Translations under genes and position numbers: made by a program | Part shown: positions 1-64,000 of the stretch, piece by piece | How positions within the stretch are numbered: the first letter of the stretch is position 1 | Layout: each line of letters begins with the position of its first letter | Notes under the pieces: generated by a model | What the model saw: the letters and a program-made list of their open reading frames with translations, nothing else | Databases searched by the model: none | What the model was told of the DNA's origin: nothing | Source of the DNA: Clostridia bacterium | GTDB lineage: Bacteria > Bacillota > Clostridia > Christensenellales > CAG-1252 | DNA: 64,000 bases | Direction of reading: 5' to 3' | NCBI GenBank assembly: GCA_017394805.1 | Contig: JAFPXC010000013.1 | Span: 62,001-126,000, forward strand

Positions 1-2
1 AC

Positions 3-1139
3 AATTGGGATGACGGCGAGCCGAACAATTCGGGCGGTATAGAACATTATGCGCAGATTAAATGGGGGTCCGGAAAATGGAATGATAACAAAAACGACGC
101 CGCAATCTACGGCTATCTGGTGGAATATCCTTCAACCGAAGGCGGATTCATCCGCGATTTCGTCGGAGATGACGTGATACTTCTTGCGTACAGAGGTACC
201 GATACGACGGAGTTGACGATCCCCGATGATATCACCGTGATCGGCGAATATGCGTTCGCGGGACATACTGAGTTGACCGCCGTCACCATTCCCGCCACCG
301 TGACCGAGATAGGAAACGGTGCGTTCAGCGGGTGTTCGTCTTTGGCATCGATGACGCTTCCCTTCGCGGGCAAGTCGATGACGGCATCCGAGGGCTACGA
401 CCAAGTTTTCGGATATATCTTCGGATATACCGTAGGAGAAGAATCGACCGAAGCGGCTTGTATCCGTGCCGACAATGTATCCTATTATACTTCGCGTAGC
501 GAGAAGATCGACGGCAAGACCACGACTATCTATACGCCGTATGTGTACGGTATACCCGCATCTTTGCAATCCGTAGTGCTCTCGGGCGACGTCGATGGCG
601 CCATCGGTACTGACGGTACGACGAAGGGGAGCATTTTCCGTTGTTGCGCCATTACGTCGGTGGAATTCGGGCCCAACGTGAAATATATCCCCGATTACGC
701 GTTTTATAGATGCGGTGGTTTGACCGAGGTCACGATACCCGTCCATGTGGAACGTATCGGTCAACGTGCTTTCTATTATTGTAGAAATCTGTCAAGTGTC
801 GCGCTCAACGAAGGCTTGATACAGATCGACTACGGTGCATTCTCCGATACGGATGCGTTGAATACGATCATTATTCCCCAATCCGTTACGACTATCGGTT
901 CGTCCGTATTTGCCGACGATATCGGCAGTTGGAACACGCACTTGACCATTTACTGTATGGCCTCCGAAAACGGTGCGGACTGGAACAGTCAATGGAACAA
1001 GGATATGGCCGCTCTGAGTTACAAAACGATAGAAACCTGCTATTACAGCGAGGATGAGCCGACCGATTTGGATCCCGATAAAAACTATTGGCACTATGTC
1101 AATGGGGCGATCCGGATGTGGCCCGCGGTGCAGGAATAG
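3..1139 (+). CDS. C-type lectin/BspA-type LRR surface protein (5' truncated)
   Basis: The reading frame is open from the window edge, so the N-terminus lies outside. The first ~40 residues look like the end of a C-type lectin domain: a WDDGEPNN motif, then GKWND and an aromatic-rich end. From about residue 55 come BspA-type (LRR_5) repeats with the pattern LTxVTIPxxVTxIGxxAFxGCxxL, and the protein ends with an NYWHYVNG motif that also occurs three times in the lipoprotein at 60963-63059. Such proteins are secreted or surface-bound in gut bacteria and are thought to mediate adhesion or ligand binding. Ligand unknown. A terminator follows at once. The ATG at 120 is an internal methionine, not the true start. 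Confidence 0.8.
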   Translation, partial: NWDDGEPNNSGGIEHYAQIKWGSGKWNDNKNDAAIYGYLVEYPSTEGGFIRDFVGDDVILLAYRGTDTTELTIPDDITVIGEYAFAGHTELTAVTIPATVTEIGNGAFSGCSSLASMTLPFAGKSMTASEGYDQVFGYIFGYTVGEESTEAACIRADNVSYYTSRSEKIDGKTTTIYTPYVYGIPASLQSVVLSGDVDGAIGTDGTTKGSIFRCCAITSVEFGPNVKYIPDYAFYRCGGLTEVTIPVHVERIGQRAFYYCRNLSSVALNEGLIQIDYGAFSDTDALNTIIIPQSVTTIGSSVFADDIGSWNTHLTIYCMASENGADWNSQWNKDMAALSYKTIETCYYSEDEPTDLDPDKNYWHYVNGAIRMWPAVQE

Positions 1140-1232
1140 TTCCCCCGTTTGAAAGGATGGGAAACTCGCTTCGTGAAGCGTAGCGATTGCAGTGTTCCTA
1201 CGGGACGCTCCGTTGAAAACGGAGCGCAACGC

Positions 1233-1271
1233 AAAAAAAATATCCACGGCACACCGCCGTGGATATTTTTT
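1233..1271. terminator. Bidirectional rho-independent terminator
   Basis: Stem ATATCCACGGC / GCCGTGGATAT with a run of A before and T after it, placed between two convergent genes (LRR protein on plus, sugar symporter on minus), so it can serve both. Confidence 0.85.
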
Positions 1272-1302
1272 GCCTCATACGTATAGGGGGTATTCGGTAC
1301 CG

Positions 1303-2886
1303 TCAATCGCCCGCGTCGTCCGTCGACGCGTTCGCCGTCGCGCCGTCTGCGGCGTCACTCGACGGCACGGTTTCTTCGGCTTGGGCGCGCCTGAGGGCGA
1401 GGTCTCGGTGCATTTGCTCCTTGACTTTGTCGTCTATTTTGTAGCGAAGAATGGGGAGCATAGAGAGCAAGCACCCCACGCCGGGCAGGGTGACCGAGGC
1501 GGTGAAGACGATATTCTGCATACGGCGGGTGATGGGAGAGCCCACCACGTAGCCCGATATGGCGATCATCAATATGCCGAATCCCACGGCCAACGCCGTA
1601 GAGATTTTGGTGGCCATAGACAATATGGCGTAGTCTACGCCCTCGCGGCGCTCTCCCGTCTTCCACTCCTGGTAGTCAATGATATCCGCCGTCATGACCA
1701 TAGGCAGGTAGCCGTGCGTGCCGTACATATAGCCGATAAAGAAATTCATCGTCCACAGCATAACGAGAGCGGGCAGACCGCTACGCATGGCGTGTCCCGC
1801 GGGCAGGGCGAAATAGAAGACGGTGCAGGCGGCGGCGACGATGAAGCCGTACAGGGCGAAGACGATAAATGTCTTGCGCTCCCCCCACTTCTTATTGATG
1901 AAGGGCACGGTGACGAAACTGACCATAGAAGTTACCGCCGAGGTAAGCCCCGCCACCCAGGTGGCGTTGGACGCGGGATCCAACGGCTCGCCCCCCGCCA
2001 ATAGCGTGGACAGCACGGGCACGTACACCTTGCCGATGAGGACGGCGCCCGTCTGCACGACGATGGTGCCCATCATACCGCGCGAGAAGCCGATGAGTGC
2101 CGAGATAAACAGTAGCCGCATCAACTTGTTGCGTTTGAGTTCCACGAACATTTCTTTGGCCGTGACCGTATGGTGCGAGTAACTTTGCACGCGCTCTTTC
2201 GTCACGAAGAAGTTGAGCGAATACAGCCCCGCGCCCAGCACGAAAAACACCAAAGCGGTTGTCAAATAGTAGGTACGTACGTAGCCTATATCGTCACTGT
2301 TCTTGTTGGTGACCGCCGTCAAAATGAGCATAATGAAGGTGACGAACACCCCCGGCACCGAGCCCGCAATGCTCTTGAGCGTATTGGTGATGCCCGCCGC
2401 TTTGTTGCGCTCGTGCGAGTCGGGCGAGAGCAAAGGCAGCAGCCCCTGTCCGGGGATATCGGCCAAGGAATAGGCGATATTCCAGCATACCGTCGTCAAG
2501 GCAATGTAGGCGTACATCACCCATTTGCCCGCGCCTCCGCCAATGCGGTCGAAGGGGATATAGATGAAGATGACGGTGGTGAAGAGGGCGATGGGCAAGG
2601 TGCCTATGCCTATCCAGGGGCGCACTTTGCCCCGTTTGAAGTGGCTGCGGTCAATGAGGGAGCCGATGAGGGGATCGGCAAAACAACTTATCAACTTGGC
2701 GGCAAGGGTGACGAACGCCACCACGTAGAGGATATTGGCGTCTATCCCCGAGTACATATCGCGGTAGAATTGGGTTTGGAATCCGTTGATATAGCCAGCA
2801 AAAAGTTGCAGACCGCATATACTCACGCCGTATATCATGGCCCGCGCCGTGGTTAATTGTACGTTTTGCCGTTGCGCTCGTTTCAT
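1303..2886 (-). CDS. GPH-family sugar:cation symporter (MelB-like MFS)
   Basis: A 527-residue polytopic membrane protein with about 12 hydrophobic segments. The family marker is the loop near residue 72, a DPLIGSLIDR segment followed by a GKxRPW motif, typical of glycoside-pentoside-hexuronide:cation symporters (MelB, XylP, GusB). It probably imports a glycoside, pentoside or hexuronide with Na+ or H+. The ~45-residue C-terminal tail is Ala/Asp-rich and looks disordered. No sugar hydrolase lies next to it, so the substrate cannot be inferred. The ATG at 2886 is preceded only by a weak ribosome site. Confidence 0.85.
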   Translation of the reverse strand: MKRAQRQNVQLTTARAMIYGVSICGLQLFAGYINGFQTQFYRDMYSGIDANILYVVAFVTLAAKLISCFADPLIGSLIDRSHFKRGKVRPWIGIGTLPIALFTTVIFIYIPFDRIGGGAGKWVMYAYIALTTVCWNIAYSLADIPGQGLLPLLSPDSHERNKAAGITNTLKSIAGSVPGVFVTFIMLILTAVTNKNSDDIGYVRTYYLTTALVFFVLGAGLYSLNFFVTKERVQSYSHHTVTAKEMFVELKRNKLMRLLFISALIGFSRGMMGTIVVQTGAVLIGKVYVPVLSTLLAGGEPLDPASNATWVAGLTSAVTSMVSFVTVPFINKKWGERKTFIVFALYGFIVAAACTVFYFALPAGHAMRSGLPALVMLWTMNFFIGYMYGTHGYLPMVMTADIIDYQEWKTGERREGVDYAILSMATKISTALAVGFGILMIAISGYVVGSPITRRMQNIVFTASVTLPGVGCLLSMLPILRYKIDDKVKEQMHRDLALRRAQAEETVPSSDAADGATANASTDDAGD

Positions 2887-2970
2887 AATCTACCTATACT
2901 AATGGTATCACGACTTTTGGAAAATGCAAGATTTTTTTGTGAAAAGCCGTGCAAAAAATGCAATAAACAG

Positions 2971-2999
2971 TTGACGATAGATTGTTTTTGTAGTACAAT
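2971..2999 (+). promoter_or_regulatory. Sigma-A-type promoter of tRNA-Pro
   Basis: TTGACG, 17-nt spacer, TACAAT, ending 13 nt before the mature tRNA. Confidence 0.75.
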
Positions 3000-3011
3000 A
3001 GCAATGCTCGT

Positions 3012-3088
3012 CTGGGTGTAGCGCAGCTTGGTAGCGTGCTTGAATGGGGTTCAAGAGGTCGGAAGTTCAAATCTTCTCACCCAGACCA
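3012..3088 (+). tRNA. tRNA-Pro (anticodon GGG)
   Basis: A complete 77-nt cloverleaf. The acceptor arm CTGGGTG pairs with CACCCAG, followed by A and an encoded CCA. D arm GCGC/GCGT; anticodon stem CTTGA/TCAAG with loop ATGGGGT, which places GGG at positions 34-36; T arm GGAAG/CTTCT with loop TTCAAAT. It reads proline CCC/CCU codons. It has its own promoter and terminator, so it is a single-gene transcription unit. Confidence 0.95.
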
Positions 3089-3091
3089 AGG

Positions 3092-3127
3092 AAAAGTGTG
3101 ATTTGTGCATCAAATCACACTTTTTTT
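3092..3127 (+). terminator. Terminator of tRNA-Pro
   Basis: Perfect 14-bp stem AAAAGTGTGATTTG / CAAATCACACTTTT, loop TGCAT, then a T run; begins 4 nt after the tRNA CCA end. Confidence 0.9.
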
Positions 3128-3527
3128 CTATTCGCCCATCGGGCAAGATATGTTGCGCTATGCCGAGAGATCCGGCCGCGAAGATAATGCGATCGTTCGG
3201 TTGACGCCGAAAAAGGGGATACGTAGGGCGGAATACCGTGCCATCGAAAGCACGGACGAACGGCGGAGCGAGGCCGAGAACGGCAAAACGACGAGCGAGG
3301 TAGCCGCACCCTTTCCGCAGGCGACGAGCGCACGATTTCGAGGGTATCGCACGAGGTTTACAATGGTATATCCTCGGCCCGATGGGGGCGAGGGTATTTT
3401 TTACGCCGCCGCCATACACAAAATATAGTGGTTTTGCGAAAAGAAAGGTACTATATATGGCGGTATATGAATAATCATACAAAAAGCGCAAGGATAGTCG
3501 GGCAAAAAGCCAACTTTTGGCAAGGCC
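3128..3527. other. Intergenic stretch without a convincing gene
   Basis: About 400 bases between the tRNA terminator and the next promoter. Open frames on both strands have no recognisable protein and no good ribosome site; the longest minus-strand one runs into the tRNA itself. A GC-rich hairpin followed by ATTTTTTA at about 3370-3405 could be a terminator, and CCGCCAT/ATGGCGG arms flank 3408-3465. Nothing else could be assigned. Confidence 0.5.
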
Positions 3528-3557
3528 TTGACAAACGCCCGACGAATATGGTAATAT
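3528..3557 (+). promoter_or_regulatory. Sigma-A promoter of the large lipoprotein
   Basis: TTGACA, 18-nt spacer, TAATAT, followed by a ~50-nt leader and the ribosome site AAAGGAGG before the ATG at 3613. Confidence 0.8.
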
Positions 3558-3612
3558 GGAAATAGCCTATTTAATAGGTTTATAGTATAAAAACATAAAG
3601 GAGGAATAAAAT

Positions 3613-6600
3613 ATGTCTTCGAAGAAAAACAAAATCTTCAGAGCGACCTGGTTTGTCGCGATCATCGCCGTGGTGTTGATCTGCGCGCTGGTCCTGTCTG
3701 CCTGTAACAACGGTCAGCTCGATCCCAGCAAGATCCCCGACAACGGCAACGGTACCGTGGACAATGGCAACCAAGCCGGCAATAACGGTGAAACCGCCCA
3801 AACGGGTGATGACGCCAACAAACAAAACAACGGTGAAAACACCAACTCCGGCGAGCAAGGCGGAGAGCAAGGCGGCAACTCCGGCGAGCAAGGCGGAGAG
3901 CAAGGCGGCAACTCCGGCGAACAAGGCGGAGAGCAGGGCGGCAACTCCGGTGAACAAGGTGGAGAGCAAGGCGGCAACTCCGGTGAACAAGGTGGAGAGC
4001 AAGGCGGCAACTCCGGCGAACAAGGCGGCGAGACCGAAGTCAACCTGAACGTCGCGTTCGACCAGAACTTCGTGGTCAACGCCGGCAACAAAGACAGCAT
4101 CGCCGACATTGCGAGCGCTCTCAGCGTAGAAGTCGTGGCTGCCGACGGCACCACGCGCCAAGTGCAATTCACGGTGAAGAGCACGGCGGTCAGCGAGGAC
4201 GGCCTGTATCTCGAAGTGGTCGTCGAAGCCGAAGGCGTGGAGAAGACCATTCAACTGCCTTATGTGGCGGAAGAGGAGCCCGAGATCCGTGCGGACCTCA
4301 AGCCCATCTACGACCTGATCGCGGCGGAAGGCGACAAGTCTTTCGTCCTTAAATTGTCCGGTCGCGCGCTTGCCAATGCCGAAGCCGAGCCTAAGGCCAT
4401 CACCCTCAAGGCCATCTGCAACGTGCTGGAAGAGGAAGGCGTTCAATTCGCTTTGTGCAGCGAAGGCGATAGCACCAAAGTGCTGGTCATGTACAAGGAC
4501 GGCGAATTGATTATCGGCGACGCCAAGGTCGACGTTTCTATGCTCGTGGCGCGTATCGCGGCCATGTTGCAAGGCGGCGAAGAAGAGTTGGTACTCGAAG
4601 CGGGCGACGATGAGATCGAAGTCGGCGAAGGCATCGAGGGCGGCGTGGACTTCGCTTTCGACGAGGAGTTGGGCGACGGCCTGTTTGAAGGTTTCCTCGC
4701 CATCTCCGAATTGCTGAACAAGCTGGACGGCGTCCTTGCCAATCCTTTTATGATGGCAAGCATGAGCGCGTATGACGTCACGCTCAACAAAGCGGACGGC
4801 ATCTATACTTGCGAGGCCACTTCCAAGACCTTGCTGAGTTTGCTCAAATCGTTCGCGTCTTCCGACGAAGAGGAAGAAGGCGGCTTCGATTATATGGCCA
4901 TCATCGACTTGTTGGACGCCCGGTTGGACGGCGCCATCACGGCGGGTGACATCAAAGTACACGTTACGCTCGAGATCAAGGCGGACGGCGTGGAAGTCAC
5001 GGCCTATCTCTCTAACGCCAAGACGGGCGCTTCCATCGGTTTGGCCGCAGAGTTGACCGTCGCGGATCACGCGACCGAATTGCCCGAGGCGGACAACGCC
5101 GAGGCCAAGGACGTGGAGTTCACGTGGACGTTCGCGTTGCCCGAGAACGACTTCAGCGTCATGTTGGACGCGTATCTGCATACGTCGGATATGTTTGCCG
5201 CAGAGGACAAAGATATCCTCACCGCGGAGATCAAATACAACGGCGAAGTCTCTCTTGTGCGTTTCGTATTGAATAACGGTTATGTCTACCTTGACGTCAG
5301 CGGCCTTGTCGAGTTGTTGGCGGTCGAAGAGGTAGAGGAACCTCAATACGTGGCGTTCTACCAAGCGTTCGAGTTGGACGGCGAGCCCGCCACCATTCTC
5401 GACCTATTGTTCGACGCCATCGCCAACGGTTTCGGCGGCAATTATGAAGAAGACCCCTATCCCTATCCCATTGATAAGACCATCGAAGGCGATGACCAAG
5501 GCGACTACGACAAAGAATTTGTTGATTACGACGTGCGCATCGTCAGCGGCGATGAGTTGATCGTTGCCATCGGCACCACCGAGGCGGAGTTCCGCAAGCT
5601 TATCGAGGTGTTCTCCATTGACGAATACGGCAATGAGACCATCATCGAAGACTACGTCATCGAGGAATATGATGCCAGCGAAGCGGGCGAGACCAACGTG
5701 AAGCTCGTGCTCAGCGAGGAGTCGGCAATCGGCCTCAGCTTCATCGTCTACAATCCCGAATTGATGAAACGCACGGGCATTGACGGCTATGCCGACAATG
5801 CGGCCAAAGGCGCGACGATTGACGACGTCAAAGAGAGCTTGTACGTCTATTATATCTATTCCGACGGCACGTCCGAATGGACCGAAGCGTGCAGCGAGTA
5901 CGTCGTAATTATGGACGGCGAAGAGGTTGCCGCCGATTTCGCCTTTGTCATGGGCGGTGATTACGATTTCACCGTGCAAAGCGGCGACTTTACTTGTGAG
6001 GTCACATTGCACGTGTACGATCCCGAAAACCTGATTCCCGTGGACCTCGAATGCTTTGCCGGCATTACGCTCGAAAAGGGCGCTACGGAGGAAGACGTGC
6101 GCGAGATGATCACCGTGACCATCGTCTATGACGACGGCAGCAGAGAGGACGTCGATGATTATACCATTGAAGGTTTCGAAGTGGGTGCGACGGACTTCTT
6201 AGTCTACTACGGGGATTTGAAACAGGTCGTGACCGTTGATTACGACAACGATGAGCCCGTACCCGTCTACAACGGCGATGAGGACGAAAAGGAAGACGAG
6301 GACGGCGGTATCTTGGCTACGCTAATGAAGGTGTTGCCTTATCTGCGCTTCGTGGATACTTCCGCTGACGATATGCTCTCCATGATCATGGGTAGCATCG
6401 AAAACGTCAAGGGCATTTTGGAAGAGAACGGCGAATTGTTCGAGCAAGTGTTCTCCTCCGAGGAGATCCCGGATGGCGTTCGTGCGTTTACCGTTGCGTT
6501 GAACAACGCCGAAGACGTTGACCTCGTGGCTATCCTCAACCTCTTCGTGGGCATCCCCTCCGAGGACGGTTTCGTGGACATCGACGAGAATTTGCTGCTC

Positions 6601-7341
6601 GGCTATCTCGCAGAGATGAGCGACAACGAATACGCGCCCGACGTTAAGGCCATCTTCCGCAACGTGGTCGGCGTCGAACTCGAGGACGTTCTCTCCGATC
6701 TGTACTTCACGTTCATCGTCGATACCAACGAGGGCTTGCGCGTCACGTTCTCGCTCGGCAACGGCGCCGATGACGAAGATTTGGTAGAGTACGTTTCGAC
6801 GAGCTTCGGCGTGAGGTTGGTCTCCGCCGAGGAAGTGGAGCACGTGGTCCTTACCGAGGATGAGATCGCCAATGCGCAACCCTTCGAGAATATCAAAATG
6901 ACGGCTTTCGGCATTTTTGCGGGTTTGATGAACAAGATCATGTCTGTTGAGCAAGATGACGCTTTGGTCTATGTGGGCGTGGATATCGCGGAGAAGGATA
7001 ACGACAATTATGAGTTGCTTGCCGAGTACGTGTGTGCCCAACGCATCACTTTGTATCAAGACGGCACGTTCGAGTGTATATCCGATAAGACCTTTATGGG
7101 CACGGATCCCATCTATCTGGGTGAGATGGAGCAAATCAGCAAAGGCACCTACGAATTTACTGCGGACGGCGTCACGTTCTCTATTACCGGTTATAGTTGC
7201 AACGGGGAGGAACAGGTATATGATGAACCTTTCGTGCAGGAATGCACTATAGAAGATAATACTATCATTATACTTAGCAACTCTCCCTTCGGTGAGTTTA
7301 CCGCCGTCTTTGCGATGTTGGATTTGGAAACTCTCAAATAA
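3613..7341 (+). CDS. Large secreted lipoprotein with Gly/Glu repeats and Ig-like domains
   Basis: A 1242-residue protein with a signal peptide ending in lipobox LSAC (Cys ~30), so it is probably anchored to the outer face of the membrane. Residues ~78-140 are five exact NSGEQGGEQGG repeats plus a partial copy, probably a flexible tether. The rest is strongly acidic. Around residues 720-880 are two segments resembling bacterial Ig-like domains, each with a GATxxDV(K/R)E motif and a YxDGS strand. No catalytic motif was seen. It is a single-gene unit with its own promoter and terminator. The function is unknown; a surface binding or scaffold role is a guess. Its composition matches its core neighbours rather than the AT-rich island. 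Confidence 0.8.
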   Translation: MSSKKNKIFRATWFVAIIAVVLICALVLSACNNGQLDPSKIPDNGNGTVDNGNQAGNNGETAQTGDDANKQNNGENTNSGEQGGEQGGNSGEQGGEQGGNSGEQGGEQGGNSGEQGGEQGGNSGEQGGEQGGNSGEQGGETEVNLNVAFDQNFVVNAGNKDSIADIASALSVEVVAADGTTRQVQFTVKSTAVSEDGLYLEVVVEAEGVEKTIQLPYVAEEEPEIRADLKPIYDLIAAEGDKSFVLKLSGRALANAEAEPKAITLKAICNVLEEEGVQFALCSEGDSTKVLVMYKDGELIIGDAKVDVSMLVARIAAMLQGGEEELVLEAGDDEIEVGEGIEGGVDFAFDEELGDGLFEGFLAISELLNKLDGVLANPFMMASMSAYDVTLNKADGIYTCEATSKTLLSLLKSFASSDEEEEGGFDYMAIIDLLDARLDGAITAGDIKVHVTLEIKADGVEVTAYLSNAKTGASIGLAAELTVADHATELPEADNAEAKDVEFTWTFALPENDFSVMLDAYLHTSDMFAAEDKDILTAEIKYNGEVSLVRFVLNNGYVYLDVSGLVELLAVEEVEEPQYVAFYQAFELDGEPATILDLLFDAIANGFGGNYEEDPYPYPIDKTIEGDDQGDYDKEFVDYDVRIVSGDELIVAIGTTEAEFRKLIEVFSIDEYGNETIIEDYVIEEYDASEAGETNVKLVLSEESAIGLSFIVYNPELMKRTGIDGYADNAAKGATIDDVKESLYVYYIYSDGTSEWTEACSEYVVIMDGEEVAADFAFVMGGDYDFTVQSGDFTCEVTLHVYDPENLIPVDLECFAGITLEKGATEEDVREMITVTIVYDDGSREDVDDYTIEGFEVGATDFLVYYGDLKQVVTVDYDNDEPVPVYNGDEDEKEDEDGGILATLMKVLPYLRFVDTSADDMLSMIMGSIENVKGILEENGELFEQVFSSEEIPDGVRAFTVALNNAEDVDLVAILNLFVGIPSEDGFVDIDENLLLGYLAEMSDNEYAPDVKAIFRNVVGVELEDVLSDLYFTFIVDTNEGLRVTFSLGNGADDEDLVEYVSTSFGVRLVSAEEVEHVVLTEDEIANAQPFENIKMTAFGIFAGLMNKIMSVEQDDALVYVGVDIAEKDNDNYELLAEYVCAQRITLYQDGTFECISDKTFMGTDPIYLGEMEQISKGTYEFTADGVTFSITGYSCNGEEQVYDEPFVQECTIEDNTIIILSNSPFGEFTAVFAMLDLETLK
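3844..4032 (+). repeat. Five tandem 33-bp in-frame repeats plus a partial copy
   Basis: Unit starts at 3844, 3877, 3910, 3943 and 3976, with a partial copy from 4009. Each codes for NSGEQGGEQGG. Copies differ only by a few third-position changes (GGC/GGT, GAG/GAA, CAA/CAG). Because 33 is a multiple of three, copy-number change keeps the frame. Confidence 0.95.
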
Positions 7342-7353
7342 TCGTCAAACGAC

Positions 7354-7394
7354 GACAAAAAAAGGGATTGCCTCGTGCAATCCCTTTTTTTGTC
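7354..7394. terminator. Rho-independent terminator
   Basis: Long stem GACAAAAAAAGGGATTGC / GCAATCCCTTTTTTTGTC with a short loop, just after the lipoprotein stop codon. The A and T runs on both sides allow function in either direction. Confidence 0.9.
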
Positions 7395-7500
7395 GGAGAA
7401 ATTGTCGCATTGCGCCATCTTGAACGTAGTCGTCAAGACGACAAGTCGAAAGACCTTATCGGTGGGATATGGAAGGAATGCTAAAATCAAAAACCGCAAC

Positions 7501-7585
7501 TTGCCGTAGGCGAACTTCACTCAAGGCTATGCCTTGAACTTCACTTGCGAACGCAAACTTCACTTCGCCGTATGCGAAACTTCAC
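7501..7585. repeat. Hairpin-spacer array 1 (ACTTCAC spacers)
   Basis: Four short inverted repeats of unrelated sequence, TTGCC-GTA-GGCGA, TCAAGGC-TAT-GCCTTGA, TTGCG-AA-CGCAA and TTCGC-CGTAT-GCGAA, each followed by the identical 7-mer ACTTCAC at 7514, 7538, 7557 and 7579. Period 24, 19 and 22 nt. The loops and arms differ while the spacer is constant, so this is not a plain tandem repeat. Similar arrays occur at 35119-35201 and 36003-36166. Confidence 0.85.
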
Positions 7586-7609
7586 TGTTATTTGAGGCAA
7601 CTCAAATAA

Positions 7610-8404
7610 TTACAAGCCCAAAAAATCTTGCAGGTTTTTGGCAAAAATCATCTCGCGTTCCTCTTCGGTGAGAGGTAGGCGCAGGAATCGTTCTATCTCC
7701 TCCGCGGCGCTCCACATAGGGTAGTCGGTGCCGAAGAAGTAGCGGTCTGCGCCCAGGTCGTGGATACGCTTTGCGGCGTCTTCGGGTTTGAACCAAAAGA
7801 GCGAGGACGACGTGTCGTACCATACGTTGCTAAGGCCGCGGTAGCAGTCGTAGCCCCAATCCCAGCAACTCCAGGCGCCGAAATGCGCGCCGACGAAGCG
7901 GACGGTGGGATATTCCCGCGCCATTTCGGCGAGATATTGGGGGTGCGAATAGTCGTATCGTTTGTCGCCCGTATGCAGTAAAAAGGGTAGACGTCCCCCC
8001 ACTACTCGGTACATTTTCTGCGCCGCCTCGCCGTTTATCGCAAACTTTTGGAAGTCGGGATGCAACTTGATACCCTTGAAACCTTTGGCGATGGCCTCGC
8101 TGACGGCACGGTCTATTTCGTCCTCGGTGAGGTCTTGGTGCAAGGTCATAAAGGGGATAAATTCGGGGTGCTTTTGGGCTTCCTCTTCGATGAAGCGGTT
8201 GATAGACGCCACCTGGTGAGGCACGGTGGCCACCGAATGCACCAAAAAGCGGCTGATACCCGCCGCCTTGCCCTCTTGGAGCAAGGTCTCGGGCGTGCCG
8301 TCCCCGAACATGGGCACGTGGTAAAAGTCACCGATGGCCGAGGCGGCCTTGACGGCGATCTTCTGCGGATAGATATGGGCGTGGCAATCGAAAATGGTGT
8401 ACAT
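7610..8404 (-). CDS. Amidohydrolase-family TIM-barrel metalloenzyme
   Basis: 264 residues with the marks of the amidohydrolase 2 family (aminocarboxymuconate decarboxylase-like): an N-terminal HxH in DCHAHIYP, a Lys/His strand GIKLHPDF, LLHTG, GAHFG and a late FGTDYPM with the metal or catalytic Asp. It is likely a metal-dependent hydrolase or decarboxylase acting in the cytoplasm; the substrate is unknown. The start at 8404 is chosen because an AAAGGAG ribosome site stands just upstream and the conserved HxH strand begins at once; a longer frame to 8587 adds ~60 residues without homology signs. It diverges from the ligase operon. Confidence 0.8.
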   Translation of the reverse strand: MYTIFDCHAHIYPQKIAVKAASAIGDFYHVPMFGDGTPETLLQEGKAAGISRFLVHSVATVPHQVASINRFIEEEAQKHPEFIPFMTLHQDLTEDEIDRAVSEAIAKGFKGIKLHPDFQKFAINGEAAQKMYRVVGGRLPFLLHTGDKRYDYSHPQYLAEMAREYPTVRFVGAHFGAWSCWDWGYDCYRGLSNVWYDTSSSLFWFKPEDAAKRIHDLGADRYFFGTDYPMWSAAEEIERFLRLPLTEEEREMIFAKNLQDFLGL

Positions 8405-8439
8405 AACGCTCCTTTGCGCTTTTTTAGCGGCACGCAATA

Positions 8440-8467
8440 ATCTTAGCACATTTTTCTTCGAGCGCAA
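8440..8467 (-). promoter_or_regulatory. Possible promoter of the amidohydrolase gene
   Basis: On the minus strand TTGCGC, 16-nt spacer, TAAGAT, about 30 nt before the start codon. Weak match. Confidence 0.4.
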
Positions 8468-8568
8468 AACGTTTGACGCCCTTAGGCAAAAATAATCGAA
8501 AAAGTGTTTTCCAACGCAAAAAATATGCGAAATTGATGGAAAAATGTGCCCGCAAGCGCCATAATTCT

Positions 8569-8598
8569 TTGACTTGACTTTTTTCATTATGATAATAT
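8569..8598 (+). promoter_or_regulatory. Promoter of the ligase/oxidoreductase operon
   Basis: TTGACT, 18-nt spacer, TAATAT; leader of about 70 nt with a GC-rich start, then GGAGG and the ATG at 8677. Confidence 0.65.
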
Positions 8599-8676
8599 TG
8601 ATATATGCACAAATTCGTGAACGCCCGCGCGGGGCGGTGCGACAGGCGTGCGCACGTAGTTTTTTTGGAGGAACGT

Positions 8677-10950
8677 ATGGCAGATACGGAACGAGAAAAG
8701 CGGGCGGAAATAGCCCTGAGAATTCGTGAGATGCGATTGATCTTCGGGTACACCGAGGCCGAAATGGCCGAGAAGACCGAAGTCGGTCAAGCGGAATATC
8801 ATCTATATGAGTTGGGGGAACTGGATTTCCCCTTTACCTTTCTCTACAAATGCGCCCATATTTTCGGCATAGGCATTACCGACCTTTTGGAAGGCCGTAG
8901 CGCCACGTTGTCGAGTTATACCGTCACCCACGCGGGCGAAGGACAGGTCACCGCCAAGGAATACGGCATCGACATTCAAAACCTCGCCCCCATGTTGCGC
9001 AACAAGATCGCCGAGCCGTATTGGGTGCGCTACGAATACGTGGCCGAGCAGCAGGACAAGCCCATTCACCTCACCACCCACCAAGGGCAGGAGTTCGACT
9101 ACGTCCTCAAAGGCTGTATGAAGATACAAGTAGGCGACAACGTGGAGTATCTCAAAGAGGGCGACAGCATTTACTACAACAGTTCCACCCCCCACGGCAT
9201 GATCGCGGTGGGCGGCACCGAGTGTTTGTTCTTGGCGGTCGTCTTGCCCGGCGAAGTGTCCACCGAGGCCGAGATACGCGACACGTTTCTCCCCGCGCAG
9301 TCCAAGACCACCCGCAAGTTGGTGGCCTCCGACTTCGTACGGGTGGTCGAAGACGAGCACGGCTACCCCGAGAAGGTGACCTTCTCGGGTGAGGAGCGGT
9401 TCAATTTCGCCTTTGACGTGGTGGACGTCATCGCCCGCCGCACGCCCGACAAGTTGGCGCTTCTGCATATAGCGAAGGACGGCGTCGAGCGCCGCTTCAC
9501 CTTCGAGGATATGCGCGTCGGTTCCAACCGCGTGGCCAACTATCTCAAGTCGGTAGGCGTCAAGAAAGGGGACAAGGTCATGCTCGTCCTCAAACGCCAC
9601 TATCAATTCTGGCTGACCATTTTGGCCCTGCACAAGTTGGGCGCGGTGGCCATTCCCGCCACCAACCAACTGTTGGCGCACGATTTCGAGTATCGCTTCA
9701 ACCGCGCCGAGGTCAGCACCATCGTGTGCACCGCGGACGGCGACGTGGCGCACCAAGTGGAGTTGGTGGAGCCGAGTTGTCCCACGTTGCAAAACAAGAT
9801 TTTGGTGGGCGGCAAGCGCGACGGCTGGCGCGATTTCAACGACGAATATCCCTTGTTCGATTCCAATTTCGCCCGCACCGAGGATTCGGCGTGCGGCTCG
9901 GACGTGATGCTCATGTTTTTCACGTCGGGCACGACGGGCTATCCCAAGATCGCACAGCACACTTTCACCTATCCGTTGGGGCACTACGTCACGGCCAAAT
10001 ATTGGCATGGCGCTCTGGACAACGGCTTGCATTTCACTATCTCGGACACGGGTTGGGGCAAAGCCCTGTGGGGCAAACTGTACGGGCAATGGCTCGCGGA
10101 GGGCGCGGTGTTCGCGTACGACTTCGACCGCTTCGACGCCTCGGTCATACTGCCCATGTTCGCCAAATACCATATCACCAGTTTTTGCGCGCCCCCCACG
10201 ATGCTGCGCATGATGATCAAAGAGGATATCGCCCAATACGACCTGTCTTCCATTTGGCACATGACCACGGCGGGCGAAGCGTTGAATCCCGAGGTCTATC
10301 GTCAATTCCAAAACCTCACGGGGTTGCAGATTCACGAGGGATTCGGGCAGACTGAGACCACCCTCACCATCGCCAACCTCTTGGGCAAGGGGCATAAGAT
10401 AGGCTCGATGGGCAAGCCCACCCCCGCCTACGATATCGTTTTGTTGGACGCGGACGGCGCCGAGATCACCCACAGCGGTGAGATCGGCGAGATCGCCATC
10501 AAGGTGGGCGACAAGCCCCCGTGCGGTCTGTTCGTGGGCTACTATCACGACGAGGAGAAGACCAAAGAGGTCTACCACGACGGCTTTTACCACACGGGCG
10601 ACACGGCTTGGCGCGACGAGGACGGCTACTATTGGTACGTAGGCAGAGTAGACGACGTCATCAAGTCCTCGGGCTATCGCATAGGGCCTTTCGAGATCGA
10701 AAGCGTCATCATGGAGTTGCCCTACGTGTTGGAATGCGGCGTATCCGCCGCGCCCGACGAGGTACGCGGTCAGGTGGTCAAGGCGAGCATCGTCCTCACC
10801 AAAGGCACCGAGCCGACCGAGGAACTCAAAAAAGAAATACAAAACTACGTAAAATCCAAAACCGCACCGTACAAGTATCCGCGTATCGTCGTCTTCCGCG
10901 ACGAATTGCCCAAGACCATCAGCGGCAAAATCCAACGCAACTTGTTATAA
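8677..10950 (+). CDS. XRE-cupin-acyl-CoA ligase fusion protein 1
   Basis: 757 residues in three parts. Residues ~10-73 form an XRE-type helix-turn-helix region. Residues ~135-190 form a cupin barrel (GQEFDYVLKG, then a PHGM strand). From ~240 to the end is an AMP-forming acyl-CoA ligase with the P-loop-like FTSGTTGYPK, GFGQTET, YHTGD, the hinge GRVDDVIKSSGYRIG and the C-terminal catalytic Lys in ISGKIQR (K751). It is expected to activate a carboxylic acid to acyl-AMP and then acyl-CoA; the closest look is the medium-chain/acetyl-CoA synthetase group. The HTH and cupin suggest substrate sensing or DNA binding. The ATG at 8677 has a GGAGG site; an in-frame ATG at 8605 lacks one. First gene of a ten-gene operon. 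Confidence 0.85.
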   Translation: MADTEREKRAEIALRIREMRLIFGYTEAEMAEKTEVGQAEYHLYELGELDFPFTFLYKCAHIFGIGITDLLEGRSATLSSYTVTHAGEGQVTAKEYGIDIQNLAPMLRNKIAEPYWVRYEYVAEQQDKPIHLTTHQGQEFDYVLKGCMKIQVGDNVEYLKEGDSIYYNSSTPHGMIAVGGTECLFLAVVLPGEVSTEAEIRDTFLPAQSKTTRKLVASDFVRVVEDEHGYPEKVTFSGEERFNFAFDVVDVIARRTPDKLALLHIAKDGVERRFTFEDMRVGSNRVANYLKSVGVKKGDKVMLVLKRHYQFWLTILALHKLGAVAIPATNQLLAHDFEYRFNRAEVSTIVCTADGDVAHQVELVEPSCPTLQNKILVGGKRDGWRDFNDEYPLFDSNFARTEDSACGSDVMLMFFTSGTTGYPKIAQHTFTYPLGHYVTAKYWHGALDNGLHFTISDTGWGKALWGKLYGQWLAEGAVFAYDFDRFDASVILPMFAKYHITSFCAPPTMLRMMIKEDIAQYDLSSIWHMTTAGEALNPEVYRQFQNLTGLQIHEGFGQTETTLTIANLLGKGHKIGSMGKPTPAYDIVLLDADGAEITHSGEIGEIAIKVGDKPPCGLFVGYYHDEEKTKEVYHDGFYHTGDTAWRDEDGYYWYVGRVDDVIKSSGYRIGPFEIESVIMELPYVLECGVSAAPDEVRGQVVKASIVLTKGTEPTEELKKEIQNYVKSKTAPYKYPRIVVFRDELPKTISGKIQRNLL

Positions 10951-10959
10951 GGAGACATC

Positions 10960-13239
10960 GTGATCAATCTGGACGAGAAAATCAAGCAAATAGCCGGGCG
11001 TATCAAAGACCTACGCGAAGTCGAGGGACTGACCGTAGAGTATATGGCGCAGAAGACGGGCACCACCGTAGACGAGTACAAGGCGTGCGAAGGGGGGTTG
11101 AGCGACCTCAACTTCACCTTTATCTATCGTTGCGCCCTCGCCTTTGGCGTCAACGCCACCGATATCATCGAGGGCTACAGCCCCCAACTGCAATCGTACA
11201 CCGTCACCCGCAAGGGCTCGGGGCAGGTCATCGCCAACGCGCACGGCATGACCTACTACAATATGGCCTACGCCTTCCAAAACCGCATCGCCGAGCCGCT
11301 CTACGTGCGTAGTGCGTACGACGAGGCGGCGCAGGATAAGCCCATCGAACTCACCTCGCACGCGGGGCAGGAGTGCGATATCGTGGTGGAAGGCTACCTC
11401 AAAGTGCAGGTAGGCAAGCACCAGGAGATATTGGGCGCAGGCGACAGCATCTACTACAACAGCGCCACCCCGCACGGCATGATCGCCGTGGGCGGCAAAG
11501 ACTGCGTGTTCTACGCCATCGTCCTCAATCCCACGGGCGAGCCCATTCCCGAGTTGACGCCCGTAGCCGCCATCGCGGACGGCACGGCGCCCACCAAGGA
11601 CGACAAGCCGCGTATCTACCAAAAGTTTATCGACGTAGAAGAGGACGAGAACGGCACGCCCACCAAGATTACGTTCAAAAACACCGACGAATTCAACTTC
11701 GCCTACGATTTGGTGGACGCTTTGGCCGAGCGTGAGCCCGACAAGACGGCCATGATGTACGTCTCCCGCGATCACGAGGAGACGCGCTTCACTTTCCGCG
11801 ATATGAAACGCAATTCGGCCCGTTGCGCCAACTATTTCAAGGCGTTGGGCATCAAGAAGGGCGACCGCGTGATGCTCGTGCTCAAGCGGCACTACCAATT
11901 CTGGTTCGCCATGCTGGGGCTCAACAAGTTGGGCGCCATCGCCATTCCCGCCACCTGCCAACTGCAATCGCACGATTTCGAGTACCGCTTTCAAGCGGCG
12001 GGCGTGTCGGCCATCATCTGCACGGCGGACGGGGACACGGCGCACCAAGCGGACTTGGCGGCGGCCACCTGTCCCGAACTCAAGCACAAGTTGATCGTCA
12101 ACGGCAAGCGCGAGGGCTGGCGCAGTTTCGACGAGGAATTCAATATGTACAGCACCCACTTCGACCGCACGCCCGACAGTCCCAAGGGCGACGATTTGAT
12201 GCTGATGTACTTCACGTCGGGCACTTCGGGCTATCCCAAGATCGCCGCGCACAACCACAAGTACCCCTTGGGGCATTTCCACACCGCCAAGTATTGGCAC
12301 AACGTGGATCCCGACGGCTTGCACCTCACCATTTCGGACACGGGTTGGGCCAAGGCCATGTGGGGCAAGTTGTACGGACAATGGCTCGCGGAGGCCGCGA
12401 CCTTCGTGTACGACTTCGACCGTTTCAACGCGGCGGATATATTACCCATGTTCGCCCAATACCATATCACCACCTTCTGCGCGCCCCCCACGATGCTGCG
12501 CATGATGATCAAAGAGGACATCGGCAAGTACGATTTCTCCTCGGTGCGCCATATGTCCACGGCGGGCGAGGCGCTGAATCCCGAGGTCTATCGTCAATTC
12601 GAACGCCTGACGGGCTTGCAGATCCACGAGGGATTCGGCCAGTCCGAGGGCACGATGATGATAGGCAATATGGTGGGCGCACCCCACAAGATAGGGTCTA
12701 TGGGTAAGCCCGCGCCCATCTATGACGTGCACCTTTTGGACGGCGACGGCAAGGACGTGGCCGACGGCGAAGTGGGCGAGATATGCGTAGACCTGCGCAA
12801 CGGTTCACCCTGCGGCTTGGCCGTGTGCTACTATCGCGATCCCGAGAATACGGCCGAGGCTTGGCGCGGTGGCTTCTATCACACGGGCGATCTGGCCTGG
12901 CGCGACGAGGACGGCTTCTATTGGTACGTGGGCAGAGCGGACGACGTTATCAAGTCTTCGGGCTACCGCATCGGGCCTTTCGAGATCGAGAGCATCATCA
13001 TGGAACTTCCGTACGTGTTGGAGTGCGGCGTGTCGGCCGTGCCCGACGAAGTCAGAGGGCAGGTGGTCAAGGCGAGCATCGTGCTCACCAAGGGCACCGA
13101 AGGCACCGAGGAACTCAAAAAGGAGATACAGCAGTACGTCAAGACGCATACCGCGCCCTACAAGTATCCCCGCGTCGTGGTCTTCCGCGACGAGTTGCCC
13201 AAAACGACGAGCGGCAAGATCATTCGCCACAAACTATGA
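10960..13239 (+). CDS. XRE-cupin-acyl-CoA ligase fusion protein 2
   Basis: A 759-residue paralogue of the gene just upstream with the same order: HTH (~10-70), cupin (~135-190, GQECDIVVEG and PHGM) and AMP-forming ligase with FTSGTSGYPK, GFGQSEG, YHTGD, the GRADDVIKSSGYRIG hinge and catalytic K753 in TSGKIIR. Long stretches, especially the last ~100 residues, are nearly identical to copy 1, so this is a tandem duplication. The GQTET to GQSEG change at the acyl-binding motif hints at a different acid. Start is GTG; its AAGGAG ribosome site overlaps the previous stop codon, indicating translational coupling. Confidence 0.85.
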   Translation: MINLDEKIKQIAGRIKDLREVEGLTVEYMAQKTGTTVDEYKACEGGLSDLNFTFIYRCALAFGVNATDIIEGYSPQLQSYTVTRKGSGQVIANAHGMTYYNMAYAFQNRIAEPLYVRSAYDEAAQDKPIELTSHAGQECDIVVEGYLKVQVGKHQEILGAGDSIYYNSATPHGMIAVGGKDCVFYAIVLNPTGEPIPELTPVAAIADGTAPTKDDKPRIYQKFIDVEEDENGTPTKITFKNTDEFNFAYDLVDALAEREPDKTAMMYVSRDHEETRFTFRDMKRNSARCANYFKALGIKKGDRVMLVLKRHYQFWFAMLGLNKLGAIAIPATCQLQSHDFEYRFQAAGVSAIICTADGDTAHQADLAAATCPELKHKLIVNGKREGWRSFDEEFNMYSTHFDRTPDSPKGDDLMLMYFTSGTSGYPKIAAHNHKYPLGHFHTAKYWHNVDPDGLHLTISDTGWAKAMWGKLYGQWLAEAATFVYDFDRFNAADILPMFAQYHITTFCAPPTMLRMMIKEDIGKYDFSSVRHMSTAGEALNPEVYRQFERLTGLQIHEGFGQSEGTMMIGNMVGAPHKIGSMGKPAPIYDVHLLDGDGKDVADGEVGEICVDLRNGSPCGLAVCYYRDPENTAEAWRGGFYHTGDLAWRDEDGFYWYVGRADDVIKSSGYRIGPFEIESIIMELPYVLECGVSAVPDEVRGQVVKASIVLTKGTEGTEELKKEIQQYVKTHTAPYKYPRVVVFRDELPKTTSGKIIRHKL

Positions 13240-13895
13240 TCGAGCGCAGAGTCACCCTGTTTTGCGGCCACTACGGCAGCGGCAAAACGAATATCGCCCT
13301 CAATTGGGCGTACCGATTGCGCGAGAAGCATGCTCGGGTGGCCGTAGCCGACCTCGACATCGTCAATCCCTACTTCCGCGCGTTGGACAGCAAGGCCGAC
13401 CTTGCCGAGCGGGATATACGCCTCATCTGTTCGCCCTACGCGGGCGGCAACCTCGACATTCCCGCCTTGCCGCAGGATATGTACGCCATCACGGATGACC
13501 GAGGCTTGGTGTCCGTGCTGGATATAGGCGGCGACGACCGCGGCGCGTTGGTGTTGGGGCGTTTGGCCCCCGCGCTTCTTGCCGAAAACGACTACGAAAT
13601 GTGGTTGGTCGTCAACAGGTACCGCCCCCTCACGCGCACCGTCGAGGACTGTCTTACGGTCAAAGCCGAGATAGAGTTGGCGGGCGGCATGCCCTTTACG
13701 GGCGTGGTCAACAACAGCAATTTGGGGCGCGAAACCACCGCGGAAGACGTGCTGGCGAGTATGCCCTACGCGCGGGCGGTGGCTGAGGCGGCGGGGTTGC
13801 CCCTCGTCATGACCTCGGTGCGTGCCGACCTCGCCCACGGGCTCACGGACAAAATAGAGAATATTTTTGCCTTGTCTTTGCAAAAGACGTATTGA
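13236..13895 (+). CDS. P-loop ATPase of unknown role in the VOR operon
   Basis: 219 residues. Walker A is CGHYGSGKTN at residues ~10-19, and a Walker B-like strand VLDIGGDD lies near 90. The fold resembles MinD/CooC-type SIMIBI ATPases, but the deviant KGGxGK form of Walker A is absent. The start overlaps the previous stop as ATGA, so it is tightly coupled to the ligase genes and precedes the ferredoxin subunit. Given its place, it may help cofactor insertion or oligomer assembly of the oxidoreductase, but nothing in the sequence proves it. Confidence 0.7.
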   Translation: MIERRVTLFCGHYGSGKTNIALNWAYRLREKHARVAVADLDIVNPYFRALDSKADLAERDIRLICSPYAGGNLDIPALPQDMYAITDDRGLVSVLDIGGDDRGALVLGRLAPALLAENDYEMWLVVNRYRPLTRTVEDCLTVKAEIELAGGMPFTGVVNNSNLGRETTAEDVLASMPYARAVAEAAGLPLVMTSVRADLAHGLTDKIENIFALSLQKTY

Positions 13896-13923
13896 CGGGG
13901 CAAGGGATATAAGGAGAGTAATT

Positions 13924-14130
13924 ATGGCAAAATTGACCTTCAAAAGCGACAACTGCAAAGGGTGCGGTCTTTGCGTGGACGTATGCCCCAAGCAGGTGTT
14001 GCGCTTGGCAACCGACAAAATCAACAAGCGCGGTCATCACCCCGTGGAAGCCGCCAACCCCGACGCGTGCGTGGGTTGTGCGTCTTGCGCGCTGATGTGC
14101 CCCGATTGCATCATCAAAGTGGAGAGGTAG
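13924..14130 (+). CDS. 2-oxoacid:ferredoxin oxidoreductase delta subunit (2x[4Fe-4S] ferredoxin)
   Basis: A 68-residue ferredoxin-like protein with two CxxCxxCxxxCP motifs (CKGCGLCVDVCP and CVGCASCALMCP) that bind two [4Fe-4S] clusters. In four-subunit oxidoreductases of this type the delta subunit passes electrons between the TPP site and external ferredoxin. AAGGAG stands 8 nt before the ATG. The alpha subunit gene follows after 3 nt. Confidence 0.92.
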   Translation: MAKLTFKSDNCKGCGLCVDVCPKQVLRLATDKINKRGHHPVEAANPDACVGCASCALMCPDCIIKVER

Positions 14131-14133
14131 CGT

Positions 14134-15195
14134 ATGGATAAAGTATTGATGAAAGGAAACGAAGCCATCGCCGAGGCGGCCATCATCGCGGGTTGCCGCC
14201 ACTATTTCGGCTATCCCATCACGCCGCAAACCGAGATCGCGGCCTATATGGCCAAGCGTATGCCCAAGATAGGCGGCGTATTTTTGCAGGCCGAGAGCGA
14301 AGTCGCGGCCATCAATATGGTCTACGGCGTCGCGAGCGCGGGCAAGCGGGTTATGACGTCTTCGTCGAGCCCCGGCGTGTCCCTCAAGGGCGAGGGCTTG
14401 TCCTACCTTGCGGGCGCGGATCTGCCCGCATTCGTGGTCAACGTGCAACGCGGCGGCCCCGGTTTGGGCGGCATTCAGCCCAGCCAAAGCGACTACTTCC
14501 AGTCTACGAGAGGCGGCGGCCACGGCGACTATCACATGATCGTGTTGGCCCCCTATTCGGTGCAGGAAATGGCCGAACTCACCGTCAAAGGCTTTGAGTT
14601 GGCGGACAAGTATCGCATGACCGCCATGGTGTTGGCCGACGGCACGATGGGGCAGATGATGGAGCCCGTGAGCCTCGACCTCGAAGTGGCGCCTCAGCCC
14701 GCCAAGCCTTGGGCGACCACGGGTACCAACCTCGCGCGCAAGCACAATATCATCAACAGTCTGTCCCTCGTTCCCGAGGAGTTGGAGCAGCTCAATATCG
14801 CCCGCTACGAACGGTACAAGGTGGTGGAGGAGAACGAAACGCGCTACGAGGAGTACCGCATGGAGGACGCCGACGTCGCCGTGACGGCCTTCGGCATCGC
14901 CGCGAGAGTCAGCAAAAACGCGGTGGACGAGGCGCGCAAGATGGGCGTCAAGGCGGGACTTATCCGTCCCATCACCTTGTGGCCCTTCCCCAAGGCGCCC
15001 TATCTGGCGGCGGCAAAGAAAGTCAAGCAATTCATTTCCGTGGAACTTTCCATGGGGCAAATGATAGAGGACGTGCGCTTGGCCAGCGAGTGCAAAGTGC
15101 CCGTCACGCTGTGCAATCGCGTGGGCGGTATGATCCCCACGCCCAAGCAGGTGTTGGAGGCCATTTTGGCCGCCGACAAAGGAGGTAGACTATGA
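14134..15195 (+). CDS. vorB: 2-oxoacid:ferredoxin oxidoreductase alpha subunit, VorB type
   Basis: 353 residues. The N-terminal VLMKGNEAIAEAAI and FGYPITPQTE segments, the LQAESEVAAINMVYG strand and RGGPGLGGIQPSQ are typical of the subunit annotated VorB in 3-methyl-2-oxobutanoate (branched-chain 2-oxoacid) ferredoxin oxidoreductases. It contributes the pyrimidine-binding half of the TPP site. The complex interconverts a 2-oxoacid plus CoA and an acyl-CoA plus CO2 with ferredoxin. Substrate choice from sequence is not certain: 2-oxoglutarate or aryl pyruvates remain possible, but the aminotransferase next door favours branched-chain acids. Overlaps the next gene as ATGA. Confidence 0.88.
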   Translation: MDKVLMKGNEAIAEAAIIAGCRHYFGYPITPQTEIAAYMAKRMPKIGGVFLQAESEVAAINMVYGVASAGKRVMTSSSSPGVSLKGEGLSYLAGADLPAFVVNVQRGGPGLGGIQPSQSDYFQSTRGGGHGDYHMIVLAPYSVQEMAELTVKGFELADKYRMTAMVLADGTMGQMMEPVSLDLEVAPQPAKPWATTGTNLARKHNIINSLSLVPEELEQLNIARYERYKVVEENETRYEEYRMEDADVAVTAFGIAARVSKNAVDEARKMGVKAGLIRPITLWPFPKAPYLAAAKKVKQFISVELSMGQMIEDVRLASECKVPVTLCNRVGGMIPTPKQVLEAILAADKGGRL

Positions 15196-15944
15196 TCGTT
15201 TTCGACAAACCCCACGCACTCATCGACGTACCCCTTCACTATTGTCCGGGCTGTACGCACGGCATCGTGCACCGTTTGGTGGCCGAGGTGATGGACGAGT
15301 TGGGCATCGAGGGCAAGACCATCGGTATCGCGCCCGTCGGTTGCTCCGTCATGGCGTATGACTATTTTAATTGCGATATGATCGAGGCCGCGCACGGCAG
15401 AGCGCCCGCCGTGGCTACGGGCGTCAAACGCGCCGACCCCAGCAAAGTGGTGTTCACCTATCAGGGCGACGGCGACCTTGCCTCTATCGGTATGGCCGAG
15501 ACCGTGCACGCCGCGGCGCGCAACGAGAATATCACGGTCATCTTCATCAACAACGCCATCTACGGTATGACGGGCGGTCAAATGGCGCCCACTTCGCTCG
15601 CGGGACAGGTCACGCAGACCTCTCCCTACGGCCGCGATCCCAAGTTGTGCGGCTATCCCATCAAGGTGTGCGAGATGCTCAGGGAATTGGACGGCGCCGA
15701 GTATTTGGAGCGCGTGACCGTCAATTCCGTGCCCCACATTCGGGCCGCCAAAAAGGCCATCAAAAAGGCGTTTCAAAATCAGTTGGACGGCAAGGGCTTC
15801 TCGTTGGTCGAGGTGCTGTCTTCCTGCCCGACCAACTGGGGCATGACGCCCCAAAACGCGCTCAAATGGATCGAGGAGAAGATGATTCCCGTCTATCCCT
15901 TGGGCGTCTACAAGGACAGAAGTGCCGAAGGAGGTAACAAATAA
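15192..15944 (+). CDS. 2-oxoacid:ferredoxin oxidoreductase beta subunit (TPP-binding)
   Basis: 250 residues. The N-terminal HYCPGCTHG motif and the TPP/Mg2+ signature GDGDLAS followed ~30 residues later by INNAIYGMTGGQ identify the thiamine diphosphate-binding subunit of a ferredoxin-dependent 2-oxoacid oxidoreductase. It pairs with the VorB-type alpha subunit, with which it overlaps by 4 nt; its own stop overlaps the next start by one base (TAATG), implying fixed stoichiometry. Confidence 0.9.
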   Translation: MIVFDKPHALIDVPLHYCPGCTHGIVHRLVAEVMDELGIEGKTIGIAPVGCSVMAYDYFNCDMIEAAHGRAPAVATGVKRADPSKVVFTYQGDGDLASIGMAETVHAAARNENITVIFINNAIYGMTGGQMAPTSLAGQVTQTSPYGRDPKLCGYPIKVCEMLRELDGAEYLERVTVNSVPHIRAAKKAIKKAFQNQLDGKGFSLVEVLSSCPTNWGMTPQNALKWIEEKMIPVYPLGVYKDRSAEGGNK

Positions 15945-16483
15945 TGAGTACCGTAGAGTTTTTGTTTTCGGGCTTCGGCGGGCAGGGCATCCTGTTCGCA
16001 GGCAAATTCGTGGCGTACAAAGGCATGGTGGACAACAAGCAAGTCAGTTGGTTGCCCTCCTACGGCCCCGAGATGCGCGGCGGCACGGCCAGCTGTTCGG
16101 TCATCGTGTCGGACACCCCCGTGGGTTCTCCCATCGTCAGCGAGCCCGACGTGCTGGTGGCGATGAACCTGCCCTCGTTGGATAGGTTCGAGAAGGCGGT
16201 CAAGTCGGGCGGTATCATTTTTATGGACAGTTCCCTTATCGAGCGCAAAGTGACAAGGACGGACGTCACGGTGTACGCCGTACCCGCCACCCGCTTGGCC
16301 TCGGACAACGGCTTCCCCACCTTGGCCAACATGGTGCTGATCGGCAAGATTCTCAAAGTGTTGGAGGACTTCGATGAAGCGTCCGTCGCGGCGGCGCTCA
16401 ACAAGGTCATATCGGCCAAGCACGCGGATATGCTCGAAGTCAACCGAAAGGCTATGCAATTAGGCGCGGATTACCGAGAGTAA
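15944..16483 (+). CDS. 2-oxoacid:ferredoxin oxidoreductase gamma subunit
   Basis: 179 residues with the N-terminal FSGFGGQGILFAGK and the SYGPEMRGGTASC segment of the gamma family (POR/VOR/KOR catalytic gamma). It completes the delta-alpha-beta-gamma set coded in that order from 13924. In the enzyme it takes part in CoA binding and subunit contacts. Confidence 0.9.
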   Translation: MSTVEFLFSGFGGQGILFAGKFVAYKGMVDNKQVSWLPSYGPEMRGGTASCSVIVSDTPVGSPIVSEPDVLVAMNLPSLDRFEKAVKSGGIIFMDSSLIERKVTRTDVTVYAVPATRLASDNGFPTLANMVLIGKILKVLEDFDEASVAAALNKVISAKHADMLEVNRKAMQLGADYRE

Positions 16484-16513
16484 CCCGCACGCAACGATAA
16501 AAGAGGTAGTATT

Positions 16514-17575
16514 ATGGATATCCAATTCGTCAAAACCACTTGTCCCAAAGCCAAACCCGATCCCGATACCTTGGGCTTCGGCCAAATCTTTTCCGACCAT
16601 ATGTTCCGCATGGAGTACAATCCCCAAGAGGGTTGGCACAACGCTCGCATCGTACCCTTCGAGAACATCAGCCTGCATCCCGCCTCCACCGTATTGCACT
16701 ACGGTGCGGAGATATTCGAGGGACTCAAAGCCTACCGTCGCGCGGACGGCAAGGTGCAATTGTTCCGTCCCATCGAGAATATTCGCCGTCTCAACAATTC
16801 GGCCGAGCGTTTGTGCTTGCCGCAGATCCCCGAGGACGTGGCGCTCGAAATTCTCACCGAGTTCGTCCGCGTAGAGCAGGATTGGACGCCTTACAAGAAG
16901 GGCACGTCCCTCTATCTGCGCCCCTTCCTCTTCGGCGACGACAAGACCTTGGGCGTACACACCATCAAAGAGGCGCAGTTCATCATCATCGCTTCGCCCG
17001 TGGGCAGTTACTACAAAGAGGGCATCAACCCCGTGCGCATCATGATCGAGTCCGAGGACGTTCGCGCGGTACGCGGCGGCACGGGCTATGCCAAATGCGG
17101 CGGCAACTACGCGGCTTCTACCCGCGCGGGTAAGAAGGCCGAGGCCGAGGGCTATTCCCAAGTGCTGTGGCTGGACGGCGTGGAGCGCAAGTATATCGAA
17201 GAGGTGGGCGCTATGAACGTCATGTTCAAGATCGGCGGCAAGGTGGTCACGCCCAAATTGACGGGTTCCATTTTGCCGGGCATCACCCGCAAGAGTTGCA
17301 TCGAAGTGCTCAAGAAAGAGGGCTATACCGTAGAGGAGCGCCTGTTGTCCGTGGACGAGTTGGGCGCGGCTTTGGCGGACGGCACCTTGGAAGAAGCCTG
17401 GGGTTGCGGTACGGCGGCCGTCGTGTCGCCCATCGGCGAACTCAACTATTTGGGCAAGAAATATATCATCAACGACAACCGTATCGGCGCGGTGACGCAA
17501 CACCTCTACGACACCCTCACGGGCATTCAATGGGGCGAGATCGAGGACGAATTCGGTTGGACGTATCAAATCTGA
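16514..17575 (+). CDS. ilvE: Branched-chain amino acid aminotransferase
   Basis: 353 residues of the class IV (type II BCAT) family. The PLP-binding lysine is K194 in GTGYAKCGGNYAAS; further landmarks are the LHYGAEIFEGLKAYR segment near residue 60, YLRPFLFG, and EEVGAMN. It moves the amino group between Leu/Ile/Val and 2-oxoglutarate. Placed straight after the oxidoreductase, it links the branched-chain 2-oxoacids made or used by that enzyme to the amino acids. Ribosome site AGAGGTAG before the ATG. Confidence 0.93.
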   Translation: MDIQFVKTTCPKAKPDPDTLGFGQIFSDHMFRMEYNPQEGWHNARIVPFENISLHPASTVLHYGAEIFEGLKAYRRADGKVQLFRPIENIRRLNNSAERLCLPQIPEDVALEILTEFVRVEQDWTPYKKGTSLYLRPFLFGDDKTLGVHTIKEAQFIIIASPVGSYYKEGINPVRIMIESEDVRAVRGGTGYAKCGGNYAASTRAGKKAEAEGYSQVLWLDGVERKYIEEVGAMNVMFKIGGKVVTPKLTGSILPGITRKSCIEVLKKEGYTVEERLLSVDELGAALADGTLEEAWGCGTAAVVSPIGELNYLGKKYIINDNRIGAVTQHLYDTLTGIQWGEIEDEFGWTYQI

Positions 17576-17595
17576 AACAATAAGGCGGTAGACGT

Positions 17596-18948
17596 ATGAA
17601 GCAGGTCAAAATAGCAGATATGACGCTTTGTCAAGGGGAATATACCTTCAAAGAGAAGTTGGAAATCGCACGGCAGCTGGACGCTTTGGGTGTGGACGCC
17701 ATCGAGTTGCCCGCGCTCACGCAGTCCAAGTCGGACGAGGTTTTACTACGGACCATGGCCTCTTTCGTACGACTTAGCCACCTTTCCGTGGCCGTCTCGG
17801 ACGACTTGCAGCTCGAACGGGCTATGGCGGTCTTGGACGGCGTAGAGGGCGCCATCGTGCGCGTGGAAGTGCCCGTATCCACCGTGGGTATGGAGTATTT
17901 CCACCAAAAGAAAGCATCCAAAATGATAGAATGGATTGCCCAAGCGGTGGCCAAGGCCAAGACCGCGTACACGGTGGAGTTTTGCGCGTTGGACGCCACG
18001 CGCGCCGAGAAAGAGGTGCTTTTGGCCGCGCTCGACGCCGCCGTCAAGGGGGGCGCGGACTTCGTGTCCGTCTCGGACGAAGCGGGGCAGACTTTGCCCG
18101 ACGACTTCGCCGTGTTGGTCAAGGAGATCGTGGATTTCGTCGCGGTACCCGTGGGCGTGCGCCTCTCGGACGACAAAGGCCTCGCGGTAGCGGGGGCGGC
18201 GTTGGCCGTCAAAGCGGGCGCTACGTGGGCAAAAGCCGGCGTATCGACCACCTATGCGGACCTCGAGACGCTGGTAAAATTGCTCAAAGACGGGCGGGAA
18301 CTCTACGGTGTGGATATGGCGGTGGACGCCACGCGTCTGCATCGCACGGTGGCCCAAATCAAGGATGTGCACCTTCTCAAGCAAGAGGAGACCGCGCACA
18401 ATTACGACAATGACGTTCTTCTCAAAGTGACGGACGACAAAAAGCGCGTGTTGGAGGTGGCCGCCGGCATCGGCTACGACCTTTCCGACAACGAGCAGGA
18501 CTCGGTGTACGAGGAGTTTTTGCGCGTCGCCAAGAAGAAAAAGGTGGGCGTCAAAGAGTTGTCGGCCATCGTCGAATCGGTGGCTACGCAGTCGCCCATC
18601 GTCTACAAGTTGGATAGTTTCGTCATCAACAGCGGCAATATCATTACGTCGAGCGCGCAGATCACCGTCCTCAAAGACAACGCGGTATTGCACGGCGTGT
18701 CCATAGGCGACGGCCCCATCGACGCGTCTTTCCGCGCCTTGGAGCAGATAGTGGGCGCGCATTACGATTTGGACGATTTCCAGATCCGCGCCGTCACCGA
18801 GGGCAGAGAGGCCGTGGGACAGGCGCAGGTCAAGTTGCGCGCCAAGGGTAAGGTGTTCGCGGGCTTCGGCGTTTCGACGGATATCATCGGCGCCTCCATT
18901 CGCGCCTACCTTTCCGCCGTCAACAAAATCGTGTACGAGGAGCAATGA
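17596..18948 (+). CDS. LeuA-like protein with degenerate active site and intact regulatory domain
   Basis: 450 residues. The N-terminal two thirds follow the TIM barrel of 2-isopropylmalate/citramalate synthases (EKLEIARQLDALGVDAIELP), and the last ~115 residues are a clear LeuA allosteric dimer domain (DSFVINSGN through GFGVSTDIIGASIRAY). The catalytic motif normally TLRDGEQ reads TLCQGE here: the active-site Arg is C12 and the metal-binding Asp is Q13. The metal-binding HxHND reads RLSDD (R189, S191). All four key residues are lost, so condensing activity is unlikely. It may sense leucine or another ligand, or have a new chemistry. Its stop overlaps the next start. Confidence 0.8.
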   Translation: MKQVKIADMTLCQGEYTFKEKLEIARQLDALGVDAIELPALTQSKSDEVLLRTMASFVRLSHLSVAVSDDLQLERAMAVLDGVEGAIVRVEVPVSTVGMEYFHQKKASKMIEWIAQAVAKAKTAYTVEFCALDATRAEKEVLLAALDAAVKGGADFVSVSDEAGQTLPDDFAVLVKEIVDFVAVPVGVRLSDDKGLAVAGAALAVKAGATWAKAGVSTTYADLETLVKLLKDGRELYGVDMAVDATRLHRTVAQIKDVHLLKQEETAHNYDNDVLLKVTDDKKRVLEVAAGIGYDLSDNEQDSVYEEFLRVAKKKKVGVKELSAIVESVATQSPIVYKLDSFVINSGNIITSSAQITVLKDNAVLHGVSIGDGPIDASFRALEQIVGAHYDLDDFQIRAVTEGREAVGQAQVKLRAKGKVFAGFGVSTDIIGASIRAYLSAVNKIVYEEQ

Positions 18949-21452
18949 TGAAACTGTCTTTTTCCACCAAAGGGTGGCATAACGATAAATTCGACGGCTT
19001 TTGCCGACGCGCCGTTTCGTTGGGCTTCGGGGGCATCGAGCTTCACAATATCGCCAACGCGCTGTTCGCCGACAAGTCGGGCGATCTGTACGCGGAGAAC
19101 GCGCCGCGCACCCGTCGCACCTTGTACGAAGAGGGGATCGAATTGCCCTGCATAGACGCTTTGGCAGACGTGGCCGACGCGGTCGGCAACGAACGCGCCA
19201 CGGCCGAGGTCACCCAATGCATTGTGCTGGCCGAGGCGTTCAAGATCCCGTACGTGCGCATCAAAACACAGCGCAAGGATTTGGCCGCCGTGGCGGCCGT
19301 GGCCGATTTCGTGCGGTACGTACTGCCCTTGGCGCGTCACGCCAAGGTGGTGCTGCTCATCGAGACGGCGGGCGTGTTCGCCGACACGTCGGTGCTACGC
19401 TCGCTTTTGGAAGAATTCGCCGACGACAATTTGGCGGCTTTGTGGAATCTGTCCGCCGCCTATTTCGGCAAGGGCGAATCGCCCGAAGAGGTCATTCGCA
19501 ATTTGGGCGCCTACGTGCGCCACGTACACGTCAACGACGCGGTCAAGTCGGACGCGGGCTTCGACTATCGCTTGATGGGCGAGGGCGACCTGCCTCTCGG
19601 GGATATTATGCTCGCCCTGCGTTCGGTCAACTACGACGGGTATTTGTCTTTGGTATGGGATCCCACTTGGTGCGAGGAGTTGTCGGACGAAGACATCATC
19701 ATGGCCCAATACGTGGAGTATATGCACGGGTTCGATCCCGCGTTCCGCGCACGGCGCACCTTATATCACAATAACGCGGGCACGGGCGTGTTCGTATGGA
19801 AGAAGGAGACCTTGATAGACGCCACCTTCTCGCAGGTTCTGGACCGAATGGTGGAGGAGTTCCCCGACCAATACGCGTTCAAATACACCACTTTGCAGTA
19901 CACGCGCACCTATGCCGAGTTCCGTCAAGACGTGGACACCTTCGCGCGGGCGTTGGTGGCCATGGGCGTCAAGGCGGGTTCGCACGTCGCCGTGTGGGCG
20001 ACCAACGTGCCCCAATGGTACATTGCTTTTTGGGCGACGGTCAAGTTGGGCGCGGTGCTGGTCACCGTCAATACGGCGTACAAGATACACGAGATCGAGT
20101 ATTTGCTCAAACAATCGGATACGCACACCCTCATTATGACCAAGGGGGCCAAGGATTGCGACTACGGCGCCACCATCGCCGAGTTGTGTCCCGAGTTGGC
20201 CTCCAAGTCCCCCGAGGACGCGTTGCACGCCAAGCGGTTGCCTTTCTTGCGCAACGTGGTCACGGTCGGGTACAGTCAGGCGGGTTGTCTCACGTGGGAA
20301 GAGGCGTGGGCGATGTCCAAGCGCGTGCCCTTGGAAAAGGTGCTGCGCATGGCGGCCATGGTGGACAAGCACGACGTGTGCAATATGCAATATACGTCGG
20401 GCACCACGGGCTTCCCCAAGGGCGTGATGCTCACCCATTACAATATCGTCAACAACGGCAAAGCCATCGGCGACCGTATGGATTTGTCCACGGCCGACCG
20501 TATGATGATACAGGTGCCCATGTTCCATTGCTTCGGCATGGTGCTGGCGATGACGGCCTCTATGACGCACGGCGTCACTCTGTGTCCCTTGCCGTATTTT
20601 TCGGCCAAATCCTCGTTGGCGTGTATCAACGCCGAGCATATCACGGCCTTCCACGGCGTGCCCACCATGTTCATCGCCATGCTCGAGCACCCCGATTTCG
20701 CCAAGACCGACTTTTCCTATATGCGCACGGGCATTATGGCGGGCAGTCCCTGTCCCATTTCCACCATGCGTCAAGTGGTCGAGGAGATGAATATGCGCGA
20801 GATCACCATCGTTTACGGGCAGACCGAGGCTTCGCCCGGCTGTACGATGAGCAGTACGGACGATCCCATCGACGTGCGCGTGGCCACGGTCGGACGCCCC
20901 TTGCCCGATATCGAGTGCCGTATCGTGGACCCCGACACGGGGTTCTATTGCCCCGATAACGTGACGGGCGAGTTCCTCGCGCGCGGGTACAATTTGATGA
21001 AAGGGTACTACAAGATGCCCGAGGCCACCGCCGAGACCATCGACCGCGATGGTTGGCTCCACACGGGCGACCTCGCTTGCCGCACGCCCGAGGGCAACTT
21101 CCGCATCACGGGGCGGCTCAAGGACATGATCATACGCGGCGGCGAGAACATCTACCCCAAGGAGTTGGAGGAGTTCATTCTCACCCATCCCAAGGTCAGC
21201 GACGTGCAGGTGGTGGGTGTGCCCGACGAGCAGTACGGCGAAGAAGTGGCGGCGTTCGTCATTCTCAAATCGGGCGAAACCCTCACCGAGAAGGACCTCA
21301 AAGCCTATATGTTGGCCAACATCGCGCGCCACAAAGTGCCCCGCTACGTCATCTTTGTGGACGTGTTTCCCATGAACGCCGCAGGCAAGATACTCAAATA
21401 TCAACTCCGCGAGGACGCCAAAGCCTACGTCAAATCCCTTTCGACGAAGTAA
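18945..21452 (+). CDS. TIM-barrel/AMP-forming acyl-CoA ligase fusion protein
   Basis: 835 residues. Residues 1 to ~270 resemble sugar phosphate isomerase/epimerase-like TIM barrels (AP endonuclease 2 family), with LLIETAGVF and VRHVHVND strands. From ~290 comes a fatty-acyl-CoA-type ligase with MQYTSGTTGFPKG, VYGQTEASPG, LHTGDLA, the GRLKDMIIRGGENIYPKE hinge and catalytic K815 in AAGKILKYQ. The two parts are read in one uninterrupted frame. Two start codons in tandem (ATGATG) overlap the previous stop. It ends the operon before a terminator. The ligase differs from the two XRE-cupin ligases, so three acids or three steps may be handled. Confidence 0.82.
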   Translation: MMKLSFSTKGWHNDKFDGFCRRAVSLGFGGIELHNIANALFADKSGDLYAENAPRTRRTLYEEGIELPCIDALADVADAVGNERATAEVTQCIVLAEAFKIPYVRIKTQRKDLAAVAAVADFVRYVLPLARHAKVVLLIETAGVFADTSVLRSLLEEFADDNLAALWNLSAAYFGKGESPEEVIRNLGAYVRHVHVNDAVKSDAGFDYRLMGEGDLPLGDIMLALRSVNYDGYLSLVWDPTWCEELSDEDIIMAQYVEYMHGFDPAFRARRTLYHNNAGTGVFVWKKETLIDATFSQVLDRMVEEFPDQYAFKYTTLQYTRTYAEFRQDVDTFARALVAMGVKAGSHVAVWATNVPQWYIAFWATVKLGAVLVTVNTAYKIHEIEYLLKQSDTHTLIMTKGAKDCDYGATIAELCPELASKSPEDALHAKRLPFLRNVVTVGYSQAGCLTWEEAWAMSKRVPLEKVLRMAAMVDKHDVCNMQYTSGTTGFPKGVMLTHYNIVNNGKAIGDRMDLSTADRMMIQVPMFHCFGMVLAMTASMTHGVTLCPLPYFSAKSSLACINAEHITAFHGVPTMFIAMLEHPDFAKTDFSYMRTGIMAGSPCPISTMRQVVEEMNMREITIVYGQTEASPGCTMSSTDDPIDVRVATVGRPLPDIECRIVDPDTGFYCPDNVTGEFLARGYNLMKGYYKMPEATAETIDRDGWLHTGDLACRTPEGNFRITGRLKDMIIRGGENIYPKELEEFILTHPKVSDVQVVGVPDEQYGEEVAAFVILKSGETLTEKDLKAYMLANIARHKVPRYVIFVDVFPMNAAGKILKYQLREDAKAYVKSLSTK

Positions 21453-21487
21453 GGCGGCATTGCGTAGGCGCATACCGAACGAAACTC

Positions 21488-21527
21488 AAAAAGGACGTAT
21501 CTATCCGTTGGAAGATACGTCCTTTTT
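21488..21527. terminator. Bidirectional terminator ending the ligase operon
   Basis: Perfect 15-bp stem AAAAAGGACGTATCT / AGATACGTCCTTTTT, between the plus-strand operon and the minus-strand island genes. Confidence 0.9.
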
Positions 21528-21537
21528 CGTTGCTTAT

Positions 21538-21819
21538 TTACCCATATATGACTTCTATGTCCTTCTCGGCCTCGAATATCGTTTTGCCATCGAAGATTTT
21601 TGCATTTTCAAAGGCATCGACGCATTCTCGTCTATCTTTTGACGTAAATGAAAACAGCGTTTTGCAGTCTTCTTCAATGGTATAAACAGTTAACGTATAT
21701 GGTCCGTCTGTTTCGTTGACAAATCCGGCAATCATATATCGTTTCCCATTATAGGCTATCTCTTTTTCGGGATTATGATATAAATCATCAATGAATTCAT
21801 TTAAATAGTTTCCGTGCAT
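21538..21819 (-). CDS. Small immunity-like protein of cassette 2
   Basis: 93 residues, acidic. It is a paralogue of the protein at 22005-22283: both have NEFI(D/E)xLY at the start, a GxxYMI strand, EC-VDAFE/VEAFE, (I)FxGK and E-x-(D/E)-I near the end. It follows the C-terminal remnant of a toxin-like gene, with its AAAGGAG ribosome site inside that remnant. The pattern suits an immunity gene kept after loss of its toxin. No known family was recognised; the function is inferred from context only. Confidence 0.6.
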   Translation of the reverse strand: MHGNYLNEFIDDLYHNPEKEIAYNGKRYMIAGFVNETDGPYTLTVYTIEEDCKTLFSFTSKDRRECVDAFENAKIFDGKTIFEAEKDIEVIYG

Positions 21820-21820
21820 T

Positions 21821-22009
21821 TTATTTCACTCCTTTAAAGAATTTCTTATATTTTTCATACTCACTTTTGGTAATTTCTCGTGCAGGGAGTCGGTGATCTA
21901 TCCCGGGCGACGAATAATCGTGAACATGAAAAACGTGTTCTCCGTGTTTTGACATTCCTTCTTCAAAGTGATAGCCAATCTCGAAAATGGGAACCCAACT
22001 ACTTTTAAT
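21821..22009 (-). pseudogene. Orphan C-terminal fragment of a toxin-like protein
   Basis: An open stretch of ~62 codons without its own start or ribosome site, bounded upstream by an in-frame TAG and ending in TAA at 21821. Its translation has FEIGYHFEEG, HVFHVHDY and a closing YEKYKKFFKGVK, matching the end of the intact protein at 22280-22678 (LEIAYHAE, LHYHTYD, EKYKKYFKGV). It begins within 5 nt of the end of immunity gene 1. It therefore looks like the tail of a second copy left by recombination. Confidence 0.7.
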
Positions 22010-22283
22010 CTACCCATTGGATTTCATTCTCTACGCTCCAAAATGACTTACCATTGAAAATCAACGCCTTTTCAAAAGCTTCAACACACTCTTTTGCAGT
22101 ATTAGCAACGTATTTCCAGATGCCAATATTATCTGTTTTAGGATATAATTGATCCAGCGATAAAACATACTGTCCGTCCTCCCACCACCCTTGAATCATA
22201 TACTTTACACCCATAAACACAAATGTAATATCACATCCACCATAAAGTGTTTCGATGAACTCGTTTGCATTTCCATCTCTCAT
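22005..22283 (-). CDS. Small immunity-like protein of cassette 1
   Basis: 92 residues, acidic and Trp-rich, paralogous to the 93-residue protein at 21538-21819. The start overlaps the stop of the toxin-like gene by 4 nt (ATGA), and the AAAGGAG ribosome site is part of the codons for the Lys-Gly-Val motif at the end of that gene, so the two are translationally coupled. Such order and coupling are typical of toxin-immunity pairs. Family not recognised. Confidence 0.6.
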   Translation of the reverse strand: MRDGNANEFIETLYGGCDITFVFMGVKYMIQGWWEDGQYVLSLDQLYPKTDNIGIWKYVANTAKECVEAFEKALIFNGKSFWSVENEIQWVD

Positions 22284-22678
22284 AACAATACTCCTTTGAA
22301 ATACTTTTTATATTTTTCTATCATGTCTGGAGTCAAAGGCTTTGCTTTTGATCTTCCCCCATTTCCAGTCTTACTCAAACTAAACGATTTGTCGTACGTA
22401 TGATAATGTAATATGGGTTCTTGTGTGCCCGTTATGCTTTTTTCCGCATGATAAGCTATTTCCAAATACAAACACTTATCGCTATCGTAAAACCGCATCT
22501 CTCTGAAAACACCATTGTCTAATTTTATATATGCAGCACTTGAATGTGCAGATTCGGGTAGACCATGTTTCCCGCTTCCTTTTATTCCTTCCAAGACCTT
22601 AACGCCTTCTATTTTCCCAACCATCTCATAGTTATATGCCACATTGTTTCCGCTTGCAAAAGTACCTCTACCGCCCAT
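22280..22678 (-). CDS. Phage-type MGGRG toxin-like protein
   Basis: 132 residues beginning MGGRGTFASGN. The MGGRG start is often seen in small proteins split from phage minor-head/portal C-terminal nuclease or toxin domains in Clostridia. Landmarks: HSSAAYIKLD, YLEIAYHAE, LHYHTYD and the closing KYKKYFKGV. Histidines in the two HxH-like strands could be catalytic, but the chemistry is unknown. The start at 22678 follows GGAGG and overlaps the DUF4417-like gene end by 11 nt; a longer frame to 22753 lacks a good ribosome site. AT-rich like the surrounding island. Confidence 0.6.
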   Translation of the reverse strand: MGGRGTFASGNNVAYNYEMVGKIEGVKVLEGIKGSGKHGLPESAHSSAAYIKLDNGVFREMRFYDSDKCLYLEIAYHAEKSITGTQEPILHYHTYDKSFSLSKTGNGGRSKAKPLTPDMIEKYKKYFKGVLL

Positions 22679-23300
22679 TTCGATTGACCCTCCTTGTTTT
22701 TTGATAGTCAATCGCCACGATATTACCTTGCATTTCGGGGAACGGATCTCCAAGACAGATAACAGCGGCGGGCTTTATCTTTTCCATCATAGCATTATAG
22801 CCACGAAGAAAAGCCGTTTTGTTACGCTTGCAACCTACCATTCCGATTGCCACAATTGCTCCTTCTTCAATGCCGTCAAAGCAGAAGTCGAAACTTGCGG
22901 TATCACTCCAACTAACCGTGGGAACAACAGTCAGCCCTTTGCTTTGCCAATACGCTCCGCACCACCGGTTACGGAACACGTTGAACAACTGTATCACTCG
23001 GGGCATTTCCGCATAAAGGCTGTAGTCCGGCGTCAGCAAGAACTTGTATTGACTAAGCCTACCGAGTGATTTATCATAGTTATAATAAATCCCTTCCATT
23101 CGATAGTCGTCGATAAAGAAATGGACGCCTTTTGCTTTGTTTTCGTCGATATCGTTTGTTCTTATGTCAGAATAACAAATCAAATCGACTTTGCTTACAT
23201 CAAGTTCGTTTTTACGGACAATCGGAATGTTCCACTTGCCGAACGCATCGAACTCATTGCGCAGAAAGGTCTGTTTCGACCTCGCTTCGATAGTACGCAT
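22668..23300 (-). CDS. DUF4417-like protein of mobile-element type
   Basis: 210 residues. The opening (RNEFDAFGKWNIPIVRK, then LICYSDIRTND) and the SDTASFDFCFDGI and GDPFPEM segments recall DUF4417 proteins, found mostly in phages and integrative elements of Bacillota. No function is established. Ribosome site AAGGAGG before the ATG. First gene of the toxin/immunity operon, suggesting co-transport of the set. Confidence 0.65.
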   Translation of the reverse strand: MRTIEARSKQTFLRNEFDAFGKWNIPIVRKNELDVSKVDLICYSDIRTNDIDENKAKGVHFFIDDYRMEGIYYNYDKSLGRLSQYKFLLTPDYSLYAEMPRVIQLFNVFRNRWCGAYWQSKGLTVVPTVSWSDTASFDFCFDGIEEGAIVAIGMVGCKRNKTAFLRGYNAMMEKIKPAAVICLGDPFPEMQGNIVAIDYQKTRRVNRNGR

Positions 23301-23360
23301 AATGTACCTCCTTAAAAAGATTTTTGTTTGCCTTTTCTTGAAAGGCTAAAGCAAAACACC

Positions 23361-23389
23361 TTGACATAAAAGAGGTTATATGCTAATAT
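23361..23389 (+). promoter_or_regulatory. Near-consensus promoter of a candidate small RNA
   Basis: TTGACA, 17-nt spacer, TAATAT on the plus strand, where all annotated genes nearby run on the minus strand. A terminator lies ~70 nt downstream. Confidence 0.7.
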
Positions 23390-23395
23390 AGACAT

Positions 23396-23466
23396 TGGGA
23401 GAGCTATTATAGCATTTACCAACTAACTCTGACCGATTGTTGCAGCAAAAGGTCGGAGTTTTTCTT
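23396..23466 (+). ncRNA. Candidate ~70-nt small RNA in the island
   Basis: Defined by the promoter at 23361-23389 and a rho-independent terminator at 23425-23466. There is no ribosome site or start codon in it. It diverges from the DUF4417/toxin operon and points towards the 3' end of the ImmA gene. It could be an antitoxin RNA or copy-control-like RNA. The transcript ends are estimates and no known RNA family was recognised. Confidence 0.5.
23425..23466 (+). terminator. Terminator of the candidate small RNA
   Basis: Stem AACTCTGACC / GGTCGGAGTT with one G-T pair, a 16-nt loop with a small inner TTG/CAA pairing, then TTTTCTTTT. Confidence 0.75.
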
Positions 23467-23538
23467 TTATGTAAAGCATTCGATTTGAATGCTGTTGTTT
23501 CAGCAACCTATTCTCGATAGGATTTCATTGAGTATTTT

Positions 23539-24102
23539 CTATTCTTTTACGTTTGGCACCACCTTCTCTAAAAAATATTTTGTTTGAGAATCCGTACTTT
23601 TTGTTTTTGCAACAATTTGATCGAATGTCATATCTTTGCATTTGTCGTACGGTATCATCAACTCTCCGCTCAAAGCCATCGCTTGCCATTCTGTACTCCT
23701 ATAGCAAGGTACGACTTTGCGTGCATATACAATAGGTTTTCCGGTTGCATTATATTTTGGCTTCACTCCGCACACGTGAACAAGGAAAAAGTGCGCAATC
23801 TCATGATTGATAAAACTCAAATGACTCCTATGTCCTTTGCACGCACCCTCATAGACGGTCCTTCTTATGTGGATACAGTAACAATCATCTTCCTCCGCAC
23901 TTAGATACGCCATGCAGTCCTTTTCAAATAGAGAATCTTCTTCGACAATATGATATACTTGGTCGGGGAACTTGAGCTCAATTAGGTTCAGCACCTTCAT
24001 CACAGGGAAACATAGCGTTTTTATACGAAAAAACTTTCGTATCCACTCCGCAATATCTCTAATCTGTTGTCGAGATAATCCAACTATCGCCTCATACTCC
24101 AT
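23539..24102 (-). CDS. ImmA/IrrE-family metallopeptidase
   Basis: 187 residues. The zinc-peptidase motif HEIAH lies in INHEIAHFFLVH (~residues 99-110), with the later helix EWQAMALSGELMIP typical of the ImmA/IrrE (M78) group. In integrative elements and phages such peptidases cut or release a partner XRE repressor after DNA damage. The partner gene sits directly upstream and overlaps it by 11 nt. Likely a control module of the AT-rich island. Confidence 0.85.
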   Translation of the reverse strand: MEYEAIVGLSRQQIRDIAEWIRKFFRIKTLCFPVMKVLNLIELKFPDQVYHIVEEDSLFEKDCMAYLSAEEDDCYCIHIRRTVYEGACKGHRSHLSFINHEIAHFFLVHVCGVKPKYNATGKPIVYARKVVPCYRSTEWQAMALSGELMIPYDKCKDMTFDQIVAKTKSTDSQTKYFLEKVVPNVKE

Positions 24103-24460
24103 CGTCCGAATCTCCTAATATTGCTCTTATCGAATCCATTTCTTCGTCAGTCAAGCCAGGCAGTTTGCGTTGAAACATAATAGCGAGTTTCTTCCCGTTG
24201 ATATTCATCTGCCCGATATCAATGCGTACGCTCGATTTTTGTTCACAATACGCATCATATAATTCCTCCCGTTCCTTTTCGGAAAGGTGATAGTGAGTGC
24301 TAATTGCATCTATCCATCCATCGGGAACGTTCTTTTTCCCCGTTAAAACGGCAGAAACAAAAGCTGTTGTCCCACTCGTAAAAGAAGCCACATCACACAA
24401 TGTTTCATCATTATCTATCATCAACTTTCTCACAATCTTTCCAAAGGTAGTGTACCCCAT
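24092..24460 (-). CDS. XRE-family repressor-like regulator
   Basis: 122 residues. The first ~65 residues form an HTH region with the pattern TTFGKIVRKLMIDNDETL, FVSAVLTGKKNVP, common in clostridial mobile-element regulators; the rest is a charged tail. It is co-transcribed with the ImmA-type peptidase, the usual repressor/anti-repressor pair. A perfect sigma-A promoter precedes it. Confidence 0.82.
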   Translation of the reverse strand: MGYTTFGKIVRKLMIDNDETLCDVASFTSGTTAFVSAVLTGKKNVPDGWIDAISTHYHLSEKEREELYDAYCEQKSSVRIDIGQMNINGKKLAIMFQRKLPGLTDEEMDSIRAILGDSDDGV

Positions 24461-24500
24461 TTGTCATATCCTCCTTTATATTTGTGTTGTGGTCATTATC

Positions 24501-24529
24501 ATTATATGGCAAATGAAAGCGATTGTCAA
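24501..24529 (-). promoter_or_regulatory. Consensus promoter of the XRE-ImmA pair
   Basis: On the minus strand TTGACA, 17-nt spacer, TATAAT: a full consensus match. The GGAGG ribosome site follows before the ATG at 24460. Confidence 0.85.
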
Positions 24530-24653
24530 CCATTATTTGCAAAAAATTAACCCATAAGGTTATTTTTACAAAAAATGTAGTACCTTAGCAAAGAGATAGT
24601 TTAATGCGGTAGTCCTTGCGTAAGCTTTGTATGCGCGATATCATTTTTTGTAC

Positions 24654-24682
24654 TGCGCGTATACGCATACGCGTGCACGCGC
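24654..24682. other. 29-nt perfectly alternating pyrimidine-purine tract
   Basis: Every base alternates pyrimidine/purine over 29 nt, rich in CG and CA/TG steps, the pattern most prone to Z-DNA. Outer arms GCGCGT / ACGCGC can also pair. It ends on the stop codon of the acyltransferase gene, at the border of the AT-rich island. Confidence 0.7.
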
Positions 24683-25758
24683 TATGCCGCTTGCGTTTTG
24701 CGGCGGGCGAAGAGGGCGGACAGGCCTTTCTTGCACAAGGCGTAGAGTACGGCCGCCGTCAGCGAAAGGGCGAAAATGACGAGATGGTAGCACGCGAAGG
24801 GCAACGCGACCGAAGCGTACTCGAAGAGAGAAATGAATACGGGGTGGAAGAGGTAGATGGCGAGGGAGATACCGCCGAGGAAGCCGAACGCCGCGTTGAG
24901 GCGGGCGTTCTTGACGATGAGCCCTTTGCCCGCGAAGGTGATGGTGATGGCGCCGAAGGTGCATACCACGGCGACGATCATCGTGACGTAGGCGTAATCG
25001 GCGGGGAATGGAACGAAACCGAATACGATGGGTATGGTGTACAACAGGATCTCGAGGACGGGCAGCACTTTCGCCGCGCTTTGTTTGGTTTCCTTTTTGC
25101 CGACGAACGCGGCGAGGTAGTAGGCGAACATACCTACGCACATTTCGCCCCAGGCCCTGAGGTCGTAGACGAAGTTTTGCGGAAGCGCCCAATGGGTGGC
25201 GAGGCCGCAGGCGACCAAGGCGACGACGAGTAGGCCGACCAATATCAAGGTGACGAATACGCCCTTGAGTTTTTTGCGCAAGGCCAAGGCGGTGGGCACC
25301 ATAAAGAGCATGGTGACCAACATGGCGGAGAGGTACCATTCGGGGACGATAAGGGCTTGATTGAACGAGCCGTCCCACACCACCGCCATATGTACGAGGA
25401 ATACGCTGGGCAGACCTTTGACGACGAGCCCGCCCGCCTCGGCAAGCCGCGTGCACAGCAACACGACCACTATGCCCACGATGGCGACAAAATGTACCGG
25501 CAATATGCTTTTGACTTTGCCCCACATAAACTTACCCGTCTCGGGCAGGAGTTTATACGCGTCTTTGGCGGCGATCTTCTCGATGGAACGCGCCAGGAAG
25601 TAGCCCGACAGCAAAAAGAAAAACTCCACAGCCAACGCGCCGCCCGCAAAGAATTGCAAGCCTTCGCCCGCCCAGGTCATTTGGACGTGGTATCCCACCA
25701 CGAGCAAACTGAACAAAAAACGCATTAATTCCACCAAGTTGTTCCGTGTCTTAGCCAT
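24682..25758 (-). CDS. Acyltransferase 3 family membrane protein
   Basis: 358 residues with about ten membrane segments. The N-terminal NNLVELMRFLFSLLVVGYH and FFLLSGYF segments mark the OafA/YrhL/NodX-type acyltransferase 3 family, which O-acetylates or O-succinylates cell-surface sugars using cytoplasmic acyl-CoA; the Arg and His in the first helix are family hallmarks. The ATG at 25758 is preferred because TTGGAGG stands before it; the longer frame would need a TTG inside that site. Single gene; acceptor unknown. Confidence 0.85.
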   Translation of the reverse strand: MAKTRNNLVELMRFLFSLLVVGYHVQMTWAGEGLQFFAGGALAVEFFFLLSGYFLARSIEKIAAKDAYKLLPETGKFMWGKVKSILPVHFVAIVGIVVVLLCTRLAEAGGLVVKGLPSVFLVHMAVVWDGSFNQALIVPEWYLSAMLVTMLFMVPTALALRKKLKGVFVTLILVGLLVVALVACGLATHWALPQNFVYDLRAWGEMCVGMFAYYLAAFVGKKETKQSAAKVLPVLEILLYTIPIVFGFVPFPADYAYVTMIVAVVCTFGAITITFAGKGLIVKNARLNAAFGFLGGISLAIYLFHPVFISLFEYASVALPFACYHLVIFALSLTAAVLYALCKKGLSALFARRKTQAA

Positions 25759-25787
25759 ACCAAAGGCCTCCAAGGTCTAATACGACC

Positions 25788-25816
25788 ATTATCGTATATC
25801 CGACGGAAAATGTCAA
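25788..25816 (-). promoter_or_regulatory. Promoter of the acyltransferase gene
   Basis: On the minus strand TTGACA, 17-nt spacer, GATAAT, ~30 nt before the start codon. A second TTGACA lies 11 nt upstream. Confidence 0.7.
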
Positions 25817-25993
25817 GTTATGTCAAACGGGCGTCCCGTGTCACATCAAGCGTTTTGCGACACCTTTTGGCCTGCAGCGTATGAATATCCCGAAGTAAAA
25901 TGTATAAATATTACGAATAAACGCATATAAACGGGCGAAAAATGCATATAATGGGGGATTTTTTGATATTTATTAAAAAGTTGGTGCATTTGC
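25817..25993. other. AT-rich intergenic stretch
   Basis: Between the divergent acyltransferase and amino acid transporter promoters. No open frame with a ribosome site and no strong hairpin were found; A/T-rich patches at 25905-25975 may act as upstream promoter elements. Confidence 0.4.
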
Positions 25994-26023
25994 TTGCATA
26001 GATTCGGTCGGTTGTTGTAAGAT
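25994..26023 (+). promoter_or_regulatory. Possible promoter of the amino acid ABC operon
   Basis: TTGCAT, 18-nt spacer, TAAGAT; the AAAAAGGAG ribosome site follows before the ATG at 26066. Confidence 0.45.
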
Positions 26024-26065
26024 ATAACTATCAAAACAAAACCAAACAAAAAGGAGATCGAATAT

Positions 26066-26839
26066 ATGAAAAAATTGATTGCAATTATTATGGTAGTCGC
26101 CTTGGCCGTCATCGGATGCTCGGCTTTGGCCGCTTGCTCCAACACGGAGAAGACTTTGCAGGTTTACACCAACGCGGGCTTCGCGCCCTTCGAGTACGTG
26201 GACACCAACGGCAAGGTCGTGGGCGTCGATATCGACATTATGAACTATATCGGCAAAGAACTCGGCTACAAAGTTATCATCAACGATATCGAGTTCAAAG
26301 AGATACTCAACCAGGTGCAAGGCAACAAGTTCGCCGTAGGCGCCGCCGGTATGTCCAAGAACGACGAGCGTGACAAAGTGGCCATTTCGTCCATCGTGTA
26401 CGCCACTTCCGTCCAATACGTCATCGCCCCCAACGGCACCTTCGCCGACAACGCCGTGGTGACGCTCGACCAACTCCTTGCCGCCGCCAACAAGATCGGT
26501 ATCCAAGCGGGTACGACCGGCCAATACCTCGTAGAGGACTACATTGCGGCGAAATCGGCCGCCAACAGCACCATCGAGTATGCCAACGCCATCGTGGCCA
26601 GCACGGACATCGGTTCGACCTTGGGCGCCGTCGTCATTGACGAATTGCCCGCCAAGTCCATCGCCGCGTCCAAGAGCAACCTCTCTTGCTGGAAGATCGA
26701 CGCCGAGCCGGAAAGTTACGTGCTCTACTTCAACAAGGATGCCGGCGACCTCGTCAAGAGCGTCAACACCGTTTTGGAAAAGATGATCAAGGACGGCACC
26801 ATCAACCAATATATCATCAATCACAGCAACGGCAACTGA
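26066..26839 (+). CDS. Polar amino acid ABC transporter substrate-binding lipoprotein
   Basis: 257 residues with a lipoprotein signal peptide (lipobox LAAC, Cys24) and the SBP_bac_3 fold: NAGFAPFEYVD near the N-terminus, the GVDIDIMNYIGKELGYKV segment, and a QAGTTGQYLVEDY second-lobe motif. It binds a polar amino acid outside the membrane and delivers it to the permease coded next. First gene of a three-gene operon. The ligand (His, Gln, Arg, cystine) cannot be fixed from sequence. Confidence 0.92.
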   Translation: MKKLIAIIMVVALAVIGCSALAACSNTEKTLQVYTNAGFAPFEYVDTNGKVVGVDIDIMNYIGKELGYKVIINDIEFKEILNQVQGNKFAVGAAGMSKNDERDKVAISSIVYATSVQYVIAPNGTFADNAVVTLDQLLAAANKIGIQAGTTGQYLVEDYIAAKSAANSTIEYANAIVASTDIGSTLGAVVIDELPAKSIAASKSNLSCWKIDAEPESYVLYFNKDAGDLVKSVNTVLEKMIKDGTINQYIINHSNGN

Positions 26840-26865
26840 TATAGTTTTGCCGCACGGGAGAAAGA

Positions 26866-27579
26866 ATGTCATTCAGTGAAACAATCACGTATATATGGAG
26901 TGTTCGAGGCTTGGTTTTTGAAAGCCTCGGCATTTCATTGTTAATCGCGTTGGGCGCCATCATCATCGGCTTCGTCATCGGCGTTTTGCTCGCCGTCGTG
27001 CGTATCGCTCCCAAGACCAACGTCGTTGTCAAGTTTCTTGACAAGATCGCCCAACTGTATATCACGGTCATTCGCGGCACGCCGACGATGGTACAGCTTC
27101 TCATTATGTACAGCTCCATCATGGTGGGGTTCAAATACCTCGAGACCAACATACTCGTGCCCATCGTGGCCTTCGGCATCAACAGCGGCGCCTATATGGC
27201 CGAGATCATTCGTTCGGGCATCAATTCGGTGGACGTCGGCCAGATCGAGGCGGGGCGCAGCGTGGGTTTGAGTTGGGTGACGACCATGTGGAAGATCGTC
27301 ATTCCGCAGGCCATCAAGGTGGTCATTCCCACCATCTTCAACGAGATCATCATTTTGGTCAAGGAGACCTCGGTCGTCAGCGTCATCGCCTTGCGTATGG
27401 GCGGCATACAGAAGTGGGATCTATTGGGCCTTACCAGCAAGATGGCCGTGGCTAAGCCCGCCACCTACAACGCGTTTCTATACACGGCGGCGGCTTTGTA
27501 CTTGATCGTCGTGTTGCTGCTGACGCTTGTGCAAAAGGGCATAGAAAAGAGGATGAAGATAAATGAGCGACGCCATTGA
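26866..27579 (+). CDS. Polar amino acid ABC transporter permease
   Basis: 237 residues, HisM/GlnP family. The EAA loop for ATPase contact is read as [22 protein letters not shown], and the N-terminal half has the GTPTMVQLL motif usual for amino acid permeases. As a single permease gene it probably forms a homodimer. Its end overlaps the ATPase start by 17 nt. Confidence 0.92.
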
Positions 27580-28690
27580 TACTACTATGAATACGGATAC
27601 GACCGAAACGCGTCAGCCCCTTATCGACGTGCGCTATCTCACCAAGAAGTTCGGCGACCTTTTGGTGCTGGACGAGATCTCCACCAAGATATACGCAGGG
27701 GAGTGCGTGGTCATCATCGGCCCGTCGGGCGGTGGCAAAAGCACGTTTTTGCGCTGTCTCAACGTGTTGGAGGACCCCACGGCGGGCGAAATCTTCTTCG
27801 ACGGCGACGACCTCACCGACCTCAAGATCGACATCAATCTTTGTCGGCAGAAGATGGGCATGGTGTTTCAGCAATTCAACCTGTTCAACAACCTCACTGT
27901 GATGAAAAACATCACCTTGGCGCCCATCATCGTGGGCAAAAAGCGGCTCAAAGCGGCCAAACGCAACAACCGCGTCATGCCCGCCTACAACAAGTGGTTG
28001 GAGCGCAACAAGAAGCGCATCTACGCGCGGATAGACGCCAAATTGGCCAAAGCGCGCGCCGTCATCGAGGAGACGAACGCACAGTTGAAGCCCGTTGAGG
28101 AAGCGTGGGAAAAGACCAAATACAACTACGAGCGCAAAGGGCGCACGATGGTGGGCTACGACCCCAAACTCACCAAAGAAAAACTCAAATTGGTCACCAA
28201 GATAGAGAACGCCGAGCGCGTGGTGGATCGCACGACCTACCCGCAACCCAAGCAGTATATCGAGCCCGAGTTCGCCACCAAAAAAGAGATCGTGGAAGCG
28301 GCCAACGCCAACGCCAGACGCTTGTTGGAGCGCATCGGGCTTGCGGAGAAGGCGGACGTATATCCTTCCACTTTGTCGGGCGGGCAAAAACAGCGTATCG
28401 CCATCGTCCGCGCCTTGGCCATGAATCCCAAGGTAATGTTGTTCGACGAGCCCACGTCGGCCTTGGACCCCGAGATGGTGGGCGAGGTGCTGGACCTCAT
28501 CAAGCAGATCGCCGAGGAGGGTATGACGATGGTCATCGTCACGCACGAGATGGGCTTCGCCAAAGAGGTGGGTAGTCGCGTCTTGTTCATCGACCAAGGC
28601 AAGATCGCCGAGGACAACACCCCCAAGGAGTTGTTCGAGAACCCCCAAAACCCGCGTCTAAAAGAGTTTTTGTCCAAGGTGCTTATGTAG
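27563..28690 (+). CDS. Polar amino acid ABC transporter ATPase with a ~120-residue insertion
   Basis: 375 residues instead of the usual ~240-250. Walker [10 protein letters not shown] is at 53-61, the Q-loop FQQFNLFNN near 102, the signature LSGGQKQR at 271, Walker [14 protein letters not shown] after it, and the switch His in VTHEMGF. Between the helical-domain start (NITLAPIIV) and the helix before the signature (RRLLERIGL), where family members have a few residues, there are ~120 extra, highly charged residues (~127-246) predicted as mainly helical. The nucleotide-binding core is intact, so transport should be energised normally; the insertion may add regulation or a partner site. Confidence 0.88.
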
Positions 28691-28740
28691 TTTCGCCCCG
28701 TATTTGCGCGTGGCGAAACGTCCTATAAGGGTGCTTGTTA

Positions 28741-28774
28741 CCAAAAAAGGTGTGTACGTACACACCTTTTTTGG
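28741..28774. terminator. Perfectly palindromic bidirectional terminator
   Basis: A 34-nt perfect palindrome, arms CCAAAAAAGGTGTGTAC / GTACACACCTTTTTTGG, between convergent operons (amino acid ABC transporter and citrate/isocitrate genes). T runs on either strand allow use in both directions. Confidence 0.9.
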
Positions 28775-28792
28775 TTTTTTCTTCGCCGCCTA

Positions 28793-29941
28793 TCACAGTT
28801 TCTCTATCACGTAGTCCGCGAATTCTTTGGCGGTCGCGCCCGTACTGTTGCCCGTCATCACGACGCGTTTTTCGGTTTCGTTGCACGTGATGAGCGCGCT
28901 TTCCAATCGGCTCGCTTTTTCGCCGTAGCCAATGTGGCGCATGAGCATGGCCGCCGCTTTCATCACGCTGGAGGGGTTGGCGTATTCGCCGCGACCTTCC
29001 TGCATCATGCGTAGGCCCGAGCCGTGTATCGCCTCGAACATGGCGTGGCGGTCGCCGAGGTTGGCGCTACCCGCCGTACCCACGCCGCCCTGTATCTGCG
29101 CGGCTTCGTCCGTGATGATATCGCCATAGAGGTTGGGCAGCACGAACACCTGATACTTGTTGCGGTTGCGCGCGTTGACCAGGTTGGCGGTCATAATGTC
29201 GATATAGTATTCGTCCGCGGTGATCTCCGGATATTCTTGGGCGATGCGATGGCATATCGCCGAGAACTTGCCGTCCGTTTTCTTCATAATGTTGGCCTTG
29301 GTGATGATGGCCACCGAGGTTTTGCCGTTTTGGCGGGCGTACTCGAAGGCGGCGCGCGCGATGCGCTCGGTGCCGAGGTCTGTGGTCACTTTGAAATCCA
29401 TCGCCAACTTGCCCTCTATCTCCACGCCGCGGCTACCCAGCACGTACTCGCCTTCCGTGTTCTCGCGGAAGAAGGTCCAATCGATGCCCTCTTGGGGCAC
29501 GACCACGGGGCGCACGTTGGCGTAGAGGTCCAACTCGCGGCGCATAGCCACGTTGGCGCTCTCCAAGGTGCCGCCGTTGAGGGTGGTGGTGGGACCTTTC
29601 AAAATGACGTCGCACGCTTTGAGTTCGGCCAGCACGTCGTCGGGGATGGCTTTGCCTACGGCGATGCGGTTTTCGATGGTCAGGCCCTCTATGTCGCGCA
29701 GTTCCACGCGGCCTTTGGCTATTTCGTCCGCAAGCAGGTATTCCATCACGCGCTTCGCTTCGCGCATGATGATGGGTCCTATGCCGTCGCCCGCGCACAA
29801 TCCCACCGTGATATGGGGCGCGTTGATCCAGTCCACTTTGCCCGTTTCGGCCGCCATGCGGTCGCACCGCTCGAGTTGTTCTTCGAGTAAACGGCGATAG
29901 GCCGCCACCGCTTGTTCCACTTGTTGTTGGATATTGCTCAT
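28793..29941 (-). CDS. icd: Isocitrate dehydrogenase (isocitrate/isopropylmalate DH family)
   Basis: 382 residues. The isocitrate-binding pattern SxNxxxR appears in LESANVAMRRELDLYANVRP; FFRENTEGEYVLG, the AIITKANIMKKTDG segment and the signature NLYGDIITDEAAQIQGG follow. This pattern favours isocitrate over isopropylmalate. It oxidises isocitrate to 2-oxoglutarate and CO2; NAD+ or NADP+ use was not decided. Last gene of an operon with Re-citrate synthase, a GntR regulator and aconitase, 8 nt after aconitase. GGAGG stands before the ATG. Confidence 0.9.
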   Translation of the reverse strand: MSNIQQQVEQAVAAYRRLLEEQLERCDRMAAETGKVDWINAPHITVGLCAGDGIGPIIMREAKRVMEYLLADEIAKGRVELRDIEGLTIENRIAVGKAIPDDVLAELKACDVILKGPTTTLNGGTLESANVAMRRELDLYANVRPVVVPQEGIDWTFFRENTEGEYVLGSRGVEIEGKLAMDFKVTTDLGTERIARAAFEYARQNGKTSVAIITKANIMKKTDGKFSAICHRIAQEYPEITADEYYIDIMTANLVNARNRNKYQVFVLPNLYGDIITDEAAQIQGGVGTAGSANLGDRHAMFEAIHGSGLRMMQEGRGEYANPSSVMKAAAMLMRHIGYGEKASRLESALITCNETEKRVVMTGNSTGATAKEFADYVIEKL

Positions 29942-29949
29942 ACGTCCTC

Positions 29950-31881
29950 CTATTGTAATTGCGTGCCCGTGTAGGCCAACAGGCCGCCTGCTTTCAAGAT
30001 GGCCTTTTGTCGGTCGGTAAAGGCACAGATAAGGGGTATACGTACCCCGTTCGTTTCGTCCACCAAGGTCATTTTGCCCTCGTCCATACCCTTCCAAACG
30101 CCCGCGATGGACAGCTTGTCGCCTTGGGCGATCTTGTCGTAGTCGGCGGCGTTTTGGAAGGTGAGGGGCATGATGCCCGCGTTGATGAGGTTGGCCGTGT
30201 GAATACGGGCGAAACTCTTGGCCACCACGGCGCGTACGCCGAGGTAGAGGGGCACCAACGCCGCGTGTTCGCGCGAGGAACCCTGCCCGTAGTTGACGCC
30301 GCCCACCACGACGCTTTGCTCGGCGGCTTTGGCCCGTTCGGCAAAGGTCTTGTCGCACACGGCGAAGCAGAATTGCGAGAGGTAGGGGATATTGCTGCGG
30401 TAGGGCAGTATTTTGGCGCCTGCGGGCATAATGTGGTCGGTGGTGATATTGTCGCCCACTTTCAGGACGAGCTCGGCCGTCAGTTCGTCCCCTTGCGGTC
30501 TTGCTTCGGGGAAGGGCTTGATATTCGGCCCGCGCACTATTTCCACCTGTTCGGCCTTGTCGGGCGATACGGGCGCAAGTACCGCCGTATCGTCCAAGGT
30601 AAACGCGTCGGGCAAGGTGACGTTCACGTCCACGCCCAACGTGCGGGGGTCGGTGATATAGCCGGTGAGAGCCGCCGCCACCGCCGTTTCGGGCGAAACG
30701 AGGTACACTTTGGCGTCCGCCGTTCCGCTACGGCCGAGGAAATTGCGGTTGAAGGTGCGCAGACTCACGCCCGCCGAGTTGGGGGAGAACCCCATGCCGA
30801 TACACGGACCACACGCGCATTCGAGAAGGCGTGCGCCGCTCGACAGAATATCCACCAACGCGCCCGATGCAGACAGCATTTTGAGCACTTGCTTGCTGCC
30901 CGGCGACACGGACATACTCACGTCGGGGGAGATGGTGCGTCCCTTGAGCATGGCGGCCACCTTGTACATATCCAAGAGGGAACTGTTGGTGCAACTGCCC
31001 ACGCACACCTGGTCCACCTTGGTACCCGCCAGGCTTGCCACCGTCACCACGTTGTCGGGGCTGTGGGGGCAGGCGATAAGGGGTTCCAACTCGTCGAGGT
31101 CGATATCGATCACGCGGTCGTAACGAGCGTCCTCGTCCGAGGCGAGGGGCACGAAGTCCTTTTCGCGACCTTCCGCCGCCAAAAACGCGCGGGTGATCTC
31201 GTCCGAGGGGAAGATAGAGGTGGTAGCGCCCAACTCCGTCCCCATATTGGTGATGGTGGCGCGCTCGGGCACGGACAAGGTCTTGACGCCTTCGCCGCCC
31301 CATTCCACGATATAGCCCACGCCGCCCTTGACGGACAGAATGCGCAGTATTTCCAGACTGACGTCTTTGGCGGTCACGAAGGGCCGCAACTTGCCCGTCA
31401 GGTTTACTTTGATCATTTTGGGCATCGTGATATAGTACGCGCCGCCGCCCATGGCCACCGCCACGTCCATACCGCCCGCGCCGAATGCCAGCATACCCAA
31501 GCCGCCGCCCGTGGGGGTGTGGCTGTCCGAACCGATGAGGGTTTTGCCGGGCACGCCGAACCGCTCGAGGTGTACTTGGTGGCAAATGCCGTTGCCGGGG
31601 CGGGAGAACCAAATGCCGTGTTTGGCGCACACCGACTGAATGTAACGGTGGTCGTCCGCGTTCTCGAAGCCCGACTGTAGGGTATTGTGGTCGATATAGG
31701 CCACGCTCTTCTCGGTGCGCACCTGCCCCACGCCCATACTCTCGAATTCCAGATAGGCCATAGTGCCCGTGGCGTCCTGCGTGAGGGTTTGGTCGATGCG
31801 GAGGGCGATTTCCGTCCCCGCGACCATTTCACCCGATACGAGGTGAGCTTTGATGATTTTTTCGGCAATCGTCAGTCCCAT
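29950..31881 (-). CDS. acn: Aconitate hydratase
   Basis: 643 residues, the compact aconitase type of many anaerobes. The [4Fe-4S] cysteines are in VGSCTNSS and ECACGPCIGMG; substrate and cluster motifs SDSHTPTGGGLGML and NYGQGSSREHAAL are present. It interconverts citrate and isocitrate via cis-aconitate. It sits between the regulator gene and isocitrate dehydrogenase, completing a citrate-to-2-oxoglutarate route. Its start overlaps the regulator stop by one base. Confidence 0.95.
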   Translation of the reverse strand: MGLTIAEKIIKAHLVSGEMVAGTEIALRIDQTLTQDATGTMAYLEFESMGVGQVRTEKSVAYIDHNTLQSGFENADDHRYIQSVCAKHGIWFSRPGNGICHQVHLERFGVPGKTLIGSDSHTPTGGGLGMLAFGAGGMDVAVAMGGGAYYITMPKMIKVNLTGKLRPFVTAKDVSLEILRILSVKGGVGYIVEWGGEGVKTLSVPERATITNMGTELGATTSIFPSDEITRAFLAAEGREKDFVPLASDEDARYDRVIDIDLDELEPLIACPHSPDNVVTVASLAGTKVDQVCVGSCTNSSLLDMYKVAAMLKGRTISPDVSMSVSPGSKQVLKMLSASGALVDILSSGARLLECACGPCIGMGFSPNSAGVSLRTFNRNFLGRSGTADAKVYLVSPETAVAAALTGYITDPRTLGVDVNVTLPDAFTLDDTAVLAPVSPDKAEQVEIVRGPNIKPFPEARPQGDELTAELVLKVGDNITTDHIMPAGAKILPYRSNIPYLSQFCFAVCDKTFAERAKAAEQSVVVGGVNYGQGSSREHAALVPLYLGVRAVVAKSFARIHTANLINAGIMPLTFQNAADYDKIAQGDKLSIAGVWKGMDEGKMTLVDETNGVRIPLICAFTDRQKAILKAGGLLAYTGTQLQ

Positions 31882-32531
31882 TATAATCTATCCTCCTGCT
31901 CCAACGTGTGATCGCGTGCCTTGCGCACGTGTTCTATCATCAATTTGTCCGCCGCGTCGGCGTCGTGCGCCGCCAGCGCATCGTACACGGCGCGGTGCTC
32001 GGCCACGGAAGCCTGCGCCCTCGACGAAACGGACATGGCCGCCCGACGATAGCGCTGTATCTTCTTGTGCAAAGGAATGAGCGTGTCGTACAGGATGGTG
32101 CTGCCCGAATATTGATAGATTTGACGGTGGAATTGGCTGTCCATACCCTTGATGCTGTCGGGGTTTTGCTTTTCGGTGTAAAATTCCTGCAACTCCAAGG
32201 TCTCTTTGAGTTCGGCCAACTGTTTGTCCGTAATGTACTTGGCCGCCTCGCGCGCCGCCAATCCCTCTATGCGGATACGGATGGCGTAGATATCCGCCAA
32301 GTCCTTCTTGGTGACGCCGAGCACGAGGATGCCGCGGGGGGTGATTTCCACCAGCCTTTCCTGCTCCAATCGGCGCAAAGCGTCACGAATAGGGGTACGC
32401 GATACCCCCAAATCCGCTACCAACTTCATTTCGGTAAGGGTGTCGCCGCGTTGGTAGTTACCCCACAGTATTTCGTCCTCCAACCGTTCGAAAACCTGGT
32501 CTGATAATGATACGGGTTTGTGTTCAAACAT
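31881..32531 (-). CDS. GntR/FadR-type transcriptional regulator
   Basis: 216 residues. An N-terminal winged HTH (DQVFERLEDEILWGNY, then GVSRTPIRDALRRLEQERL) is joined to an all-helical FCD ligand domain with His/Asp candidates for metal or carboxylate binding (DSQFHRQIY, EHRAVYDAL). FCD regulators commonly respond to organic acids. Placed inside the citrate operon, it is the likely feedback regulator of it, perhaps sensing citrate or 2-oxoglutarate. Confidence 0.9.
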   Translation of the reverse strand: MFEHKPVSLSDQVFERLEDEILWGNYQRGDTLTEMKLVADLGVSRTPIRDALRRLEQERLVEITPRGILVLGVTKKDLADIYAIRIRIEGLAAREAAKYITDKQLAELKETLELQEFYTEKQNPDSIKGMDSQFHRQIYQYSGSTILYDTLIPLHKKIQRYRRAAMSVSSRAQASVAEHRAVYDALAAHDADAADKLMIEHVRKARDHTLEQEDRL

Positions 32532-32552
32532 AGCAATCTCCTTTGCGTGTCG

Positions 32553-33929
32553 TTATAGTCTTCTCAATTTGCCTTGGGACAGCACTTCGATCTTCTCTTC
32601 CAACTCGGCAACCGACAGGGTGGTCTGTCTGCCGTCCGCGTATTCCTCGTCAATCCACGCTTTGACGGCCACCACCAAAGGATCGCGCTTGTCGATGGCC
32701 TCGTTTGCCGAGAGGCTGTAGTTCTCGTTGATCCAGTAGGCGATGCCCGCCAAGCCCGAGTTTTGCCCCAGCATAACGGTCGGGCGGCGGTTGAGGATCT
32801 TGGTGGTGTCGAAAATATTGTATATCTCTTCGTCTTTCAGCAATCCGTCCGCGTGAATGCCCGCGCGGGTGACGTTGAAGTTGCGCCCCACGAAAGGCGT
32901 CATCGGCGGGATCTTGTACCCGATCTCTTTTTGGAAGTAGTCGGCTATCTCTGTGATGGCGGTGGGGTCCATGCCGTCGAAACTGCCGCGAAGCCCCGCG
33001 TACTCGAAGACCATCGCCTCCAAGGGCACGTTGCCCGTCCGCTCGCCTATACCCAATAGCGAGCAGTTGACGCCCGACGCGCCGTACAGCCACGCCGTCG
33101 TGGCGTTGGTGACGGCCTTGTAGAAGTCGTTGTGCCCGTGCCATTCGAGCATTTCGCTGGGCACGTCCGAGTAGTGTTGCAAGCCGTAGATCATGCCCGG
33201 CACGCTGCGCGGTATCTCCACCTCGGGGTAGGGTATGCCGTAGCCCATGGTATCGCAAGCCCGTATACGTACGGGGATGTTTGCGTCACGGCTCATTTTC
33301 ATCACCTCGTTGACAAAGGGCACGACGAAGCCGTAGAAGTCGGCGCGCGTCAGGTCTTCCAGGTGACAGCGCGGCATAACGCCCGCCTCGAACGCGTCGC
33401 CTATTGTGGCGATATACTTGTCCATAATGGATTTGCGGTCGCTCTTCATTTTCTTGAAGATATGATAGTCGCTGCAACTCACCAATATGCCCGTCTCGCG
33501 GATGCCCATATCCCGCACCAAGCGGAAATCCTCGCGGCTCGCGCGTATCCAAGTGGTGATTTCGGGAAACTTCAGCCCCAATTCGCGGCATTTTTCCAAG
33601 GCCTCGCGGTCTTTCTTGCTGTACACGAAAAATTCGGTCTGCCGAATGATGCCGTAGGGGCCCGCAAGCCTCGACATCAACTTGTACAGGTCTACGATCT
33701 GCTTCACCGTGTACGGCTCCACCGATTGCTGTCCGTCGCGGAACGTGGTGTCCGTTATCCATATCTCGCGCGGCATATTGATATTGACGCGCCGATGGTT
33801 GAAGGCGATACGGGGTACTTCGTTGTACGGGAAAATATCGCGGTACAGGTTGGGCTCGTCCACCTCTTGCAACTTGTAGCGGACGATTTTTTGTTCCAAA
33901 AGATTGGATTTTTCGGAAATTTCTACCAT
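32553..33929 (-). CDS. (Re)-citrate synthase / homocitrate synthase-like enzyme
   Basis: 458 residues of the HMGL-like/IPMS superfamily without the LeuA regulatory domain. The catalytic motif is intact (D60-TTFRDGQQ) as is HGHND near residue 268. It resembles the Re-face citrate synthase of Clostridium kluyveri, which condenses acetyl-CoA and oxaloacetate and is used by anaerobes lacking the common Si enzyme; the aconitase and isocitrate dehydrogenase downstream support this. Homocitrate or isopropylmalate synthesis is less likely. The ATG at 33929 follows a GGGGAG site; a longer frame to 34013 would extend past the promoter. Confidence 0.85.
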   Translation of the reverse strand: MVEISEKSNLLEQKIVRYKLQEVDEPNLYRDIFPYNEVPRIAFNHRRVNINMPREIWITDTTFRDGQQSVEPYTVKQIVDLYKLMSRLAGPYGIIRQTEFFVYSKKDREALEKCRELGLKFPEITTWIRASREDFRLVRDMGIRETGILVSCSDYHIFKKMKSDRKSIMDKYIATIGDAFEAGVMPRCHLEDLTRADFYGFVVPFVNEVMKMSRDANIPVRIRACDTMGYGIPYPEVEIPRSVPGMIYGLQHYSDVPSEMLEWHGHNDFYKAVTNATTAWLYGASGVNCSLLGIGERTGNVPLEAMVFEYAGLRGSFDGMDPTAITEIADYFQKEIGYKIPPMTPFVGRNFNVTRAGIHADGLLKDEEIYNIFDTTKILNRRPTVMLGQNSGLAGIAYWINENYSLSANEAIDKRDPLVVAVKAWIDEEYADGRQTTLSVAELEEKIEVLSQGKLRRL

Positions 33930-33965
33930 TTGTCGACTCCCCTTTTTTTTGAATATCTGTATACA

Positions 33966-33994
33966 ATTATACTCTAATGCAAGTATTCTGTCAA
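33966..33994 (-). promoter_or_regulatory. Consensus promoter of the citrate operon
   Basis: On the minus strand TTGACA, 17-nt spacer, TATAAT. Full consensus; drives Re-citrate synthase, GntR, aconitase and isocitrate dehydrogenase. Confidence 0.85.
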
Positions 33995-34044
33995 GCAAAT
34001 ACGCGCTGTACACCGTAAAAAGTGCAATTTGTATCCAAATACGA

Positions 34045-34073
34045 TTGCTTTTTGGGGCTATATTTGGTAGAAT
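34045..34073 (+). promoter_or_regulatory. Promoter of the L15-like membrane protein
   Basis: TTGCTT, 17-nt spacer, TAGAAT. The ribosome site AGGAGG stands before the ATG at 34186. Confidence 0.6.
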
Positions 34074-34185
34074 ATGTATGCTGTTTGCAATATATGCCGC
34101 CGCCGCCCGTGCGCACGCGTCCCCGTCGTCTCCGCGATTTCGGGATAGTACGGCTCCGTCGGCGTATAATACTTAGGAGGAATAT

Positions 34186-35043
34186 ATGGAAAATCGTGAT
34201 TCGAAGTGCAAGTTGGGCCAAAAAGTGGATCGCCCCCTCGGCTGGGGCATTATGGGCAGTATCCTCATCGTCGTCTTTACGTTGGGGTTGGTCGCCGCGT
34301 GTTTGGCCGCCGAGAATTCCAAAGGCGTTACCGCCGTCATCGTCATAGGCGCCATCGCGTTGGCCGCCCTTATCCTGTACGTCGTATGCTATTACGTCAA
34401 GAATGGCAAGAACAAAGAGGAAGCCATCGCCCCCGCAACGGACGAAGTCGCCCCTCAAACGCCCGTTGAGGTAGCCCCCGTCGCCGCTCCCGCGGAAGAG
34501 GTCGTGGCCGCCGAAGAAGAAGTTGCCGAGAACGTCGCCGCGGAAGAATCCGCCGCCGAAGAAGTCGCCGCCGAGGCGATAGAAGAGGCCGTCGAAGAGG
34601 AAGAAGTGCAAGAGGAAGTTGCACCGGTCGAAGAGACGCAACCCGAAGAAGCGATTCCCGCCGAATCGGTCGAGGAGACGCCCGCTGCCGTTGAAGAGCC
34701 CGTGCCCGAAGAGCCCGCCGGTCCCACCATCACGGTGGAAGAAGCGCGCGTCACCATGTCGGACGACGAGGCCCTCGCCCTTATCGAGGTTCGCTCGTCC
34801 AACCGTGTGGATGGTCCTATGTGCACGGTCAACGTGGGTATACTTTCCGCTACCTTTGCGAACGGCGACGAGGTTACGTTGCAGGCATTGCAGGCCAAAG
34901 GGATCGTTCCGCGCAAGCAAAACGGCTACATCGTGTTGGCCCAAGGCACCATCAACAAGGCTCTCACCGTCGTCGCCAACGATTTCTCGGCCGACGCGGT
35001 CAAGATGATCGTCGCCGCGGGCGGCAAAGCAGTCGGTTGCTAA
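34186..35043 (+). CDS. Membrane protein with a C-terminal ribosomal-protein-L15-like domain
   Basis: 285 residues. Two hydrophobic segments (about 21-42 and 48-70) are followed by a ~120-residue linker rich in Ala, Glu, Val and Pro. Residues ~212-285 resemble the C-terminal half of ribosomal protein uL15: VNVGxLxxxFxxGxEVT, LxxKGI, a GxxxKALTV strand, DFSADAVKMI and the closing AAGGKAV. The basic, RNA-binding N-terminal part of L15 is missing, so it is not the ribosomal protein. The domain would face the cytoplasm or the outside depending on topology; its role is unknown. Single gene with its own terminator. Confidence 0.8.
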   Translation: MENRDSKCKLGQKVDRPLGWGIMGSILIVVFTLGLVAACLAAENSKGVTAVIVIGAIALAALILYVVCYYVKNGKNKEEAIAPATDEVAPQTPVEVAPVAAPAEEVVAAEEEVAENVAAEESAAEEVAAEAIEEAVEEEEVQEEVAPVEETQPEEAIPAESVEETPAAVEEPVPEEPAGPTITVEEARVTMSDDEALALIEVRSSNRVDGPMCTVNVGILSATFANGDEVTLQALQAKGIVPRKQNGYIVLAQGTINKALTVVANDFSADAVKMIVAAGGKAVGC

Positions 35044-35061
35044 CGGCAGTATGGAGAATAA

Positions 35062-35087
35062 GCGCACCCCTCGGGGTGCGTTTTTTT
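35062..35087 (+). terminator. Rho-independent terminator
   Basis: GC-rich stem CGCACCC / GGGTGCG with a CTCG tetraloop and seven T. Confidence 0.88.
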
Positions 35088-35118
35088 GCTCCGCCTCTCC
35101 CACCTATCCAACCGCAAC

Positions 35119-35201
35119 GCAACGAAGTTGCAATCCACGACGGCGTGCGCCGACAATTCACGGCCGCAGGCCAATTCACGCGGACGCAGTCCGCAATTCA
35201 C
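35119..35201. repeat. Hairpin-spacer array 2 (AATTCAC spacers)
   Basis: Hairpins GCAAC-GAA-GTTGC, CGGCG-TG-CGCCG, GGCC-GCA-GGCC and GCGGAC-GCA-GTCCGC separated by AATCCAC at 35132 and AATTCAC at 35155, 35173 and 35195. Period 23, 18 and 22 nt. A degenerate further unit may follow to about 35222. Same design as the array at 7501-7585 with a related but distinct spacer. Confidence 0.85.
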
Positions 35202-35241
35202 CGCGCCTTTGCCTCGGATTTCCAAACTTCGCTCGAATACA

Positions 35242-35270
35242 TTGCAATTTGCGGCGCACTATGCTAAACT
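35242..35270 (+). promoter_or_regulatory. Probable promoter giving a leaderless transcript
   Basis: TTGCAA, 17-nt spacer, TAAACT. The -10 box ends 6 nt before the ATG at 35277, so transcription would begin at or beside the start codon. Confidence 0.5.
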
Positions 35271-35276
35271 GTATCT

Positions 35277-35954
35277 ATGAATAAAAAACAAATCCGCCGA
35301 GATTACGAAAACGTCGATTATTTGGACGAGAAGGGCAGGGTACGCACCAAGGTGCGCTACCGCGGCGCGCTCTACGCGTTGGAAGAGCCCGACCAAATGA
35401 CCGCGTTCCGCGTGTTGTACGTACTGTTCGCCGCGATCTCCGTGCCTCTTTTCGTGTTGCCCCTGTGCTTCGATACCGACGTTTTGCGCACCATCTACTT
35501 CACCTTGCCCTACGTGGCCGAGATTTTTTGTGTGTTTATGATGGTGATGGGCGCGTACAACGTTTTGGTGCGCCCCTTCCCCTACCGAGAGGAAGTCTTT
35601 TCGCTGGTGTTCTCCCGCGCCAAGGTATCCGCCGTTGCGTGCGGCGTGCTTTCGTTGGCGTCCGTGGTGACTTTTTCCGTCTATGCGGGGCTCAACGGCG
35701 CCAAGGGGTTGGATTATCTTGCGCTGGGTTGCGCGCTGTCGCAACTGGCGGTGGACGTCGCTTTCGTCCTTAACGTGCGCGCGCGTAAAATAAATAGGAT
35801 AGCGCCCCCCGAGCTGTCGCAGGACGAACCCGTTTCTCCCGCCGCCCCCGAGACGGCCGCCGAAGCGTCCGCGCCCGCTCCTTCCGCCGAGGACGAGGAA
35901 CGCGCCGCTGCCGAAGCGCCCACGCCGCCCTCCACGGATGACGACGCCATCTGA
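35277..35954 (+). CDS. Hypothetical four-helix membrane protein
   Basis: 225 residues. Four hydrophobic segments lie at about 45-65, 75-98, 118-140 and 147-165, after a charged N-terminus (DYENVDYLDEKGRVRTKVRY). The last ~55 residues are Pro/Ala/Glu-rich and probably disordered. No family was recognised. No ribosome site precedes the ATG and the next Met is at residue 40, already at the first helix, so a leaderless start is the simplest reading. Confidence 0.65.
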   Translation: MNKKQIRRDYENVDYLDEKGRVRTKVRYRGALYALEEPDQMTAFRVLYVLFAAISVPLFVLPLCFDTDVLRTIYFTLPYVAEIFCVFMMVMGAYNVLVRPFPYREEVFSLVFSRAKVSAVACGVLSLASVVTFSVYAGLNGAKGLDYLALGCALSQLAVDVAFVLNVRARKINRIAPPELSQDEPVSPAAPETAAEASAPAPSAEDEERAAAEAPTPPSTDDDAI

Positions 35955-36002
35955 TACGCTCCAACTCTATCTCTACCGCAACGCACGTTTTGCGTGTAAA
36001 TC

Positions 36003-36166
36003 ATTCACGCGGTGAATATCATTCGCCGCCCGGCGGCGCCCACGTCCCGATGAACGTCGGATTTCACCCAACGAAGTTGGGTTTCTCCCGTGCTTCCGCA
36101 CGGATTTCTCCCGAGGCCTTGCCTCGGATTTCTCACCCACAGTCGCGCTTCCTCGCGCCTGTGGGT
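36003..36166. repeat. Hairpin-spacer array 3 (ATTTCAC/ATTTCTC spacers)
   Basis: Hairpins include ATTCAC-GCG-GTGAAT, CGCCG-CC-CGGCG, CCGAT-GAAC-GTCGG, CCAAC-GAA-GTTGG, CCGTGC-TTCC-GCACGG, CCGAGGC-CTT-GCCTCGG and a longer terminal stem ACCCACA / TGTGGGT. Spacers ATTTCAC (36061), GTTTCTC (36081), ATTTCTC (36104) and ATTTCTC (36128); period 20-24 nt. The whole fills the gap between the membrane protein gene and the opp promoter. No open frame of note lies here. Confidence 0.85.
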
Positions 36167-36267
36167 GCATATTTGCATAAAACAACGCATAAACGCATCA
36201 TTTGCCGTATAAAAGAGGATTCTATTTGGATTTTGTCAAAAAATATACTTCACGGGGCGCAAATTGC

Positions 36268-36296
36268 TTGCACCGCTTTTTCATCTTTGGTATAAT
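36268..36296 (+). promoter_or_regulatory. Promoter of the opp operon
   Basis: TTGCAC, 17-nt spacer, TATAAT, followed by a ~130-nt leader and GGAGG before the ATG at 36432. No known riboswitch was recognised in the leader. Confidence 0.75.
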
Positions 36297-36431
36297 GGAC
36301 GGGTAGTATAGGTAGGATTGTACTTGCGCCCCTTGGCGTTGGTATTCCCGCTTGTACTGCACATACTACGGCTAACGCGCGGCGAGTGCCGTGTGAACGT
36401 AATGACGAAAATTTATTTATGGAGGTAAATT

Positions 36432-39161
36432 ATGAAGAAATCCAAACTCTGGACAGTTGTTTGCGCTATTCTCGTAGTTGTCTTCCTCGTTTGCTGCATG
36501 TCTACGTTGATTGCCTGCAAAGACAAGAACGAAGGCAACAAGACCAACGAGCAAACCAACACCGACAATAGTGGTAACAACCAGCAAGGTGGTGAGCAAG
36601 GCGGCAACGGCCAAGGCGAAGGTCAAGCTGAGCCCGCCACGTATACCGTCACCTTCGTGGTGAATGACGAAACATATGCGACCAAGGAATATACCGAAGG
36701 CGAAGCAATCATATTGCCCACCGCTCCCGGTGTCTCCTATGCTCCCGACGCATGGCATGGTTTCGGCGGCTGGTTCAATGGTGAGACTCAATTCACTGCG
36801 AAGTCCACTCTGACCGGTGACTTGACCGTCGAGGCCAAGTGGGTCGATAACTCCGTCACCGTTGAGAGATCTGCCGGTACGTTGGTAGTTGGTTACAACA
36901 ACTTCAACGAGAAGTTCTCTCCCTTCTTCGCCACCAGCGCCTATGACCAGGACGTTACCAGTATGACGCAAGTAGGCTTGCTGGCTGTCGATCGTGGCGG
37001 CAACATCGTCTACAACGGTATCGAAGGTGAGACCACCCCCTACAACGGCACCGATTACACCTACTACGGCATGGGCAGCCTCGTCGTTACCCAAAACCTG
37101 GACGGCAGCGCCGATTATAAGATTACGTTGCGCTCGGGCGTCACTTTCAGCGATGGCAATCCCGTCACCATCAAGGACGTGGTGTTCTCCATCTACGTGC
37201 TGTGTGACTCCGACTACGACGGCAGCTCCACCTTCTACAGCTTGCCTGTGGCAGGTATGGGTGAGTGGCGTACCAACCTGAAGACAGACGTCCTCGCCAA
37301 GTGGACCGCGATCGCCGACGCCATCCTCGCCACCTATAGCGAAGAGGCCGGTGCTTACGTCTATGCCGAGTCTACCGCTTACACCCAAGCTCAATTCGAT
37401 TCCTTCGTGGCCGCCCTCAACGCGGACGAAGGTGGTTGGGCCGAGCTCGCTAAGGATATCGTGGGCAAAGTGAGCGCAGACTATGCCGCCTATGCCACCC
37501 CCGGTAACACCAGTGAGGTTGGTATGGGTATGGAAGTGTGGGGCTTCGCCGGCTTTGAAAACGGCGTTTTGACCGACTCCAACGGCAAGACCTACAACTA
37601 TGCCAACGGTGAAGAACCCACCATCCAAGACTACGTCGATTGCTTGAAGGCCGCCTATGAGAACAACCTCGTCAAAGCCGCCGGCACTGAGAAAGCCAAT
37701 GGTGACTATGCCACTTATGCGAATGCCGTGGCGCAACGTTGGATCGCTGCCTCCGGTAAAGCCGAAATGGGTGACGAGAACGTCAACAGCATCAGCGGTA
37801 TCACCTATAGCATCGAAGAGAACTGGATCAACGTGCACACCACCGAGTTCAGCGCTACCACCGTGTATCAATTGGGCGTCACCATCGCTCCTATGCACTA
37901 CTACGGCAACACCGCTCTGTGGAATCCCGCCGAGGGTAGCTACGGCTTCACCCGTGGCGACTTGAACGGCGTGCGTGCCAAGACCACCCAACCCATGGGC
38001 GCAGGTCCCTACAAGTTCGTCGAGTACAAAGACGGTATCGTGACCTTCGTTTCCAACGACAACTACTGGGAGGGCACCCCCAAGATCAAGAACATCATGT
38101 TCAAAGAGATGAGCGATGCCAACAAGCTGCCCTCTGTGGCCAAAGGTCAAATCGACGTCGCCGAGCCCAGCCTCAACGACTCCACCGTCAGCCAAATCAA
38201 TAAAGCCAACGGCAATAACAAACTCTCTCGTGAAGAGGGCTTGACCGTCGTGACCGACCTGGTTGACAACAACGGTTACGGCTACATCGGCTTGAACTCT
38301 GACAGAGTTTTGGTCGGTACCGACAAAGCCAGCGAGGCCAGCAAGAACCTGCGTAAAGGTATCGCGACCTTGTTCGCCGCGTACAGAGAGTACACCGTCA
38401 ACAGCTACTATGGTCCTCGTGCCTCTGTCATCCAATACCCCATCTCCAACACGTCTTGGGCTGCTCCCCAACCCGCTGATGAGGGTTATGCGATCGCCTA
38501 CTCCACCGATGTGAACGGCGCCGCTATCTACACCGATGGTATGACCGAAGAACAACGCTGGGCCGCTGCCAAGACCGCTATGATCGGCTACTTGAAAGCT
38601 GCCGGTTACACCTGGGACGAGGGTACCTCCAAGTTCACCGCTGCTCCCGAAGGCGCCAAGATGAGCTATGAAGTCATCATCGGCGGCGACGGCACCGGCG
38701 ATCACCCCACCTATGCTTTGCTCGTCAAGTGCAAAGAGGTGTTGGCCTCGGTGGGCATCACCCTCGAGATCACCGACGATAGCGACAACCTGTTCGACCG
38801 TATGGAAGCAGGTAACGTCGATATGTTCGTCGCTGCTTGGGGCAACTCCATCGATCCCGATATGTATCAAGTCTACCACAGCAGCAATGCTACGGGCAGT
38901 AACCACTATCGTATCGCCGACACTACGTTGGATGAGAAGATCATGGAAGCTCGTACCAAGGACGACAAGACCTTCCGTAAGAACACTTACAAAGAGTGCT
39001 TGGATATCATCCTCGACTGGGCTGTGGAAATTCCCACCTATCAACGTAAGAACTGCCACGTCTTCAACGGCAACAACGTCAAAGTGAGCACCATCACTCC
39101 CGACACCACGCCTTTCTGGAGCTACTTGGCCGAGATCTACAAACTCGAAGTCAACGAGTAA
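36432..39161 (+). CDS. oppA: Oligopeptide ABC transporter substrate-binding lipoprotein, enlarged
   Basis: 909 residues against ~540 for common OppA. A signal peptide ends at lipobox LIAC (Cys33), followed by an Asn/Gly/Gln linker (~38-70). Residues ~72-140 resemble an InlB B-repeat/Listeria-Bacteroides repeat (YTVTFVVND, then GWFNGETQF and LTVEAKW). The rest is an SBP_bac_5 fold (GVTFSDGNPVTIKDVVFS; YKFVEYKDG; NGYGYIGLN), with an extra segment near 290-440 inside the fold. It should capture peptides at the membrane surface. The added repeat may bind the cell wall or extend the receptor. First gene of a six-gene operon. Confidence 0.88.
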   Translation: MKKSKLWTVVCAILVVVFLVCCMSTLIACKDKNEGNKTNEQTNTDNSGNNQQGGEQGGNGQGEGQAEPATYTVTFVVNDETYATKEYTEGEAIILPTAPGVSYAPDAWHGFGGWFNGETQFTAKSTLTGDLTVEAKWVDNSVTVERSAGTLVVGYNNFNEKFSPFFATSAYDQDVTSMTQVGLLAVDRGGNIVYNGIEGETTPYNGTDYTYYGMGSLVVTQNLDGSADYKITLRSGVTFSDGNPVTIKDVVFSIYVLCDSDYDGSSTFYSLPVAGMGEWRTNLKTDVLAKWTAIADAILATYSEEAGAYVYAESTAYTQAQFDSFVAALNADEGGWAELAKDIVGKVSADYAAYATPGNTSEVGMGMEVWGFAGFENGVLTDSNGKTYNYANGEEPTIQDYVDCLKAAYENNLVKAAGTEKANGDYATYANAVAQRWIAASGKAEMGDENVNSISGITYSIEENWINVHTTEFSATTVYQLGVTIAPMHYYGNTALWNPAEGSYGFTRGDLNGVRAKTTQPMGAGPYKFVEYKDGIVTFVSNDNYWEGTPKIKNIMFKEMSDANKLPSVAKGQIDVAEPSLNDSTVSQINKANGNNKLSREEGLTVVTDLVDNNGYGYIGLNSDRVLVGTDKASEASKNLRKGIATLFAAYREYTVNSYYGPRASVIQYPISNTSWAAPQPADEGYAIAYSTDVNGAAIYTDGMTEEQRWAAAKTAMIGYLKAAGYTWDEGTSKFTAAPEGAKMSYEVIIGGDGTGDHPTYALLVKCKEVLASVGITLEITDDSDNLFDRMEAGNVDMFVAAWGNSIDPDMYQVYHSSNATGSNHYRIADTTLDEKIMEARTKDDKTFRKNTYKECLDIILDWAVEIPTYQRKNCHVFNGNNVKVSTITPDTTPFWSYLAEIYKLEVNE

Positions 39162-39178
39162 TCAACCTATAGGTGAAA

Positions 39179-39203
39179 TAGGGGCGAATTTATTTCGCCC
39201 CTA
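39179..39203 (+). promoter_or_regulatory. Intercistronic hairpin between oppA and oppB
   Basis: Stem TAGGGGCGAA / TTCGCCCCTA with a 5-nt loop and no T run. Such hairpins after binding-protein genes often protect the upstream message or cause partial termination, giving more binding protein than permease. Confidence 0.6.
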
Positions 39204-39310
39204 CAATCCTATTTTAGGTGCGGCAACTCTTGGGTTGTCCGCATTTCCTTGTTTTTTTAAAATGCGCAGGCGCACGTGTATACGTGTAAACTGCACCGCA
39301 GGAGAGTATT

Positions 39311-40318
39311 ATGTTTAAGTTTATCATCAAAAGGTTACTTATCAGCGCGGTCATCTTGCTGTTCGTGATGTTCTGCATTTACGCGTTGATGTATTCCTTG
39401 CCCCATAGCTTCGTGGATACGCAAGCGAGGGCTTTGGCCATGCGCCCCGGCAACCTGCTGACCTTTGACCAGTTGGTGACGGAGATGAAAGCGCGTTATG
39501 GCTTGGACAAAGGCCTTTTCGGAGGCTATTTTATCTATTTGCGCAGCTTCTTTACCGGTAATTTCGGCGACAGTTGGTTCTATACCATCCCCGTAACTCA
39601 GGAATTCCATAAGACCATCTGGAACAGCTTCCTCTTGGGCGTGATTTCCTTCATTGCCGAATTGCTAATCGCCATCCCCTTGGGTGTGTTGGCGGCACGC
39701 AAACAGTACAGCAAAACAGACTATGCCGTGACGGTTATCTCCCTTATCGGTATCTCGCTCCCGACCTTCTTCACCGCGGCTTTGCTGCAGCTGGTGTTCT
39801 CTATGAAACTGGGCTGGTTCGAGTTGGGTGGTATGCATGACCCGCGTATATACGCCAGTTATCTGTCGGGCGACGCATCGTACGCCAAGTACTTCTTCGA
39901 TAGCGTAGGGCACTTCGTGTTGCCTGCGCTGACCTTGATTATCGTGAGTATCGGCGGATTGATGCGTTATACGCGTACCAATATGCTGGAGGTGCTGAAC
40001 GCAGACTATATCCGTACCGCTCGCGCCAAAGGTGTGAGTGAGCACAAGGTCATCTACAAACACGCGTTCCGCAACACCCTCATTCCCTTGGTGACGATGT
40101 TGGGCGGCTCCCTGCCCGGTCTTTTCTCGGGCGCACTCATTACCGAGACCTTGTTCTCTATCGAGGGTATCGGCTTCGCCTCTTATAACGCCATGATCAA
40201 CGGCGATATACCGTTCACGATGTTTTATTTGACCTTTATGGCCATCTTGACGCTCTTAGGCAACTTGATAAGCGATATTTGCTACGCGTTGGTCGACCCG
40301 CGCGTAAGACTTGAGTAG
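39311..40318 (+). CDS. oppB: Oligopeptide ABC transporter permease OppB
   Basis: 335 residues, six membrane segments. The start (KFIIKRLLISAVILLFVMFCIYALM) and the EAA loop RTARAKGVSEHKVIYKHAFRNTLIP are typical of DppB/OppB. It forms the pore with OppC. Located 150 nt after oppA and 5-11 nt before oppC. Confidence 0.93.
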   Translation: MFKFIIKRLLISAVILLFVMFCIYALMYSLPHSFVDTQARALAMRPGNLLTFDQLVTEMKARYGLDKGLFGGYFIYLRSFFTGNFGDSWFYTIPVTQEFHKTIWNSFLLGVISFIAELLIAIPLGVLAARKQYSKTDYAVTVISLIGISLPTFFTAALLQLVFSMKLGWFELGGMHDPRIYASYLSGDASYAKYFFDSVGHFVLPALTLIIVSIGGLMRYTRTNMLEVLNADYIRTARAKGVSEHKVIYKHAFRNTLIPLVTMLGGSLPGLFSGALITETLFSIEGIGFASYNAMINGDIPFTMFYLTFMAILTLLGNLISDICYALVDPRVRLE

Positions 40319-40329
40319 GAGGTGTGGCT

Positions 40330-42507
40330 ATGAGTACGAAAATCAGATTTGAAAAAGATCAAGACAACGCCCCCGCCAAGCACGCAGACGTAGACCATGG
40401 CGCAGTAGGCGCAGAGAAAGAGGATAACCTCAATCTCGGTTTGGTGCAGCAGGGTAGCGACGTGGCCGAAGAGATGAAATTGGACGACGCTCGCCGCGTC
40501 AAAGCCGTCTCTCCGGGGCTATTGGTCGTCAAGCGTTTCTTCCGCAATAAGTTGGCTATGGCAGGCCTCACCATCCTGGTGGTGCTCTTCCTGTTCTGCT
40601 TCTTGGGCGCGGCTATCTATCCCTACAGCCAAAGCGAAACCTTTACCACCATCAAAGAGATCGAGGTGGACTATGCTTTCGCCAAAATCAACACGACGTA
40701 CAACAATATGAACGTGGTGCCCGAATATAGAATGCCCAAGTCTACCGTGCGTAACTCGGTCAACATCTATATCAAGGATCTGGATAAGCAAATCGCCGAG
40801 GGCGGCGCAAGCGCGTTGATCTCTTCCGACGACACGCGCTACGTCATGACCAAATTGGCCGACAAGGTGTACAAACTGGAGTATAACGGCTGGACGCAGG
40901 TCGCGGATCTGCAAACCAGCAAGAGCGTGGGTACGTTCAGTGCGGATAAGATCGGTATCAACATCAGTTTGACCGAGGCCAACGCCACTTTGGAACAACT
41001 GCTAAAGGACGATTGGAACGCCAAGGCCAAGAAAGTGGAGAACGTGAGCGTGGTATACGAGGGCGCGACCTACACTTTGGACAAGACCGACAAAGTGGTG
41101 GTTTGCACGTTCGCCGCATTGACCGAGGACACGGGTGCGCGACTGCCCGAATTCGGCGACGAAATCATCAACGAAGCGTATAACCATCTGGGTGATCGCT
41201 ATTCCGTGGGCTCGCAGACCTTCTACGTGCGCACCTACAACAGCAAGGGCAACGTGGGCTATCACGTCGAGTTGCTGGAGGATTATCCCGTGCTGTACGC
41301 CACCACGTTGAACTTCGACCGCTACAATCTCTCGGAGGAGTTGTCCCTGGAGTTCAAAGAAGAGACCTTCAATGCGTTGGGCACGATGGCTGCAGCCGCC
41401 GCTACGACCACTACGTATACCGTGGGTGGCAAAGAGTACACCGTCACGGCGGTGGACGACCACTACGAAATCACCTATCAAGAGGGTGGCGATACCGTGC
41501 AATACGTGTATATGAGCAGCTATTCTATCCGTCGCTACACGGGTGAAGATACCATCTCGGTGCGTACCAAGTTGGCTTTCCGCGCGGTGATGGACAGCAT
41601 GATCGCTGCAGAAAAGAAAGAATACGAGACCACGATCGAGATGGAAGATTTGGACGAAGGCAACTACGTCTACGACGAGGACGGTACGTTGCAATTCGCG
41701 GACGAAGAATTCTACATCAAGACCGAGGACAAAGGCTTCGGCCAACAGTTCGTGTTCCGTAACAACCAAGAGAAGATGGTGGCGGATATCAACGCGCCCC
41801 CCTCGAAAGAGCATATCCTGGGCCTGGACGGCAACGCGATGGACGTGCTGGCGCGTATCATGTACGGCGGCCGTATCTCCTTGCTTATCGGCTTCATCGT
41901 CGTGTTTATCGAAATCATCCTGGGCTCCATTATGGGTGGTATCTCGGGCTACTTCGGCGGCATAGTCGACAATATTATCATGCGTATCGTGGATATCTTC
42001 TACTGTATACCCACGATGCCTATCCTCATCATTTTGGGCGCTATGTTCAATACCCTCAAGGTAGACAACACCTTGCGCGTAGTCTATATGATGATGATAC
42101 TCGGTTTCCTCGGTTGGCCGGGCATTGCGCGTTTGGTGCGTGGTCAGATCCTCAGCCTGCGCGAGCAGGACTTCATGATCGCGGCCGAAGCGAGCGGTCT
42201 TACCGCCAAGCGCAAGATCGCGCGGCACCTTATCCCCAACGTCATTCCCCAGCTCATCGTGCAAGCCACCATGGGTTTGGGCGGCGTTATCCTTCTCGAG
42301 AGCACCCTGTCCTTCTTGGGTTTGGGCGTCAAATTCCCCATCGCCACGTGGGGCCAGATCATCAACAGCGTCAAGGATATCGACGCTATGCAGACGTATA
42401 CCTATATTTGGATACCCGTCGGCGCACTCATCTGTTTGGCGGTTATCGCCTTCAACTTCGTGGGCGACGGCTTGCGTGACGCGTTCGATCCCAAGATGAG
42501 CAGATAA
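40330..42507 (+). CDS. oppC: OppC permease with a ~380-residue extracytoplasmic insertion
   Basis: 725 residues against ~300 for family members. A ~70-residue charged N-terminus leads into helix 1 (LAMAGLTILVVLFLFCFLGAAIYPY). The usual short loop before the LGxDxxxxDVLxRxxYGGRISL motif is replaced by residues ~100-480, a soluble domain with repeated YxV and DxYEITY strands. From ~485 the transmembrane domain is normal, with the EAA loop AAEASGLTAKRKIARHLIPN. The inserted part would lie outside the membrane next to OppA. The ATG at 40330 has an AGGAGG site at 7 nt spacing; a GTG six bases upstream is too close to it. Confidence 0.88.
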   Translation: MSTKIRFEKDQDNAPAKHADVDHGAVGAEKEDNLNLGLVQQGSDVAEEMKLDDARRVKAVSPGLLVVKRFFRNKLAMAGLTILVVLFLFCFLGAAIYPYSQSETFTTIKEIEVDYAFAKINTTYNNMNVVPEYRMPKSTVRNSVNIYIKDLDKQIAEGGASALISSDDTRYVMTKLADKVYKLEYNGWTQVADLQTSKSVGTFSADKIGINISLTEANATLEQLLKDDWNAKAKKVENVSVVYEGATYTLDKTDKVVVCTFAALTEDTGARLPEFGDEIINEAYNHLGDRYSVGSQTFYVRTYNSKGNVGYHVELLEDYPVLYATTLNFDRYNLSEELSLEFKEETFNALGTMAAAAATTTTYTVGGKEYTVTAVDDHYEITYQEGGDTVQYVYMSSYSIRRYTGEDTISVRTKLAFRAVMDSMIAAEKKEYETTIEMEDLDEGNYVYDEDGTLQFADEEFYIKTEDKGFGQQFVFRNNQEKMVADINAPPSKEHILGLDGNAMDVLARIMYGGRISLLIGFIVVFIEIILGSIMGGISGYFGGIVDNIIMRIVDIFYCIPTMPILIILGAMFNTLKVDNTLRVVYMMMILGFLGWPGIARLVRGQILSLREQDFMIAAEASGLTAKRKIARHLIPNVIPQLIVQATMGLGGVILLESTLSFLGLGVKFPIATWGQIINSVKDIDAMQTYTYIWIPVGALICLAVIAFNFVGDGLRDAFDPKMSR

Positions 42508-42518
42508 GGAGGTGTCTT

Positions 42519-43814
42519 ATGAGTGTTATCGACAAATTGAAAGAGAAGAGAGAAAAACGCAGAGACGCCAACTATATCTCCGTCAAGGAATCCGCGCGTA
42601 TCACCCGTGAGAACCGCAAGATCACCCGCGCGATGGAGAAGGAGCACAATCGCAAGAACGTGCCCGAGTCCGAGTACCTCTCCGAGATGAAAGATCCCCA
42701 AAACGTGGTGGAGTTCGACGACGTGCACACCTACTTCTTCACCTCGGTCGGTACGGTCAAAGCCGTCAACGGCGTCAGTTTCAACGTGCCCAAGGGTAAG
42801 ACCGTGGGCGTGGTGGGCGAGTCGGGTTGCGGCAAGTCCGTCACCAGCCTGTCCTTGATGCAGTTGGTGCAGCGCCCCGCCGGTCAGACCGTGTCGGGCG
42901 AGATTCGTTTCCACGACGGCGACAAGGTCTACAACGTGGTCAAAACCCCCACCAAGGTGATGGAGAAGTTGCGCGGCAACAAGATGAGTATGATCTTCCA
43001 AGAGCCTATGACCAGTTTGAACCCCGTGTTCAAGATCGGCGACCAATTGGAAGAAGTGCTGGAGTTGCACGACAATATCTACACCAAAGAGGAAGAGCGC
43101 GCCCATCGCAAGGCCAAGAAAGAGTTTTTGGCCTCCCTCAGCACGGTGTCCAAAGAGGAGCGTTCCAAAGCGTTGGCCGAGCACGCGTTGGAGTTCGAGA
43201 CCAACAAGGAGCGCAACAAGCGCAAGGCCATCGAATTGTTGGAATTGGTGGGCATCGCCAACTCCAAGGGCGTTTATAAGATGTATCCCCACGAGTTGTC
43301 GGGCGGTATGCGTCAGCGCGTTATGATCGCTATGGCTTTGGCCTGCAACCCCAATTTGATCATCGCCGACGAGCCGACCACGGCTTTGGACGTCACCATT
43401 CAGGCGCAGATATTGGAACTATTGCGCAACATCAAGGAGAAGTTGGGCACGTCCATTATGCTCATCACGCACGACTTGGGCGTCATTGCCGAAATGGCCG
43501 ATTACGTGGTCGTTATGTATTCGGGCAAAGTGGTCGAAAAGGGCACCGCCGAAGACATCTTCGAGAATCCCTGCCATCCCTACACCTTGGGCTTGATGCA
43601 TTCCAAACCCGTCGTAGGTGTCAAGATCGACCGCTTGTACAACATTCCCGGCAACGTACCCAACCCCGTCAATATGCCCGACTACTGCTATTTCCGCGAT
43701 CGTTGCGATTATCGTTGCGACCGTTGCGACGGGCAATATCCCGAGTTGGTGGAGGTATCGAAGGGTCACTTCGTAGCCTGCTACCGCGATATGGAGGGCA
43801 AAGATGAAGAGTGA
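42519..43814 (+). CDS. oppD: Oligopeptide ABC transporter ATPase OppD with extra charged segments
   Basis: 431 residues. Walker A GESGCGKS (~100-107), Q-loop FQEPMTSLNP, signature ELSGGMRQR (~259), Walker B LIIADEPTTALD and switch His in LITHDLG are intact. The C-terminal oligo-HPY region carries a Cys-rich run (CYFRDRCDYRCDRCD). Unusual are a ~62-residue Arg/Lys-rich N-terminal extension and a ~45-residue charged insertion (~188-232) in the helical domain. Overlaps oppF by 11 nt. Confidence 0.92.
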   Translation: MSVIDKLKEKREKRRDANYISVKESARITRENRKITRAMEKEHNRKNVPESEYLSEMKDPQNVVEFDDVHTYFFTSVGTVKAVNGVSFNVPKGKTVGVVGESGCGKSVTSLSLMQLVQRPAGQTVSGEIRFHDGDKVYNVVKTPTKVMEKLRGNKMSMIFQEPMTSLNPVFKIGDQLEEVLELHDNIYTKEEERAHRKAKKEFLASLSTVSKEERSKALAEHALEFETNKERNKRKAIELLELVGIANSKGVYKMYPHELSGGMRQRVMIAMALACNPNLIIADEPTTALDVTIQAQILELLRNIKEKLGTSIMLITHDLGVIAEMADYVVVMYSGKVVEKGTAEDIFENPCHPYTLGLMHSKPVVGVKIDRLYNIPGNVPNPVNMPDYCYFRDRCDYRCDRCDGQYPELVEVSKGHFVACYRDMEGKDEE

Positions 43815-45072
43815 TTTTGAAAACAACGTAACGCAAGAGATTCCCAACGAAGAAGTCTTCAACGAGGAAGCCCTCAACGAGCAAGAGGTCCTCAACGAGA
43901 AAGGCGTCGTGGACGTCGCCGAAGTCGAAGAGGAAGTCAACGAGGCCGCCGAGGAAGAAAAGGCGGAAGAGCAGTCCGCACCCGCGGCCCCCGCTAAGAA
44001 TGGCTTTGCCAAGTTCGTCGACAAGGTGTTCCCCAAAGCGCCCAAGCTCAATCTGTCCGACGGCGAGCCCATCGAACACGATCCCGACAACTTGCTCGAG
44101 GTCAAAAACCTGTGCCAATACTTCCCCATCAAAGCGGGGTTCTTCAAACATACCGTGGGCTACGTGCGCGCGGTGGACGGCATCACGTTCAATATCAAGC
44201 GCGGTACCACCATGGGCTTGGTGGGTGAGTCGGGCTGCGGCAAGACCACGACCGGCCGTACCATTCTGCGCTTGTACAAGAAGACGGCGGGACAGGTTTT
44301 ATTCGACGGCAAGGAGATCTTTTCCATGTCCAAGCGCGAGCTCAGGCATTTCCGTCCCAAGATCCAAATCGTCTTCCAGGACCCCTATTCGAGTTTGTCG
44401 CCCCGTCTGCCCGTCGCCGAGATTATCGGCGAGGCCGTGCGCGAGCACAAAATAGTGCCCAAGGAGCAATACGAAGAGTATATCACCAAGATCATGCGCG
44501 ACTGCGGCTTGCCCGAGTATTACAAAGAGCGCTATCCGCACGAGTTTTCGGGCGGCCAACGCCAACGTATCTGTATCGCGCGCGCCTTGGCGTTGAATCC
44601 TCAATTCATCGTTTGCGACGAGCCCGTGTCCGCTCTGGACGTGAGTATTCAGGCGCAGATCATCAACCTGTTCAAGGATTTGCAGAAGGAATACGGTTTG
44701 ACCTACCTGTTCATCTCGCACGACCTCTCGGTCGTCGAGCATATTTCGGACACGGTCGGCGTCATGTACTTGGGCGACTTGGTCGAGTACGCCGAGACGG
44801 ACGAGTTGTTCGCCCATCCCGCGCACCCCTACACGCAGGCCTTGTTCAGCGCCATTCCCATTCCCGATCCCAAGAGCAAGATGAACCGCATCATTCTCGA
44901 GGGTTCCATTCCTTCCCCCGCCAATCCTCCCAAGGGTTGTAAATTCCATACGCGTTGCAGCAAATGTATGGAAGTGTGCAAGAAGGTCGCGCCTCCCACC
45001 GTGGACTTGGGCAACGGGCACTACGTGAAGTGCCACTTGTTCGCTGAGCACGCGGGTACGGACGCCGAATAA
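43804..45072 (+). CDS. oppF: Oligopeptide ABC transporter ATPase OppF with acidic N-terminal extension
   Basis: 422 residues. The first ~95 are extremely acidic (Glu/Asn/Val repeats, then Ala/Pro) and precede the ABC domain, which starts at LLEVKNLCQYFPI. Walker A GESGCGKTT, signature EFSGGQRQR, Walker B FIVCDEPVSALD and switch His in ISHDLS are present; the C-terminal oligo-HPY Cys residues follow. The acidic tail of OppF and the basic N-terminus of OppD might pair electrostatically, an inference only. Confidence 0.92.
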   Translation: MKSDFENNVTQEIPNEEVFNEEALNEQEVLNEKGVVDVAEVEEEVNEAAEEEKAEEQSAPAAPAKNGFAKFVDKVFPKAPKLNLSDGEPIEHDPDNLLEVKNLCQYFPIKAGFFKHTVGYVRAVDGITFNIKRGTTMGLVGESGCGKTTTGRTILRLYKKTAGQVLFDGKEIFSMSKRELRHFRPKIQIVFQDPYSSLSPRLPVAEIIGEAVREHKIVPKEQYEEYITKIMRDCGLPEYYKERYPHEFSGGQRQRICIARALALNPQFIVCDEPVSALDVSIQAQIINLFKDLQKEYGLTYLFISHDLSVVEHISDTVGVMYLGDLVEYAETDELFAHPAHPYTQALFSAIPIPDPKSKMNRIILEGSIPSPANPPKGCKFHTRCSKCMEVCKKVAPPTVDLGNGHYVKCHLFAEHAGTDAE

Positions 45073-45075
45073 GGT

Positions 45076-45381
45076 ATGGCGAAAGAGCGCAAACGCAAAC
45101 AATACGACGATGATGACGGTCGTGTGATAGCCCCGATGAACGTAGACGGGATGCCGTGGCACGACCGCCACCTCATCGTGGACAAGGTTTTGGGCGACGA
45201 CGGCAAGGCCCAAGAAGACGATTTCGACTACAATTCCCTTTCCAAAGAGGAAAAGAAGGCCTATCGCAAGGAGACCAACGCCATCATTCGCGGCGTGATA
45301 CGCCAATTTTTGCCCTATCTGTTGCTCTTCGTGGGCGCGGGGGCGGTGGTCGTGCTCATTCTGTGGGCGGTGTGGCGCTAA
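45076..45381 (+). CDS. Small single-pass membrane protein at the end of the opp operon
   Basis: 101 residues. A charged N-terminal ~70 residues (KERKRKQYDDDDGR; LSKEEKKAYRKE) and one C-terminal membrane helix (LPYLLLFVGAGAVVVLILWAVW). It begins 3 nt after oppF, so it is co-transcribed. No family was recognised; a small partner of the transporter is possible. Confidence 0.65.
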   Translation: MAKERKRKQYDDDDGRVIAPMNVDGMPWHDRHLIVDKVLGDDGKAQEDDFDYNSLSKEEKKAYRKETNAIIRGVIRQFLPYLLLFVGAGAVVVLILWAVWR

Positions 45382-45504
45382 TGCGGGCGCAAGTCTTATA
45401 CGACTTGTCTCGCGCATTCCGTCCATTTTTGCGGCAAGTATACGCCGCTGTCCACGCGATACGATAGAAGCGGAGCGCCCCCTATATAAAACGTCGTAAA
45501 AACA

Positions 45505-45541
45505 AGAGCGGCTCGTCCCGATGGACGGACCGCTTTTTTTC
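45505..45541 (+). terminator. Terminator of the opp operon
   Basis: Stem AGCGGCTCGTCC / GGACGGACCGCT with one imperfect step, then eight T. Confidence 0.85.
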
Positions 45542-45563
45542 CCAAACCACTGCGACAAAACGC

Positions 45564-45592
45564 TATCTTTTTATGCGGAAATATGGTATACT
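45564..45592 (+). promoter_or_regulatory. Possible promoter of the suf genes
   Basis: TATCTT, 17-nt spacer, TATACT. The -10 box is good, the -35 box poor. Confidence 0.4.
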
Positions 45593-45632
45593 GTGTATGA
45601 TTTGAGCGAAACTCACTAAGAGGTGTATATAT

Positions 45633-46349
45633 ATGCTGGAATTACGAAATATCGTGTTTGAAGTGCAAACGGAAGAGGGCGTCAAGCGTATCATCGACGA
45701 CGTCAGTCTCGTGTTGTCCGAGCGCTTCGTCGCCTTCACGGGGCCCAACGGCGGCGGCAAGTCCACCTTGGCCAAGTTGATTATGGGCCTGTATCGTCCT
45801 ACGTCGGGGCGCATTATCTTCAACGGTACCGATATCACCGATCTGTCCGTCACCGAGCGCGCCCAAATGGGCATTTGCTACGGCTTCCAACAACCCGTTC
45901 GGTTCAAGGGCATCACCGTACACGACCTCTTGAACGTGGCCGCGGGGCGCACGCTCACGGTGTCCGAGGCGTGCAATTATCTCGCAGAGGTCGGCCTCTG
46001 CGCCAAGGAATATATCAACCGCGAAATCGACGCCAAGTTGTCGGGCGGCGAACTCAAACGCATCGAGATAGCCACCGTCACCGCTCGCAGCGCCGCGTTT
46101 ACCGTGTTTGACGAGCCCGAGGCGGGCATCGACTTGTGGAGTTTCACCAATCTCATCAAAGTATTCGAGGATATGTACGCCAAAATCAAAGGCTCTATGC
46201 TCATCATTTCGCACCAGGAGCGCATTCTCAATATCGCCGACCGCATCATCGTGCTGGCCTCCGGTAGGATAGAACACGACGGCACCAAAGAAGAGGTGCT
46301 GCCCAAATTGCTCACCACGACCTATTGCGATAGGCTCAAACGGGCGTAG
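45633..46349 (+). CDS. sufC: Fe-S cluster assembly ATPase SufC
   Basis: 238 residues. Walker A GPNGGGKST, Q-loop YGFQQPVRFKG, signature KLSGGELKRIE, Walker B FTVFDEPEAGID and switch His ISHQE match SufC. It powers the SufBC scaffold that builds Fe-S clusters, needed here for ferredoxin, oxidoreductase and aconitase. The next gene starts 9 nt downstream with its ribosome site overlapping the stop. Confidence 0.93.
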   Translation: MLELRNIVFEVQTEEGVKRIIDDVSLVLSERFVAFTGPNGGGKSTLAKLIMGLYRPTSGRIIFNGTDITDLSVTERAQMGICYGFQQPVRFKGITVHDLLNVAAGRTLTVSEACNYLAEVGLCAKEYINREIDAKLSGGELKRIEIATVTARSAAFTVFDEPEAGIDLWSFTNLIKVFEDMYAKIKGSMLIISHQERILNIADRIIVLASGRIEHDGTKEEVLPKLLTTTYCDRLKRA

Positions 46350-46358
46350 GAGGCGGCT

Positions 46359-47282
46359 ATGAAATTAGATCCTGTCAAAATGCAACTGTTGAAGACCATC
46401 GCCGATATCGAGTCCGTGCCCGAGGGCGCCTACAACGTCCGTGCGGACGGGGCGCTGGCGGGGCGCAACACCACCGCCAATATCGACATCGTCACCAAGA
46501 CGGACAAGCCCGGCATCGACATCATCGTCAAGGCGGGCACCAAGAACGAGCGCGTGGACATTCCCGTCGTACTCACCAAGACGGGGCTAAAGGACTTGGT
46601 GTACAACGATTTTTATATCGGCGAGGGCGCGGACGTAGTCATCGTCGCGGGTTGCGGCATTCACAACGACGGCTCCGAATTGTCCCAACACGACGGCATT
46701 CACACCTTCCACATAGCGAAGGGTGCGCACGCCAAGTATATCGAGAAGCACTACGGCGAGGGTGACGGTTCGGGTGAGCGCGTGCTCAACCCCACCACCG
46801 TCATTTATATCGACGAGGGCGGCAGTTTGGAGATGGACACCGTGCAGATCAAAGGGGTGGACAGCACCTATCGCCGCACCTCCGCCACGTTGCAAGCGGA
46901 CGCCAAGTTGCTTATCACCGAGAAGATCATGACGCACGGTCACCAAACGGCTACCACCGACTTCGACGTGGCGTTGAATGGCGACGGCAGTTCGGCGCAC
47001 GTCGTGTCGCGTTCGGTCGCCAAGGGCGAGTCGCACCAGACTTTCCTTTTGTCGGTGGACGGTAACGCTCGCTCGGTAGGGCATACCGAGTGCGACGCCA
47101 TCGTGCTGGATCACGGCACGGTGTCGGCCGTGCCCAAGGTCAACGCCAACAACGTGGACGCGCGTCTAGTGCACGAGGCCGCCATCGGCAAGATTGCGGG
47201 CGAGCAGTTGGACAAACTCATGACGTTGGGGCTTTCGGAGAGCCAGGCCGAAGAGATGATCATCAACGGTTTCTTGAAATAG
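46359..47282 (+). CDS. sufB: SufB/SufD-family Fe-S cluster scaffold protein
   Basis: 307 residues, much shorter than SufB of the full SUF system (~465) but containing its beta-helix core: VVIVAGCGIHNDG, a long run of strands, a TECDAIVLDHGTVSAVPKV segment, and the C-terminal EAAIGKIAGEQLDKLMTLGLSESQAEEMIINGFL that is diagnostic. With sufC it forms a two-gene set like the minimal SUF-type systems of anaerobes, without sufD, sufS or sufU in view. Confidence 0.9.
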   Translation: MKLDPVKMQLLKTIADIESVPEGAYNVRADGALAGRNTTANIDIVTKTDKPGIDIIVKAGTKNERVDIPVVLTKTGLKDLVYNDFYIGEGADVVIVAGCGIHNDGSELSQHDGIHTFHIAKGAHAKYIEKHYGEGDGSGERVLNPTTVIYIDEGGSLEMDTVQIKGVDSTYRRTSATLQADAKLLITEKIMTHGHQTATTDFDVALNGDGSSAHVVSRSVAKGESHQTFLLSVDGNARSVGHTECDAIVLDHGTVSAVPKVNANNVDARLVHEAAIGKIAGEQLDKLMTLGLSESQAEEMIINGFLK

Positions 47283-47344
47283 CGGCGTTTGCGCTACGAA
47301 GGAAATTGCGCCGGCGTAAAGCGATTTTGATACGGGAGAAGCGT

Positions 47345-47737
47345 ATGAGAAGAACGAGTATAATCCTAATTGCGACTTGCCTCGTGGTGTGCGTGCTGAC
47401 AGCCGCGTTGGTCGGCTGCTCGTCACAGGGCAAGTATTTGGTGACGATGTGCATATCCAAGCAAACGCCCACTTCTTTTTCGATGGAGTACGAGTCGTTC
47501 GACGGCTACCGCATCTACAAATTTACCTTGAAGAAGACCACCGAGGTCAATCTGCGCTTCGAGACGGTCAAAGGCAAGTTGAGTTGCCTTATCACGGACG
47601 AAGACGGCGAAGTAATGTACGACCAAGAGGACGTTGCTTCGGGCGGGTTCGGCGTCAACTACCCCAAGGGTACCTACACCGTGCGGTTGACCGCCGACCA
47701 CCATCAAGGCAGTTTCTCCTTCTATTGGGACGAATAG
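47345..47737 (+). CDS. Small lipoprotein of unknown function
   Basis: 130 residues with a lipobox LVGC (Cys25) after a hydrophobic signal. The mature part is a single predicted beta-sandwich (YRIYKFTLKKTTEVNLRFET; GFGVNYPKGTYTVRLTADHHQG), resembling the small pre-peptidase C-terminal type domains in outline. It starts 62 nt after sufB and may be co-transcribed. Confidence 0.7.
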   Translation: MRRTSIILIATCLVVCVLTAALVGCSSQGKYLVTMCISKQTPTSFSMEYESFDGYRIYKFTLKKTTEVNLRFETVKGKLSCLITDEDGEVMYDQEDVASGGFGVNYPKGTYTVRLTADHHQGSFSFYWDE

Positions 47738-47821
47738 CACCTGCGGCGTCATCACGCCATTTCTTCGAAGGCTATCCCAAAGAAAATACCGAAACGAGCA
47801 AAAAAATACCGAAACCAATAT

Positions 47822-47850
47822 GACCGACGCATTCCGCGTCGGTTTTTTTT
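47822..47850 (+). terminator. Terminator after the suf/lipoprotein genes
   Basis: Stem CCGACGC / GCGTCGG, loop ATTCC, eight T. Confidence 0.88.
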
Positions 47851-47854
47851 CGCA

Positions 47855-47883
47855 ACAAAAAACCGCACGAAATCGTGCGGTTG
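47855..47883 (-). terminator. Terminator of rplM-rpsI
   Basis: On the minus strand CCGCACGA / TCGTGCGG hairpin followed by a T run, ~20 nt after the rpsI stop. Confidence 0.88.
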
Positions 47884-47902
47884 ATTTTGTTTTCGCGTGC
47901 GC

Positions 47903-48322
47903 TTAACGCTTGCTGAATTGGGGCGCTTTACGGGCTTTCTTGAGGCCGTATTTCTTGCGCTCTTTCATACGAGGATCGCGGGTGAGGTAGCCTGCCGCTT
48001 TGATGGTAGACTTGAGCTCGGGTTGCGCCTCGACCAAGGCACGGGCGATGCCGTGACGGATAGCACCGGCTTGACCGTTGTAGCCGCCGCCCGACACGTT
48101 GACGTACACGTCGTAGGCGCCCAAGGTCTCGGTGAGGGTAAGGGGTTGACGCACGATGGACTTCACGATTTCCAAACCGCCGAAGTACTCGTCGATGGTC
48201 TTTTTGTTGATGATGATGGTGCCTTCGCCTTCGGGAATCAAGCGAACGCGAGCGACGGCGTGTTTTCTACGGCCGGTGCCCCAAAATTGAATTTTCTTTT
48301 TCGCGGTTTTCTTAGTAGCCAT
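47903..48322 (-). CDS. rpsI: 30S ribosomal protein S9
   Basis: 139 residues. The uS9 motifs [12 protein letters not shown] near the N-terminus, [20 protein letters not shown] in the middle and the basic C-terminus [18 protein letters not shown], which reaches the P site, are all present. Co-transcribed 14 nt downstream of rplM, the standard order. Confidence 0.98.
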
Positions 48323-48336
48323 AATTCACACCTCGC

Positions 48337-48786
48337 TTATTTGTTGTAGGACTTGGTCACCAACTCCAACACTTCGGGTTGTTGGGCTTGTTGCTTGTGC
48401 TCGGCGCCCTCGTAGACGAACAATTTCTTGAACATCTTGCGGCCCAACGCGTTCTTGGGCAACATACCTTTGACGGCTTGACGCACGGCGAAGCAGGGGT
48501 TTTGCTCCATCACGTCTTTGGCGGTCTTCTCTTTGAGGCCACCCACGTAGCCGGAGTGATGTCTATACATCTTTTGATTCAACTTGTCGCCCGTCAGCAC
48601 GACTTTGGCGCAGTTGATGATAATCACGTAATCGCCTGTATCCACGTTGGGAGTAAAGGTGGGCTTATTCTTGCCGCGCAACACGGCCGCCACTTGGCTG
48701 GCGACGCGACCCAAAGGTTGACCTTCGGCGTCCACGACGTACCACTTTCTCTCGACGGTAGCAGGTTTTGCCATATAAGTTTTCAT
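48337..48786 (-). CDS. rplM: 50S ribosomal protein L13
   Basis: 149 residues. uL13 landmarks: [45 protein letters not shown] and [17 protein letters not shown]. First gene of the rplM-rpsI operon with a GGAGG site and a ~110-nt leader. Confidence 0.98.
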
Positions 48787-48896
48787 GGTAATCCTCCATC
48801 TGATTTTCTAACGTTAATATCCCAAGGCGACTTGGATAGCGACGCCTAATCCGACCTCCGCGAGGGGCTAATTCGCAGACTGCCCGATGATATTGC
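48787..48896 (-). promoter_or_regulatory. Probable L13 leader (autoregulatory 5' UTR)
   Basis: A ~110-nt leader between the promoter and rplM with pairing arms AGGCG / CGCCTT, a longer-range GCAATATC / GATATT pair and the palindrome CTAACGTTAG close to the ribosome site. Bacillota rplM operons often carry an L13-binding leader; identity here rests on position and structure, not on a covariance match. Confidence 0.5.
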
Positions 48897-48902
48897 CTAA
48901 CT

Positions 48903-48931
48903 ATAATACTATGTATTATCCACCTTGTCAA
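48903..48931 (-). promoter_or_regulatory. Promoter of rplM-rpsI
   Basis: On the minus strand TTGACA, 17-nt spacer, TATTAT. Confidence 0.8.
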
Positions 48932-48961
48932 GCAATTTTCACATACTTTTGCGGGGTATGC

Positions 48962-48990
48962 TTGATTTTATTCGTGATACATTGTATTAT
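48962..48990 (+). promoter_or_regulatory. Promoter of the PrsW-type protease gene
   Basis: TTGATT, 17-nt spacer, TATTAT; GGAGAGG follows before the ATG at 49008, giving a very short leader. Confidence 0.65.
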
Positions 48991-49007
48991 ATAGGAGAGG
49001 TATCGCT

Positions 49008-49850
49008 ATGTTCTACTTCTTGACACAACCCAACTTGGGCTACAACGCCATTCTCATCGTCGCCGCCGTCATACCCGCCGTGGCGCTGATGATTTTCGTC
49101 GCCAAGGCCGACAAATTGGAGAAAGAGAGCCCTCGGCTTTTGCGCAATCTCGTCTTTGCGGGCATTCTCTCCGCGCTTATCGCCTTGCTCGTCGAGCGCG
49201 TACTGTCCTTTATTCTCGACAAAACCGTCGCAGAAACTTCGCCGGCCTACAACGTCATTCTCTATTTCATCATCGTCGCGGGCGCAGAAGAAGGCGCCAA
49301 ATATCTGTTGATGTATCGCCGCACCTGGAAAAGCCCCGAGTTCAACTGCCAATACGACGGCGTGGTGTACGCCGTGTTCGTTTCGTTGGGCTTCGCCTTG
49401 TGGGAGAATATCAGTTACGTTCTGCACTTCGACGGGCTGTCCACCGCTTTGGTCCGCGCGGTCACGGCCATTCCCGGCCACGCGTGTTTCGGCGTCTTTA
49501 TGGGCATAGGCTACGGCATCGCCAAGCGCTACGACTATCTGGGCGACCGCAAGAAGAGCGTTTTGTTCCGCATTCTTTCGCTCGTCGTGCCCATGCTGTT
49601 GCACGGCACCTACGACTATCTCACCACGTTGACGGACCGGACGTACAGTTGGATATTCGTGGGGTTCGTCGTGTTGCTGTTCATCGTGTCCTTTATTCTC
49701 GTCAAGCGTACGTCCAAGCGCGACCGCTATATAGACGGCACGCCCGACGCGCCCGACGACAGCGCCTCGGCGGCCAACGTCACTTGGCGCGACAAGCGGC
49801 AAGGAGCGGACGATCCCTCTTCCGACGCGCCCGACGACTATTTCGACTGA
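49008..49850 (+). CDS. PrsW-family intramembrane metalloprotease
   Basis: 280 residues, about eight membrane segments. The conserved motifs are present: AGAEEGAKYLLMY (EExxK), ALWENISYV, PGHACFGVFMG and LLHGTYDYL, which supply the Glu/His metal ligands. PrsW of Bacillus cleaves an anti-sigma factor; other members are of unknown target. The last ~45 residues are an acidic, likely disordered tail. No sigma/anti-sigma pair is nearby. Confidence 0.88.
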   Translation: MFYFLTQPNLGYNAILIVAAVIPAVALMIFVAKADKLEKESPRLLRNLVFAGILSALIALLVERVLSFILDKTVAETSPAYNVILYFIIVAGAEEGAKYLLMYRRTWKSPEFNCQYDGVVYAVFVSLGFALWENISYVLHFDGLSTALVRAVTAIPGHACFGVFMGIGYGIAKRYDYLGDRKKSVLFRILSLVVPMLLHGTYDYLTTLTDRTYSWIFVGFVVLLFIVSFILVKRTSKRDRYIDGTPDAPDDSASAANVTWRDKRQGADDPSSDAPDDYFD

Positions 49851-49865
49851 TCGCTTTCGCGGTGC

Positions 49866-49916
49866 AAAAAACACGCTACGTAGGGGTGGTATTCGTGCCA
49901 AACGTCGTAGCGTGTT
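49866..49916 (-). terminator. Terminator of mgtE
   Basis: On the minus strand AACACGCTACG / CGTAGCGTGTT with a ~25-nt loop, followed by TTTTTT; begins ~30 nt after the mgtE stop. Confidence 0.8.
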
Positions 49917-49946
49917 CTTGTAAACGGTAATGAATCGCGTAAGAAA

Positions 49947-51617
49947 TTATCCCAGCATGGCGATTGCCAATCCGCAATAGAGTATTAGGCTCAACGCGTC
50001 CACGATGGTGGTGATGAAGGGGCTGGCCACCACGGCGGGGTCCAAGCGCACTTTTTTGGCGAGCATAGGCAGCATACAGCCCACGACTTTGGCGATGACC
50101 ACCGTGCACATCAACGCCAAGGACACCACGGCGCAGGTGAATACCGTGTAATCCTTGTAGCCGAAGATAAGGTTGTCCACGACCATCAATTTGCCAAAGC
50201 ACGCCACGGCTAAAGACGCGCCGAGAAGCACCGAAACGCGCGTCTCTTTCCACAGCACGCGCAAGCCGTCTTTGGTGGTCAGTTCGCCGAGCGCCAACGC
50301 GCGGATGACCGTGACCGAGGCTTGCGAGCCCGCGTTGCCGCCCGTGTCCATGATCATAGGCACGCAGGCGAACAGGACGGAGCTGATGATGGCCAATTTG
50401 TGCTCGTACTTGTTGAGGATCAATCCCGTGAAGGTGGCGGACACCATCAGGACCAAAAGCCACGGAATACGGTTGCGCCAAATGGCCCATACGCTCGTCT
50501 TGAGGTAGGGCTTGTCGCTCGGCTTGACGGCCGCCATCTTGGCGATATCCTCGGTGTTTTCCTCTTGCAGTACGTCGATGGCGTCGTCCACCGTGACGAT
50601 GCCCACCAAGCGCATTTCGTCGTCCACGACGGGAATGGCCAAGAAGCCGTATTCGGTCAGCAGTCTGGCCGTATATTCCCTGTCGTCCGTCGTGTGCGCG
50701 TAGACGGGATTCGTTTCCATTATGTCGCCCACTCGTTTTTGCTTGTCCGCGAGCAAGAGGTCCTTGGCGGTGACGATACCTGCAAGGTAGTTGTGGTCGT
50801 CCACGACGTAGCACGTGTAGATGGTCTCTTTGTCTATGGCGGTTTCGCGTATTTTGTCGTAGGCTTCGTCCACGGTCATTTGGGGGCGCAACGAAACGAA
50901 TTCCACCGTCATAATGCTCCCCGCGCTGTCCTTGGGATATTTCAAAATATCGTTGACGTAGGCGCGTGTTTCACTGTCGCTTTGCGCGAGGATGCGCTTG
51001 ACGACGTTGGCGGGCATTTCTTCCACGATGTCCACCACGTCGTCCACGAACAATTCGTCCATCACCGCGCGCAATTCCAGGTTGTTCAGCCGCTCGATCA
51101 ACGCCTCTTGCCGATCGCTGTCCAATTCGACGAATGTTTCGGCCGCCAGGTCTTTGGGCAGCAGGCGGAACAAAAGGGGCGTTTCGTAGTCCTCCAGCCC
51201 GTCGAAGACGTGGGCGATATCCACCGCGTTCATTTGGGCCAAAAGCGGCTTCAACGTGGAGAAATCGCGCGCGCGCAAAAGGGCCACTATGTCGTCGCTT
51301 TCGGCGATACGCAAGGCCGTGTCCGTGGGCAACTCGCGCAATAGGTCGGTGGTTTGGTCGGTGCTCATTTCGTCCAACACTTCGTCGAGTTCCCTGTCGT
51401 GCAAGCCTTCGAGGATTATTCGTTGCGTTTCTTTCCCCAAGAGGACCAATACGTCCGCCAAGAGCCCGCTGTCTATTTCCGAACACACGCCGACGAGTCG
51501 GTCGTGAGGCAGTTCGGAGAGTACGGCGGCAATTTGCTCGAGGGTTTTTTCCTCCAGCAAACGGGCCGCCGCTTCGTAATTGTCGGCCGCCAAATAATCA
51601 AATAAAATTTTGTCCAT
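49947..51617 (-). CDS. mgtE: Magnesium transporter MgtE with a duplicated N-domain
   Basis: 556 residues, ~100 more than usual. The N-terminal superhelical MgtE_N domain seems doubled (~1-105 and ~105-225, both with a DxxxLLRELP or DIVEEMP pattern). Two CBS domains follow (DAYDKIRETAIDKETIYTCYVVDD; LLTEYGFLAIPVVDDEMRLVGIVTVDDA), then five membrane helices with the MDTGGNAGSQ motif and the DPAVVASPFITTIVD pore segment. It imports Mg2+ and closes when intracellular Mg2+ is high. No ribosome site precedes the ATG at 51617; a short leader ORF with a strong one lies upstream. Confidence 0.95.
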   Translation of the reverse strand: MDKILFDYLAADNYEAAARLLEEKTLEQIAAVLSELPHDRLVGVCSEIDSGLLADVLVLLGKETQRIILEGLHDRELDEVLDEMSTDQTTDLLRELPTDTALRIAESDDIVALLRARDFSTLKPLLAQMNAVDIAHVFDGLEDYETPLLFRLLPKDLAAETFVELDSDRQEALIERLNNLELRAVMDELFVDDVVDIVEEMPANVVKRILAQSDSETRAYVNDILKYPKDSAGSIMTVEFVSLRPQMTVDEAYDKIRETAIDKETIYTCYVVDDHNYLAGIVTAKDLLLADKQKRVGDIMETNPVYAHTTDDREYTARLLTEYGFLAIPVVDDEMRLVGIVTVDDAIDVLQEENTEDIAKMAAVKPSDKPYLKTSVWAIWRNRIPWLLVLMVSATFTGLILNKYEHKLAIISSVLFACVPMIMDTGGNAGSQASVTVIRALALGELTTKDGLRVLWKETRVSVLLGASLAVACFGKLMVVDNLIFGYKDYTVFTCAVVSLALMCTVVIAKVVGCMLPMLAKKVRLDPAVVASPFITTIVDALSLILYCGLAIAMLG

Positions 51618-51643
51618 TGTGAAATGGAGTCAAAAGAGAAAAA

Positions 51644-51709
51644 TCAAGCAAGGCAACGAGCCACGCTACTTCGCCCGATATCGTCTCCGTCACATAAGTG
51701 AACTTTCAT
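51644..51709 (-). CDS. 21-residue leader peptide upstream of mgtE
   Basis: ATG at 51709 stands 8 nt after a perfect AAGGAGG and is read for 21 codons to TGA; the product starts MKVHLCDGDD and ends VARCLA. The stop is 26 nt before mgtE, in a different frame. Its 3' part overlaps an imperfect hairpin (AGCGTGG 51667-51661 with CCTTGCT 51653-51647) followed by a T-rich run, as in translation-controlled attenuators. Role in Mg2+ control is inferred. Confidence 0.55.
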   Translation of the reverse strand: MKVHLCDGDDIGRSSVARCLA

Positions 51710-51738
51710 GACTCGTACCTCCTTTTTAAGATATATAC

Positions 51739-51768
51739 AGTATAAGCCCCTCGGCGTAGTGCTGTCAA
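51739..51768 (-). promoter_or_regulatory. Promoter of the leader ORF-mgtE unit
   Basis: On the minus strand TTGACA, 18-nt spacer, TATACT. The predicted start of transcription is ~20 nt before the leader ATG. Confidence 0.75.
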
Positions 51769-51845
51769 CCCTTCCCGCCAAAAAACTTCGTCTCGCGTTT
51801 CGTTTGTCGTCCGCGCCGCCTTTTCGCCCGCGAGACGGGGCGTAT

Positions 51846-51888
51846 GGTAACGAAAAAGCACGGGACGTACCCGTGCTTTTTCGTTACC
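51846..51888. terminator. Palindromic terminator after the SPFH gene
   Basis: Perfect arms GGTAACGAAAAAGCACGGG / CCCGTGCTTTTTCGTTACC with loop ACGTA, 13 nt downstream of the SPFH stop codon. Confidence 0.9.
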
Positions 51889-51901
51889 GCCTTGCGACGG
51901 C

Positions 51902-52879
51902 TTATTTCTTGTCCGTCTTGTCCACCTTGTCCGTAGTGGTCTCGGCAAGGGCTTTGATAAGACCGGTGACGTTGGCGATTTCGGTAGGCACCACGATCTT
52001 GGTGGACTTGCCGTCCGCCACCACTTTCAAGGCCTCGTACCCTTCGAGGGTGAGATAGCTGTTGGTGGGAGCGGCTTGATTAATCAACGTAATGGCTTGC
52101 GCTTTACCTTCGCCTTCGGCGATGAGCGCGGCTTTCTCGGCCTCGGCGGCCATGATACGCGCTTGTTTTTGGGCGTCCGCCGCCAATAGTTGCGCTTCGC
52201 GATCGGCTTGCGCTCTCAAAATCTTGCTTTCCTTTTCACCTTCGGCGATCAAGATGGAAGATTTCTTTTCACCTTCGGCTTTGAGGATTTGCTCACGGCG
52301 TTCACGCTCGGCGCGCATTTGCTTCTCCATGGCTTCCTGAATGTCCTTGGGCGGCAAAATGTTCTTGAGTTCCACGCGGTTGATCTTGATGCCCCAGGGG
52401 TCGGTGGCTTCGTCCAGAATGATACGCATCTTGCTGTTGACGGTGTCGCGCGAGGTAAGGGTTTCGTCCAACTCCAATTCGCCTACGATGTTACGCAGGG
52501 TAGTGGCCGTCAGGTTCTCGATAGCCGAGATGGGGCGGTCGACGCCGTAGGTGTACAGTTTGGGATCGGTGATGGCGAAATAGACGACGGTGTCTATCTG
52601 CATGGTGACGTTATCTTTGGTGATGACGGGTTGCGGCTTGAAGTCGGCCACGATCTCCTTGAGGGAGATAGGTCTGGACGCGCGGTCCAATATGGGCATG
52701 ATCCAATGGATACCCGTGTTGAGCGTGCGGTGGTAGCGTCCCAGCCGCTCCACGATGACGGCGGTGGATTGACGCACGACCTTGATGCCCGACGCGACGA
52801 TGATGAGAATGATGAATGCCAAAATGCCGATGATAATGCCGGCGATGGCACCCGACGAAATGCTTGCCAAAATAATCAT
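51902..52879 (-). CDS. SPFH/Band-7 (stomatin-like) membrane scaffold protein
   Basis: 325 residues. An N-terminal membrane helix (~10-32) precedes the SPFH domain (VVRQSTAVIVERLGRYHRTLNTGIHW; DPWGIKINRVELKNI), followed by a long Ala/Glu/Lys coiled coil (EKQMRAERERREQ, AEGEKE repeats). Members form large membrane rings that organise microdomains. The NfeD-like gene directly upstream is the usual partner. Confidence 0.92.
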   Translation of the reverse strand: MIILASISSGAIAGIIIGILAFIILIIVASGIKVVRQSTAVIVERLGRYHRTLNTGIHWIMPILDRASRPISLKEIVADFKPQPVITKDNVTMQIDTVVYFAITDPKLYTYGVDRPISAIENLTATTLRNIVGELELDETLTSRDTVNSKMRIILDEATDPWGIKINRVELKNILPPKDIQEAMEKQMRAERERREQILKAEGEKKSSILIAEGEKESKILRAQADREAQLLAADAQKQARIMAAEAEKAALIAEGEGKAQAITLINQAAPTNSYLTLEGYEALKVVADGKSTKIVVPTEIANVTGLIKALAETTTDKVDKTDKK

Positions 52880-52901
52880 AAAAACCTCCTGATTTTACGC
52901 G

Positions 52902-53333
52902 CTATTTGCGCTCGGCTATCAACTTGTTGCCGTCGATAGCGATTATCGTTACGATTTCACCCGCGGGAAGCGGCGTGTCGTCTTTGGACTTGATACTCCA
53001 TACCACGTCCCCCACCTTTGCCTGACCAAGCTGGTCGAAATTGGCCTCCACCGTCATGCGCACTTCGCGGCCGATGAGGCTGTCCGTGTTGGTGGCTTGG
53101 TGGCGGTGCATAAAGTACTTGTTGCAGATGGGGCGCAGGAAAACGAGCAGTACCGTGGAGAGGACGACGAAGATGATGACTTGCGCCCACCAAGGCAACC
53201 CGGGGATGAACGCCAGCCCCAAGCACAGCAAAGACGATATGGCGAACCATAGCGAAACGAATTGCGGCGTGGCCAATTCGACGACCAAAGTGACGACGAA
53301 TATACCCAGCCAAATCCACACCATAATAGGCAT
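52902..53333 (-). CDS. NfeD-like membrane protein
   Basis: 143 residues. Membrane segments fill the first ~75 residues; the C-terminal ~60 form a small OB-fold (SLIGREVRMTVEANFDQLGQAKVGDVVWSI; GEIVTIIAIDGNKLIAE) typical of short NfeD proteins. It is co-transcribed with the SPFH gene, as in many bacteria, and both probably act in membrane quality control. The ATG at 53333 sits 8 nt from AAGGAGG; a GTG at 53342 would overlap that site. Confidence 0.9.
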   Translation of the reverse strand: MPIMVWIWLGIFVVTLVVELATPQFVSLWFAISSLLCLGLAFIPGLPWWAQVIIFVVLSTVLLVFLRPICNKYFMHRHQATNTDSLIGREVRMTVEANFDQLGQAKVGDVVWSIKSKDDTPLPAGEIVTIIAIDGNKLIAERK

Positions 53334-53378
53334 ATAACGCACCTCCTTGTTAGCGTTAGCGCGTTTGCGCTTACGATT

Positions 53379-53407
53379 ATTATACGACTTTTTCGCCCGA
53401 TTGACAA
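53379..53407 (-). promoter_or_regulatory. Promoter of the NfeD-SPFH pair
   Basis: On the minus strand TTGTCA, 17-nt spacer, TATAAT. Confidence 0.75.
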
Positions 53408-53496
53408 TACTCTCGCGTCATTTTCACGTGTTTTTCGGCGAAACACGGGTATAAGCGCACCAAATATTTACAAGTGTCTAAACTTAAAATATGGTA

Positions 53497-53525
53497 TTGA
53501 CGAAAAGGATAATTGCTATTATAAT
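53497..53525 (+). promoter_or_regulatory. Promoter of the paired membrane proteins
   Basis: TTGACG, 17-nt spacer, TATAAT, ~50 nt before the ATG at 53579. Confidence 0.8.
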
Positions 53526-53578
53526 AGAAAATACGGAATAGTATCTATTTCGATTTTTGGCGAGGAGATATAACCAAA

Positions 53579-55474
53579 ATGCATCTGAATATGAAATTGA
53601 AAAGAAAGCAGACGTTGTTGGGTATACTGAAGACCATCGCCTATTTTGCGGGCTATCCCCTCATGGTGCTGTTCGTCGCCATCGGTAGCGTGCCCTTTAT
53701 GAAAGAGGGCGCGTTCAGCGGCACGTGGTACCTCGGCATAGTCATCGCGCTCATCCCCTGGTTGGTCGGCGCGATATTGCAGATAGCGTTCGGTTGCGTT
53801 ACTCAAAACCAATACTTCAAGACCTTGGTCGTCGGCATCGTTTCCACGGTGTGTATGCTGGGTTGCGCTTTGGCGTTGGACTTCAACGGCAAGCAGGTAA
53901 TGGCGGATATGAACGAGCGCTACGTCGCCACCCAGACCAAGGATGCGGACGGCAACACGGTCGTCACGGCCAAGACGATCACCGTGCCCACCTACCGTAT
54001 GGGTGCGGACGGCAAAGTGGGCACCGCCACTTGGACGATGAGCAGTACGGCGGTCACGTTCGAGACCATCGACTTCCTCAAAGGTCACTATCTCACGCTT
54101 ACGCCCGGCTACGGCAGTGTTACCGAGTCCTACCTGTCCGAGCTCGGCAACTTCCAGCGCATTTATAACGTAAGCCTGTACGGCGAAAACAAGAAGGTCA
54201 CCGCGGACGGCAAGTCGGTCACCAATACCGACCTGTCTTTGGCGACCATCGATCCCGCCACGGGCATTCCGTTCAACAAAAACGGCGTGGTCAGCGAGAG
54301 TTACGTCTACTCGGTCGATTTTGCGCTCAACGTGCTCATCAACTACTACGAAGCCGTCAACAAGTTCGCCACCCTCAACGTGGATATGACGCCCTACGTC
54401 GCCAAGATCGAGGTGGAACAACCCATGGCCGACGACGAGACGCCCAACGATTACAAGGCCCGCGTCGCCGCGATGAGCCACGAAGAGAAGTTGGAAACGG
54501 ACGCGCAATACAGAGCGCGCATCGCCGCCATGACGCCGCAAGAGAAGTTGGAGGCCGTGTACAAGGCCGAGCTCAAGCGCGTCAAGGAGAGCGAAGAGTA
54601 CAGGACGTACCAAACGAGCGACGAGTACGTCGCCGCCTATGGCGAAAACGGCACGGCCAAGGGCTATATGCTCACGGTCGAGCGGGTCAAAGAGATTTTG
54701 CCCGTGTTGGTCAAATACGTCACGTTCGTCCTGAAACGCAGCCAAGTGGTGTCCGACTTGTACGATATGGTCAACGGTTTGTTGAGTTTGGAGAAACTCA
54801 ACGAGACGCTCGCCAAAGAGAATTACACGTTGCAAGACGTGGTCGATTGGTTCAACGACGAGGTCAAGGGTGGCTTGGTCGCCTTCATTCCCGAGGAGAC
54901 TTTGGACGGCATCGCCGCTTTGATCACCGAGGAGAATCTGCAGGCCCTTCTCGAGGACTACGTCTACTACTATTCACCTTCCGTGCGCACGGCGTTCGAT
55001 TTCTTTGGCGAAGCCAAAGATGCGGGCGGCAACCTCATCGGCAACTTTGAGAAAGAGACGGGCGTGGGCGAAGACGCCAAGACGCTCACCTTCACGGCGG
55101 AAGAAATGCGCACCTTTGCCTACGCGCGCTACTACGCCAAGACCAACGGCGCCTTCATCGGCTCGGTGCTGGTGGGCAACAACGACGACGGCTTGGGCGC
55201 TTTGCTCAACGCGGACGGCAACATCGGTCAAATCACGATGTCCACTTCCGGCTATCCCGCGTCGCACGCCTTCACGATGGACCAAATCTACCAACTCAAA
55301 GCGGACAAGGAGTATATTCCTTCCCTGTTCCCCGCGTTGGCGGCCCGTCGCTATCTGTATATCTTTATGGGTATCGTGCTTTTGAGCATCGTACTCTTCT
55401 ACCAATTCGCCAACCGCGAGAACGAGGTGATCGCCTCGCTTGTGGTCAATAACGTCAAAGGAGGTGCGAAATAA
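53579..55474 (+). CDS. Membrane protein A with a large extracytoplasmic domain
   Basis: 631 residues. Three N-terminal membrane helices (~14-38, 46-68, 78-97), a ~490-residue domain outside the membrane, then a C-terminal helix (~592-612). The outer domain contains a tandem motif, MSHEEKLETDAQYRARIAAM followed by TPQEKLEAVYKAEL. The first helix (TLLGILKTIAYFAGYPLMVL) matches that of the next gene (TLLTVFKVILHVVGWPLLIA), so the two are paralogues. No family or catalytic motif was recognised. The stop overlaps the next start by one base. Confidence 0.75.
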   Translation: MHLNMKLKRKQTLLGILKTIAYFAGYPLMVLFVAIGSVPFMKEGAFSGTWYLGIVIALIPWLVGAILQIAFGCVTQNQYFKTLVVGIVSTVCMLGCALALDFNGKQVMADMNERYVATQTKDADGNTVVTAKTITVPTYRMGADGKVGTATWTMSSTAVTFETIDFLKGHYLTLTPGYGSVTESYLSELGNFQRIYNVSLYGENKKVTADGKSVTNTDLSLATIDPATGIPFNKNGVVSESYVYSVDFALNVLINYYEAVNKFATLNVDMTPYVAKIEVEQPMADDETPNDYKARVAAMSHEEKLETDAQYRARIAAMTPQEKLEAVYKAELKRVKESEEYRTYQTSDEYVAAYGENGTAKGYMLTVERVKEILPVLVKYVTFVLKRSQVVSDLYDMVNGLLSLEKLNETLAKENYTLQDVVDWFNDEVKGGLVAFIPEETLDGIAALITEENLQALLEDYVYYYSPSVRTAFDFFGEAKDAGGNLIGNFEKETGVGEDAKTLTFTAEEMRTFAYARYYAKTNGAFIGSVLVGNNDDGLGALLNADGNIGQITMSTSGYPASHAFTMDQIYQLKADKEYIPSLFPALAARRYLYIFMGIVLLSIVLFYQFANRENEVIASLVVNNVKGGAK

Positions 55475-57189
55475 TGAATAAGACTCTGCTTACCGTTTTC
55501 AAAGTTATTTTGCACGTCGTCGGGTGGCCCTTGCTCATCGCGTTGGTGTTTATCCTCAACCGCAACGTCATTGCGGGCGGCAGTATGTACGGCCTGGCCG
55601 TCTTCGTGTGCGTTATCGTCGCCGCCGTGATGGCGCTCGTCTACTACCTCGCCTACTTCTTGGTGCGCACCAAGAAGAAGCGTTCCATTCGCAATCAGCA
55701 CATCATCGTGGCCATCGTGGCGATATGCTGTCTGTGCGGTTTTTGGGCCTTGCTGGACGCCTTTATCCCCGGGCCTCTCGAGACCGCTACCAGCAGTACC
55801 CTTCGTTGGGAAGACTTGTCCGACAACTGGGGCGCTCGCGCCGAGGTGCAGGAGAAACTCCTCAACGACTACGTCACGATGAACTTCGAGTTGGGTCGTC
55901 TCAAATCCCCCAACGGCGAGACCAAAGAGGACTATATTAAGCAAGGGCCCAACGGCAACGCCGAACTCAAAGCCCTGCTGAACGCCGACTTCCACAGCGA
56001 AGACAGCGACGGTTACGCGAGTTACAAAGGTCCCTCCATCGACTACGCGCAGGCCGACCGCATGACCATTCCCGTCCTGCTGCACCTGTTCCTCGACGAC
56101 CGCAGCAACGTGCAGGGTGCCAACAGCGACTACGCCAAAGAGAACAATCTGCCCTCTCTCCCCATCGCCGTACCCTACTACGACGTGTATTCGGTGGGTG
56201 AGACGGACGACGAGTTGTTGTACGAGGACGTGCGCGTCTATCACGGCTACAAGGACGGCTCGGCCACGTTCTTCGTGACCGACCAAGATCTCAACGTGCA
56301 ATACGATACGAGCAAGGTCGCCGTCATCAGCAAGTTCAAAGGCAAGTGGTCGTTGGTCACCAAGATCATCGATCGTCGCGAAAACGAGACCGTCGAAGAA
56401 GTGACGCAATACGAGTCAAAAGGCGCGGCGCTCACGGCGTTGTACGCGCACGAGGAAGAGTTTGACAAGTATTTCGTGGGCGACTATCGCATGGCTTCCG
56501 TCGGTTGGCACGTTTTGGATATGATGGGCACCGCGATGGATATAAATCTCCTGTCGCAGTCTATGATGGATACCGACCTCTTGGCCGTTATCGACAGTCT
56601 GCCTTTGGAGGGCGCGCTAGCCGGCGTCAAGGACGGCATCAAGACGGCTTTGTCCAACTTCAACGTGCGTTTCGTGTCCGACGTGTTCCAGCTCGATTTG
56701 GTGCCCGACGCGTTGGCCGTGGTGGCCGACCTCGTCGCCGAGGACGAACTTTTGGGTTCGCCTTTGTACATCAGCGTGGACGCCAAGACGGGCACTTTGT
56801 CGTTGACGCCTTCTAACGCCCATCGCGGCGTATTGGGCTATATGGAGATCGCTTGGTTGCAAAATCAAGGTCTGTTGTACATCATCGTGTCCTTGTTCTC
56901 CACGCGCACGCTGTTCTACGCCTACGCGCCCTTTATGGGATTGATCGCCGTCTTGTTGGGCCTCATTCGCGAGAAAGAGAAGAAACTCGCGGAGGGCGGC
57001 GCCGTTGCTTCGGCCAACCCCAAGAAGGAGAAAAAAGCCAAGAAAGACAAGAAAGACAAGAAGCAAGAGAAGGTCGAGCAGGCCTCGCAAGAGCAACCGC
57101 AACAAGAGAACGACGTTAGCGCGGACGACTTGTTGGAAGAGGAGCCGCAGGATGCGGCGGGCAGCGACATTCTGGACTTCGACGTATAA
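55474..57189 (+). CDS. Membrane protein B, paralogue of A, with Lys-rich tail
   Basis: 571 residues with the same plan as the upstream gene: three N-terminal helices (~5-28, 38-65, 77-98), an outer domain of ~370 residues, and one or two C-terminal helices (~468-498). The cytoplasmic tail begins with a KKEKKAKKDKKDKK stretch and ends with acidic residues. AAAGGAGG lies in the end of gene A. The pair probably forms a complex. Function unknown. Confidence 0.75.
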   Translation: MNKTLLTVFKVILHVVGWPLLIALVFILNRNVIAGGSMYGLAVFVCVIVAAVMALVYYLAYFLVRTKKKRSIRNQHIIVAIVAICCLCGFWALLDAFIPGPLETATSSTLRWEDLSDNWGARAEVQEKLLNDYVTMNFELGRLKSPNGETKEDYIKQGPNGNAELKALLNADFHSEDSDGYASYKGPSIDYAQADRMTIPVLLHLFLDDRSNVQGANSDYAKENNLPSLPIAVPYYDVYSVGETDDELLYEDVRVYHGYKDGSATFFVTDQDLNVQYDTSKVAVISKFKGKWSLVTKIIDRRENETVEEVTQYESKGAALTALYAHEEEFDKYFVGDYRMASVGWHVLDMMGTAMDINLLSQSMMDTDLLAVIDSLPLEGALAGVKDGIKTALSNFNVRFVSDVFQLDLVPDALAVVADLVAEDELLGSPLYISVDAKTGTLSLTPSNAHRGVLGYMEIAWLQNQGLLYIIVSLFSTRTLFYAYAPFMGLIAVLLGLIREKEKKLAEGGAVASANPKKEKKAKKDKKDKKQEKVEQASQEQPQQENDVSADDLLEEEPQDAAGSDILDFDV

Positions 57190-57198
57190 ATAATCATG

Positions 57199-57232
57199 CC
57201 CCCGCACGGCTCGGCCTTGCGGGGGATTTTTT
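57199..57232 (+). terminator. Terminator of the membrane protein pair
   Basis: Stem CCCCCGCA / TGCGGGGG, 11-nt loop, then ATTTTTT. It separates the pair from the hydrolase gene. Confidence 0.88.
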
Positions 57233-57243
57233 GCGAGGGAATT

Positions 57244-58122
57244 ATGAAATACAAAGTCAACAGCCAAGAGATTACCGACGAAGTGAAGCAAGCGGCGGAC
57301 GGCGCGTTCGTGGACTTGCCTTGCGGCTTTACCCATTACAAAATCGAGGGCGAGACGGGCGAGTGGTGCGTGCTCACCCACGGCTATGCCACGCCTTTGT
57401 ACATCTACGACGAGGTCGCGGCGGCTTTGGTGGCGGCGGGCTACCGCGTTTTGCGGTACGACCTATTGGGGCGGGGGCTTTCCGAGCGCGTGGAGGCGGA
57501 TTACACGCCCGCGCTGTTGGGCGCCCAACTTGCGCAGTTGGTCGACGCGCTTATCCCCGACGAGCGGTTTTATCTCTTCGGTACGTCCATGGGCGGCACG
57601 GTGACGACCACCTACGTGGCGGCGCATCCCGAACGCGTCAAAAAATTGGTATTGTACGCTTCTGCGGGTATGGTGTTCGACGCGCCCGCCTATATGAAAC
57701 TCTGTCGGTGCAAAGGCGTCGGCGATTTGCTATTCGCCACGTTGGGAGCGGGGATCCTCACCAAGGGTTGCGCGTCCGAGTTGGCGCACCGTTCGCCCGA
57801 AGTGGTCGCCGCCTACCGCGACAAATTCGCCTACTACACCCAATTCAAGGGAATGATGCGTTGCGTGCTGAGCAGTCTTCGACACACCATTCTCAATTTC
57901 GACGAGGACCTCAAAGGCTACGTCGGCACGGCCGCGTCGGGCGTGCCCGTTTTGGTGGTGTGGGGCACCGAGGACAAGACCATGCCCTACTACCAGGCGG
58001 CCACTATGCAAAAAGTCATGCCCGCGATGCGTCTCGTCACCTTCGAGGGTTCGGGGCACGTCTTCCTCTACGACGAGCCCGAGCGGACGATGGCCGTCAC
58101 GTTGCCGTTTTTGGCGGAGTGA
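57244..58122 (+). CDS. Alpha/beta-fold hydrolase
   Basis: 292 residues. The nucleophile elbow GTSMGG (Ser ~119), the oxyanion-site HGYATP near residue 46 and the RYDLLGRGLS strand are typical; the Asp (VVWGTEDKTMPY) and His (EGSGHVFLYDE) complete the triad. Related to esterases and peptide or lactone hydrolases; substrate unknown. The ATG at 57244 follows GCGAGGG; an upstream ATG at 57196 falls in the terminator stem. Confidence 0.88.
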   Translation: MKYKVNSQEITDEVKQAADGAFVDLPCGFTHYKIEGETGEWCVLTHGYATPLYIYDEVAAALVAAGYRVLRYDLLGRGLSERVEADYTPALLGAQLAQLVDALIPDERFYLFGTSMGGTVTTTYVAAHPERVKKLVLYASAGMVFDAPAYMKLCRCKGVGDLLFATLGAGILTKGCASELAHRSPEVVAAYRDKFAYYTQFKGMMRCVLSSLRHTILNFDEDLKGYVGTAASGVPVLVVWGTEDKTMPYYQAATMQKVMPAMRLVTFEGSGHVFLYDEPERTMAVTLPFLAE

Positions 58123-58157
58123 CCGAAATAGGGGGGATACGTATATCCCCGAAACGA

Positions 58158-58199
58158 GCAAAAAGCGGCGAGGACTGTGCCTCGCCGCTTTGTTTTTGT
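58158..58199. terminator. Bidirectional terminator
   Basis: Stem AAAGCGGCGAGG / CCTCGCCGCTTT with a 6-nt loop, A and T runs on the two sides, between the convergent hydrolase and glycerate kinase genes. Confidence 0.88.
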
Positions 58200-58204
58200 T
58201 TCGG

Positions 58205-59293
58205 TTATCGGCGGATATTATCCGCCACCCAATCGGCCAATTCGTCCGCTGCCTTGCGTAAGGTTTCTCGCGCTTCCTTGCGGTAATCGGGGGTGGTTTG
58301 GTACTTGGCGGTGGTGAATACCGCGTCGAGTCCCCACGCCGCGTAGTCGAGCCCTGCTTGGGCCTGTCCCACCAAAGCGACCACTTTGGACTTGCAGCGG
58401 CTGATAATGCCGTCTATCACCTTGCCTTGGAAACTCTGGTCGTCCAGACATCCTTCGCCCGTCACCACGAGGTCGGCGTTGCGTACCGTTTCGTCGAATC
58501 CGACGGCGTCCAATACGGCGTCTATACCGCGCCGTCTTCTTCCGCCCAAAAAGGCCACGACGCCCGCGCCCAGACCGCCCGCCGCGCCCGCGCCTTCCCC
58601 GTCGAACTCGGTTTTGCCGTCCGCTGTGAGAATGGCGGCCACTTTGCGCAATCCCTCGTCCAACAGGGGCAAGGTTTCGTCCGTCGCGCCTTTTTGCCTG
58701 CCGTAGACGTAGGCCGCGCCGTTCGGGCCGTAGAGGGGATTTTTGACGTCGCAGAGGGCCGTTACGTCGTGCGGCGCGGCGTATTCTATGCGTTGGACCG
58801 CGGCGAGCGTACCGCCCGTGGGCACGAAGTAGCGTTCGCCGTCCCAAAAGCGGCATCCCAAGGCCGCCGCCATGCCGCACCCCAGGTCGTTGGTGGCGCT
58901 GCCGCCCAACCCCAACAAAATGCGTTTGGCACCCAGCGCTTCGGCCTCGCGTATCATTTCGCCCACGCCGTAGGTGGTGGCGTGCAATACGTCGGGCGGA
59001 TCGACGAGGGGCAGTCCCGCCGCTTGCGCCGTTTCGACGACGGCGAGGTCGCCCGCCAGCAGAAACTGCGCTTCGACCTTTTCAAACAGGGGGCCCGTCA
59101 CCGTGCGCTTGATCGTGCGGACGGGCATGGCGGCCGCCAGACATTCCACCAATCCTTCGCCCCCGTCCGATACGGGCACGGCGGAAATTTGCGCGGACGG
59201 AAAACGACGGCGCAAGCGGTCGCTTACGCAGTCGGCTATCTCCACGGCAGACAACGTGCCCTTGAAACTATCCGTTGCAATGACGATCTTCAT
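58205..59293 (-). CDS. glxK: Glycerate kinase (GlxK/GarK family)
   Basis: 362 residues. The start KIVIATDSFKGTLSA, the VPVSDGGEGLVE loop, GLGGSATNDLGCGMAAALG and the late LVVTGEGCLDDQSFQGK are the hallmarks of the family, which phosphorylates D-glycerate (to 2- or 3-phosphoglycerate). The ATG at 59293 is chosen because the conserved first strand begins there and a promoter lies 70 nt upstream. Single gene. Confidence 0.93.
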   Translation of the reverse strand: MKIVIATDSFKGTLSAVEIADCVSDRLRRRFPSAQISAVPVSDGGEGLVECLAAAMPVRTIKRTVTGPLFEKVEAQFLLAGDLAVVETAQAAGLPLVDPPDVLHATTYGVGEMIREAEALGAKRILLGLGGSATNDLGCGMAAALGCRFWDGERYFVPTGGTLAAVQRIEYAAPHDVTALCDVKNPLYGPNGAAYVYGRQKGATDETLPLLDEGLRKVAAILTADGKTEFDGEGAGAAGGLGAGVVAFLGGRRRRGIDAVLDAVGFDETVRNADLVVTGEGCLDDQSFQGKVIDGIISRCKSKVVALVGQAQAGLDYAAWGLDAVFTTAKYQTTPDYRKEARETLRKAADELADWVADNIRR

Positions 59294-59360
59294 ATCCCAT
59301 TCCTCGTGTGTTCGGTCCAATGCCGTTCTTGTGCCCATTTGCGTGGGCGCCTATATCGGC

Positions 59361-59390
59361 AGTATACCATATCCGCTCACCGTTTGCCAA
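59361..59390 (-). promoter_or_regulatory. Promoter of the glycerate kinase gene
   Basis: On the minus strand TTGGCA, 18-nt spacer, TATACT. Confidence 0.65.
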
Positions 59391-59508
59391 GACTGCGCGG
59401 CACATTTTGTATGCCGTTTTTGTGCGGTGTCGGATCGTTCCGAGGTCGGTACCCTTGTCGGGTAGAATGTTCTGCGCTGTGTATATTTCCCTTGATTGCG
59501 TATCGTCG

Positions 59509-60921
59509 TCAACAGACCTTGTAGATTTTGCCGTCTATTCCTTCTCCCTCTTGTTTATCCTTGTCCCAGGTCTTCATCTCTACCAGGTTCCAACTATTCG
59601 TGGCAAGGTAGGTCGAGCCCATCCGCGTATAGGTGCAACCGGCCTGGTATTCGGCGGGTTTCTCTTCTTTTTTCTTGCGCGAAGAGGACTGATTGTCGTC
59701 GTTGCCCGCCATCCGCTCGAGAATGAACATCACGACGGCAAATATCACGATAAGGATACACCCTATGACGTAAAGGAAGGTTTCGAACCCGTTTGAACAG
59801 CCGATTTTGGCGAACAGAATGGTTGCGACGATGAGGCACAATTCGCCGATGATGATGACCGCTAATCCTGCCATACCGCCCACCTTCACGCCCAGCAGAA
59901 TGCCGCCCGTGGCCACGCACACCAACGCGATGATACCGAGAACCACCGCCGCCGTGTGCATTTTGTCGTAGTTTTTGATGACTTTCGGCTCTTTGGGCTT
60001 TTTCTTCTTGTTTTTGGGCTGTCGCACTTTGGGCTCGCTCAGCAAGACCAATTCGTCGCTGTAAGGCGGCTTGTCATCGAATATCACGTCCGAAATGGCG
60101 ACCGCTTGCGTCGTCGTCATAGACGCGTCTTCGCGCGGCGCGATGTCTATATCCATCCAATCGTCATCTTCCGCTCGCGCTTCCTCGGGCAAGAAGGCCC
60201 CGTACGCGTTGCCGTTCGATTGTGCGGGTACGGCATTCCCTGCGACGGGACGGACCGCACCACTTGGGAAGCCGCTCTGCGCCGAAGCGGGTTTCGTCGC
60301 GGATGGCGCATAGGCGGGCGAAGTGGGACGAACCGTGTTGGGCGCAAGGGCGCCTGCCTGCGGCGCGTCGCCGCGGGTTTTCTCTCGCGCGGGCTTTCTC
60401 TCTTCTTCCTCTTCGGTTTGCCGCGCCAATGCGCATTCGACGCAGGTCAACACGAAGACGATACAAGTGAGTGCGCATAGCGCGACCCAAATCGCCGCCC
60501 AAAAATACAATCCGCTCTGTGTTCGGAAGAGCCATCGCGTAAGGGGATAAAATACATCTGCTGCCGATACGTAGGACGGTGCTATGCCACCCAATCCCGT
60601 GAAGGCAAGGAGAGTGCTGAATAATCGGACTTGTTCGTACAAAGAATAACCCAGTGCGCCGCCATACAGAACGGCCGCGCAGATCCGCAATCCCGTTTTG
60701 TCCTTTTTTACGCCGATACCTACCAATATCAACGCCACCAAAAGCGCCAATATCGAGCCGAACAAGGGCAAGAGTGCGGGCAAGAGTGCGGGAATATCCA
60801 CCGAACCGCCATGCTCCCAAGCGCCTGTCGCGGGTAGCAACTGAAACAGCCCATCCGTCATCGACAGTAGCAAGACGAGAACACCGAAGATAATAATAGT
60901 AATCCCAATGGTTTTTTTCAT
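59509..60921 (-). CDS. Hypothetical membrane protein with two helix bundles
   Basis: 470 residues. Four membrane helices in the first ~175 residues, a ~140-residue Pro/Ala-rich then acidic linker (DDDWMDIDI), a Lys-rich stretch (KNKKKKPKEPK), three more helices (~325-405), and a soluble C-terminus with two Cys (QAGCTYTRMGSTYL and the final KIYKVC). No family recognised. The ATG at 60921 follows AAAGGAG. It lies 41 nt after the BspA lipoprotein with no terminator between, so the two are probably co-transcribed. Confidence 0.7.
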   Translation of the reverse strand: MKKTIGITIIIFGVLVLLLSMTDGLFQLLPATGAWEHGGSVDIPALLPALLPLFGSILALLVALILVGIGVKKDKTGLRICAAVLYGGALGYSLYEQVRLFSTLLAFTGLGGIAPSYVSAADVFYPLTRWLFRTQSGLYFWAAIWVALCALTCIVFVLTCVECALARQTEEEEERKPAREKTRGDAPQAGALAPNTVRPTSPAYAPSATKPASAQSGFPSGAVRPVAGNAVPAQSNGNAYGAFLPEEARAEDDDWMDIDIAPREDASMTTTQAVAISDVIFDDKPPYSDELVLLSEPKVRQPKNKKKKPKEPKVIKNYDKMHTAAVVLGIIALVCVATGGILLGVKVGGMAGLAVIIIGELCLIVATILFAKIGCSNGFETFLYVIGCILIVIFAVVMFILERMAGNDDNQSSSRKKKEEKPAEYQAGCTYTRMGSTYLATNSWNLVEMKTWDKDKQEGEGIDGKIYKVC

Positions 60922-60962
60922 GTCCTTTCTCCTTTGAACCTTATGAATATCATTTAGTCGTT

Positions 60963-63059
60963 TTATTTCCACGGGGTGGGAACGCCGTCCACGTAATGCC
61001 AGTAGTTACCCGCCTCGGTGGGTTGTGTGGCGCTGTAGTAGTAGCGGATGGCGTCTAACAATGCGGTATTTCCTGACATAATGTCGATCGATTCCCACTG
61101 CGCAGATGTTCCCTTATAGAGGACGAATCTCAAGGCTTTACAGTAATCGAATGCACTCCAACAAATAGACGTCACACTGTCGGGGATAAAGACAGCGGTC
61201 AAGTTAAAGCAGTACTGAAGCATGCCTTCTCCAATGGTTGTCATGCTGTCTGGAATGCTAATAGAGGGCAATGCGCTACAGCCACTGAACGCATAAGGCC
61301 AAATATAGGTCACACTGCCGGGGATATCCACATCGTACAATCTGCTACAGTTGTAGAATGCAAATTCCCTGATATAGGTCACGCTCGCGGGGATGGTGAT
61401 AGATGTCAAACCAGTACACCCATAGAACGCATGATCCCAGATAGTGGTCAGTTGGCTACCCTCGGCAAAGGTAACAGTGTTCAACCCAGTACACTTATAG
61501 AATGCATATTCCCCAATATGGGTCACGCTATGGGGAATGGTGATAGAGGTCAACCCGCTACAGCGAGAGAATGCATGATCGCAGATAGTGATCACGCTAT
61601 TGGGAATAGTGATAGAGGTCAACCCGCTACAGCTCTCGAACGCCCGGTTCCCAATCGCAGTCACGGGTTTGCCTTGGTAGATCGCGGGGACTACCACCTC
61701 GGTATCGCTACCAATATATCTAGAAACATGATATTCATTTAATGATAGATAGTACTGCAAGCCTTGGGTACCCGACTGTGCAGAGGGGCCAGCCGTCTCT
61801 TCCCACACGGTGGGAACGCCGTCCACGTAATGCCAGTAGTTACCCGCCTCGGTGGGTTGGGTGGCGCTGTACAGAATTAGAGCGTCATCGATATAACCTC
61901 GATTAAGCCCATCTATATCGATGGAAATGTACTCTTCAAACGTGCCGCGATAAAAAACCGCATTCAATCGATCACAATAGCAACACGCGTTACCTCCTAT
62001 TTCGGCTATACTTCGCGGCAAAACAATGGATATAAGTTGAGTGCAATTGTAAAAGGCACCCTGTCCGATAGAGATGACACCCTCGGGAATGGTGATAGAG
62101 GTCAATTCGCTACAGCCAGAGAACGCACCGTCCCCAATAGAGGTCACGAGTTTGTCTTGGTAGAACGCGGGGATTTCCACCTCGGTATCGCTACCAATAT
62201 ATCCCGTCACGGTATATTTACCGTCAGCCAAAGCATATTGAAAGTCTTGCGTCCCTTGCTGCGCAGAGTAATTCGACGTTCCTTCCCACTCGGTGGGAAC
62301 GCCGTCCACGTAATGCCAAAAATTGCCCTTTTCGATAGGCTCGGTCTCGCTGTAATAGTAGCGAGTTGCCGCGACAAGGTCACGGTTGTACATCTGAATA
62401 ACGATGCGGTCCCAATCTTCGCTATCCCCCATAAAGAAGACGGTACTCAACCTGTCGCATCCTTCGAAAGCCCGGCTCGCGACTCTACGCACGTTTGCGC
62501 CGATTACCACGTGATTCAACCTGCTACAGCCGCTGAACGCATCTTCCCCGATAGAGGTCACGCTGTCGGGTATCGTGACAGAGGTCAATTCGCTACAGCC
62601 ATAGAACGCACCGTCCCCAATAGAGGTCACGCTGTCGGGAATGATGATAGAAATTAACCCGCTACAGTCATAGAACGCATACCCCCCGATAGAGGTCACG
62701 CTGTCGGGGATGGTGATGGAAGTCAACCCGCTACAGACCGAGAACGCATATTCTCCGATAGAGGTTACACTATCGGGGATGTTGATAGAAATCAAGTTAG
62801 AGCAACCCGCGAAAGCCCTGTCCTTGATGGCGACAACAGGTTTTCCTTTATACGAGCGCGGGATAAAAGCGACCAATCGATCGTCATTCTTCACGGAATA
62901 GCCTGTGACCGCCATACCATCGCCCACATCCGAAAACTCCAGATCCAAACTTTTGTTAGGCTGTATGCGTTGCAAATATAACGGACCGCACGCGGACAAA
63001 AGAAGCGCAGTGGTCGCCATCGTCAAAACTATCCCCAGCCAAATCGTAAATCTTTTCAT
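60963..63059 (-). CDS. BspA-type leucine-rich repeat lipoprotein
   Basis: 698 residues with lipobox LSAC (Cys24). Fifteen or so LRR_5 repeats of the pattern LTSITIPDSVTSIGxxAFxGCSxL lie in three blocks, each closed by a YWHYVDGVPTxW motif at ~250, ~420 and the C-terminus. Between blocks are linkers with a YxV-GYIGSDTEV-(I/V)PA-YQ(D/G)K strand. BspA proteins are exposed at the surface and bind host or partner cells. The repeats are nearly identical in places (DNA too), so copy number may vary by recombination. AAGGAG precedes the ATG. Related to the partial protein at 3-1139, which carries a lectin domain instead of a lipobox here. Confidence 0.9.
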   Translation of the reverse strand: MKRFTIWLGIVLTMATTALLLSACGPLYLQRIQPNKSLDLEFSDVGDGMAVTGYSVKNDDRLVAFIPRSYKGKPVVAIKDRAFAGCSNLISINIPDSVTSIGEYAFSVCSGLTSITIPDSVTSIGGYAFYDCSGLISIIIPDSVTSIGDGAFYGCSELTSVTIPDSVTSIGEDAFSGCSRLNHVVIGANVRRVASRAFEGCDRLSTVFFMGDSEDWDRIVIQMYNRDLVAATRYYYSETEPIEKGNFWHYVDGVPTEWEGTSNYSAQQGTQDFQYALADGKYTVTGYIGSDTEVEIPAFYQDKLVTSIGDGAFSGCSELTSITIPEGVISIGQGAFYNCTQLISIVLPRSIAEIGGNACCYCDRLNAVFYRGTFEEYISIDIDGLNRGYIDDALILYSATQPTEAGNYWHYVDGVPTVWEETAGPSAQSGTQGLQYYLSLNEYHVSRYIGSDTEVVVPAIYQGKPVTAIGNRAFESCSGLTSITIPNSVITICDHAFSRCSGLTSITIPHSVTHIGEYAFYKCTGLNTVTFAEGSQLTTIWDHAFYGCTGLTSITIPASVTYIREFAFYNCSRLYDVDIPGSVTYIWPYAFSGCSALPSISIPDSMTTIGEGMLQYCFNLTAVFIPDSVTSICWSAFDYCKALRFVLYKGTSAQWESIDIMSGNTALLDAIRYYYSATQPTEAGNYWHYVDGVPTPWK

Positions 63060-63141
63060 TTTCTCGTTCTCCTTACGTTTTGGGCTCCGCAGTTAAGCCA
63101 ATCGGGAGCCCCAAAAAAAATATGGTAAATGATTAGAATAG

Positions 63142-63147
63142 TATAAT
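63142..63147 (+). promoter_or_regulatory. TATAAT box of the XRE regulator gene
   Basis: A consensus -10 box ~100 nt before the ATG at 63244, without a clear -35 box. Confidence 0.4.
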
Positions 63148-63161
63148 GGTATCATATATAG

Positions 63162-63199
63162 CCCACATAGGTCAATAGTTTGGGCTACAATTAGCCCAC
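63162..63199. promoter_or_regulatory. Inverted AGCCCA repeats, likely operator
   Basis: TAGCCCA and TGGGCTA form an inverted repeat spaced ~15 nt, with a third TTAGCCCA just downstream. They lie between the divergent BspA and XRE genes, where the XRE protein could control itself and the lipoprotein. Confidence 0.5.
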
Positions 63200-63243
63200 C
63201 CGATTTTGAAAAGGATGAGATTTTGCAAGAGGAGATAGGGCTT

Positions 63244-63486
63244 ATGGACGTATGTGAAGCAGTCAAAACGCGCATCTATAGCTTGTGTGCGCAACGCGGT
63301 ATCAGCATCAACAAATTGGCGACAGAGGCGGGCTTGTCCCGTTCGTCGCTCAAAAATATTCTGTATGGGAAAAGCCGCAACCCCGGCATTGTTACCATCA
63401 AAATCCTTTGCGACGGATTGAATATGAGTTTGGCGCAGTTCTTTGACGCAGAGCCCTTTAGCGCTTTGGACCAGGAGATCAAATAG
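63244..63486 (+). CDS. XRE-family helix-turn-helix regulator
   Basis: 80 residues, essentially one HTH_3 domain: RIYSLCAQRGISINKLATEAGLSRSSLKNILYGKSRNPGIVTIKILCDGLNM. No ligand domain. AGGAG precedes the ATG at 63244; a TTG 21 nt upstream is less likely. Divergent from the BspA lipoprotein gene. Confidence 0.85.
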   Translation: MDVCEAVKTRIYSLCAQRGISINKLATEAGLSRSSLKNILYGKSRNPGIVTIKILCDGLNMSLAQFFDAEPFSALDQEIK

Positions 63487-63712
63487 TGCCCGCGCCCCTC
63501 TTAAAGTGCGCCTGCCGTAACCGAAAACCCCATGGACGTACCGAGCAAATCGCAACGAAAGGGGCGTAGACCCATCCGAGCCGGGCGGTGAAAGCACGCG
63601 TCGCGGTCTCGTTGGGGGGCAAACGGCGGATTTGCGCCCCCACGCAGGTTGAAATCGGCATAAAAAAGCGCAAAAAACATATACTTTTAGTATATTTTTT
63701 GTCTAAAAAGAA

Positions 63713-63741
63713 TTGCAAAATACGCGAGGGCGTGATAGAAT
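63713..63741 (+). promoter_or_regulatory. Promoter of the last gene
   Basis: TTGCAA, 17-nt spacer, TAGAAT; GGAGGG follows before the ATG at 63784. A short palindrome ATATACTTTTAGTATAT lies just upstream. Confidence 0.7.
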
Positions 63742-63783
63742 AGTTATAGATTATGCATCGTAAGGTGTATTTTGGAGGGATAT

Positions 63784-64000
63784 ATGACGGATAACAACAG
63801 TTTGTTTTTGGCCGTGATGATCATCGGTTACGTGATTTTGGGCTTGTTGACCATCGGCGTCATCATCAAAATCGCGTCCGTGTACGCTCGGTACAAAGAG
63901 AGTAAGAAAGGTGCCGCCATCGAGTTGAAAGATTACAAGGTGTTGGCCATCGCACAAGAGCAAGGCGAGACCACCATTCTTTGCAAGGGAGTGGAGGATC
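63784..64000 (+). CDS. Membrane-anchored protein (3' truncated by window edge)
   Basis: 72 codons are visible. One membrane helix (LFLAVMIIGYVILGLLTIGVIIKIASVY) is followed by a charged cytoplasmic part (YKESKKGAAIELKDYKVLAIAQEQGETTILCKG). The frame stays open at the end of the window. No family recognised from this piece. Confidence 0.7.
   Translation, partial: MTDNNSLFLAVMIIGYVILGLLTIGVIIKIASVYARYKESKKGAAIELKDYKVLAIAQEQGETTILCKGVED

Follow-up and report, generated by a model that had tools for sequence, protein, structure and literature searches.

The hairpin arrays of the analysed window, a 64,000-nucleotide stretch of a Clostridia bacterium genome (contig JAFPXC010000013.1, positions 62,001 to 126,000), are dispersed copies of fixed four-hairpin elements, and they probably form the ends of a small mobile element whose single encoded protein belongs to the four-helix-bundle (4HB) family PF05635/TIGR02436, accompanied by many dispersed end copies. 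The first-pass annotation had described hairpins held apart by a constant 7-nt spacer from position 7501 onward, and these were confirmed, its coordinates being short only of the 7-nt leader (Table 1). The same design with related spacers had been reported at two further sites of the window, where we found a family B element (AATTCAC, with a mutated form, AATCCAC, as its first linker) and a family C element (ATTTCWC). A DNA fold of the family C element recovered all four hairpins (z -6.1), and in the minimum-energy DNA fold of the family A copy hairpin 1 was missing.

Table 1. Array features in the window (window positions).
Feature	Positions	Strand	Sequence or remark
Family A element	7494..7585	+	Leader, 4 hairpins and 4 linkers ACTTCAC (five heptamers)
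Leader heptamer	7494..7500	+	CCGCAAC (family A consensus CCRCAAC)
Hairpin 1	7501..7513	+	TTGCC-GTA-GGCGA, one T.G pair, GNA triloop
Linker after hairpin 1	7514..7520	+	ACTTCAC
Hairpin 2	7521..7537	+	TCAAGGC-TAT-GCCTTGA
Linker after hairpin 2	7538..7544	+	ACTTCAC
Hairpin 3	7545..7556	+	TTGCG-AA-CGCAA
Linker after hairpin 3	7557..7563	+	ACTTCAC
Hairpin 4	7564..7578	+	TTCGC-CGTAT-GCGAA
Linker, 3' end of element	7579..7585	+	ACTTCAC
Gut-1 RNA match, full length	7509..7587	-	27.9 bits, E 0.0013 (301-base search), below gathering score 50
Family B element	35112..35201	+	Leader CCGCAAC, 4 hairpins; linkers AATCCAC, AATTCAC x3; closing pair G-C
Degenerate hairpin array	35988..36039	+	Linkers near ATCATT; directly upstream of family C element
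Family C element	36040..36134	+	Leader CCACGTC, 4 hairpins; linkers ATTTCAC, GTTTCTC, ATTTCTC, ATTTCTC; closing pair C-G

Comparison with shuffled sequence placed the arrays far above chance. A linker-blind scan for chains of at least three hairpins gave 44 in 718 kb of the genome versus 6 in Markov-shuffled sequence, with TTCAC-like linkers in most of the excess chains, and once linkers were specified the same 718 kb held 70 arrays versus 0.6 expected. Across the whole genome (2.04 Mb), TTCAC-N-TTCAC-N-TTCAC matched 79 times versus 4 for the reversed control pattern. The pairing test was kept apart from detection by taking the segments between consecutive exact linkers and scoring their first five positions; pairing was found in 95% (family A), 89% (family B) and 91% (family C) versus 51-57% when arms were re-dealt among segments, which bears out the earlier view that pairing is kept in the stems. 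Column-wise pair counts from alignment A1 were set aside, since pairs fall out of register in copies whose stems are shorter, and arm re-dealing was used in their place. Four families were distinguished by linker and by the closing pair of the stem: A (ACTTCAC, T-A), B (AATTCAC, G-C), C (ATTTC(T/A)C, C-G) and D (AT(C/A)TCGC, A-T).

Copies of family A share the order CCRCAAC-[TTGCGC..]-[TCAAGGC..]-[TTGC..]-[TTTCGC..] and have sharp boundaries (CCRCAAC...ACTTCAC) within unrelated flanks. The window copy aligned with 18 other copies from its own genome at a mean column identity of 85%, and compensatory changes were evident at hairpin 1 (TTGCGC/GCGCAA, TCGTGC/GCACGA, TCGCC/GGCGA). The variable stems had been called unrelated, which holds for the stems of any one array but fails across dozens of dispersed copies, where an ordered set of stems is conserved. 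Nor do the arrays grow freely by the addition of units, as had been suggested: the number of units is not open-ended, and the commonest full form has four hairpins. The companion suggestion, that units are shuffled, does not describe the fixed four-hairpin copies of this genome but does describe its relatives, in one of which (G016) the same hairpins are combined in many orders and some arrays reach 5-6 hairpins; other genera of the family keep the linkers and carry different, reshuffled hairpins. Within the order the pattern is distributed patchily, and it peaks clearly in genomes including G107, G127, G202 and G252, and the ACTTCAC pattern was counted in 120 stretches of phage contigs, a raw, unsorted count without a control. 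Adjoining family B and A arrays also form B-A or A-B-A composites (L063:19392-19816, L055:7411-7843, L052:14389-14822), which are partly tandem duplications of array plus flank. Just upstream of arrays there is often a further repeat, also dispersed, of the form GTCATTCCGAGTTTATCGAGGAATCCC...AGAGGCAC (L054, L055, L058, L060), and a separate, hairpin-free tandem repeat, GCACAATTTCAC, of period 12 occurs at G000:C12:62522-62610.

The gene linked to the arrays is a PF05635 four-helix-bundle gene flanked by them, whereas the RAYT-like transposase that the first-pass annotation had expected is absent: a profile search of the genome for the Y1 transposase PF01797 found none while matching five positive control genomes, and the reverse transcriptase PF00078 was absent from G000, G016, G011 and G107. 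The first clue to the gene came from composite arrays in MAG contigs, several of which are directly followed by a 4HB gene. PF05635/TIGR02436 is a four-helix-bundle protein family named '23S rRNA IVP/S23', and the only PF05635 gene of this genome (C9:72022-72309; 86.6 bits against a cut-off of 33.8 for PF05635 and 96.1 bits against 24 for TIGR02436) sits between two family C arrays of opposite orientation (L055:2796-2888, minus strand, and 3352-3444, plus strand), the same family as the third array of the window. The ends of this single gene belong to family C; for families A, B and D the genome contains no cognate 4HB gene. The inverted-array layout around a 4HB gene is also present in G016, with ACTTCAC arrays, and beside composites in L067, L089 and L138. 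In L067, L082, L089, L090 and L138, pairs of divergent arrays make up composites that also have a long-range stem, a larger single-strand fold, the long-range stems of L067 being AAGTTTGCCC...GGGCAAACTT and AAGTGTTCCGC...GCGGAACACTT.

Across the order and class, hairpin arrays flanking 4HB genes carry linkers that include ATATAAC, ATTTAGC, ATTCA, CATCAT, GCTTCAT and TCATAAC. Exact-repeat hairpin arrays flank 17 of 85 4HB loci versus 0 of 1680 shuffled flanks, and many 4HB genes have no array visible in the scans. When 247 genomes of the order were classified, 21 had both arrays and PF05635, 8 (of the 29 array-rich genomes) arrays without a PF05635 match, 37 PF05635 alone and 181 neither, giving an odds ratio of 12.8 (p 2.5e-9, a value that ignores relatedness). 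Linker labels, set by eye before the tree was built, were then placed on a tree of 102 4HB proteins (43 labelled genes, 8 types), on which linker type changed 8 times versus a mean of 29.3 and a minimum of 25 in 300 shuffles of the labels, and therefore protein clade predicts linker. Linker and 4HB protein appear from this comparison to co-evolve, giving families with different linkers. Several 4HB genes lie within or beside restriction operons (L461, L463, L466, L467); the Monoglobus gene occurs with a type I R-M operon, that of Planktothrix with DISARM drmD and a methyltransferase, and those of Euhalothece and Chlorohelix with an N-6 methylase. On scaffold MT835815 (L464), filed as phage, a 4HB gene with GTGATAT-linker hairpins upstream lies close to what by eye is an apparent tRNA gene.

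The conserved unit of the ends emerged from 4HB clades without hairpins, whose genes have tandem repeats on their flanks instead, inverted and with a period of exactly 7. A lag-7 tandem tract was found in 59 of 230 4HB flanks, compared with one each at lags 8 and 11 and none at all other lags from 4 to 12. These tracts are mostly 3.7-5.4 units long, and where a locus has tracts on both sides they are inverted in 19 cases and direct in 1. Control gene flanks of the own genome had lag-7 tracts in 0 of 1049 cases, and windows away from 4HB genes in relatives had them in 40 of 2420 (no other lag exceeding 4), a result that solo copies dispersed in the genome would give. Given period-7 tracts at hairpin-free 4HB genes, the 7-nt linker of the arrays is therefore the same kind of unit, with hairpins set between units. 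Four hairpins, and so five heptamers, make up the full array seen most often in this genome's families A, B and C, in A and B of G016, in G107 and in G019, and this form leads in most of the families counted; arrays in which fewer units can be detected are also frequent, and some tandem tracts run to 7-39 units. Plasmid pTS1 of Treponema saccharophilum (L460:1150-1500) stands out with a tract of about 39 heptamers ahead of the 4HB gene, well beyond the usual five.

An occupied/empty site pair in Nostoc, of the tandem-heptamer form, shows that heptamer arrays bound a discrete unit; no hairpin-type copy was caught moving. Plasmid pC052_A of Nostoc sp. C052 carries a 435-bp segment in which a 4HB gene lies between perfect inverted ends of 39 bp, CAAAATAATTCGTAATTCGTAATTCGTAATTCGTAATTA, with five heptamer cores. 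Four related plasmids are without this segment, and in them the same junctions enclose 197 bp of other DNA. The 197 bp of host DNA missing from pC052_A may have been lost during insertion or by a later deletion. Terminal inverted repeats (the Nostoc ends and the inverted arrays around 4HB genes) are a likeness to DDE insertion sequences and MITEs, from which the present elements differ in that a target-site duplication was found neither in the Nostoc pair nor, at 2-8 nt, in 18 family A copies. Long direct repeats surround 5 of 70 arrays and 5 of 181 control intergenic sites; one of the five, a family A array (L036:1292-1379), has the same 103 bp of a gene end repeated directly on either side, a tandem duplication. 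In a search of same-genus genomes for an orthologous empty site of the family A copy in the window, the single match (78% identity) left the array side uncovered.

Among known systems, CRISPR (direct repeats of 23-50 bp, unique spacers) was ruled out by the 7-nt constant part and the palindromic variable parts, as the first-pass annotation had judged, and a CRISPR-DR match was at chance level only. Its further judgement that the arrays match no REP/BIME form it recognised also stands: REP/RAYT repeats have a conserved stem and a tetranucleotide tag, whereas here the stems vary between arrays and species and the linker is constant. What the arrays share with REP/BIME and RAYT (TnpA-REP) is that short palindromic repeats are scattered between genes, that they flank a cognate gene present once and that the substrate is suspected to be single-stranded DNA; the differences are the missing Y1 transposase, a protein that, by its relatives, is a four-helix-bundle pentamer, and ends of five heptamers. 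By eye, the linker strand has no GTTRRRY-like box of an integron attC site. The 23S rRNA intervening sequences (IVS) with S23p/IVP, suspected to be selfish, have the PF05635 family in common with our elements, and in Coxiella tandem GACAGAT heptamers lie just upstream of S23p (PMC4990558); unlike IVS, the elements described here are intergenic between protein genes, have heptamers on both sides and leave many solo end copies. The GGGAATC-type heptamers, an unexplained excess in Xanthomonas and Nostoc (PMC4692102), are likewise dispersed intergenic tandem heptamers, the likeness for Xanthomonas being by description, and their description makes no tie to 4HB genes. PF05635 also resembles Avd of diversity-generating retroelements (PMC10053308), from which the present system differs in having no reverse transcriptase. 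The Rfam Gut-1 RNA (RF01706) scored above its gathering score on arrays in L089 (two), L224 and L134 and below it on the window copy, and at the gathering threshold the whole window gave tRNA only. Gut-1 is a noncoding RNA known only from environmental (human gut) sequence, according to the available portion of its description, which mentions neither a repeat nature nor a link to 4HB genes (PMC2864571); it may be part of the element class proposed below.

The strand and orientation of the arrays bear on several alternatives. On the linker strand, 73 GNA triloops were counted versus 9 of the complement form, and 36 GNNA tetraloops versus 4, the loops being closed mostly by C-G, i.e., of the type C(GNA)G. 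Mini-hairpins of the form d(C-GNA-G) are exceptionally stable in DNA, whereas RNA favours UNCG and GNRA tetraloops. In this genome the linker strand lies on the C-rich strand by 58:4 (GC skew), with a majority in each family, and where gene strand and skew conflict the arrays follow skew 19:1; G107 has a weaker bias (13:4) and G016 none (6:14). The mirror image of the loop argument was applied by Weinberg et al. to the STAXI motif (PMC2864571). The orientation in this genome would agree with single-stranded DNA being inserted, or being under selection, at forks. We count the earlier proposal of a selected single-strand structure as right. It is improbable that the arrays are instead transcribed and act as structured RNA to which the 4HB protein binds, perhaps with a part in its regulation or processing. 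The filing of Gut-1 as an sRNA with threshold matches on arrays, the composites that stop just short of a Shine-Dalgarno sequence and ATG, and the S23/IVP reading frames of IVS elements, which are excised as RNA (PMC4990558), would suit such a role, but the triloops are of the DNA type and not UUCG, G-U is in no excess over A-C (mismatched pairs G.T 8 versus A.C 6, too few to decide strand), the arrays of this genome run against the leading strand and follow skew and not gene direction, and the Gut-1 model strand is the opposite of the GNA-loop strand. The skew orientation could also reflect replication or segregation signals, i.e., polar repeats that are read in replication and spread by recombination with hairpins as by-products; we regard this as very improbable, as the arrays are inverted ends around a gene, the families are patchy among relatives, the bias is absent in G016 and a polar signal has no need of conserved stem pairing. 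Rather unlikely, too, is an orientation produced by purifying selection and not by insertion, in which copies with the stabler hairpin strand on the lagging-strand template were deleted: the linker strand is indeed the slightly stabler DNA hairpin strand and lies on the strand other than the lagging-strand template, but the difference in mean hairpin energy is small (-4.58 versus -4.49 kcal/mol).

For the mobile element with a 4HB gene, we propose a mechanism in which the conserved unit is the 7-nt linker and a full end would present five (leader plus four). Heptamers directly adjoin one another, at a period of exactly 7, in some clades; in others, the mini-hairpin between heptamers would extrude on the single strand and so bring the heptamers together. 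The protein would form a homopentameric ring in which each subunit binds one heptamer: five chains are present in each of two solved relatives of the 4HB protein, 2rld (E 5.5e-22) and 2gsc, and S23p is a homopentamer toroid (PMC4990558). From these relatives we infer one heptamer per subunit and one ring per end. Such a ring would act on single-stranded DNA, probably at replication forks, and may be the agent of cutting and joining; the DNA-type loops, the replication orientation, the lack of target-site duplications and of a transposase of the types searched would all be expected of such a ring. To our knowledge, 4HB proteins have no catalytic activity, and it is therefore possible, though we lean against it, that the 4HB gene is a passenger whose protein only bridges or protects ends moved in trans by another enzyme. 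The precedent of Avd, the PF05635-like accessory protein of a reverse transcriptase (PMC10053308), would agree with a passenger, but this genome, G016 and G107 have no reverse transcriptase, a Y1 transposase is lacking here, and linker specificity tracks the 4HB protein tree.

Beyond this genome, we tentatively put forward, as a conceivable but not yet probable extension, an element class across several phyla that is moved by a pentameric 4HB protein unlike known transposases, the ring reading exactly five single-stranded heptamers per end, with mini-hairpins as removable spacers and insertion at forks, and of which the heptameric repeat excess, Gut-1 RNA and the S23-bearing 23S rRNA IVS would all be products. 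The open-access literature yielded no paper that links 4HB genes to flanking arrays, or Gut-1, IVS and heptamer repeats to each other, and the finding may tie together several long-unexplained bacterial repeats. PF05635/TIGR02436 is a common family without a function; were the proposal true, it would acquire a role, a substrate and a stoichiometry of five subunits to five heptamers. An Rfam RNA, the hairpin arrays of gut Clostridia and dispersed heptamer repeats would then be explained, and the known transposition systems would be joined by one that has no known catalytic fold.
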